IMG/VR virus record: IMGVR_UViG_3300037041_001145
Span: 1-33,755 of that record
Direction: 5' to 3' (one strand)
DNA from: a virus
Length of the DNA: 33,755 nt
Shown here: positions 1-33,755 of the stretch, piece by piece
How the letters are laid out: the number at the start of each line of letters is the position of its first letter
How positions within the stretch are numbered: the stretch's first letter is position 1
Notes under the pieces: model-generated
The model's database searches: none
What the model was told of the DNA's origin: nothing
The model's input: only the letters and a program-made list of their open reading frames with translations
Made by a program: the position numbers and the translations under genes

Positions 1-366
1 TTTAGAACAATTTACTGTAGGTACTGCACATGCATCTACTGTAGCTGGTACTTCTTTGTAAGGTACTTCTTGAATATTAGTTCCCCCAATATTATATCCT
101 GTATTGATTGTGTACTCACCACAAATCATAGCATAATTAAAAGTATAAAAATCATCTGGCAATTTTACTTTCCCATGACATACTTCAAGTATAACTTCTT
201 TTTGTTGGTTAATTCTTAAACCAAGATCATAATTAATTCTTCTTGCAACTTTGATAAGAGTTTGAGGCTCTATCATATTCTCTAAAGCAAATGTTTGAAA
301 GTCAACCATTATGTCTTCCAGCAATTGATCAAAGCTTCTATATTTTAGTGTATAATTAAAATCCAT
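1..366 (-). CDS. Head-tail connector/ring-type structural protein (C-terminus cut by window edge)
   Basis: Partial gene: 122 codons are visible, starting at an ATG at 364-366 and running in frame off base 1. The protein begins MDFNYTLKYRSFDQLLEDI and contains VARRINYDLGLRINQQKE, then a beta-rich part with three cysteines. I see no membrane segment or catalytic motif. The start overlaps the stop of the upstream gene as TAATG, so translation is probably coupled. Its place at the end of a run of connector-like genes, and its resemblance to a protein I remember following the tail-stabilisation protein in crAss-like phages, suggest one of the ring (neck) proteins between portal and tail. The structural role is inferred from context; the exact ring number is unknown. 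Confidence 0.6.
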   Translation of the reverse strand, partial: MDFNYTLKYRSFDQLLEDIMVDFQTFALENMIEPQTLIKVARRINYDLGLRINQQKEVILEVCHGKVKLPDDFYTFNYAMICGEYTINTGYNIGGTNIQEVPYKEVPATVDACAVPTVNCSK

Positions 367-1037
367 TATCTAAGTATGTTTTGTGAATCATCAGGACCAT
401 TTGTAGGTATTTGCATTGACATTGTAAAGTCTTTAACAACATACTGTTCAATTTCTGAAAATATATATTCCGGAAAAGGTAATCTATTGTCTTGTCTTAC
501 TTTACATTTATTTTTATCATCACAGTGATACTCAGCAATATTAGCATCAAATAATGCTTCAACTTTAATTGCATCCCATTGACAATCTGGTAAATAAAGA
601 TATTCATCAATTGACCAAAAGTATTTTTGTTTATTGTACTTAAAGGTTGTTGTCTTTGTAATAGATGTATATGTACCCGGCTCAGTACGGTATAATTCTT
701 GAGATCCATCTATAGAAGATACAGAACGGATAAGTGGACCAAAAGTTCCATCAAATATTCTAGGTAATTTATATTTTGTTCTTTTAATATAACAATCAGA
801 ATATATTCCCGCACATTTTGCTTCTATCTTATCTACATCAATAAGTTCAACATATGGTAAGTCAGTCCAAATAGAACTCATTCTCATAAGTTTATATTGG
901 TTGTCTTCTCTTTTTAAAAGTGTTTCACCATACTTTATGATTGCAAGGTAAATACTTCTATCTGTTAAAAAAGGATCTTCTTTAACAGCTTTAAGTGTTG
1001 CCCTTACTCTAGATATTGCTTCTCCAATTGTTGTCAT
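366..1037 (-). CDS. Ring/tail-stabilisation protein, crAss-like family
   Basis: 223 residues, starting MTTIGEAISRVRATLKAV, a helical N-terminus followed by a beta-rich body, with a C-terminal PEYIFSEIEQYVVKDF segment. This N-terminal pattern is one I recognise from a conserved crAss-like structural protein described as tail stabilisation or ring protein, of the P22 gp4-type head-to-tail adaptor group. It would sit under the portal and help seal packaged DNA. The start overlaps the upstream stop as ATGA and the stop overlaps the next start as TAATG, giving a tightly coupled trio of connector genes. No enzyme motif is visible. Placement in the crAss-like family is fairly secure; the exact position in the neck is not. 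Confidence 0.7.
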   Translation of the reverse strand: MTTIGEAISRVRATLKAVKEDPFLTDRSIYLAIIKYGETLLKREDNQYKLMRMSSIWTDLPYVELIDVDKIEAKCAGIYSDCYIKRTKYKLPRIFDGTFGPLIRSVSSIDGSQELYRTEPGTYTSITKTTTFKYNKQKYFWSIDEYLYLPDCQWDAIKVEALFDANIAEYHCDDKNKCKVRQDNRLPFPEYIFSEIEQYVVKDFTMSMQIPTNGPDDSQNILR

Positions 1038-1618
1038 AAGTCAAATTCATTATAAGTATTAAGTTGTACATTTAATTCTTTTTGTCTTTTGTTTTTAAGA
1101 CTAATTGCTGTATACAACTTTCTTAATTTTTTATGTGGGTCTACTTGTATATACATTGTCCAATTTTCTGGATATGCCTTAGCAACCGCTCTTTTAAAAT
1201 TTCTACAAGCTACAAAACTCCAACATTCTCTAAATGTGAATTTATATTTACTTGAATAACTTGTATAAAATATTTTAGCAAGTTTACCATCTGTTTCCCA
1301 ATTATTATTACTTACACTAACACCATATTTTTTTGATTTAGCATAATCTACATTATTACCTTTTGCTCTTTCACATGTTCCAATAAAAATTGAACCTAAT
1401 CCTTCTGGTAACTGTACACCATCTCTTGTTTCAATTACAGTTTCCCAAAAAGTTTCATTAAAACTTTTAATGATTACTCTAATTTGTGCTTCAGTTATAT
1501 CATTATACTTTGGATATTTTTCTCTAAAACTTTTAAAGTATTTTTTATCAATAATATTAACTACTTCTTGTCTAAACCTTGGAGCTGTTACATCTGGTAC
1601 TCTAAATTCTTTACTCAT
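1034..1618 (-). CDS. Conserved structural protein, possibly HU/IHF-like fold
   Basis: 194 residues. An N-terminal region (about residues 40-85) reads TEAQIRVIIKSFNETFWETV followed by a GVQLPEGLGSIFIG segment, which resembles the helix-helix-beta start of HU/IHF proteins with their conserved glycines. A basic C-terminus with aromatic residues follows (FRECWSFVACRNFKRAV, then KKLRKLYTAISLKNKRQK). crAss-like phages are known to carry two IHF-related proteins near structural genes; this may be one of them, but the match is by eye. It is the first gene after a terminator (1674-1705) and a TATATTTG box (1657-1664), so it probably heads a transcript for the neck proteins. Its stop is TGA overlapping the next ATG. 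It could instead be a ring protein without DNA-binding function. Confidence 0.5.
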   Translation of the reverse strand: MSKEFRVPDVTAPRFRQEVVNIIDKKYFKSFREKYPKYNDITEAQIRVIIKSFNETFWETVIETRDGVQLPEGLGSIFIGTCERAKGNNVDYAKSKKYGVSVSNNNWETDGKLAKIFYTSYSSKYKFTFRECWSFVACRNFKRAVAKAYPENWTMYIQVDPHKKLRKLYTAISLKNKRQKELNVQLNTYNEFDL

Positions 1619-1656
1619 TCTATACTATTTAATATACAAAAAATTATCCATACTTG

Positions 1657-1664
1657 CAAATATA
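1657..1664 (-). promoter_or_regulatory. Candidate Bacteroidota -7 promoter box
   Basis: The minus strand reads TATATTTG, an exact TAnnTTTG match, about 40 bases upstream of the ATG at 1618 and directly downstream of a terminator. No TTTG box is seen 19-21 bases upstream, so this is a half-promoter by sequence. Its place between terminator and gene makes a new transcript start plausible. Confidence 0.45.
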
Positions 1665-1673
1665 AGAAAAATA

Positions 1674-1705
1674 GAAAACCCCAGACTCATTTGCCTAGGG
1701 TTCTC
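1674..1705 (-). terminator. Rho-independent terminator after the 335-aa appendage gene
   Basis: On the minus strand GAGAACCC pairs with GGGTTTTC (one G-T wobble) around a 16-base loop, followed by a T-rich tract (TTTTCTATTTTTC). It lies 40 bases past the stop of the gene ending at 1745. Confidence 0.7.
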
Positions 1706-1744
1706 CTCTTGTTAGTCACAGAAACCAACAAACTGCGACATCTT

Positions 1745-2752
1745 TTAGATCTCCTCTACCATAATTTGAGCTTTTAACAATCTACCAACTCCACCTGATT
1801 TACTTTTAAACTTAAGTGAAACAGCATCATTTGGTGCTAAGGTAACTACTTGGTAAAAGGAAACATTTTTAGGAATACGTGTATTATAAAATCTAAACTC
1901 TACTGGATTTATACTAGGAGTTGTAACTACTTTTTCTGTTGTCAAAACAGTAATTATGTCTCCAACATTTGGTCCATCAAATAAAGCACCTGCTAAATCT
2001 TGATTACCCAAACTTTCCCATGCAATTATATCAACAAAAGTTGCTGTTTTAATAATAGCACCATCAACCCAATTTGAAAAGTCAGCTACATTAACTGCAG
2101 CTAGTGCGGTATCTGTATTATATGATACAAATACTTTAAATGTTTTACTAGTTAATGCTGTGTTTGTATAAGTGAGTGTGTTATAACCAATTGGAAAAAA
2201 GTAATTATCAGGACCAGGACTTGGAGCTCCTGCTACAATATTAATATCACTTACAACTTGTTGATGAAAAAATACTTTAGCTGGTACACAAAAGTAATCT
2301 ACTATATCTTGTAAAACATCAACTATTGGTGTTCCACTAGTAGATATAATATCTGTACCACACGTTACATTTGTTGCAATACTTAAATTATCACAAATAT
2401 ATTCTACTACTGCTATAAAAGCTTCTTGAACAGTTGAATTATTTGGGATAACTTCATCAGTTCCACAACTTACTTTTGCAATTAATATACTAAAGTTAGC
2501 AAATGCATTACATAGATAATCTACAATATTATTAAGGGCATCTGCCACATTTGTATCTGTTGCTACAACAACATCAGGTGTACAAATAATTGGATCTCCT
2601 GAATAAATTATACATTGTGCATCAAATACTTCAGCACATGGTTGCGCTTCAGGACAATCAACTGGTGTTGGGCATGGTGGAGGTGACGTTAAAAAACTAT
2701 CTTTGCATCCACATCCTATTTTATCGCATCCGCAATTTGTACATGTTCCCAT
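1745..2752 (-). CDS. Cysteine-rich appendage/tail protein, paralogue of the upstream gene
   Basis: 335 residues. The N-terminus is cysteine-rich (CTNCGCDKIGCGCKD, then a Pro/Cys stretch), a motif I associate with crAss-like appendage proteins. Residues about 40-155 hold three copies of a unit with the pattern CGTD...V..AF..IVDY.C. The last 170 residues (from KVFFHQQVVSD) align well with the end of the 2756-4432 product: both contain GYN.L.YTNT, NWVDGAIIKT, TTEKV and NPVEFRF or TPVEFRF. The shared C-terminal domain probably makes the exposed head of a fibre that binds host or cell-surface sugar; that is inference. A terminator follows the stop, so this gene closes the transcript. No signal peptide or enzyme motif was seen. 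Confidence 0.6.
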   Translation of the reverse strand: MGTCTNCGCDKIGCGCKDSFLTSPPPCPTPVDCPEAQPCAEVFDAQCIIYSGDPIICTPDVVVATDTNVADALNNIVDYLCNAFANFSILIAKVSCGTDEVIPNNSTVQEAFIAVVEYICDNLSIATNVTCGTDIISTSGTPIVDVLQDIVDYFCVPAKVFFHQQVVSDINIVAGAPSPGPDNYFFPIGYNTLTYTNTALTSKTFKVFVSYNTDTALAAVNVADFSNWVDGAIIKTATFVDIIAWESLGNQDLAGALFDGPNVGDIITVLTTEKVVTTPSINPVEFRFYNTRIPKNVSFYQVVTLAPNDAVSLKFKSKSGGVGRLLKAQIMVEEI

Positions 2753-2755
2753 ATC

Positions 2756-4432
2756 TTATAATTCTTGAATAAATATTTGTGCTTTAAATAAAATTGAATT
2801 TGTTGTATTTGATAATGTCTTAAATTTAAGACTAACAGATTCATTATTGTTTAATGTAACCATTTTAAAAATTGAAAGTGTGTTTGCAGATAAACCACTG
2901 CCAAATCTAAATTCAACAGGAGTTAATGAAATATTAGTTATTACTTTTTCAGCTGTTGTTAAATTTACTGCAGATGGTATAGGTGCTGGACTGTCATATA
3001 TTGAACCTAATATTTCTACTCTTCCACCATAACATTCATATTCAATTGTATCAACGGCAAGTACTGTTTTAATAATTGCACCGTCTACCCAATTAGCAAT
3101 TTCATCATTTTGTAAAAATATTGACATACCAGATGTATTTGCTACTTCATAACTTACATGTACTGCAAAGGTTTTTGCTACTCCTGAAGTATTTGTATAT
3201 GATAATACATTATATCCGGTTGGGAAATGATATGTAGAAACACTTGGCACTGCACTTAATGCTACTTGTACTTCTCCTATCACTTCTTCATAGAAGTTAA
3301 GCTTAGGTCTTGATACTGTGTATTGAGTTTTATTACCTCCTAATGCTAAAGGTGTAACTACTATATCATCTGCACCTACAACAATTGCTTCTTTTGTATC
3401 AATTGTATATGTTGTTACTCCTGCAACTGGTCCTGTAGGTGTTACTACTGTATTGTCACCTGCTACTACTATAGTATCTTTTCCATCTATAGTATAGTCT
3501 GTTACTTGGTCTGATCCTACTATAGTTACAACTGGCGTAACAGTAATATTGTCACCTGCAGTTATAGTAGTTAATTCTGTTCCTCCGTTTCTAACATCAC
3601 AAAGTGCAAGCCATAAATTATTAATTGCATTTGCCAATGTAATTGGTGATGCAACATATGATGGATATGCAACTTGCATTTGAGTTCCAGGTGATGTAAA
3701 TCTTAAAGCTTCAGAATCATCTGTACCTAATATACATTGTGATAATACTGCATTAGATAAATTCGGAAATGTATCAAATACAGCTTTGTATGGGCACCAC
3801 TCTTCATTAATAAATCTACTAATTACAATATCAATATCTTGTGTTGTTCCTGCAGCTAAAACTGGAATAATTGTTCCTATATTACATTGAAGAATAAATG
3901 ATGGAATAACAAATACCGGTGGTGGAGTTGACTCAAGTGTAGTTACTCTAACATTTAATGAATTAATACCAGAATTAATTATTGATATTTCTGTAACTAT
4001 AGTACATATTCTATTTGCAATTTGATCAACATAGTCAACTATAGTTACTGTTCCTCCACCAAAGCATGATGCAGCTGTAAGTAAATAATCTGTTACTACT
4101 GCTGATTTATTTGCAACAGCTGCTGTTGATGTACTAGGTCTAATAACAGCAACATCAATATTTTCTAAAGCACAAATTCTATTAATTAAAAATTGAAGTA
4201 ACTCTTGAAAATTATTTGGTTTGCATGATGCTAAGTTAAAACATGCTAAGTCATAACTTGAAACATTAAGATAATCAATTATTGTACATAATTCTGTAGC
4301 AAGTTTAAATACAACATCTGATACAGTATCTCCTGTACATAAATTAATACAAGGTATATTATCACCGGCCCATATCACACAATTGGATGATATTGGACTA
4401 CATGGTGAATTATCTAAATTTAAAGGTCTCAT
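2756..4432 (-). CDS. Large appendage/fibre protein with tandem beta repeats
   Basis: 558 residues from the chosen ATG at 4432 (MRPLNLDNSPCSPIS); a longer reading from 4459 adds nine poorly supported residues. The N-terminal region (CVIWAGDNIPCINLCTGDT, then LATELCTIIDYLNVSSYDL) is a pattern I know from crAss-like phages. Residues about 290-375 hold three tandem beta repeats of roughly 27 residues (AGDNITVTP, AGDNTVVTP, GADDIVVTP, each ending in YTID or YTVS), typical of a fibre shaft. The C-terminal 170 residues are a paralogue of the 1745-2752 product. I infer a virion appendage with shaft and binding head. The gene is separated from the upstream nucleotidyltransferase by about 125 AT-rich bases with no clear terminator. 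Confidence 0.65.
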   Translation of the reverse strand: MRPLNLDNSPCSPISSNCVIWAGDNIPCINLCTGDTVSDVVFKLATELCTIIDYLNVSSYDLACFNLASCKPNNFQELLQFLINRICALENIDVAVIRPSTSTAAVANKSAVVTDYLLTAASCFGGGTVTIVDYVDQIANRICTIVTEISIINSGINSLNVRVTTLESTPPPVFVIPSFILQCNIGTIIPVLAAGTTQDIDIVISRFINEEWCPYKAVFDTFPNLSNAVLSQCILGTDDSEALRFTSPGTQMQVAYPSYVASPITLANAINNLWLALCDVRNGGTELTTITAGDNITVTPVVTIVGSDQVTDYTIDGKDTIVVAGDNTVVTPTGPVAGVTTYTIDTKEAIVVGADDIVVTPLALGGNKTQYTVSRPKLNFYEEVIGEVQVALSAVPSVSTYHFPTGYNVLSYTNTSGVAKTFAVHVSYEVANTSGMSIFLQNDEIANWVDGAIIKTVLAVDTIEYECYGGRVEILGSIYDSPAPIPSAVNLTTAEKVITNISLTPVEFRFGSGLSANTLSIFKMVTLNNNESVSLKFKTLSNTTNSILFKAQIFIQEL

Positions 4433-4557
4433 ATTTTTTCTTATAATATAATATAACAAATTTTATTGAATTATCCTAATGTAATATTTATATATAACAT
4501 ACATAAACTCTTTAACAATTGCAAAGCATTATAGTTTCTTATTATTTTGGACAAATC

Positions 4558-4884
4558 TTATTCAATTGGTATAACTACTAAATTCATTTCTATTCTTGGT
4601 TGCTTGAGAGCCATTAAATCTACTTTTAATTTATGCATTTTTAATAAATCATTTTTCAGGTTTATATAAGATCCTTTAAAACTTTGATTAATTCTTACAT
4701 CATAATCAGATTCACAATCCCAGTTTCCCCAAAAATAACTTCCAAATACAAATACTTCATTAACCGTACTATCTAACTTCTTTACTTTATCAGCAATAAT
4801 TTTAAAATTAATTTGTTTACACAAAGGTAAATCTTCAAACTTTTGCAGTTTCCCTCGCTTTATTCTTTGTCTACCTTTATACAT
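4558..4884 (-). CDS. MNT-type nucleotidyltransferase (pol-beta fold)
   Basis: 108 residues. The segment VFVFGSYFWGNWDCESDYDV (residues 44-63) is the signature of minimal nucleotidyltransferases: hG-S, then D60-x-D62, with a third acidic residue at D89 in KVDLMAL. All three metal-binding aspartates appear present, so the enzyme could be active. MNT proteins move nucleoside monophosphates from NTP to a protein, RNA or small molecule; some act as antitoxins that AMPylate HEPN toxins. No HEPN partner is nearby. The basic N-terminus (YKGRQRIKRGK) could touch nucleic acid. The start overlaps the stop of the 887-residue appendage gene as TAATG, so it is co-translated with virion genes, which is odd for such an enzyme. 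Family call is good; substrate is unknown. Confidence 0.72.
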   Translation of the reverse strand: MYKGRQRIKRGKLQKFEDLPLCKQINFKIIADKVKKLDSTVNEVFVFGSYFWGNWDCESDYDVRINQSFKGSYINLKNDLLKMHKLKVDLMALKQPRIEMNLVVIPIE

Positions 4885-7547
4885 TAAAACGGTGGTTCAA
4901 TAACTACACCATCTGTTACAATAAATGGTTCATCATTTATGTTAACGCATGTTGCCCACTCATAATTTATAGCATGTATTTGTTCAAATCCTTCTGTGTC
5001 TATTACTACAGAAGCTACTCCATTAATCCAACTATGTGTTTTTACAAATCCTGTATTATCATCTATTATAAAACTAATTGTATTGACAGTATTTGCTAAA
5101 ATCAAATAATAACCACCATTTGCAGAAAAACCAAACTCTACAACTGTCACAGCCCATATATCATTTGTTACAACCTGTGCTTTAACCAATTCTTGTAAAC
5201 CTAATGATAAAAATAATGCATTCATACCATCAACTTGATTTGTATAAGTTTGTCCAAATTGATTATTATTTGCAGGTATTATAATGTAAGGATTAAAACC
5301 ATAACTATACTCATTTCCTGGAGTTATATACTCAATTCCGTTTATTACTAAAGATGTTATTGTATGAGGTTCTTCTCCTGCAAATTCAGCATCAAAAACC
5401 CAATTAAGTGAATCCATAAATCCAAATACACAGGCTTCACTTTTCCAAGGAGATGGTGGAGCTACACAGTTAGTTTCACATTCTAGCAATGTTGGATAAG
5501 ATCCTCTTGTTCCTTGTACTTCCACACAATCAAATGCTACACAATTATATGATACAAGCGGTGGTGGTGGTGGTGATGGAGTTGGACAAGTAGCATGTAC
5601 AATATCTGAAGAAATAAATCCACAATTTGATGATACAGTACATCCACAATTTGCAGGTGGTGCACATGTATAATCTGGATTAACTAAAACAGCTAACATA
5701 AGTAACTCATGTTTAATTTCCCATTTTATTAACTCATCATCACAACAACTAGATATACCATATCTTTGTATAAGTACATCTTTATACATCCACTCAGAAA
5801 AATTGCATTCTACTTTTTCATAATATGCAGGTGTACATGCTGCAGTATCATAACCTGGTTTTACTTTTCTTCTAGGTAATATTACTATTGGACATTGACC
5901 ATCAATGCAATCTCCGTATTCTGTTACACCTACTGTAGTATTTGCATTCCAATCTAAATAACATGTTTTTGATACAGATTGACCTGGTGCTAATATATGT
6001 CTTAAACCAACAGTCCCATTAATATCAATATAATACACTATTTCTACTGTAGTACTGTTATTAATAAAACTTGCACATTTAGGTGTAAGTATTGCTACTA
6101 AACAATCAGGACAGTCAGCAAAAACTAAATTTACACTTATATCACCACTAATTGTAGTTGGTTCAGTAACCGAAACTTCCCAACATGTATCTGGGCAAAA
6201 GTCAATTGTAATAACTTGACCTACATATTCAGAGAGATCCACTATTGTAATAATAGGATCAAGAATATTCGCACAATCAGTTAATTGATAAAATGTAGAA
6301 TTACATAATACACAATCACCAAAAGATGCTGTTACAGTAACAGGTTGTGTAGACGGTGGAACAATATCAATTGGTTCAACTAACCAACATCCTGGACAAT
6401 TTGTATTAATTATAACAGTTGTATAATCAGATAAATCAGTTGTAGTATATTGTACTTCACCTGTAGTACACTCTGTAAGTTTAAAACCTTTTGGGTTTAT
6501 ACATGATGGACAATCAACAAAAACATTTTGTACAGTAACAGCAATTGCACATTCACAATCATTATCTGTATTATTTACTTGCCAACATGTATCACTACCT
6601 ACTATTTGAATAATTTGTTGTGTATTTATATACTGTTCTACTTGTGGATTAAATGTATAAATATTATCTTCAATTCCTTTACAGTCAACTAATTCATAAC
6701 AATTACTACAGTTATATAAAATGTTTAATGCATCAGTATCATCAACTAAACAATCTCCAAATGATTCAGTTATCCAACATAAGTTAGGAGTTGGACAAAT
6801 AGGTATTTGTTTAAGACAAACTTTATCTGACCATGTTACACCATCTGTTTGAATTAATAAAATTTGATCAATAAAATTACAATCTTTATAAGTTATAGAA
6901 AAAGTTCCAGGTGCTATTGTACCCGTCCAAAGAAATCTTGTACAAATACAATCTAAACAAATTAAACTACAAAAACCTCCACAACCTTCTTCAACTATAG
7001 CAAATTCACTTATAATAACTTGAACAAAAGGTGGTACTCCAACTCCAGTATATGGTATTTCTGTTGCAGTATAACATGTAAGAGGAACTAGATCACCATC
7101 TGGTACTGGTGTAATATATACATATGTTGCGCTATCAACTAATGCATCATCAATTAAGTATACTGTTGTTGGTAATCCTCCACAACATGGTTGTAAACTA
7201 TATACATTATATACCGGATTTTGAGGTATAGAACATGGGCACTCTACACTAGGTATTAAAGGACAAGGTCCTTCAATAGATGTTTCAATATATGGTAGCA
7301 ATGTAACAGGATCAGGTGCAGGAGCTAGAAGTAAAGTAGTAACCCAAACTAAGTCTGCACTTATTAATGCTTCTACATAATAACATTGACCAGTTTCTAA
7401 TGCATTACTTAAACTATCATATACTGTAGGTCCAGTATATGTATATACTTTTGGTAAAAAAGGTAGTGTAGGAAAAGGAACTCGAAAAAAAGCAGGATGT
7501 TCACCTGGACAACAAGGAGTAAATCTATAATACTGTGAAATTGCCAT
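4884..7547 (-). CDS. Very large cysteine-rich repeat protein, likely virion appendage
   Basis: 887 residues with dozens of cysteines. A repeat of about 70-80 residues recurs at least five times between about residues 195 and 500; each copy has a DCxxC or CSNCYELVDC start, a beta segment such as VDLSEYVGQVITID, then DTCWEV or GCWLVEP and a closing FGDC or FADCPDC. A proline/cysteine linker follows near residue 650, then a cysteine-poor C-terminal domain of about 190 residues that may bind ligand. I recall similar CW repeats in structural proteins of crAss-like and other large phages. Cysteine pairs may form disulphides once the particle leaves the cell. An 11-base A run lies directly before the ATG in place of a Shine-Dalgarno site. 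Function as an adhesin is inference. Confidence 0.6.
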   Translation of the reverse strand: MAISQYYRFTPCCPGEHPAFFRVPFPTLPFLPKVYTYTGPTVYDSLSNALETGQCYYVEALISADLVWVTTLLLAPAPDPVTLLPYIETSIEGPCPLIPSVECPCSIPQNPVYNVYSLQPCCGGLPTTVYLIDDALVDSATYVYITPVPDGDLVPLTCYTATEIPYTGVGVPPFVQVIISEFAIVEEGCGGFCSLICLDCICTRFLWTGTIAPGTFSITYKDCNFIDQILLIQTDGVTWSDKVCLKQIPICPTPNLCWITESFGDCLVDDTDALNILYNCSNCYELVDCKGIEDNIYTFNPQVEQYINTQQIIQIVGSDTCWQVNNTDNDCECAIAVTVQNVFVDCPSCINPKGFKLTECTTGEVQYTTTDLSDYTTVIINTNCPGCWLVEPIDIVPPSTQPVTVTASFGDCVLCNSTFYQLTDCANILDPIITIVDLSEYVGQVITIDFCPDTCWEVSVTEPTTISGDISVNLVFADCPDCLVAILTPKCASFINNSTTVEIVYYIDINGTVGLRHILAPGQSVSKTCYLDWNANTTVGVTEYGDCIDGQCPIVILPRRKVKPGYDTAACTPAYYEKVECNFSEWMYKDVLIQRYGISSCCDDELIKWEIKHELLMLAVLVNPDYTCAPPANCGCTVSSNCGFISSDIVHATCPTPSPPPPPLVSYNCVAFDCVEVQGTRGSYPTLLECETNCVAPPSPWKSEACVFGFMDSLNWVFDAEFAGEEPHTITSLVINGIEYITPGNEYSYGFNPYIIIPANNNQFGQTYTNQVDGMNALFLSLGLQELVKAQVVTNDIWAVTVVEFGFSANGGYYLILANTVNTISFIIDDNTGFVKTHSWINGVASVVIDTEGFEQIHAINYEWATCVNINDEPFIVTDGVVIEPPF

Positions 7548-7555
7548 TTTTTTTT

Positions 7556-7756
7556 TTATTTTTTATATCTGTCCTTACCCCATATTTGTGGTCTTGCCGT
7601 AATATGTGGTGGACTAGGTTTAACTTTTGGAGCAATAGTTTTTAACTTAGATTCATATGCAGAAAGACAATTTGTACAAACTGATGTTTTATCTGAAGCA
7701 ACTCTCTTTTGACATCCACAAGAAAGATTTCTTTTACAATTTGAGCATGAAGCCAT
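7556..7756 (-). CDS. Small zinc-ribbon-like protein
   Basis: 66 residues. Six cysteines are arranged CSNC, CGC and CTNC (C4, C7, C13, C15, C27, C30), as in a small zinc-binding or treble-clef fold, followed by a basic proline-rich tail ending GKDRYKK. The CSNC and CGCQKR pattern resembles the cysteine-rich N-terminus of the 1745-2752 product and the repeats of its 887-residue neighbour, so it could be a free-standing version of a module used in virion appendages. It lies between two structural genes with short gaps (8 and 21 bases). I do not know a function. Confidence 0.6.
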   Translation of the reverse strand: MASCSNCKRNLSCGCQKRVASDKTSVCTNCLSAYESKLKTIAPKVKPSPPHITARPQIWGKDRYKK

Positions 7757-7777
7757 AATTTGTTGGTTTAATTATGT

Positions 7778-8320
7778 TTAACAAGTTTTACAGTCAAATT
7801 TATTTAAAAGTTTGATTGCGTAATTATATAAGGTCATACCTTTTTGAGGTTCAAGACAAAATTCAACTTTTGCTTTAGCTGCATCAAGATACATCCTAAT
7901 CATTCTTAATTTTTCTAAACGCTCTTGCACTTTAGCTGGTGGCTCACAAGCGGCTAGATCTAAATTACAAAGAGCAACATTATATCTATTAAGTGCTTTA
8001 GTAATTCTTAAATGATTATACTCTACATATACTAAATCATTTGGAGATACACTATATTTAATAATGTAAATACCATCTGGTAGTTCACCATATTGCTCAC
8101 CACATCCTGTGACTTGTATCTGTAAATCACATGCAGTTAAGATTGCACTAAAATTTTCAATTACATCTAATTGAATAGAGTAGCCATAACCTGGTACAGT
8201 AACATTAAGTGTAGGGCAAGTTAAAGGAACATTAGTTGCATAAATACTAGCATCATTAATTGATAGTATACATGTGTTCATTACTGTAGGAACTTCTAAA
8301 CTTAGAACATGATTTGCCAT
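7778..8320 (-). CDS. Conserved crAss-like structural (neck/connector) protein
   Basis: 180 residues beginning MANHVLSLEVPTV. The N-terminal half is beta-rich with cysteines; the centre has PDGIYIIKYSVSPNDLVYVE, a motif I recognise as conserved in crAss-like phages; the last 60 residues form helices (QERLEKLRMIRMYLDAAKA) ending in CKTC. The architecture (beta domain plus helical hairpin) would fit a connector or appendage adaptor. The ATG lies only 11 bases after the hairpin terminator of the abundant 555-residue gene, with no room for a separate promoter, so its mRNA must come from read-through. The family assignment is fair; its role is inferred from position. Confidence 0.6.
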   Translation of the reverse strand: MANHVLSLEVPTVMNTCILSINDASIYATNVPLTCPTLNVTVPGYGYSIQLDVIENFSAILTACDLQIQVTGCGEQYGELPDGIYIIKYSVSPNDLVYVEYNHLRITKALNRYNVALCNLDLAACEPPAKVQERLEKLRMIRMYLDAAKAKVEFCLEPQKGMTLYNYAIKLLNKFDCKTC

Positions 8321-8331
8321 AATGATATATT

Positions 8332-8370
8332 AAAAAAAGGGGAGGAGTATGAAACTCAGCTCCCCTTTTT
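8332..8370 (-). terminator. Strong terminator/attenuator after the 555-aa virion gene
   Basis: On the minus strand AAAAAGGGGAG pairs with CTCCCCTTTTT (8334-8344 with 8360-8370), with an extra GAGT/ACTC stem inside the loop, and the T run continues to seven. It sits 20 bases past a stop codon and 11 bases before the next start, which suits partial termination. Confidence 0.85.
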
Positions 8371-8389
8371 AGTTATTAATTAGTGTTAA

Positions 8390-10057
8390 TTAAAACAGTC
8401 CTGGACCTGGTCTCTCTCCTCTCAATGGAAGTGGAGGAAATTCAACCGGAACCTCACATTCAGTTTCACAACTAAAGTTTTCAATTTCACATACACCACA
8501 GTTGTCTAACCAAAATGAAGTAGCTTGATTGAATGCAATAAGATTAGTTACATCTGTTGCTACAACTTGTAACAAGTATTGATCAGCATCAAATGTACCA
8601 CTTGGGTTATTATGACGTGGAACACTATGTTGTAAATATGATTGATAGTATAATGCATTACGGTTAATTGCAGATACAATTTGGTTTCCTTGAGTAATCT
8701 CACGGATACGGAAATCAGAATGTAAGAAGTTTTGTCTATAAGATTCTGACAATGTTAAGTCACGTAAGATTGTTTCTCCTAAACCATTTGCTTGTGAACC
8801 TAAACACTCATGAACTACACAGATTCCATCAAATGTACATGGATCACCGTTTAAGTCTACTTCAGAAGCATATAATCTAACTGGTTCTTTTTCATAGAAA
8901 TCAGATAATTGGAATGTACAATCACCAAATTTAGTATCAACATAAGCACCATTAAAGATCATACCTGCACATGCACCATCTACGTGTCCTGGAGATACAT
9001 AATTATCCCAAGTATCACCACCAACTGTAATCAAATCAGCTGCAGAAGTTCCTGGTTGGTACCAAAGTACACCAGCTTCATCTTGTATAATAATCTGTAC
9101 AAATGGGTTTACTACTGGGTAACGTAAAATTGCATTAGCCCATAAGATATATACTTCAGTAGAATCAACAGCAACTGGTGCAATTGAACCTGCTGGACAA
9201 CATCCTGTGTAAGCTTCAGCAATATAGTATGCATTGTGATTCAAGTAACGTAAAGCAGGAGAACCTTTAATATCAATACGTAATGAATAAGTTTCACCAC
9301 ACATAAATTCTTTACAACAGTTAACACCACCTGATCCTGTAATTGGATCTACATTAGCAGTAGTAACATCAAGTACTTCAAACTCAAATGTTGAACCATC
9401 ACCAGGTACTGTTAAAATATCACCAATCTCATATCCTTTACCAATTGCTTGACCAAAGCTCCAACTAGTAACTGCACCCATTCCATTAGTTGTAATTTCA
9501 ATTGTTGCACCTGTTCCAGCACCACCTGTTAATTCAACAATAGCATTAACTAAGTTTGGAGTTTGTCCATTAATTGGACCACCTGAATTACTCCAATTAA
9601 TAATACCACCACCCGCAGTCCAGAATGTTGAACCAACGTGAAGTACTTCATTTGTTGGCTCACATGGTATTACTGTGTAGAAACGTGATACATACTTAGG
9701 ATTGATCATCTTAGACTTGTTAGTCTCAACATAACCTCCGTGGAAAGGACCAATTTTGTCATTAGAATAAATTGCAGAACCTGCAAGCATTACATTACAA
9801 CATCCGTCAGGACTTCCTAAAGATAAGTTAGTTTTTGGATCAAAGTATCCAATATACCCACTGTAATAAGAACCATAAAAATTTTCTCCTAGAGTAGATA
9901 ATGTGTTCAATACATAAGTTGGTAAACCAGAAGTAGTTAAGAAACCATCAGTGGTTTGTGCTGGAGCAACTGTGCCATCAAGCAAAGTTACTGTTGTGTT
10001 AAGTGACCGTCCTGTTGCAAGGAATGTCTTCTTAAATGCGTGATTAAAATAAGCCAT
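8390..10057 (-). CDS. Abundant virion protein, candidate auxiliary capsid protein
   Basis: 555 residues starting MAYFNHAFKKTFLATGRSL. Mixed alpha/beta with paired cysteines (DGCCNVML, GVNCCKEFMC, YTGCCPAG) and a C-terminal LDNCGVCEIENFSCETEC before a proline-rich tail. Arginine is often coded by CGT here and in the capsid gene, while AGA dominates in most neighbours; with a dedicated terminator and a possible promoter this points to high expression. Proteomics of crAss-like virions shows, as I recall, an auxiliary capsid protein encoded downstream of the capsid gene, and this is the best candidate by size and position. A tail-tube or neck role is the alternative. No enzyme motif is visible. 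Confidence 0.6.
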   Translation of the reverse strand: MAYFNHAFKKTFLATGRSLNTTVTLLDGTVAPAQTTDGFLTTSGLPTYVLNTLSTLGENFYGSYYSGYIGYFDPKTNLSLGSPDGCCNVMLAGSAIYSNDKIGPFHGGYVETNKSKMINPKYVSRFYTVIPCEPTNEVLHVGSTFWTAGGGIINWSNSGGPINGQTPNLVNAIVELTGGAGTGATIEITTNGMGAVTSWSFGQAIGKGYEIGDILTVPGDGSTFEFEVLDVTTANVDPITGSGGVNCCKEFMCGETYSLRIDIKGSPALRYLNHNAYYIAEAYTGCCPAGSIAPVAVDSTEVYILWANAILRYPVVNPFVQIIIQDEAGVLWYQPGTSAADLITVGGDTWDNYVSPGHVDGACAGMIFNGAYVDTKFGDCTFQLSDFYEKEPVRLYASEVDLNGDPCTFDGICVVHECLGSQANGLGETILRDLTLSESYRQNFLHSDFRIREITQGNQIVSAINRNALYYQSYLQHSVPRHNNPSGTFDADQYLLQVVATDVTNLIAFNQATSFWLDNCGVCEIENFSCETECEVPVEFPPLPLRGERPGPGLF

Positions 10058-10087
10058 TGTGTTTTTTTTAATTTATAAATATATAAT

Positions 10088-10118
10088 ATAATATAATAAA
10101 ATAATCTGACTTATCAAA
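10088..10118 (-). promoter_or_regulatory. Candidate promoter for the 555-aa virion gene
   Basis: Minus strand: TTTG (10115-10118), 19 bases, then TATATTAT (10088-10095), six of eight bases matching TAnnTTTG. A second near-match, TATATTTA, lies at 10076-10083. The stretch between this ATG and the upstream stop is nearly pure A+T. Confidence 0.35.
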
Positions 10119-10586
10119 TTATTTTAAGAATAAAAGTTTGTATTTAGTAGAATTGATAGAATCTTTTACAAGATCTAAGTTATTTACAATTTCAGAATAA
10201 GGCATCATACCTTGTAATTTGTTAATTGAATTATACATATCTCTAAGATATCCTACACCATCTGCTACTGTATCTAAAGTTCTAATAGGCATTTCAGTAT
10301 AAGTTAATATCTTTTCAGCCGTACCCTGATATCCTTCAACTAATGTATCAGCATGATCATGTAGTCCTTCATAGAATGACCCAAGAGCTGTGTGTGCTGC
10401 AAAAGATCCATCTCCTGTAACTTTTAAATGAAGCTTATGAAAACTTATTGCAGCATTCATCATTTCTGTAGCACAAGCTGCTGTCATAGTATCTAATGAA
10501 CTACCACCAACTCCAGTATTAGGTTGAGGTCTACTAATGGTTTTTGTAGGCTCAGGATTTCTTTTTAACATTCTAGATTGTTCCAT
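10119..10586 (-). CDS. Dps/ferritin-like four-helix protein (DUF5856-like)
   Basis: 155 residues. After a 25-residue basic, proline-rich leader come helices with FHKLHLKVTGDGSFAAHTAL (residues 49-68) and then FYEGLHDHADTLVE (71-84). This H..H, H..L..FY, D..xE spacing is that of Dps/ferritin-like helices, in which such histidines and acids bind iron; a related phage family of unknown function (DUF5856, from memory) is found near structural genes of T4-like phages. It could be a virion component with a Dps-like fold, or bind metal to protect DNA. It sits between a ring protein and the abundant virion protein with a 5-base gap to the former. Fold call moderate; iron activity not shown. Confidence 0.65.
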   Translation of the reverse strand: MEQSRMLKRNPEPTKTISRPQPNTGVGGSSLDTMTAACATEMMNAAISFHKLHLKVTGDGSFAAHTALGSFYEGLHDHADTLVEGYQGTAEKILTYTEMPIRTLDTVADGVGYLRDMYNSINKLQGMMPYSEIVNNLDLVKDSINSTKYKLLFLK

Positions 10587-10591
10587 TTTTT

Positions 10592-11290
10592 TTAATTATT
10601 GCGTTCTGCACCTTCTGATCCTCTAGAGAATTGATTACCTGACTCAATATCTCCTGCAAGTATACTTGCTGCTTCATCTATTATTATTTCAATTATATCA
10701 TCTTTAAACTCACATTGTACATTGTTTAAAGTTGTTTGCCCGGTATAAGGATCGGTACATCCCTGTACTTCAATTCTTACTGGTTGTCTATAGTATGTAA
10801 GTTCAGAACTACTAATAAGAAAATCTTCATTAGTGTAAATATTTACAAAATTATTTTTAAGAGTAGCAAAAGTTTCTGCCCATTCAAAGCTTGGCTTTTT
10901 TGCATCATCTCTTAATAATTGATTTAGGTTAGCTTCTTCTACAAGATAAATAACCATGCGTCTGTCATTACAACATTCATTTTTTGCATAAGCATCAACT
11001 CTTTTCCATTGTAAATAATTTTCTGGAATTGGTCCTGAATAAAATAATTGTTGATTTGTAACATTTAAAGGTTCAGTATTTAACAATACTTGTAAGTCAT
11101 CTATTCTTCTAGTAGATTGCTCATCACCTTCTTTAACAATGTTCATACCATGAAGTTGTCTTCTAGTCCACTCAACTTGAGCTTTATTAAATGCTTCAAC
11201 TACTTGCCAACATTCAATGTTGTCATAGTCTTGACTATCTAATTTATTTAGACGCTGTTTAATCTTTATAGTAAGTACACTGTTTTGCAT
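10592..11290 (-). CDS. Ring/head-tail connector protein, crAss-like family
   Basis: 232 residues. The N-terminal helical part contains YDNIECWQVVEAFNKAQVEW, a motif I recognise in a conserved crAss-like neck protein, followed by QLFYSGPIPENYLQWKRVDA and a beta segment with PVRIEVQGC. The C-terminus is acidic and ends in a disordered Gly/Ser/Glu tail. A short N-terminal helix bundle plus beta domain resembles the gp6/gp15-type connectors of other tailed phages that sit just below the portal. It is 5 bases upstream of the Dps-like gene and 6 bases after the small-protein island. Connector role inferred from family memory and context. Confidence 0.65.
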   Translation of the reverse strand: MQNSVLTIKIKQRLNKLDSQDYDNIECWQVVEAFNKAQVEWTRRQLHGMNIVKEGDEQSTRRIDDLQVLLNTEPLNVTNQQLFYSGPIPENYLQWKRVDAYAKNECCNDRRMVIYLVEEANLNQLLRDDAKKPSFEWAETFATLKNNFVNIYTNEDFLISSSELTYYRQPVRIEVQGCTDPYTGQTTLNNVQCEFKDDIIEIIIDEAASILAGDIESGNQFSRGSEGAERNN

Positions 11291-11296
11291 GTCTTA

Positions 11297-11725
11297 TTAT
11301 TTTTTACGTGCATTCTTCTTAGCACCAGCAATTCTATCAGCTGCAGTTGCTTTATTGTATGGAGGAGCTAGTGCAGCAAACTTAGTTGATTTAGTTGCTC
11401 CACCTTTCTTTTGATACGGTCTACCTTCATACTGTCTACCTTGATTTTCCATTTCTTTTATTTGAGCCATATCAGTAGCATAGGCTTTATCAAAATCTCC
11501 TTTTGGTCCATATTTTATATTTGCTTTTTGTGCAGCATAGGCTCTTGCTGTAGCCTTGTCTACGGAATTTTGAAAACTTTTATCCATTGGACCAGCTATT
11601 ATACCAGTCTGAGCTTTAGGTAATTTCTTTTTAAATGACTTCATAGCAATATCAGCTTTTTTATTAGCTGTTGCTTTATTATCATTAAATACTATTAAAG
11701 CACTTTTTGTAGTTTTACTTTTCAT
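11297..11725 (-). CDS. Small lysine/alanine-rich protein with KGGATK/APPYNKATAADRIAGAKK tail
   Basis: 142 residues, strongly basic (rich in Lys, Ala, Gly). The last 38 residues hold KKGGATKSTKFAALAPPYN followed by KATAADRIAGAKKNARKK, a C-terminal block I recall on many small basic crAss-like proteins. The middle (DKAYATDMAQIKEMENQGRQY) looks helical. No catalytic motif, membrane segment or cysteine is seen. It belongs to an island of six small genes between the post-capsid protein and a ring protein. A virion cargo or DNA-contact role is plausible because the charge would balance packaged DNA; this is inference. Confidence 0.6.
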   Translation of the reverse strand: MKSKTTKSALIVFNDNKATANKKADIAMKSFKKKLPKAQTGIIAGPMDKSFQNSVDKATARAYAAQKANIKYGPKGDFDKAYATDMAQIKEMENQGRQYEGRPYQKKGGATKSTKFAALAPPYNKATAADRIAGAKKNARKK

Positions 11726-11743
11726 AACTTAATATATTATAAT

Positions 11744-11962
11744 TTATCTTGTACCCATAGGAGTACATCCTATTCCTGATGCTTTTCTTACATATCCCGG
11801 AGGACATCCTTTTTGAACTGGAGCAGATGTAGATACACCACCAGTTTTAAGCATACGTCCTTGTTGTGTTCTTGGGTTATTACCGTATAGTGGTCCACCA
11901 ATTATTGACCCACCTGTTTCCATTTTTTGTCCGCCACATTTAGCGCATCCTAATTTTGCCAT
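11744..11962 (-). CDS. Small Cys/Gly-rich basic protein
   Basis: 72 residues. It opens with CAKCGGQKMETGGS (a CxxC pair and the KMxxGG element shared with the 259-residue neighbour), has GRMLKTGG in the middle, and ends with CPPGYVRKASGIGCTPMGTR, a second two-cysteine unit. The four cysteines could bind one zinc ion. Gaps to its neighbours are 18 and 12 bases. Function unknown; the shared GG elements tie it to the other proteins of the island. Confidence 0.55.
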   Translation of the reverse strand: MAKLGCAKCGGQKMETGGSIIGGPLYGNNPRTQQGRMLKTGGVSTSAPVQKGCPPGYVRKASGIGCTPMGTR

Positions 11963-11974
11963 GATATATTATTT

Positions 11975-12256
11975 TTAACAGTTCCATTTTCTCAAAGACT
12001 TATTAATCCTTGAGTTAGGATCATTAGCAGTCTTTGCACTTGTATTTACTTTTTTCATGCCTGACATCCGGGCACAAAATGATTTTCTTCTTTTAGCTGC
12101 TGTACTATCAGGTGCTAACTTAGATGGTTTAGTAGTTACAGCTGTTTTAAGTTTACTACCAGGATTAGCAGCTCTGTAACTTGCTACTCCTTTAGCATTT
12201 AACCCACCTGTAGAATTTTTGCCTTCTTTTCTTTGCCATGCTGGAGATTTTGCCAT
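11975..12256 (-). CDS. Conserved small basic phage protein (DUF6321-like)
   Basis: 93 residues, highly basic. The sequence SPAWQRKEGKNSTGGLNAKG, followed by SYRAANPGSKLK, AAKRRKSFCARMSGMKK and a RKWNC terminus, is a pattern I have seen in phages of many hosts, including cyanophages, and remember as a domain of unknown function (DUF6321, number from memory). The AKRRKSFCARM element suggests nucleic-acid contact. Its wide occurrence next to structural genes fits a virion-packaged protein. It ends 12 bases upstream of the Cys/Gly-rich gene and starts 2 bases past the stop of the 49-residue gene. Confidence 0.7.
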   Translation of the reverse strand: MAKSPAWQRKEGKNSTGGLNAKGVASYRAANPGSKLKTAVTTKPSKLAPDSTAAKRRKSFCARMSGMKKVNTSAKTANDPNSRINKSLRKWNC

Positions 12257-12258
12257 AA

Positions 12259-12408
12259 TTATCTTTTTTTAGCTATTGCTTTAAATGTTTTAGCCAATGC
12301 TTTTCTCTTAGGCGTACAAGTAGGTTTGGACATAGGAGTGCAGAAACCCTCATGTTTAGGGTTTACTGCCTTCTGCATCCATTTCTTATCTTTCTTAGCT
12401 ATAGCCAT
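12259..12408 (-). CDS. 49-residue basic protein with CTPMSKPTCTPKRKA motif
   Basis: ATG at 12406-12408, TAA at 12259-12261. The protein starts MAIAKKDKKWMQKAVNPKHE, continues GFCTPMSKPTCTPKRKALAK and ends in a lysine-rich helix. I recognise this short KW..A.NP.H.G.CTPM....CTP+RKALA pattern from crAss-like and other phages. Two cysteines flank a basic turn. Being shorter than 60 residues it is easily missed by gene callers, yet it fills the gap between its neighbours exactly (2 and 6 bases). Function unknown; likely the same class of virion-associated basic proteins. Confidence 0.7.
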   Translation of the reverse strand: MAIAKKDKKWMQKAVNPKHEGFCTPMSKPTCTPKRKALAKTFKAIAKKR

Positions 12409-12414
12409 GATTGA

Positions 12415-12615
12415 TTATTTTTTCTTCTTAACCTTTGCTTTTTTAACAGGAGCTTCAGTTGTAACATTTTCATTAGCTGCTTCTTCAGCATTTGCTACAA
12501 CTTCTTCAACTACTATTTCTTCAACAGCAGAAGTTTCTACTATTGCTTTATAATCAGGATTAAGAACATATTTTCCTGTTTTTTCTTCTTTGATATAAGC
12601 TGATACTTTTTCCAT
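12415..12615 (-). CDS. Small protein with acidic centre and lysine-rich end
   Basis: 66 residues from the ATG at 12615 (MEKVSAYIKEEKTGKYVLNP), chosen because it follows the upstream stop by one base; a start at 12642 would overlap that gene and add nine residues. After a short ordered part come a Val/Glu/Ala-rich helix (VEEIVVEEVVANAEEAANEN) and a VKKAKVKKKK tail. The charge split suggests a flexible linker or binding partner for the basic neighbours. No known family recognised. Confidence 0.5.
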   Translation of the reverse strand: MEKVSAYIKEEKTGKYVLNPDYKAIVETSAVEEIVVEEVVANAEEAANENVTTEAPVKKAKVKKKK

Positions 12616-12616
12616 C

Positions 12617-13396
12617 TTATTTAGTTTTTTTTGGTGATGCACATTTTGGTGCAGTTGATGTACCCCCTACTTTTCCTTTAGGAGAAGTAGACTTGATTGC
12701 ACCTTTAGAAATTGCTTTAGTAATACCACCTACTCTACCTGTTGCTTTTTTAGCAGCAGCAATCTTAGCATTAGCATTTACCATACCACCAGTTTTATAC
12801 ATTTTGGTAGCACCACCTTTTCTTCTACCAGGAATTGGAGCTATACCTACATTCTTAATATAATTTGACATATTAGTATCAGCTTCTGTTTTAGGTCCAT
12901 AGTCACCTAATATACCATATTTTTCATCCATAGTAATTTGTCTTGGTTTTCTTTCCGGCATTGGTTTTGGATTGTTGTTCATTCTACCACCCATTTGATA
13001 CATACCTCTATTAGCTTTATCAGTTGCTGGTCTAAGTGCACTACCACCCATTGCATACTTTTTCATTTTAGTAGCACCAACACTTGTACCATATTTTGCT
13101 TTAGATACTGATCCACTGCCTGTAGTTGTAGTACCTGACTTAGGATAGTTAATAGAATTATTTGAATCTTTAATATTAATAGCTTTTTTGTCTACTTCTA
13201 TTTTTATTCCTTTTTTTATTTCTCTTTTCTCTTTCCTTTTATCCATACCAGCTTTAATTGCTACTGCTGCAGCTCCAATAGAAGGAATTATTGTACCAAG
13301 TTTTCTTGCAAGATTAGCACTTTTACCTTGTTCTGAACCAGTAACTTTATCACCAGGTCCACCCTTTGCATACTTTTTTATTTTTGTTGTTGCCAT
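12617..13396 (-). CDS. Lysine/glycine-rich repeat protein with GGATKMYKTGG elements
   Basis: 259 residues, very basic and low in complexity. A short hydrophobic helix (GTIIPSIGAAAVAIKAG) lies near residues 34-50. A K-M-x-x-GG element recurs: TKMKKYAMGG, GMYQMGGR and KGGATKMYKTGG; the N-terminus has the related KKYAKGG. The C-terminus is Lys/Ser/Gly-rich and ends CASPKKTK. The repeated element is shared with the 72- and 142-residue products. It could be a head-internal protein that binds DNA or is injected with it, but nothing in the sequence proves that. The gene lies 12 bases after the post-capsid gene. Confidence 0.55.
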   Translation of the reverse strand: MATTKIKKYAKGGPGDKVTGSEQGKSANLARKLGTIIPSIGAAAVAIKAGMDKRKEKREIKKGIKIEVDKKAINIKDSNNSINYPKSGTTTTGSGSVSKAKYGTSVGATKMKKYAMGGSALRPATDKANRGMYQMGGRMNNNPKPMPERKPRQITMDEKYGILGDYGPKTEADTNMSNYIKNVGIAPIPGRRKGGATKMYKTGGMVNANAKIAAAKKATGRVGGITKAISKGAIKSTSPKGKVGGTSTAPKCASPKKTK

Positions 13397-13408
13397 TTTA
13401 TTTTAAAT

Positions 13409-14425
13409 TTAAGAGTTCCACAATTTTTCAATCTTTGTATTAAGATCCTTTAAAACATCTTCATTTAAAGGGTTCTTTAAATACTCAATTACATCTGATG
13501 TGTTTCTACCTAACATTGCACTTGATTGTGTATGATAGATATGACCATCTGACTTATTTATAATATACTTAAAAAATATGGAATCTTTTACAATTGCTTT
13601 AATTTTTAATGATTCCATGTCTAAAGCTGCAGCAGTTAAGAAACCTTGTGCAGCTCTTTCCTTGTTACCTTCTGACCCTTCACCATTTATATGCTTATCC
13701 ATATTATCATAAATAACATCATTTGGTGTATGTTTTTTATATTGTACACTAGCTGTATCTACTGCTTTTGCAATGTAGAATAATTTAGTGCTATTCTTAT
13801 CAAATAATTTTTGAAGTTCAGCAAGTGCTCTGTTACGTAATTTTTTAATCTCAGTTTTAGCTCCTGCTGTTTCTTGAGCTTTATCAAGATAAAATTTTGG
13901 TGGCACTGCTTTAGATCTTGCTTCATCATAGCTACGTGCTACTAATGAAAATCCTCCAGCTTCAATTGCATATAATTTAATTCTATCAAATGGATCTTGT
14001 GCATTTAAATATAAAGGCTCATTACCACATGATAAATATATCTTATTCCAGAAGTCAGCGTTATCAGGTCTTAATAATTTTACATTATTCCAAAATAACG
14101 GATCTGTAATTTCAAGTACATTAGCTGCTAATTCTCTTTCTAATTCTGCAACTGCTGTTCTTATTTCTTTGACTTTTGCCTCTCTTTGTTCAACAGTCAT
14201 AAGTCTAATCTCCGGTGCAAATTCATTTAGTCCTGTGACATATTGTATTACACCATTTTTTTCTAAACATGCTAATTGTTCTGTATGAGTTACTCCATCA
14301 AAAAGAGATAGTCCATAAGATTCTAATCCCATGTTAGATACTGAATTGTCAAAATATGGTTTGATAGATACTGCAGTTTTACGTGTTTCTCTTGTTTCAA
14401 CCATTGTAAAATTTGTTGCTTCCAT
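13409..14425 (-). CDS. Conserved post-capsid protein of crAss-like phages, function unknown
   Basis: 338 residues, mostly helical, with charged coiled-coil stretches (EQREAKVKEIRTAVAELERE and KTEIKKLRNRALAELQKLFD). The N-terminus is MEATNFTMVETRETRKTAVS; a second Met at residue 8 is a possible start. It is directly downstream of the capsid gene and its terminator, where crAss-like genomes encode a conserved protein of this general kind. Expression probably depends on read-through of the hairpin at 14459-14492, since the 33 bases before the ATG hold no promoter box I can see. A head-internal or assembly role is guesswork. Confidence 0.55.
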   Translation of the reverse strand: MEATNFTMVETRETRKTAVSIKPYFDNSVSNMGLESYGLSLFDGVTHTEQLACLEKNGVIQYVTGLNEFAPEIRLMTVEQREAKVKEIRTAVAELERELAANVLEITDPLFWNNVKLLRPDNADFWNKIYLSCGNEPLYLNAQDPFDRIKLYAIEAGGFSLVARSYDEARSKAVPPKFYLDKAQETAGAKTEIKKLRNRALAELQKLFDKNSTKLFYIAKAVDTASVQYKKHTPNDVIYDNMDKHINGEGSEGNKERAAQGFLTAAALDMESLKIKAIVKDSIFFKYIINKSDGHIYHTQSSAMLGRNTSDVIEYLKNPLNEDVLKDLNTKIEKLWNS

Positions 14426-14458
14426 TTTGTTGTTGGTTTTTAATATTGGTTTTTAAAA

Positions 14459-14492
14459 ATAAAAAAATGAGAAGGACAATAAGTCCCTCTCA
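14459..14492 (-). terminator. Strong terminator/attenuator after the major capsid gene
   Basis: On the minus strand TGAGAGGGAC pairs with GTCCTTCTCA (one mismatch) around a five-base loop, followed by seven Ts and more T-rich sequence. It begins about 15 bases past the capsid stop codon. No promoter is visible between it and the next gene. Confidence 0.85.
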
Positions 14493-14507
14493 CTTGTTTT
14501 TGATATA

Positions 14508-16124
14508 TTAGAATGATCCACCAGTGATTGGATTTCTCATAACAATCTTAAGAACCTTAGTAGGATCTTTAACCCAAATAGCAGGCATTGTTTGAGACAT
14601 CATTACACGGTATCCATTGAATTGTCCAGAAGACTGGAATCCTTGAGTACGTCCCATGTAGTCCATAGTACCATTTTGGTACCACCACTTCAATTGGTTA
14701 TCCCAAGAAAGTTTCAATAAGTAGATATTATCATTTGTGTTATCAGTGATATCAAAGATAATGAATGAATAAGAAGATAATGGGAAACCATCAATGATTG
14801 GGTTTTCAATATCATTTGTATGAACATTATCAAATGCTGGATTCAATACAAATTTCACGTTAGCCAAGAATGGAATAACATAAGAAGTGTAAGCAAATCC
14901 AAAATTCAAGTCCATTCCTTTACCAGTGATTGCACCTATGTCAGCTGCTTGAATCAAAAGACCAGAAGAAACTGCTTCTCTACGGATAGCTTCATTCACT
15001 AAACGCATTCCACCCATACCTGTTTGTACTACTAGAGAACGCTTAGGATCTGGACCTTGGAATTCAACTTTACCATTGAAGAAGTTGTAGATCTCTCCAC
15101 GGAATAAATCAAGTGTAAAGTTATTCTTATTGTAAATACGTTTGAAAGAGTTATCTAACTGTTTCCAAAGACCCACTGATAATCTAATATCATCTGGACC
15201 ATCTTGACGTACTCTACCTCCTTGACCCCACATTAAGTAAGTCTCAATATCAGATGCTACCTTAGAAAGGTGAGCAGCTTCCATATTTGTCAAGAAAGTT
15301 CTTGAAAGATCTCCGTTATCAAAAGCTTTCTTTACAGAATCTTTACCCATAACTTTAACCATATCCTCTAATGAGGTAATTGATGGATCAATAGTCTTGT
15401 TAAATGATCTCCAGATTTCAGTTACAGGAACTGTTCCATCTGCATTCATTCCACCTTTGATCATCAAATCTGCACGTGATGAAATAGAATAATGTACGTG
15501 AGCCTCAGCACCTCCAACATAGTTGTAGAATTCACGGAATCCTGCATTAGTGATGATGTCAGAGAATCTCTCACCATATTCACCTCTTGCTGAACCTTTA
15601 CGGAATATCTTAGTACCGTTAGACAAGTACTTATTATCTAAGTATTTGTAGTTATCATTATTAACTAACTGAACAGTATAGATAAATCCATCACCAATTG
15701 GAAGAATATCCTCTTGTGTAACATACATCTCTACACCATTGTATTTGTCATATGTTAAGATATCACCATGACCAAACTCACGTCTGTTAATCTTGATTTT
15801 AAATGTAGAACCATCTACACCTTTGAAATCATTAGCTGGTTCAATATCTTCAATGATGTATGGTAAATCAATAGAGACTGGAGTCTGCCATTTGTACTCA
15901 CCACGAGCATTGTCAACCATGATTACATTTTTTCCTCCAAAAGAGGACATTTGATAAAGAGGCATTTCTACTTTCTGTGCCATAGCCCAAAGGTCTACTG
16001 GGCCCAGATCCATAGGTTCTGCATTCTTCAACATGTTTGTTAAGTGGTATGAATCTACGTGGGACGATGCATTGTATGCTGTGTCACGGAGGAATATACC
16101 ATTGTTTAAAACTGGAGTTGCCAT
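14508..16124 (-). CDS. Major capsid protein (HK97 fold), crAss-like
   Basis: 538 residues starting MATPVLNNGIFLRDTAYNAS. The sequence (DLWAMAQKVEMPLYQMSSFG, KWQTPVSIDLPYIIEDIEP, the VGGAEAHVHYSIS segment and an LSSYSFIIFDITDN C-terminal part) is what I recognise as the crAss-like major capsid protein. It would adopt the HK97 fold with an insertion domain and form the icosahedral head. Context agrees: scaffold-like gene and portal upstream. CGT arginine codons are used more than in most neighbours, as expected for the most abundant protein, and a strong terminator follows. The ATG is preceded by an A-rich leader without a Shine-Dalgarno site. Confidence 0.92.
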   Translation of the reverse strand: MATPVLNNGIFLRDTAYNASSHVDSYHLTNMLKNAEPMDLGPVDLWAMAQKVEMPLYQMSSFGGKNVIMVDNARGEYKWQTPVSIDLPYIIEDIEPANDFKGVDGSTFKIKINRREFGHGDILTYDKYNGVEMYVTQEDILPIGDGFIYTVQLVNNDNYKYLDNKYLSNGTKIFRKGSARGEYGERFSDIITNAGFREFYNYVGGAEAHVHYSISSRADLMIKGGMNADGTVPVTEIWRSFNKTIDPSITSLEDMVKVMGKDSVKKAFDNGDLSRTFLTNMEAAHLSKVASDIETYLMWGQGGRVRQDGPDDIRLSVGLWKQLDNSFKRIYNKNNFTLDLFRGEIYNFFNGKVEFQGPDPKRSLVVQTGMGGMRLVNEAIRREAVSSGLLIQAADIGAITGKGMDLNFGFAYTSYVIPFLANVKFVLNPAFDNVHTNDIENPIIDGFPLSSYSFIIFDITDNTNDNIYLLKLSWDNQLKWWYQNGTMDYMGRTQGFQSSGQFNGYRVMMSQTMPAIWVKDPTKVLKIVMRNPITGGSF

Positions 16125-16154
16125 TTGTATTTATTTGTTAATTGTTACTATTTA

Positions 16155-17387
16155 TTAAAACCTTCTAAATATATTTCCAGGGTTTTTCTGGAGTGTTCTT
16201 TGTGAAGTTCTTCTAGTTGCTGGTTCATCATCACTAGGTGAAGATGATGTCAGTTTTTTAGACTCTTCTGTTTTTAATTGTCTTACAGTTTTTTCATTAG
16301 CTGCTCTGGAACCTTGCTCTCTTATCTTAGATTCAAATCCTTCTGGATCTGCAAGTAACCATAATGCTTTAGCAATAAGATCATGTCTTGGTTCTACAAA
16401 TTGATACTTTTCAAGTAAATGACCAAGTAAGTTTGTAGGTTTACCAGAAATTGAAGGGTAGTTTGGTTGAACTAATCCTGAATAAAGTGAGCTTTGAGTT
16501 TTCTTATCAAGTTTAATTCCTCCTAATTCGCCTACAGAAAGTGTGTTATATACATTATCCATGTATGCTCTTGAAGCTCTTTCTTGTTGATCTTTCTTTT
16601 GCTCTTGTTCTGCTAGTTGTCTTGCAATAATTTCTTCATGCATTCTATCTAACTTAGGTTTGAATTGATTAGCTTTTTGTTCTAGCTTATCCATATCTCT
16701 CCAATCTTCAATCTCAGATTCTATTTCTTCTGCTGTCCCGAATCTTGTAGCGTGTAGATATTGGCGTGCAATTTCTCCTTGATCTCTTTCATCTGTAGGA
16801 TCTAAACTTTTTATCTCTTCTACTTGTGCAAGTGTTTTAAATAATCCTTTTAAATCTTGTCCACCGTCTGCAACATATTTAGCTGCATATTGTAGTTCTT
16901 CTGGAAGAGCATTAAAAAATTCTTTTGGAGTATTCTCTTTAACTTTGTTTTCTCTATCTTGAAAATTAGCTTCAAACAATTCTCTAAAATCTTTAGTAGT
17001 ATACTCTTCTAAAGGTTTGTCATCTTCAAATGCAGCTAAAGCTCCATCTTCAATCATTTTTTGTGCTAATTCATAAAGACCTGACTTATCAAGTTTAGGA
17101 CGGCCTTTGTTACCAGAGTCCTCTTCTTGACTAATCATATCATCAAGTTGAGCTATTACTTCTTCAACTTCTTTCTTTTCTTCTGGTGTTGATACACTAG
17201 AAGGTTTGTCAATGAACGTTACATCTACAGTGTTGGTATTACTCAACATTGTTTTTTTTTCTTCTTCATTATCAGGTAGCATAATGTTTTCTGCGCCTGG
17301 CATTCCAAAGATTTCATCTAGGTTGACATCTACTTGTGCTACCGCTGTAGCATCAGATGTCTGACCTTCATCAAATAGGTTTGACAT
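16155..17387 (-). CDS. Scaffold-like head assembly protein
   Basis: 410 residues. Acidic and disordered N-terminus (DVNLDEIFGMPGAENIMLPD), helical, heavily charged centre with a coiled coil (KLDRMHEEIIARQLAEQEQK), and a basic C-terminus ending GNIFRRF. Position between portal and capsid genes, high charge and helix content, and a basic C-terminal tail that could touch the capsid interior are the marks of a scaffolding protein. Scaffolds are usually lost before DNA entry, sometimes by proteolysis; no protease domain is visible here. The 103 bases upstream are AT-rich, and I see no good promoter in them. The name is inferred from position and composition. Confidence 0.6.
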   Translation of the reverse strand: MSNLFDEGQTSDATAVAQVDVNLDEIFGMPGAENIMLPDNEEEKKTMLSNTNTVDVTFIDKPSSVSTPEEKKEVEEVIAQLDDMISQEEDSGNKGRPKLDKSGLYELAQKMIEDGALAAFEDDKPLEEYTTKDFRELFEANFQDRENKVKENTPKEFFNALPEELQYAAKYVADGGQDLKGLFKTLAQVEEIKSLDPTDERDQGEIARQYLHATRFGTAEEIESEIEDWRDMDKLEQKANQFKPKLDRMHEEIIARQLAEQEQKKDQQERASRAYMDNVYNTLSVGELGGIKLDKKTQSSLYSGLVQPNYPSISGKPTNLLGHLLEKYQFVEPRHDLIAKALWLLADPEGFESKIREQGSRAANEKTVRQLKTEESKKLTSSSPSDDEPATRRTSQRTLQKNPGNIFRRF

Positions 17388-17490
17388 ATTGTTGGTTTTT
17401 TATTTGTTACTTAATTTAATATACACAAAATTGTAGAAATAAACTTGTAAAATTTAAAAGTTAAATTTCTTTTTAAGCATTATATAGCTA

Positions 17491-20232
17491 CTAGTCATTC
17501 TTTGATTTATTATCAAATCTATTTTTATTCTCTCTTGCTATCTGTAATTGACTATCAGCTATTTCTTTTTGTGCTTGAATCTTCTCACGTTCTATTTGAG
17601 TTTTCTGCATTGCTAAGCTATTTCTGTTAGTCTCTTTCATCCTTTCCATATCAGTTTGATCTTGATATTGTTCTGATTCTCTTATATCTTTCATCTGATC
17701 CATAAAGTCAGACTGTTGATTTTCATTAAGGTCAGCAGTTGCACCATAACCTGATGCACGGATCTCAGCAACAAGTAAATCACGTTGTCTATTCTTTTCA
17801 GCTTCAGTTGCTTCATAATCTCTTTTAAGTCTTTCTTCTTCTGATTTAGCTTGAATCATTTGTTCTTGCATTTGCTGTTGCTGTTGTTGCTCTTGTTGTT
17901 TAATTTGATTAGTCTTCTCTTCTGAAGCTTTAAGAACTGAATTAAGCTCTGCAACAGAATCAGACTGAACAACTCTTCCTAAATCATATATAGAAGCTCC
18001 AGTAGTATTATTTTGTAATGCCATAGATTTTAATTGCTCAAGTATTGCTCTATGATTAGCAGTAGTGGAAGCATAAATATTAAGATCTCTCATTAATAAA
18101 TCTGTACCATTAATTTCAAAATTAACTTTTTCATCTGCAGTAGTCATGTATTGTAATCTTACTGAAGGTTTAGTAGAATGATAATACTGCGCTAAGTCTG
18201 TACGCATCTGGTGTACTCTTGGCATTAAATAATCACAGTGTTGTATAAAGAAAATTTCTGTTTGTGCATATGATGCAGATACTGCTTGCTCAACTCCAGT
18301 AGCTGTAGTTTGAGATAACTGTTGTCCCATACGTTGTGGATTTACACCAATTACTTCATAAGCCTGTTGTTTAAAGTAATTAGCTAACTGTATTCTTGAC
18401 ATAAGTCTGTTAGTCTGTTCTAGATCTAATTTTTGAAAATGCTGAAAGTTTAATGCATTTTCTGTATTAGTAATAGAGGTATCTAATGGAAGCATTTGGA
18501 AATTTTTCATTGCTACATAAGCTTTAGCAAGATTGTTCTTACCCCAGTCTTCACCCATTGAGTGTCTTGGTAATGCATTCTGATCTAATAAGATAACTGT
18601 ACCTAATTCATCTACTAGTATATCTGCTATTTGATTATTAACAATATTATATCCAATTTGATAGGGTTTCATTAAATCTAATAATGCAGTTGATTTAGTA
18701 TTTCTATCAGAAAAAACTGAACCTTCTACTGGTAACTTACATCCATAAAGTGTACTATCTCCTTTGAATTGGAATTTTAATGGTCCTAATTGATTCTTAT
18801 CTGCACCAATATAAATAGGTGTAAAGCCTCCAGGATTATTCATACCCCAGAATGATGGTATGTTTGGTCCAATTTTAATTCCACCCCAAGTTTCATTAAT
18901 CCAAATCCAATCTATATGTTCTCCATATACTATGTTATCTTTTGTTTTATTCTTAAAGAGTCTAGTATCATAAATGGGTTTATCACTAACTTTATAATCT
19001 TCTGTTATAATTTCTACTAGTACTTCACCATTATCTAATACTTTAGTAAGATGCCCAACTTTACGTTGTGATTTCCAATATCCGGTAGTTACTCTTAATA
19101 AGTATGCAGTACCTGCCACATTATAATCTTCTCCTTCTGCTAAAATTTGTGATACAACATCTCCACCTTGCATAACTGATCCTGCCATCATTGATGTATA
19201 TTGACGGTATGCTAATGAAGGCATGTTAGTATTCCATTCATGAGTTTTAGTTGCATCATAGTAGGATCCGTCATTTTGCTGTCCACCAATATTATATCCA
19301 GCAGATCTAATTGGGTATATAGCTTCTAATGCTTCAAGTTGTTCTTCAGTCATCAGATATCCATACTTATCAATAACATCTGCTACTGTAAACATATCTG
19401 TTTTTCCTACCCAGTTTGCTTGAGAAATATATCTTACATCCGGTGATTTATGATAGAATGTAAGAACAGGGTTCCATAATTCTACTTCATAATCATCTTC
19501 TGCCATTCTAAAATGCCAGTACTCACGGTCAGTAATAAGCATATCTCTAAATGCTCTTTCCTCAAGTTCATCTATTCTAAATCTTTCTACATCTACTTTA
19601 TGTTGATGTGTAGCCCATTGCTCAACTAATGATCTGTAATCTTTTTTAAAGTACATTTCAATTTCTGGTAATGTCTTAAGTTTTTCTGGACTTAACTGTT
19701 GTTGGGCTTCTTCAGAATTTGGATCTAAACCTTGTTCAAGCATTGCTGCAGTAATTTTCATTTGTGCATCAGACATAAGAACTTCTTCTACTGCTGCACG
19801 TTTTTGTTCCATCATCTCATTATATGAGAACTCATCAACTGCTCTATATGTAAGTTTAGTAGATCTCTTAGCAAACTCTGCTACAAGAACATTAATTACA
19901 TTAGGTATGATAGGATAGAATTTAAGTTCTAGTGCTGAGTTATCTTCTTTTGTAAGTACTTCTACTATATCCCGGTACTCATTATCCTCTTCAATGATAT
20001 AATCTGATTTATCAATAATACCTTTAGCAAGTTTATAGTTTTTCATTAACCTGCGCGCATTCATCCTAATCTGTTTTAGACCATTCCATTCTAACCAGTC
20101 TAGATTCCAGGCTGCCCATTCTTGGTCCTTTTCACTTTTTGGAATAAATTGAAGAGGTTGGGTGATACTACCCATCCTATTGTGTTTTACTTTAGCTCCT
20201 TTCTTGAGCTGCATAGCATTATATACCTGCAT
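17491..20232 (-). CDS. Portal protein, crAss-like
   Basis: 913 residues. The N-terminus (MQVYNAMQLKKGAKVKHNRM, then SEKDQEWAAWNLDWLEWNG) and the order terminase-portal-scaffold-capsid mark it as the crAss-like portal, the dodecameric ring at one vertex through which DNA passes. Residues about 90-210 hold the PIIPNVINVLVAEFAKRSTK region and a helical insert. The last 150 residues form a long charged helix beginning with a glutamine run (QQEQQQQQQMQEQ), an extended C-terminal coil likely to project into the capsid. The stop is TAG, in use as a normal stop. It starts 5 bases past the terminase stop. Confidence 0.92.
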   Translation of the reverse strand: MQVYNAMQLKKGAKVKHNRMGSITQPLQFIPKSEKDQEWAAWNLDWLEWNGLKQIRMNARRLMKNYKLAKGIIDKSDYIIEEDNEYRDIVEVLTKEDNSALELKFYPIIPNVINVLVAEFAKRSTKLTYRAVDEFSYNEMMEQKRAAVEEVLMSDAQMKITAAMLEQGLDPNSEEAQQQLSPEKLKTLPEIEMYFKKDYRSLVEQWATHQHKVDVERFRIDELEERAFRDMLITDREYWHFRMAEDDYEVELWNPVLTFYHKSPDVRYISQANWVGKTDMFTVADVIDKYGYLMTEEQLEALEAIYPIRSAGYNIGGQQNDGSYYDATKTHEWNTNMPSLAYRQYTSMMAGSVMQGGDVVSQILAEGEDYNVAGTAYLLRVTTGYWKSQRKVGHLTKVLDNGEVLVEIITEDYKVSDKPIYDTRLFKNKTKDNIVYGEHIDWIWINETWGGIKIGPNIPSFWGMNNPGGFTPIYIGADKNQLGPLKFQFKGDSTLYGCKLPVEGSVFSDRNTKSTALLDLMKPYQIGYNIVNNQIADILVDELGTVILLDQNALPRHSMGEDWGKNNLAKAYVAMKNFQMLPLDTSITNTENALNFQHFQKLDLEQTNRLMSRIQLANYFKQQAYEVIGVNPQRMGQQLSQTTATGVEQAVSASYAQTEIFFIQHCDYLMPRVHQMRTDLAQYYHSTKPSVRLQYMTTADEKVNFEINGTDLLMRDLNIYASTTANHRAILEQLKSMALQNNTTGASIYDLGRVVQSDSVAELNSVLKASEEKTNQIKQQEQQQQQQMQEQMIQAKSEEERLKRDYEATEAEKNRQRDLLVAEIRASGYGATADLNENQQSDFMDQMKDIRESEQYQDQTDMERMKETNRNSLAMQKTQIEREKIQAQKEIADSQLQIARENKNRFDNKSKND

Positions 20233-20237
20233 AATTT

Positions 20238-22442
20238 TTATTTAAAGTTTTTAAATGCTGATCTCCTAATTCCTTGACCAAGTGAAGTTGAACCTTTTCC
20301 CATATGCCTGAAAGGGCTACTACTTAATTTATACAAATTTTCTGACTTTTGCAAGTTTTTAGCTGCATCATCCATGATTCTTCTTTTTAAAAACCCTCTA
20401 TTTGATAATTGAATTTTCATAAAAGCAACCAATGCAGAGAATGCAACAAGTCTATCTACGTTAAGTCCTTCATGATATGCTTGCATTTCTTTAAGCAACA
20501 TGACATCCGGAATTCTTTCTATACCATATGTTGTTTTAACTATAGTACCATCTTCTTTTGTTATTGTATCTAATTCTTCTCTAGTATATTCTATAACATA
20601 ACTAAGAAGATGTGACTTAAATAGTATGCCTGTATTCTTCCAACCATATTCTTGGAATACATTTGCATTAGCACCTAAGTCTTTTAAGAACATAATTTGT
20701 GTTCTTGGCACAAGATATCTTTGTTTTTTTCTAGATATCATATATTGGATAAATAAAGAAATATTATTTTCTATTACTGTCCAAGCATTGTACCATTCAA
20801 TGATCATCTCTAATCTTTCATGAGTTTTTTTAATATCATCAAATCTACCACACCAAGCTGCTACTATTTTATCTTGTTCTATTGAATTTTCAATTTCAAC
20901 ACCAGTAATTTTAGTTATTTCAACTGGAGCTTTCATTACATATATTGAACATAGTGAATCTGAAGTAGTTGTTTTTCCTTCAGATACCGGGTCAATAGAT
21001 GCATAGTACATTCCAAATGTTGGATCTTTAACTGGTCTTTCCCATACTACTAATGTTCCAGTTTTATCTTCTGTCTTTTTAGATATTGGAAATTCAGATA
21101 TAGGAAGTTTATTTGTTTCTCTAACTGAAGGTGTACCATTTTCATTTCTATAGATTTCTAAAAATTCATATGAGTATTCTTTTTCTTCTATTCTTCTAAG
21201 TTGCGCAGCTACCAGGTTTTGGGGAAAGATAGAAGCCTTTCTATATGCAAAAGCTTCTTCAATATTTCTTGGATGCTGAGAAATTCTAAGTTGATATTGC
21301 TCTGGACTTAGATCTTTTTTCCATTTATCAAACTGTTCATCTAATGCAACCAAAGCTACTTCAACTAATGAATTACCAAAGTCATCAATATAAGGAGGCA
21401 TAGACCATTGTTCTGGTATAAATAACCCTGATGTACCTTGTGTATTGTTTTTATCTAATAAGTTTGTATCTACAGCATATATGTCGTTTACTTCAGGATG
21501 AAGTATCATTTCTTTTAAAGGTTCACATTGATCCAGATCTCCTACTGATCCTGCTGCAATAAACATCCCTGTAGTCATAAATCCAGATTTCATAGCTGGA
21601 CGGATATATTCAAAAGTCTTGTCCATCTTAGGAGCAATGCCGGCCTCTTCATGGAAGAAGTATTTAACTGGTCCACCTACACCATTAGTTGGATCTTTCT
21701 CAAATGACATACCTTGTATAGTACCTTTAAGACCTACTTCATTTTTTCTATCACCTTTTCTAACTTCAATCTTTTGTTGCCACATCATCACCTTGTCTGG
21801 AGACATTGGTCTGTACCATGCAGTATGTTCATTTAAAAATGCTGCATATTCTGATAAGAATTTCCATGTACCTTTCTCATTAATGTAATCTTTAAGACTG
21901 GCTCCCATCTTTAATATAACCCCGGCCTCAAACCATTGTTGATTTAAAAGTTTACCTGCGTGGTAATAGGATGAGGCAATTTGCCGTTTCTTTAATATGG
22001 CTACATGTTTATAATGTAACTCAGCTAAGAGTTCATATAAAGCCATATGATATTGTGCATCCCGTATATCAGCAAAGCCAAAAGCTTGAATCTCTTTATT
22101 AAAGATAGGTAAGAAATTTAACCACATATAATACTCTCTGGCTAAAAACCATATCTCATTACCAGATTTTATTATAACACCTTTACGGCATTTTTCTTTT
22201 TGGTCATCCCAATATTTAATAAAATCTTTTGATTTATATGGAGCAGTGCAATATACTTTGTTTTGATTAAATAGTCTAGACTGTTCAGTAAAGATATCAG
22301 TAGTATCTTTATTAAAATTGTATTGGCCTGGTTCTTTAAATATACTAACTATAAAAAGTTTAAATTCATCTCTGGTATCAAAGTTAGTAACAGTCCAAGT
22401 ACCCTTATCCCAAGTAGGTATGTTATTCCAAAAGTCTTCCAT
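20238..22442 (-). CDS. terL: Terminase large subunit (TerL)
   Basis: 734 residues. ATPase half: an atypical Walker A at about 151-159 (KKRQIASSY; the usual glycine is absent) and Walker B YFFHEEAG at 261-268 with glutamates at 265 and 266. Nuclease half (RNase H-like): D484 in YYASIDPVSEG, E558 in TVIENN and D663 in NVDRLVAFSA fit the three metal-binding acids. The enzyme drives DNA into the portal and cuts concatemers. The start overlaps the upstream stop as TAATG. The length is usual for crAss-like terminases, which are longer than most. No frameshift or intron was seen. Confidence 0.96.
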   Translation of the reverse strand: MEDFWNNIPTWDKGTWTVTNFDTRDEFKLFIVSIFKEPGQYNFNKDTTDIFTEQSRLFNQNKVYCTAPYKSKDFIKYWDDQKEKCRKGVIIKSGNEIWFLAREYYMWLNFLPIFNKEIQAFGFADIRDAQYHMALYELLAELHYKHVAILKKRQIASSYYHAGKLLNQQWFEAGVILKMGASLKDYINEKGTWKFLSEYAAFLNEHTAWYRPMSPDKVMMWQQKIEVRKGDRKNEVGLKGTIQGMSFEKDPTNGVGGPVKYFFHEEAGIAPKMDKTFEYIRPAMKSGFMTTGMFIAAGSVGDLDQCEPLKEMILHPEVNDIYAVDTNLLDKNNTQGTSGLFIPEQWSMPPYIDDFGNSLVEVALVALDEQFDKWKKDLSPEQYQLRISQHPRNIEEAFAYRKASIFPQNLVAAQLRRIEEKEYSYEFLEIYRNENGTPSVRETNKLPISEFPISKKTEDKTGTLVVWERPVKDPTFGMYYASIDPVSEGKTTTSDSLCSIYVMKAPVEITKITGVEIENSIEQDKIVAAWCGRFDDIKKTHERLEMIIEWYNAWTVIENNISLFIQYMISRKKQRYLVPRTQIMFLKDLGANANVFQEYGWKNTGILFKSHLLSYVIEYTREELDTITKEDGTIVKTTYGIERIPDVMLLKEMQAYHEGLNVDRLVAFSALVAFMKIQLSNRGFLKRRIMDDAAKNLQKSENLYKLSSSPFRHMGKGSTSLGQGIRRSAFKNFK

Positions 22443-22957
22443 TATATATCATATGCTAAACCTTGACCACCTCTAACTTTACTTTGCTGTTCTTCTAAAA
22501 GATCTTTATATGCACCTTTAAAAGAAGATCTTACTGCCTCATAGTTTTTAGCAGCATTGATCATAGCTGTTAAGTTTCCATCTCTACCATCAGTGATTTG
22601 TCTTGTTTCCATATAACGGCCAAGTCTATCAAGCATTGTTGCTATACCCTTGTATGCGCGTGATGTTGGCGTTTCAAACATTTGCATACAAAACTCTAAA
22701 CCTATTTGTATAGTTTTATCTTCTGGTGAAAATTCTGCTTCTATTTCTCTAAGTATGATATCTAATTTATCTATGTCTGGTGTAAAGAAAAATGGATTTG
22801 TATCAGGGTTTGGACATGTCATATAAAAAATATATAAATAAATTTTAAGATGATCTTCCGGATACTCATCCATTATATCTTTTAAAGCCTTTAATGTATA
22901 ACAATGTTCAGTAGGAATTACTACGCCATTCTGTATATCAAATAATTTTGCTATCAT
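22442..22957 (-). CDS. Conserved protein upstream of TerL, candidate small terminase subunit
   Basis: 171 residues, mainly helical. The N-terminus is MIAKLFDIQNGVVIPTEHCY, with KALKDIMDEYPEDHLKIYLY and later SRAYKGIATMLDRLGRYMET and a basic C-terminal part. It overlaps both neighbours (ATGA with the nuclease gene, TAATG with terL), so it is made together with TerL. No small terminase is recognised in this genome by sequence; size, helix content and position make this one of two candidates, the other being the wHTH protein at 24412-24801. No helix-turn-helix is obvious here, which argues against it. Conserved in crAss-like phages as far as I remember. Confidence 0.45.
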   Translation of the reverse strand: MIAKLFDIQNGVVIPTEHCYTLKALKDIMDEYPEDHLKIYLYIFYMTCPNPDTNPFFFTPDIDKLDIILREIEAEFSPEDKTIQIGLEFCMQMFETPTSRAYKGIATMLDRLGRYMETRQITDGRDGNLTAMINAAKNYEAVRSSFKGAYKDLLEEQQSKVRGGQGLAYDI

Positions 22958-23787
22958 TTCTTTTTAAGGTTATGTTTGTTTTCATGTAACCAATTAATAA
23001 TACTAATCACGTCCTCTTTTAAATAAGGTACTTCAAGTGGAATAACTTCTAATACTATAGGATCTCCATTATTATTATATTTAGTAACCGGATAACCCCA
23101 TTTATCAATATCAGATGATTCAAATACTATATGATGTAAATACATTGTACCTGCTACTAATTTAGGATTATGTTTTAATATAATATACATATAAATACTC
23201 AACTGTAAAGCATAGTGTGAGAAGTTACAATCATCTAAGTGATCCACAGGGACAAGCATTTTTTTAGTCATACCTTCCCAATTCTTAAACCCTTCTAACT
23301 TGATTTCTTTATTAGTTTTATAATCTATTATATGTACTCTATTATTCACTATCTCAACTAAATCTGATTGGCCACATATACTTGCTGACTTTAAATATAC
23401 CATATGTTCTGGATATATACCATCAGTTAACTTTTGATTAGGTGCTTGTTTAATACCATCAGTTTCTTGAGGTACATATACTGGAAGTGGTATACCTTCT
23501 TTTTCTATAGAGGCTAGATTACATAAGTCACTCTCTCTTTGGTTATGATAAAAAGTACCAAGATTCATTGCCCGTTCAGACTCAGATTTCCATAAGTCCT
23601 GTATAACTTCAGGTGTTAATCCAAACCATTTAGACTTTGAATTCTTTGCACATTTTTTAGCCACATTTTCTGAATCAAAGGGTTCTTTAAAATGTGATAC
23701 TAAACTAGTAACACTTGTCCAAGATATATTTTCAGAATCATCTATACTTGTATAACTATGATCTGATGCTTTAAATACTATACTCAT
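22954..23787 (-). CDS. PD-(D/E)XK (RecB/Cas4-like) nuclease
   Basis: 277 residues. Motifs in order: GTFYHNQRE at about 77-85 (RecB-type histidine), E127 in YPEHMVYL, D142 in ICGQSDLVEI, D155-Y-K157 in HIIDYKTNK, and a QLSIYMYI segment matching the Q-x-x-x-Y motif of RecB-family nucleases. All catalytic residues appear intact. A nuclease of this fold beside terL is a known feature of crAss-like genomes; it may trim or process DNA during recombination or packaging. The start follows the Zn-finger gene stop by one base and its TGA stop overlaps the next ATG. Confidence 0.85.
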   Translation of the reverse strand: MSIVFKASDHSYTSIDDSENISWTSVTSLVSHFKEPFDSENVAKKCAKNSKSKWFGLTPEVIQDLWKSESERAMNLGTFYHNQRESDLCNLASIEKEGIPLPVYVPQETDGIKQAPNQKLTDGIYPEHMVYLKSASICGQSDLVEIVNNRVHIIDYKTNKEIKLEGFKNWEGMTKKMLVPVDHLDDCNFSHYALQLSIYMYIILKHNPKLVAGTMYLHHIVFESSDIDKWGYPVTKYNNNGDPIVLEVIPLEVPYLKEDVISIINWLHENKHNLKKK

Positions 23788-23788
23788 T

Positions 23789-24097
23789 TTAATCTATAAG
23801 GTTATTTAATTTGTCTTCATCTTTTTCTGTAATAACTGCTTTCCATTTATGTGCCGGGCAATCTGAAGATAGAGCTCTTACTTTAAAACTAAGTGAACAT
23901 CCACATAATGAACAACAAGGTTGAGTACCAGGCATTACACATGATACCCCTTCTATATCTTTTTTAGGACATGCATGACATACTACTAGTCTTTGTTCTG
24001 CAACTTCTTCTACAAATTTATCACGGATAATAGTATTTTTAATTCCTTCAAGAATTTGTTTTCTGTTTTTCCAGATTGTTGTTAGTTTTCCTTCCAT
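23789..24097 (-). CDS. Small zinc-finger protein
   Basis: 102 residues. A basic helical N-terminus (LTTIWKNRKQILEGIKNTI) is followed by cysteines C40-x2-C43, C53, C61, C62, C65-x-C67 and a closing C80-P-A-H83. This spacing suggests one or two zinc sites (DUF6171-like by memory, not certain). Lysines in the N-terminus suggest nucleic-acid binding. The reading frame overlaps the HU/IHF-like gene by 50 bases, so expression of the two is linked. The following gene is the nuclease, one base away. Role unknown; a DNA-binding helper for replication or packaging is possible. Confidence 0.65.
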   Translation of the reverse strand: MEGKLTTIWKNRKQILEGIKNTIIRDKFVEEVAEQRLVVCHACPKKDIEGVSCVMPGTQPCCSLCGCSLSFKVRALSSDCPAHKWKAVITEKDEDKLNNLID

Positions 24098-24443
24098 CTC
24101 TAAATGCTTTTTTATAAGTTATAAATTCATTTATTTTTTCTCTTGCATGATATAACTTTTCTAATTTGATTTGTGCTTGTTTTTTATTATGATAATTTAT
24201 AAATGTTTGTGAGTCATATTTATTAAGCATGTTCTCATATTTCTTTACAAGTTTTTCTACTGAGAGTCTTTTCATTACAAAATGTCCTAAACCACATACA
24301 TTTATTCTTATATCTTCAAGACTTGATAATTTTTTACTTAACTCTTTATAGTAAAAACTTATTATGTCATCTATCATTGATATAGGCATATCATTACGCT
24401 CAGCAATTTCTTTAATTATTATCTCCGGTTTCTTGGGTATCAT
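24048..24443 (-). CDS. HU/IHF-like DNA-binding protein
   Basis: 131 residues. Residues about 8-58 match the N-terminal half of HU/IHF proteins: IIIKEIAERNDMPISMIDDI, then ISFYYKELSKKL and a CGLGHFVMKR turn with the conserved GLG-x-F. The DNA-embracing beta arm is replaced by a long charged helical region, so it is not a standard HU. IHF-related proteins near terL are a recognised trait of crAss-like phages. It could bend DNA at the packaging site. It overlaps the wHTH gene upstream by 32 bases and the Zn-finger gene downstream by 50. Confidence 0.75.
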   Translation of the reverse strand: MIPKKPEIIIKEIAERNDMPISMIDDIISFYYKELSKKLSSLEDIRINVCGLGHFVMKRLSVEKLVKKYENMLNKYDSQTFINYHNKKQAQIKLEKLYHAREKINEFITYKKAFRDGRKTNNNLEKQKTNS

Positions 24444-24801
24444 TTGCTAAAAATTTATAGTCAAGGTATATTGTACCTTCAGTTTGAATCTTCAATAATG
24501 GATTAAGCATTATAACTTTTTTATTATTTTGATCTTTAACTATTAATCCATTTTTCTCAGCTTTATTAATACAATTCCGCACTGTTTGAGAAGACTTGAA
24601 TATCCATTCTTCTTCAGTTGAAGCATCATAACAAAAATGCGTAAGTTCAACAGGCTCATTAAAACTTAATAAGGTAAGACAATTTAAATCAGATTCACTC
24701 ATTGTTATACGGTTAATATAACAATGAGTCAATATCTGAAACTTTACAACCTCCCACTTAGGCATTTTTACACGCTTTTGTACTTGATTTACTAAAGCCA
24801 T
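24412..24801 (-). CDS. Winged helix-turn-helix protein, candidate small terminase or regulator
   Basis: 129 residues. Helices and a wing can be read in ESDLNCLTLLSFNEPVELTH, then SSQTVRNCINKAEKNGLIVK and KKVIMLNPLLKIQ, the usual order of a winged helix-turn-helix domain with the recognition helix at SSQTVRNCINKAEKNG. The tail carries a beta segment (GTIYLDYKFL). It is the second gene after the consensus promoter at 25110-25140. In many phages a DNA-binding gene just before terL is the small terminase; here the TerL gene is four genes away, so it may equally regulate late transcription. Confidence 0.55.
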   Translation of the reverse strand: MALVNQVQKRVKMPKWEVVKFQILTHCYINRITMSESDLNCLTLLSFNEPVELTHFCYDASTEEEWIFKSSQTVRNCINKAEKNGLIVKDQNNKKVIMLNPLLKIQTEGTIYLDYKFLANDTQETGDNN

Positions 24802-24803
24802 GA

Positions 24804-25088
24804 TTAGTTCTTTTTAAGTTTTCTACTTGGTTCTTGCACTGTATTCTCTACTGGGTTTCCCATAGTAGGATCAGAATCTTCTTTTTGTGGTCCTTGCATC
24901 ATCATAGCATATTTAATCTGAGCTTCTGCTCTTTTAAATCTTGCCTCATCAATTCTTGCAAGTAACTCTTCATACTCACATTGTGCTTGTATGTAAGGTA
25001 ATGAATCCTTATAAAAGTTAAGCATTTCTTCTTTTCTTGCCATTAACTCTTCCTGAGTCATTTCTCTTTCTTCTGCACCTTTTTCCAT
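24804..25088 (-). CDS. Small charged helical protein, first gene of the packaging/capsid operon
   Basis: 94 residues from the ATG at 25086-25088. A longer reading from 25139 would start inside the promoter and is rejected. The protein is mostly a charged helix (EEREMTQEELMARKEEMLNF, then QAQCEYEELLARIDEARFKR) with a disordered, basic C-terminus. It is 22 bases downstream of a near-perfect Bacteroidota promoter and 2 bases upstream of the wHTH gene. I do not recognise a family with a known role; similar small coiled-coil proteins occur at this place in crAss-like genomes. Confidence 0.65.
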   Translation of the reverse strand: MEKGAEEREMTQEELMARKEEMLNFYKDSLPYIQAQCEYEELLARIDEARFKRAEAQIKYAMMMQGPQKEDSDPTMGNPVENTVQEPSRKLKKN

Positions 25089-25109
25089 TTTTAATATTTT
25101 AAGTTTACA

Positions 25110-25140
25110 CAAATATATAAAAATAAGTTTAAACTTCAAA
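25110..25140 (-). promoter_or_regulatory. Consensus Bacteroidota promoter for the packaging/capsid operon
   Basis: Minus strand: TTTG (25137-25140), exactly 19 bases, then TATATTTG (25110-25117), a full match to the TTTG-N19-TAnnTTTG consensus of the Bacteroidota housekeeping sigma factor. It lies just after the lysis-operon terminator (25152-25182) and 22 bases before the first gene of the next operon. Confidence 0.8.
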
Positions 25141-25151
25141 CATTTAAATGC

Positions 25152-25182
25152 AAAAAACCCAGATACTTAAGATACCTGGGTT
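25152..25182 (-). terminator. Terminator of the fibre/lysis operon
   Basis: AACCCAG pairs with CTGGGTT around a 13-base loop; the minus strand continues with six Ts. It lies 19 bases after the stop of the 52-residue gene and directly before the promoter at 25110-25140. Confidence 0.85.
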
Positions 25183-25200
25183 AAATTATTAATAGAAGTA

Positions 25201-25359
25201 TTAACGGTTTTTAAATGTAATATTTAAAATAGTAAACATATAGAACTCTCTAGATATATCCATTTCTATTGTAAGAAAGTCAATCTTACCTATTCTGATC
25301 CTGATAGCAAGTTTGTCCCATTGTTTATTCTGTGATCTCCAATTGTTTCTTAATTTCAT
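25201..25359 (-). CDS. 52-residue hypothetical protein, last gene of lysis operon
   Basis: ATG at 25357-25359, TAA at 25201-25203. Starts MKLRNNWRSQNKQWDKLAIR and continues with beta-like IRIGKIDFLTIEMDI. No cysteine, no membrane helix, net basic. The start overlaps the endolysin stop as TAATG, the same junction used elsewhere in this genome, and the terminator follows 19 bases later; this fit of both ends makes it a real gene despite its size. Function unknown. Confidence 0.6.
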   Translation of the reverse strand: MKLRNNWRSQNKQWDKLAIRIRIGKIDFLTIEMDISREFYMFTILNITFKNR

Positions 25360-25877
25360 TATGCTTCATTTTTACTGATTACACCTTTAGCATCTAACTG
25401 CACTTTACGGACATTTGCTGGTTGAGCAATCTTCCATGCTGTTCTTCTTGCTTGATACAATCTTGATTTAACAATTCTTGTTACTGATACTGCATTTCCT
25501 TGATTCCCACCAAGTACATGGTAACAGTCTTTATCTTCACCTACATAAATTCCAACGTGACCACCACCATCTCTTTTGAATGTAAGTATGTCACCTAGCA
25601 TAGGTTCAGTAACTTTATTTCCCCATTTAGCCCATGATAAAGCCCACAAAGGTTTATCTACTACATCTACACCTGCTTTATGACAAGCATACGCAATAAA
25701 TAATCCACACCAAGGAATCTCATCTGCAGTATAAATCTTTTGTAAGTCAAGGTCTTTAGCCCAAGCCATAATAACTGGGTTATGTACTTTACCTACTACT
25801 TCTTTTATTCCTATAAGTTTAACTGCTTCTACAAGTAACCTAGGAGATTTTTCTGTATTTAAAAAACTATAGCTCAT
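25359..25877 (-). CDS. Endolysin, NlpC/P60 (CHAP-like) peptidoglycan hydrolase
   Basis: 172 residues. The catalytic cysteine is C57 in IPWCGLFIAYAC, the histidine H107 in GGGHVGIYVGED and the third polar residue N125 in HVLGGNQGNAV, in the order of NlpC/P60 or CHAP hydrolases (the TIGR02594 type from memory). The N-terminal helix LLVEAVKLIGIKEVVG fits the same family. It would cut peptide bonds of the cell wall at lysis. There is no signal peptide, so it depends on a membrane protein for release; several are encoded just upstream. The stop overlaps the 52-residue gene start. Confidence 0.88.
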   Translation of the reverse strand: MSYSFLNTEKSPRLLVEAVKLIGIKEVVGKVHNPVIMAWAKDLDLQKIYTADEIPWCGLFIAYACHKAGVDVVDKPLWALSWAKWGNKVTEPMLGDILTFKRDGGGHVGIYVGEDKDCYHVLGGNQGNAVSVTRIVKSRLYQARRTAWKIAQPANVRKVQLDAKGVISKNEA

Positions 25878-25879
25878 AC

Positions 25880-26095
25880 TTATTTTTTATTAATTATATC
25901 TTCTACATACTTGTCTCTTTGTTCAACTAAGTATGCTTCTCTAATACGCATTCTTTCTAGTTGATCTTCAAATATTTTATTCTGATAATATAATCCTCCA
26001 AGCATTAATATAATTACAAAAGATTGCTCTTTAAGTTTAGATAAAAAAATATCTAAACCAGTTTGATTTGAATCTTTTTTATCTAATGTTTTCAT
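25880..26095 (-). CDS. Small single-pass membrane protein, lysis cassette
   Basis: 71 residues. A basic, polar N-terminus is followed by a hydrophobic segment (FVIILMLGGLYY, about residues 31-42) and a charged helix (QLERMRIREAYLVEQRDKYV). One membrane anchor plus a helical domain is the layout of an inner-membrane spanin, and pinholin-like roles are also possible. Its start overlaps the upstream stop as TAATG and the endolysin starts two bases after its own stop. Assignment to lysis is from context; the precise role is open. Confidence 0.6.
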   Translation of the reverse strand: MKTLDKKDSNQTGLDIFLSKLKEQSFVIILMLGGLYYQNKIFEDQLERMRIREAYLVEQRDKYVEDIINKK

Positions 26096-26394
26096 TATTT
26101 ATTTTTATTAAATTTCTTAACAAAAATATTTGAGATAAATTTACCAATTTTTTGTAATAATCCATTTTCTGCTACTACTTCAACTGTAGTACCTGCTTCT
26201 GTTTTTTCAACATGGACATCAATCTTTTTTCCATCCATTTTAAATGTTTTATTCTCACCTTCAGATTTTAGTTCAACTTCTACTTTTTGAGTTTTAACAT
26301 CAACATCAAAATCTGATCCTTTCTTTTTAACATGTACATCTACTTTTTCAGTATCAACTGTCACATCAAAATCTTTAATTTTCTTCTTAGCCAT
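26095..26394 (-). CDS. Beta-repeat protein with cationic amphipathic C-terminal helix
   Basis: 99 residues. Residues 1-78 are alternating hydrophobic/charged strands in a repeat (FDVTVDTEKVDVHVKKKG, VDVKTQKVEVELKSEG, KKIDVHVEKTEAG). The last 20 or so residues, LLQKIGKFISNIFVKKFNK, form a cationic amphipathic helix with hydrophobic residues on one face and lysines on the other, like a membrane-active peptide. It lies inside the lysis cassette between two membrane proteins, with no signal peptide or full membrane segment of its own. I suspect a membrane-disrupting helper; no known family was recognised. Confidence 0.6.
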   Translation of the reverse strand: MAKKKIKDFDVTVDTEKVDVHVKKKGSDFDVDVKTQKVEVELKSEGENKTFKMDGKKIDVHVEKTEAGTTVEVVAENGLLQKIGKFISNIFVKKFNKNK

Positions 26395-26396
26395 GA

Positions 26397-26618
26397 TTAA
26401 TTTATTTCTGGGTTATCTTCTTTAGTTAATTGAGCTGTAGTAGCAACTGCTGTTCCTACAACTGCAACATAACCAGCTACAGTTATAAGTGCTGCTGGTA
26501 AAGTTACTGGAGCAGCTATAATTATACCTGCTATAGTTCCTGCAATAATTGCAATCCTTTGAACTCTTTTCCAAAACTTTGGAGTTTTAGCATTCCATCT
26601 TTCTTTTAAATTATTCAT
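26397..26618 (-). CDS. Holin-like small membrane protein
   Basis: 73 residues. A basic N-terminus with aromatic residues (KTPKFWKRVQR) precedes two hydrophobic stretches (IAIIAGTIAGIIIAAPVT and ALITVAGYVAVVGTAVAT) joined by a short turn with Pro, and a charged tail TKEDNPEIN. Two membrane segments, small size and place in a lysis cassette fit a class II holin, which would let the endolysin reach the wall. Its start overlaps the upstream stop as ATGA. Not proven by any family motif. Confidence 0.65.
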   Translation of the reverse strand: MNNLKERWNAKTPKFWKRVQRIAIIAGTIAGIIIAAPVTLPAALITVAGYVAVVGTAVATTAQLTKEDNPEIN

Positions 26619-26920
26619 GATTTGATATTTAAAATGTATAGTTTAACTGCATCTGATAATTCACTTACATTCTTTGCTAGATTTTTTATCTCTAATTGTG
26701 TAAGTTCTTGAATTGCCTGATATTTTAACTGATTCTCTTGTTGTACTAAATCTAGTTTTCCTTTTAACTTTCCTAACTCTTCAGTCATCCTCTGGTCATT
26801 TCCCATAAGAACTTCAATATCTCTTCTTGAATCCATATATGCAGTTCTTAAAAAGAATCCAAAGATTGTCATGATTGTTCCTGCTATAAATAAGATGATT
26901 GTTAATACCCAATTTTCCAT
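26615..26920 (-). CDS. Membrane-anchored coiled-coil protein, lysis cassette
   Basis: 101 residues. One N-terminal membrane segment (VLTIILFIAGTIMTIFGFFL, residues 5-24) followed by a long helix with heptad-like spacing (LGKLKGKLDLVQQENQLKYQ, then ELTQLEIKNLAKNVSELSDA). The layout recalls an inner-membrane spanin or a XhlA-type helper that works with a holin. First of the lysis genes to be transcribed, six bases after the 103-residue gene, and overlapping the holin-like gene as ATGA. Role inferred. Confidence 0.6.
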   Translation of the reverse strand: MENWVLTIILFIAGTIMTIFGFFLRTAYMDSRRDIEVLMGNDQRMTEELGKLKGKLDLVQQENQLKYQAIQELTQLEIKNLAKNVSELSDAVKLYILNIKS

Positions 26921-26926
26921 TATATT

Positions 26927-27238
26927 TTAATTATTAAATACATTAACTAAATCATCTATCTTCTTTTTATCAACTAAAGATAATGTTTCATAATCTATAA
27001 CCATTGTATCTAATTCAACATCTAAAGGAGTAACCCTATTTGCTTCTAATGAATAAGGAGCATTTAATATTGTAAGAGACATGTAATTTCCTGTAAAATT
27101 AAAAAACGTATTGTAATCAGCTTTTAATAATGTTGATAAAGTATTTACATTAATATTTTGGTCTGTATCATTATACAAGCCCATCAGTACATTTGTGTCT
27201 TGTGGAGCATTTGAACCACTAAGTATATTTATTTCCAT
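26927..27238 (-). CDS. Hypothetical protein between spike and lysis genes
   Basis: 103 residues, beginning MEINILSGSNAPQDTNVLMG; acidic, with predicted strands then a helical end (SLVDKKKIDDLVNVFNN). No cysteines, membrane segments or known motif. It lies 3 bases after the beta-helix spike gene, so a small spike-associated chaperone or tail component is possible by context. Unrecognised. Confidence 0.5.
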   Translation of the reverse strand: MEINILSGSNAPQDTNVLMGLYNDTDQNINVNTLSTLLKADYNTFFNFTGNYMSLTILNAPYSLEANRVTPLDVELDTMVIDYETLSLVDKKKIDDLVNVFNN

Positions 27239-27241
27239 AAT

Positions 27242-28543
27242 TTAATATTTTGGAACTGTTAATAATAGGTCAACTATAAGACCTGTTGGAACTAATTCGT
27301 CAGTAACATTTGGATGTAAAGCACCTACACTTCTTATATTTTGTAATTGAGTTATTACTCCTGCAACACCACCGTAAACTAAATATCCTACAATTCCATT
27401 TCTACCTGCAATACAATTATACATATATAACTTTGAAGTATTTGAAAGCACATCAACAGTACTTGTAACATCAACTCCATTATAAATTGATGCATTTCTA
27501 ATGAATAATTTTTTACTTGCTGAAAGAAGAAATACAGGAGATTGTGTAGAGTTTAGATAAACACCTCCATTAAAATAAGCTTCACCTGTACCTGTTATTT
27601 GATAAGCAACATAAATACCAGCTGTTACATTTCCATTTACAACAATAATTTCTGAAGATCTTCCACTAACACCAACTCCAGCAGGTGTTGTTATATTTCC
27701 ATTTAAAGTAATAAGTGAACTACCTCCTGAAGATAAAATCATTGATTCAAGACCTCCTAAATAAGTAACTCCTTCATTTATTAAATTACCTTTTACTGTA
27801 ATAATACTTGTTGAAAGAGCACTACTTACATATACAATCTGTTTAAAGTTTCCACCATAAACATTTGTTGCAGTAAGAATGTTATTTGGACAATTAACAT
27901 TTACAGTACCATTATGACTTGCTCTTACATCATGATGTGTATGAGGACTTTTAATATAATTTTTTACATTAACGGTTGCATTACAATTATTTCTCCAACT
28001 AAATGCAAATCCAGTACCATCAGTTTGTGTAGATTCCATTGAATTGAAATCATAAGTAACATCTGAAGTTCCTGATGTAACATTGTAAGAAATGCCAATT
28101 GCACCTGTATTAACAATACTATCTCCTTGAATATAAACAGTAGATGCATAATTCCATACAAACAAATATTGAGATTGATTTAATACCCATTTAGCATAAC
28201 CATATAAGTTAAAGTTAGTAGGACTTCCTATATTATTATTATTTAATATAAATGAACCAGTAAAAATTACACCTGGTTCACAATATACATCTAGGTTTGT
28301 ATATGGATTAAAACCACCACCAAAATATTCTCCTTTACGAATCCATACTAATACTCTGTTAGTAACAGTTCTTGTAATTGCATTTGCAGCTAAGGCTGCA
28401 GCATAAGGTGTTAAAAAAGGTTTATTAAAATTACCTGCTATTCCTGTAGCATCATTGCCATATAATGGGTCAACAAATATTACATTTGAATAATTTACTG
28501 AACTTACTCCAGCTGTTCCTGCTATTTGTATTTGAGTACTCAT
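27242..28543 (-). CDS. Beta-helix tail spike/fibre protein
   Basis: 433 residues. After VFVDPLYGNDATGIAGNFN and the PFLTPYAAALAANAIT segment (the usual start of pectate-lyase-like spike domains, where the chain enters the helix) come many short strands such as NLDVYCEPGVIFTGSF, STVYIQGDSIVNTGAI, ATVNVKNYIKS, STSIITVKGNLIN, SSLITLNGNIT and EIIVVNGNVTAG. This looks like a right-handed parallel beta-helix used for binding or cutting surface polysaccharide. I see no clear catalytic pair of acids, so depolymerase activity is uncertain. The start overlaps the upstream stop as TAATG. Confidence 0.7.
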   Translation of the reverse strand: MSTQIQIAGTAGVSSVNYSNVIFVDPLYGNDATGIAGNFNKPFLTPYAAALAANAITRTVTNRVLVWIRKGEYFGGGFNPYTNLDVYCEPGVIFTGSFILNNNNIGSPTNFNLYGYAKWVLNQSQYLFVWNYASTVYIQGDSIVNTGAIGISYNVTSGTSDVTYDFNSMESTQTDGTGFAFSWRNNCNATVNVKNYIKSPHTHHDVRASHNGTVNVNCPNNILTATNVYGGNFKQIVYVSSALSTSIITVKGNLINEGVTYLGGLESMILSSGGSSLITLNGNITTPAGVGVSGRSSEIIVVNGNVTAGIYVAYQITGTGEAYFNGGVYLNSTQSPVFLLSASKKLFIRNASIYNGVDVTSTVDVLSNTSKLYMYNCIAGRNGIVGYLVYGGVAGVITQLQNIRSVGALHPNVTDELVPTGLIVDLLLTVPKY

Positions 28544-29097
28544 TAGTAAGTTTTGTTTAATGTAAAAATTTCTGAATAAATAGAATTTCCTGCGTTATTA
28601 GTATTCCATTGAGCAGTTATAACAAGTGTGTTTAATACAGTAGTATCAAAATCTAAATTATTAACTATACTAAAATTAACTCCTTCAAAGTTAAGTCCTG
28701 AATTTTTAGTATATGCAAACAATCCTCCTGATGCTATAGAAGCTACAGTAGGTGCTCCTAAAGTTCTTACAGTAAAATTAACATCTAGCTTCCAATGTTT
28801 ATCAGTAGTAGCATTCATTGCCATTACTCCTGTATCTGCTAGTAATATTCCCGAAGCAGTTTTAACTCTAATATGCAAAGTAGCTGTACCCACACAGGAT
28901 AAGTGACCTATCAATACACCATTAAAGCTATCTCCTATTTGAAATCCATTTGCAGGAATTGTAAGACTGCCTAATCCACCATCTAATAAACTGCCCTCAA
29001 CAGCAGTAGCTGTAACAGGAGTACTAGAATTTGTCTGAGTATATAATCTACTTGTATAGCCAACTAAATTAGGAGATATGTCTATATGTGTAGACAC
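28543..29097 (-). CDS. Virion-associated beta-sandwich protein, GTG start
   Basis: 184 residues starting at GTG (29095-29097), two bases after the upstream stop; no in-frame ATG lies between that stop and this point. Beta-rich (HIDISPNLVGYTSRLYTQTN, TLHIRVKTASGILLADTGVM, NFSIVNNLDFDTTVLNTLVI), without cysteines, and ending with FTLNKTY. Several phage tail or fibre-tip proteins look like this, and it sits between the coiled-coil fibre and the beta-helix spike. A jelly-roll tip or adaptor is possible. The rare start codon may lower its amount relative to neighbours. Confidence 0.5.
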   Translation of the reverse strand: MSTHIDISPNLVGYTSRLYTQTNSSTPVTATAVEGSLLDGGLGSLTIPANGFQIGDSFNGVLIGHLSCVGTATLHIRVKTASGILLADTGVMAMNATTDKHWKLDVNFTVRTLGAPTVASIASGGLFAYTKNSGLNFEGVNFSIVNNLDFDTTVLNTLVITAQWNTNNAGNSIYSEIFTLNKTY

Positions 29098-29099
29098 TA

Positions 29100-29903
29100 T
29101 TATGTAAGTGTAATAATTATTAACTCAGCTCCTGCCGTAGTAGTACTATAAGCTACAACTCCTAGAGTATTATTTAATGCACCCGCATCAAAATTAATTG
29201 TTTCTCCAGGTTTAAGTGTCATCCCTCCTACTGTAGCATTACCAGTTCCTACACTTGCAAAAGACATAGAAAATGTTCCTGCTGCAATTGTACCTAAAGA
29301 ACCCGAAGGTCTTAAGAAATTAGGAATTCTTATTGCTGCTGTAAGTTTAGTATCTACTGAACTTAAAGTTGTTTCTGTAGCTAAACCTGTTGTGTTAGTT
29401 ACTAGTGTTGATACATTTGAATCAATACTAGCTAATGTAGTTTCTGTTGCAAAATCTACAGCTGCAATAAAAGCAGTATCAGCAGCTATGGCTGTAGTGT
29501 CTGCTTCAACATTTAGTAATGTAGTTTCTGTTGCTAATCCGGTTGTGTTACTTACAATTTGAGCTAAGTAAGTATTAGGATTGATGTATGTAATTGGAGC
29601 TAATGGAATACCTGATGTGTTTGATCCTGCTAGATAATAAACTGGTGGATCAAATGTAACTCCATTCCAGATTCTTATTTCTAACCATGTAACATCATTA
29701 GCATCTACTACTAAGGCTGCTTCATAATCTGTTCCTTGTTGTATAGCAGCAAGGATTTGAGCTAGTAATGGTTCTACAGTATCTGTATTATCAGCTATTT
29801 CACTTAAAGCATCACAGGCACATTGTTGGCCTATTAACATTTTTAACTGCCAAGGAAAATTATTTCCTTTATTACCGTCTGATTTTAAATTTCCTATTGA
29901 CAT
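29100..29903 (-). CDS. Tail fibre protein with coiled-coil GLATETTL repeats
   Basis: 267 residues. The N-terminus MSIGNLKSDGNKGNNFPWQL and the CACDALSEIADNTDTVEPLL part are a type I remember at the start of tail proteins in Bacteroidota phages and would be the virion anchor. Residues about 125-195 hold three copies of a ...GLATETTL or ...FATETTL element separated by about 30 residues, a trimeric coiled-coil shaft. The C-terminus from PSGSLGTIAAGTFSMSFASV is a beta domain likely to be the tip. Probably a short fibre. The host receptor is unknown. Confidence 0.65.
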   Translation of the reverse strand: MSIGNLKSDGNKGNNFPWQLKMLIGQQCACDALSEIADNTDTVEPLLAQILAAIQQGTDYEAALVVDANDVTWLEIRIWNGVTFDPPVYYLAGSNTSGIPLAPITYINPNTYLAQIVSNTTGLATETTLLNVEADTTAIAADTAFIAAVDFATETTLASIDSNVSTLVTNTTGLATETTLSSVDTKLTAAIRIPNFLRPSGSLGTIAAGTFSMSFASVGTGNATVGGMTLKPGETINFDAGALNNTLGVVAYSTTTAGAELIIITLT

Positions 29904-29933
29904 AGTTCCTATTTTTTATTTTATACTATAAGC

Positions 29934-30473
29934 TTAAACATTATAAAGCTCATAATATAAATACATTTTTCCTTTAAATTGACCAAGTCCTGCTGGTGCT
30001 GGATTAGCATTAAAAATACTAAGATTAATACCAGTTGGAGCTCCTCCTGTAGATAATACATACGGTATAAAGTTGTCACCCATAGCTGGACTATAGTATG
30101 TTGAAAACTGTATATAAACTTTATCAAGATCAGTAAAATCCATGTCTGCATTTTGAATGTATAATCCTACTGAATTAAAAAATGCTGGTAATGGATTAAG
30201 ATTTGTTTCATCCATAGCAATGTCAATTACTCCTTTTTGAGTAGTAACATTTACTACACTTGTTATACCTAGATCTAGAGTATAGTATCCAGTATTTGCA
30301 ACATCTCCAGCAACTGACAAATCTTGAACTGTCATTGCATAAGTTTGATATTGATCTCCTCTTTTAGCAAATGTTGCATCAGCACCTAATGCTACTAAAT
30401 CCGTTTCAGCATTATTTGCTGTTTTTCTAATTAATTGCTCTTTGCGTAAGTAGAGCCAGTTTAAAATATCCAT
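29934..30473 (-). CDS. Tail protein with MDILNW-type N-terminal anchor
   Basis: 179 residues. The first 60 (MDILNWLYLRKEQLIRK, then TDLVALGADATFAKRGDQYQTYAMTVQDL) form a domain that recurs in tail proteins of crAss-like phages and is shared with the fibre gene at 30596-31864. The rest is a beta sandwich (VYIQFSTYYSPAMGDNFIPY) with no cysteine. The shared part is probably the docking module that fixes different appendages to the same site. Only three bases separate it from the 39-residue gene. Confidence 0.65.
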   Translation of the reverse strand: MDILNWLYLRKEQLIRKTANNAETDLVALGADATFAKRGDQYQTYAMTVQDLSVAGDVANTGYYTLDLGITSVVNVTTQKGVIDIAMDETNLNPLPAFFNSVGLYIQNADMDFTDLDKVYIQFSTYYSPAMGDNFIPYVLSTGGAPTGINLSIFNANPAPAGLGQFKGKMYLYYELYNV

Positions 30474-30476
30474 AAT

Positions 30477-30596
30477 TTATTTTATTATTGCTAATGCTTC
30501 AACTATTAATTTCATATCTGGAAGACTATAAATGCCTTTTATTGTAGCAGCATTTATAGCTTCCTCTATTATTTTTGTTGCTTCTTCTTTATTCAT
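30477..30596 (-). CDS. 39-residue helical protein between fibre genes
   Basis: ATG at 30594-30596, TAA at 30477-30479. Two predicted helices: NKEEATKIIEEAINAATIKG and a second from SLPDMKLIVEALAIIK. The start overlaps the preceding fibre stop as TAATG, and the next gene starts three bases after its stop, so both ends fit the operon. Very short helical proteins of this kind beside fibre genes are something I recall from phages of Bacteroidota. It could be a fibre chaperone; function unknown. Confidence 0.65.
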   Translation of the reverse strand: MNKEEATKIIEEAINAATIKGIYSLPDMKLIVEALAIIK

Positions 30597-31864
30597 TATA
30601 CAAGTAAGATTTTTTGTGCAACACCATTGATAACTACATCCCATACTTTACTACTTGTATTTACTGCAAGTGTTACTACTCCAGCATTTGTACCAGTTGA
30701 ACCTACTACAAATTGATTACTTCCAGTTGCTACAGCATTTGCACCTAAAATAACTGAACCATTAAAGTTACCTGTTTGAGCTGAAAGACCAACAATAGTA
30801 TTAAGAAAACCACTTGTATTAGCACTTGCTGCAGAAGTACCTATAGCTGTATTACCTAATCCAGTTGTACTTTGTAAGGCATTATATCCAATAGCTGTAT
30901 TATTTATACCTGCTGTATTAACAGATAATGCACTTCTTCCAATAGCTGTATTACTAAATCCAGTAGAGTTATTTCCTAATGCACCAGATCCCATTGCTGT
31001 ATTGTTACTACCAGTTGTATTAATAGCTAATGTAGAAGATCCTACAGCTGTGTTATTACTACTTGTATTAAACAGTAATGCTTGTGAACCAATAGCTGTA
31101 TTATTATTACCTGTAGAAGTATTACTTAATGATTGATAACCTACTGCAGTATTATCGTTACCTAGTTGTATAACATTTCCTGCTGCATATCCAACTGTTG
31201 TATTATGGTTTCCTGTTACATTATTACTTAATGCAAAAGTTCCCATTGCTGTATTAGTAGTATCAGTTGTTTTTCCTGAATGATTAAAATAACTCAGTGT
31301 TTCATCATATATAAATCTTGGATCACCTTCAACAGTAACACCATTACTATATAATACTTGAATAGCAGAACCAATATTTGCTAATGTTACACCTGTATTA
31401 ATTAAATTAGGACCAGCTATACCTTGAGGTCCTGTACCACCATTAACACCAGGAGAACCTTGTGAAGCAAGTAATGCCCAGTTAGTTGGATCTAAATCTG
31501 GAGTAGTTACTGATGGTCCTACTGGATTAATACAAAACCAAGAAGCTCCTCCAAAACCTACAGCATCATCTATTACATATGTACCTAACGCTGACCAAGC
31601 ACCTTGCCAGTTTAAACCTGCTGGACCTACTGGACCTGCAACACCTTGCAAACCTGTAGCTCCTGTTGGACCTTGTGGACCTTGTGGGCCTTGAGGACCT
31701 GCTGGCATTTGTGCTGCCAAGTCATCTACTGATATAGCACCTGCTAAATAATCATCTCCTCTGCGGTTATCTTTTAAACCTACTGGGATTAATGTTTGTG
31801 AAGGGTTAACTGAAGTAACTACACGTCCTCCTTTAATCCAACTTATGAAATTTAAAATATCCAT
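30596..31864 (-). CDS. Long tail fibre: anchor, collagen-like, CBM-like and YadA-like repeats
   Basis: 422 residues from the ATG at 31862-31864; a longer reading from 31954 runs into the terminator and is rejected. In order: a MDILNF...RRGDDY...VDDL anchor (1-45), about ten Gly-x-y collagen-like triplets (around 48-80), a CBM5/12-like patch (NWQGAWSALGTYVIDDAV and TNWALL), a shorter Gly-x-y stretch, and about ten copies of an NTA(I/V/M)G..AL unit spaced by about 20 residues, as in YadA-type heads of trimeric adhesins. Trimeric assembly and a carbohydrate target are inferred. The gene opens the fibre transcript after a terminator. Confidence 0.75.
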   Translation of the reverse strand: MDILNFISWIKGGRVVTSVNPSQTLIPVGLKDNRRGDDYLAGAISVDDLAAQMPAGPQGPQGPQGPTGATGLQGVAGPVGPAGLNWQGAWSALGTYVIDDAVGFGGASWFCINPVGPSVTTPDLDPTNWALLASQGSPGVNGGTGPQGIAGPNLINTGVTLANIGSAIQVLYSNGVTVEGDPRFIYDETLSYFNHSGKTTDTTNTAMGTFALSNNVTGNHNTTVGYAAGNVIQLGNDNTAVGYQSLSNTSTGNNNTAIGSQALLFNTSSNNTAVGSSTLAINTTGSNNTAMGSGALGNNSTGFSNTAIGRSALSVNTAGINNTAIGYNALQSTTGLGNTAIGTSAASANTSGFLNTIVGLSAQTGNFNGSVILGANAVATGSNQFVVGSTGTNAGVVTLAVNTSSKVWDVVINGVAQKILLV

Positions 31865-31917
31865 GATTGTTACATAATTAGTTATATCATTAATATACAA
31901 AAAATTTATGTAAAAAC

Positions 31918-31949
31918 AAAATTCCTGATAAATTAATACCAGGAATTTT
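31918..31949 (-). terminator. Terminator after the GroES-like gene
   Basis: AAAATTCCTG pairs perfectly with CAGGAATTTT around a 12-base loop; the minus strand continues TTTTGTTTTT. It separates the small accessory operon from the fibre operon, about 50 bases downstream of the GroES-like stop. Confidence 0.85.
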
Positions 31950-31998
31950 CTCACCTAAGTTATAACAAAAATTTTAACGTAATGTAAATATAGTAATA

Positions 31999-32295
31999 TT
32001 ACCAAATGATAGCTACATCACCTTCATTTAATACTAATCTTACAGTACCATCAATATCTATTTTTTCAGAATGCTCTAATGATGAGTAAGGAATATAAAC
32101 CATATCTCCTTCTTTTACTTCTTCACATTTTTCTCCTATTGCAAATACTCTTAACTTTAACCAAGCTTTCATTGCTTCATACATGATAGCATCTTCATCT
32201 TTTTCTGTTAATTTAATTGCTGATTCTTTTTTTACAGGAACTTCAATAATAATTCTTCTTCCTCTTAATACTTTAAACGGGTGATTCATCTTCAT
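31999..32295 (-). CDS. GroES-like co-chaperonin
   Basis: 98 residues. After KVLRGRRIIIEVPVKKES comes a flexible region (residues about 25-50) in place of the mobile loop, then RVFAIGEKCEEVKEGDMVYI and KIDIDGTVRLVLNEGDVAII, which follow the end of GroES (...VLAVG...VKVGDKV..., then EY..LRESDILA). The closing acidic-Asp-hydrophobic pattern is well kept. Phage co-chaperonins such as T4 gp31 replace GroES to fold the capsid protein in host GroEL. A Met at residue 3 could also start it; either start overlaps the upstream gene. No GroEL is encoded here. The mobile-loop sequence is not obvious. Confidence 0.65.
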   Translation of the reverse strand: MKMNHPFKVLRGRRIIIEVPVKKESAIKLTEKDEDAIMYEAMKAWLKLRVFAIGEKCEEVKEGDMVYIPYSSLEHSEKIDIDGTVRLVLNEGDVAIIW

Positions 32296-32554
32296 AATGT
32301 TTTAATGTTAATACTTTTACTACTGCCATTTGTGCATTTACTATCTCGCCTACTGCGTGATCAAATAAAAGACTTTTAAGTGGATGCTTAGATTCACTTG
32401 TATAATTTTTTTTCATTATCTCTGCAACTTCAGCAAACAATAGCTTTACTTTACTTACATCTGTATCAGGTTCTACTCTATTATCAATCCCGATTAACTG
32501 TTCTCCAAAACAAGGTACTCTTGTTTCTTTAATTATCATTTGTTCTTCTTCCAT
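32273..32554 (-). CDS. Putative Acb2/Tad1-like cyclic-nucleotide sponge (anti-CBASS/anti-Thoeris)
   Basis: 93 residues. The part from IGIDNRVEPDTDVSKVKLLF through AEVAEIMKKNYTS to LLFDHAVGEIVNAQMAVVKVLT follows the pattern of the Acb2/Tad1 hairpin domain as I remember it: an N-terminal strand, V..IK...A.LI helix, then A...I..AQM..VK..T helix. Such proteins bind cyclic di- and trinucleotides or cADPR and stop CBASS or Thoeris defence. The gene sits in the small accessory operon, where counter-defence genes are common. A Met at residue 6 is an alternative start. This is a pattern match by eye, not a search; the alternative is an unknown small helical protein. Confidence 0.5.
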   Translation of the reverse strand: MEEEQMIIKETRVPCFGEQLIGIDNRVEPDTDVSKVKLLFAEVAEIMKKNYTSESKHPLKSLLFDHAVGEIVNAQMAVVKVLTLKHYEDESPV

Positions 32555-32559
32555 CTGGT

Positions 32560-32814
32560 TTAATTTATTTGGTCATACGTAAGTAAAAAGATATCAGGCT
32601 TACACGCATAAAACTCATCTTTAATACCTTTAATAATATAGTCTCCTATTGTTGCTGTCATGGGACCTTCTAGAGTACTTACTGCAAGTACTACCATTTT
32701 GTTTCTTTCATAACTAAAACAGCTTGGGGAAAATGCTAAGATCTCATTTAAATTAGTACCGACCCATTGTAAGGCTTCAATCTCAATGGGTTTTTTTACA
32801 TATCTATGTATCAT
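32560..32814 (-). CDS. PGDYG-like small phage protein
   Basis: 84 residues. The first part (RYVKKPIEIEALQWVGTN) and the last part (TATIGDYIIKGIKDEFYACK and PDIFLLTYD) are the typical ends of a very common phage protein of unknown function: ...KKPV.IEA.QW...N...TLEG.M.A..GD.IIKGV.GE.Y.CKPDIF...Y. It may bind nucleic acid or a host protein, but no role has been established that I know of. The start overlaps the upstream stop as ATGA. Confidence 0.85.
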   Translation of the reverse strand: MIHRYVKKPIEIEALQWVGTNLNEILAFSPSCFSYERNKMVVLAVSTLEGPMTATIGDYIIKGIKDEFYACKPDIFLLTYDQIN

Positions 32815-32993
32815 GCGTCATACTTTTTAACATCAAGATTTTCTACTTCATTATCTGAGTTAAGTAGATTATACTTGATTTGTTCTAAGATTCCAATGAC
32901 GGCCATCTTACCAGTCTCACCTGAATTTATTTCTACTTCTAATCCGCCACTTTCATGTAGGGATACTTTAATAAGTACTTTTGACTTTATCAT
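32811..32993 (-). CDS. 60-residue hypothetical protein, first gene of accessory operon
   Basis: 60 residues from the ATG at 32991-32993 (MIKSKVLIKVSLHESGGLEV). A longer reading from 33095 would start inside the terminator stem at 33061-33092 and is rejected. Beta-strand start then a helix (GKMAVIGILEQIKYNLLN) and acidic tail. A TATATTTG box lies 17 bases upstream. The TGA stop overlaps the next ATG. Unrecognised. Confidence 0.6.
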   Translation of the reverse strand: MIKSKVLIKVSLHESGGLEVEINSGETGKMAVIGILEQIKYNLLNSDNEVENLDVKKYDA

Positions 32994-33009
32994 ATTAATT
33001 TGGTTTTTA

Positions 33010-33017
33010 CAAATATA
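33010..33017 (-). promoter_or_regulatory. Candidate -7 box for the accessory operon
   Basis: Minus strand TATATTTG, an exact TAnnTTTG match, 17 bases before the ATG at 32993 and just past a terminator. A TTTG box at 19-21 bases upstream is missing (AGGT is there), so the call rests on the -7 box and position. Confidence 0.5.
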
Positions 33018-33058
33018 ATAAATTATTTTTTCCTGAACCTTATACAGAGACTTTAAAT

Positions 33059-33092
33059 AAAAAAAGGTCCTCAGTTTCCCAAAGACCTTTTT
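33059..33092 (-). terminator. Terminator upstream of the accessory operon
   Basis: AAAAAGGTC (33061-33069) pairs with GACCTTTTT (33084-33092); on the minus strand the stem ends in seven Ts. The plus strand also has a short T run, so it may work in both directions. It closes either the transcript of the two small genes upstream or the candidate small RNA. Confidence 0.85.
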
Positions 33093-33151
33093 CAAAACAA
33101 ATCAAAATAATGTAAAACATGTCAACCCAAAAGCAGAAAGAGGAGACATGT
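33059..33151 (-). ncRNA. Candidate small RNA with 5' hairpin and terminator
   Basis: Between the promoter-like boxes at 33152-33182 and the terminator at 33059-33092 lies a non-coding unit of about 90 bases. Its 5' end would fold with ACATGTC (33145-33151) against GACATGT (33117-33123) around a 21-base U/C-rich loop, then a single-stranded AU-rich linker, then the terminator stem. A promoter, two hairpins and no open reading frame are the marks of a small RNA. It could instead be only the 3' end of the upstream transcript. Confidence 0.4.
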
Positions 33152-33182
33152 CAAATATATGTATAATTTTTATATCTCCTAA
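33152..33182 (-). promoter_or_regulatory. Promoter-like boxes before the candidate small RNA, overlapping a palindrome
   Basis: Minus strand: TTAG (33179-33182), 19 bases, then TATATTTG (33152-33159), one base off the full consensus. The perfect 8-base palindrome GACATGTC (33145-33152) covers the expected transcription start, and ACATGTCA occurs again 29 bases away, so a regulator could bind here. Confidence 0.45.
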
Positions 33183-33198
33183 TTATTTTTAAAATAAT

Positions 33199-33339
33199 TT
33201 ATCTACCCTGTCCCTTATAAGCTTTTTTATAATTTTTACTTGACTTCATTTTACTTGATTTTGTTTTACTGTGTACCCCAGGGCGAGATACTGTGTGAGA
33301 ATTATAAGCTCTCAATACACTGTCTTTAACTTTTGCCAT
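33199..33339 (-). CDS. 46-residue Lys/Ser-rich protein conserved in crAss-like phages
   Basis: ATG at 33337-33339, TAA at 33199-33201. MAKVKDSVLRAYNSHTVSRP, then SKTKSSKMKSSKNYKKAYKG and a QGR end. I recognise this short basic sequence from crAss-like genomes. The strong positive charge and repeated SSK elements suggest contact with nucleic acid, perhaps inside the virion, like the small proteins at 11297-13396. It overlaps the upstream gene by 14 bases. Too short for most gene callers. Confidence 0.7.
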   Translation of the reverse strand: MAKVKDSVLRAYNSHTVSRPGVHSKTKSSKMKSSKNYKKAYKGQGR

Positions 33340-33517
33340 TTTTTTTAATTTTAATTTCCGCGGCCCACTCTAAAATATACTCCTCTATCTCCCTCTCTGA
33401 AAATCCTGATCTCATTACTGCAGCTTCAATAGCATACATAAAGTTATCTGTATCAGGTTCAGGTATAGGAACATTAACTACATATGTTTCTTTAACAAGC
33501 TCAACTATTATCTTCAT
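33326..33517 (-). CDS. 63-residue hypothetical protein
   Basis: Starts MKIIVELVKETYVVNVPIPE; a beta-strand pair is followed by helices (MYAIEAAVMRSGFSEREIEE, then YILEWAAEIKIKKNGKS). No known motif. A near-consensus -7 box, TATATTAG (33521-33528 on the minus strand), lies directly before the ATG, too close to leave a normal leader, so its transcript more likely starts further upstream in the G+C-rich stretch. Unrecognised; the overlap with the 46-residue gene supports it as real. Confidence 0.55.
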   Translation of the reverse strand: MKIIVELVKETYVVNVPIPEPDTDNFMYAIEAAVMRSGFSEREIEEYILEWAAEIKIKKNGKS

Positions 33518-33539
33518 ATACTAATATAATAAAAAAATT

Positions 33540-33755
33540 TAAATTTTGGGGGGGAGGTTTTATAATATATTAGAGAGGGTGATTACCCCCTAGCTAACAG
33601 CCCCCCGGCTACTGCCGCGTAGTGGGTACCCCCTATGCTCCGCAGGGCTCTTATCTGTGCACAGCATGGATAACTACTAAAAATTTCCCAGAGGAAATGT
33701 TTTCTTGCTACCATGCAAGTGCAAGAGCTACAACACAGCAGAGCTGAGTCATAGC
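33540..33755. other. G+C-rich non-coding stretch with many short hairpins
   Basis: Unlike the rest of the window it is rich in G and C runs (seven Gs at 33548-33554, five Cs at 33586-33590, six Cs at 33601-33606). TACCCCCTA occurs twice (33584-33592 and 33627-33635). Palindromes GGGTACCC (33624-33631) and CTGTGCACAG (33655-33664) and hairpins CTAC/GTAG (33609-33622 area), ATTTCC/GGAAAT (33683-33698, followed by Ts on the minus strand like a terminator) and CTTGC/GCAAG (33704-33719) are visible. Reading frames are short. It may be a structured RNA, an untranslated leader or a replication/packaging site; no tRNA could be read. Confidence 0.5.

Follow-up and report, generated by a model that had tools for sequence, protein, structure and literature searches.

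The window analysed here, a viral stretch of 33,755 nucleotides (IMG/VR record IMGVR_UViG_3300037041_001145), carries near its end a co-directional block of genes for proteins of 63 and 46 residues, for the protein at 32811-33095, for a phrog_419 protein, for a small helical-hairpin protein, for a GroES-like protein and for a collagen-like tail-fibre protein. The features of this block that are relevant for the present study are as follows:

32560..32814, minus strand: 84-aa phrog_419 protein (E 2e-26), function not assigned, next gene upstream of the hairpin gene; present in 54 of 80 family loci
32273..32554, minus strand: 93-aa probable Acb2/Tad1-hairpin superfamily protein and candidate nucleotide sponge (open frame, 126 relatives, reciprocal profile link to a PF24729 branch, AlphaFold2 hairpin, dN/dS)
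32396..32461, minus strand: predicted first long helix, residues 32-53, including K37 (equivalent to K23 of T4 Acb2; 57 of 58 sequences); AlphaFold2 pLDDT 93-96
32306..32383, minus strand: predicted second long helix, residues 58-83, including A67, A74 and K80 (the last equivalent to R79; each in 58 of 58 sequences); AlphaFold2 pLDDT 96-97
31999..32295, minus strand: GroES-like protein (phrog_3188, E 2e-5), next gene downstream, overlapping the candidate sponge frame by 23 bases

The hairpin gene starts with ATG and stays open for 93 codons up to its stop, and the plus strand across the same interval is full of stops; the 93-residue protein of the preliminary description thus exists, though it is encoded on the minus strand. 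Relatives are encoded in at least 126 viral stretches of IMG/VR, and since pairwise dN/dS values among them (about 0.05-0.35) are well below 1, the frame is selected as a protein and is real and under purifying selection. The two-helix pattern from which the resemblance to Acb2 and Tad1 was originally proposed can be read as D32-V33-x-x-V36-K37...A44-E45-I46 followed by A67...I71-x-x-A74-Q75-M76-x-x-V79-K80-x-x-T83, and it goes beyond chance: among 58 distinct sequences from the 126 relatives, A67, A74, M76, K80 and T83 are invariant and K37 occurs in 57. The N-terminus, as had been pointed out, is unlike that of known Acb2 proteins, with FG-x(4)-G and a variable loop in place of GY-x-x-(L/H)-(S/T).

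Most of the portal protein (17491-20232) can be aligned with portals of crAss-like phages (E 1e-18 to 1e-69); a phage record obtained from a Leptolyngbya culture ranks first (34%), ahead of gut crAss-like and Cellulophaga phages. For the major capsid protein, the matches are those of Cellulophaga phi17:2 and of CrAssE-Sib, which is by its description an epsilon crAss-like phage (PMC11054128). Judged by these sequence matches, "crAss-like-related" is a fair label, and to this extent the initial assignment to a crAss-like phage is backed; the gut Bacteroidota host proposed with it is not borne out, as the closest portal comes from the Leptolyngbya culture, ahead of the gut crAss-like and Cellulophaga phages. 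In 14 of 17 records carrying the hairpin family or a neighbour of it, on contigs of up to 122 kb, the portal is 76-100% identical to that of the window, so that these records form one lineage. Two further observations concern the window itself: the tail-fibre protein (30596-31954) has a collagen-like stretch and, after it, repeats of the NTAVG/NTAIG type that are reminiscent of adhesin head repeats, and the GC-rich contig end (33540-33755) is without a clear gene or a credible Rfam match.

The 93-residue protein alone has no match in Pfam, PHROGs, PADLOC, NCBIfam or the PDB sequences. It does not reach the curated cut-off of 27 bits of the Pfam model PF24729 (Acb2_Tad1_hairpin), which matched only one of 32 family members (E 0.11) and gave sub-threshold matches only against 22 family records; such weak matches were given no weight, as the model also matches weakly in ten of 14 control genomes. 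A PDB profile search with the family returned chance matches only, and a scan of genome contigs with the family query revealed no relative. A connection emerged through intermediates. With two more conservative family members (L080 and L063) as tblastn queries, Pasteurella phage Pmp11 was matched at E 1e-6, with further matches to DSL-LC05, Aaphi23, Providencia PS3 (6e-4) and EcP1 (1e-2) and a weak one to Flavobacterium FCL-2 (E 0.3). The Pmp11, LC05, EcP1 and FCL-2 proteins pass the PF24729 cut-off; those of PS3 and Aaphi23 are under it. The EcP1 protein matches phrog_717 (E 6e-10), the PHROG that Jenson et al. (PMC10097602) give for Vs.4 homologues; T4 Vs.4 itself matches it at E 2e-32. Reciprocal profiles of the window family and the EcP1 branch each recover the other's loci, all 80 of them (E 1e-14 to 1e-3), hhalign links the two with a probability of 98.4% (E 8e-14), and over about 70 residues both have the pattern FG-x(4)-G...V-x-x-x-K...A-x-x-E-x-x-x-A-Q-M-x-x-V-K-x-x-T in common. 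Compared directly by hhalign, the window family and Acb2 proper give no significant alignment, and the EcP1 branch reaches 49.6% against Acb2 proper. Membership in the Acb2/Tad1 superfamily, as initially suggested, is thus upheld at the level of homology through an intermediate family (tblastn bridge, profiles, hhalign and the EcP1-phrog_717 match), whereas a direct match of the protein itself is absent; this sequence-based chain is sound but long. In the papers searched, we found no biochemical test of the EcP1 branch and no mention of PF24729.

AlphaFold2 predicts a short helix (residues 16-21) and two long helices (32-53 and 58-83) with an overall pLDDT of 84-86 that rises above 90 in most of the hairpin; two alignments agree, the deeper one (58 sequences) giving the same fold. 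The model has the topology of Acb2, i.e. a short helix and a two-helix hairpin, the latter as the preliminary description had anticipated from the pattern, and contains the antiparallel pair of long helices typical of PF24729. In the viral structure library BFVD, ranks 1-3 stand clearly apart with probabilities of 0.99-1.00, and two of the three are annotated as Acb2/Tad1 hairpin. The PDB fold search was less specific: with the first model, T4 Vs.4 (7UQ2; Z 5.8, 63 residues, 4.0 A) was level with unrelated helical hairpins and Tad1 (Z 4.6) scored no higher than these, both lying mid-rank with no E value below 0.001, and with the second model the Vs.4 and Tad1 chains were absent from the listing. 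These PDB scores, together with the missing direct database match, would fit the idea that a generic two-helix protein resembles Acb2 by chance, but the recovery of all 80 EcP1-branch loci by reciprocal profiles, the hhalign probability and the common pattern of about 70 residues make such a coincidence highly improbable and nearly exclude it. Homology and a common fold with the Acb2/Tad1 hairpin superfamily are, in our view, very probable, and the 93-aa protein is, judging from its sequence relationships, most likely a divergent member of this superfamily.

Several residues important for Acb2 function have been defined in T4 Vs.4, where Y8, F82, H11, K23 and R79 contact cGAMP and the hexamer relies on L29, A66, A73 and A77, mutations of A66 and A73 abolishing both hexamer and binding (PMC10097602). 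In the 103 Acb2 sequences compared, Y8 is present in all and K23, M75 and R79 are almost invariant. When the 58 distinct sequences of the window family were aligned to Acb2 using the A-x-M motif as anchor, A67 (A66), A74 (A73), M76 (M75) and K80 (R79) were each found in 58 of 58 and K37 (K23) in 57, so that the basic cGAMP-contacting positions K23/R79 are kept. The small positions of the hexamer interface are likewise kept as the invariant A67 and A74, the equivalent of A77 being V78 (V/L in some Acb2 proteins too). The stacking tyrosine Y8 is not retained; its place is probably taken by N25 here and by F/P/E/I elsewhere in the family, with the alignment of this loop being uncertain. T68, whose exchange to methionine lowers binding in a T4-like Acb2 (PMC12657230), corresponds to Gly69. 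The absence of F82 says little, as this position is Ala in most Acb2 proteins. D65, H66, G69 and E70 are new and invariant in the window family, E70 being common to the EcP1 branch; the very conserved second-helix stretch KSLLFDHAVGEI of the family finds no explanation in the Acb2 model.

The gene neighbourhood bears on whether this fold has been put to another use. A GroES-like gene, for which no Pfam match was obtained, follows downstream in 79 of the 80 family loci, at a distance of 150 nt or less from the sponge frame in 75. A homologue with the sponge fold might serve as a repurposed hairpin oligomer, e.g. a head/tail assembly adaptor or a partner of the GroES-like protein, and this near-constant adjacency, the nearby tail-fibre genes, the frequent position of EcP1-branch relatives next to terminase, portal or lysis genes, the lost stacking tyrosine and the extremely conserved DHAVGE motif, which is unlike Acb2, would all fit such a job. 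However, the synteny is largely shared descent, given the portals 76-100% identical to that of the window in 14 of 17 records, and GroES-like genes also occur where the hairpin gene is cleanly missing and hence are no obligate partner. In addition, the family has retained both the lysines at ligand-contacting positions and the alanines of the interface. We therefore regard a role of this kind as unlikely. Eight loci with a GroES-like gene and flanking sequence lack the hairpin gene; at the four junctions read, the GroES-like gene follows the phrog_419 gene after fewer than about 20 bases, and an 87-kb record without the gene at this site carries no copy elsewhere. An accessory counter-defence gene would be expected to come and go at one fixed position in this way, although this does not prove such a role. 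The synteny had suggested that the hairpin protein might work together with the GroES-like protein; this idea is weakened by the portal identities, which place the records in a single lineage, and by the other records that lack the hairpin gene at this position.

Some further features of these loci may be recorded. The GroES-like gene is very divergent but conserved across the lineage. At two loci (L212:1-456 and L213:3-716), the place of the phrog_419 and hairpin genes upstream of the GroES-like gene is taken by a gene whose product resembles an FkbM-type methyltransferase. One contig (L041:2757-3050 and L041:3292-3645) encodes two hairpin proteins of different branches close to each other, which would fit the retention of two ligand specificities. 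An N-terminal module of about 30 residues (MTxxQxxxWxKLTxExxxNxxARxxxD), absent from the window, precedes at least three unrelated proteins of the gene cluster, namely 56 sponge frames (L009, L011, L015 etc.), three GroES-like proteins (e.g. L074:1860-2327 and L075:4131-4598) and 13 others, the 32811-type protein among them (L063:7387-7701 and L064:1276-1611); it resembles a shuffled leader or targeting peptide.

For the hairpin protein itself, we favour an oligomeric helical sponge for a cyclic nucleotide or a related signal, with a changed ligand preference, which we consider rather probable; oligomer formation, ligand binding and the counter-defence role are inferred by analogy to Acb2. According to this proposal, protomers consisting of the short N-terminal helix and the antiparallel helix pair would assemble via A67 and A74 of the second helix as in T4 Vs.4, the invariant K37 and K80 would grip the phosphates of the ligand, a cyclic oligonucleotide or related cyclic signal, at the protomer interfaces, and binding without cleavage would lower the free signal so that CBASS-type signalling defence does not fire. 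With the stacking tyrosine lost and Gly69 in place of T68, a ligand other than that of T4 Acb2 is probable. Counted within the probability of the sponge proposal is the narrower, tentative case that the signal is not a CBASS dinucleotide, but a cyclic trinucleotide, a gcADPR-type Thoeris signal or a Bacteroidota-specific signal; the loss of the dinucleotide-stacking tyrosine with retention of general phosphate-holding lysines is consistent with it, as is the binding of trinucleotides or gcADPR by related Tad1 and Acb2 sponges, whereas the Gly in place of T68 speaks against it, as does the trinucleotide site, no residue of which could be mapped. Quite improbable, in our estimate, is a separate, crAss-like-related class of hairpin sponges without the stacking tyrosine that captures a signal taken by no known Acb2/Tad1 protein via the invariant D65/H66/E70 face. 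If binding holds true, a branch of at least 126 sequences missed by current libraries would join the nucleotide-sponge superfamily in Crassvirales-related phages, the fold could lose its hallmark stacking residue and yet work, and the hosts would be predicted to use nucleotide-signalling defence. If the protein does not bind, the name alone would not justify an anti-CBASS annotation for the large FNPS branch called Acb2/Tad1 hairpin by Pfam.

The closest known relatives are the small phage proteins of the EcP1 gp26 type (PF24729, uncharacterised FNPS branch), which belong to the same length class, are 21-36% identical to the window family over the whole length and have in common with it the start FG-x(4)-G-(x)-F-N-P-S and the second-helix motif A-x-x-E-x-x-x-A-Q-M-x-x-V-K-x-(I/L)-T. 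The window family differs from this branch by KSLLFDHAVGEI in place of (K)RLASIAITEAQ, by a position that varies where FNPS has its phenylalanine, and by the lack of a C-terminal Trp. Tad1 of a Clostridium botulinum prophage (PDB 7UAV) aligns with the model by its C-terminal helix pair (Z 4.6, 49 residues, 3.4 A), but its N-terminal antiparallel beta-sheet has no counterpart, both AlphaFold2 models containing zero strands; in related sponges of the Tad1 and Acb2 types, trinucleotides or gcADPR occupy separate sites (PMC12043709). With Acb2 (T4 Vs.4, PDB 7UQ2; Pseudomonas phage p26, PDB 8H2J), the window protein has in common the short helix and long helix pair, the lysines K37/K80 at the positions of K23/R79, and A66, A73 and M75, whereas Y8 and T68 are lacking and the N-terminus is longer and different. 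The protein should thus be filed neither as Acb2, since Y8 is not retained, nor by score as a member of PF24729, but as a divergent homologue with a plausibly similar mode of action.
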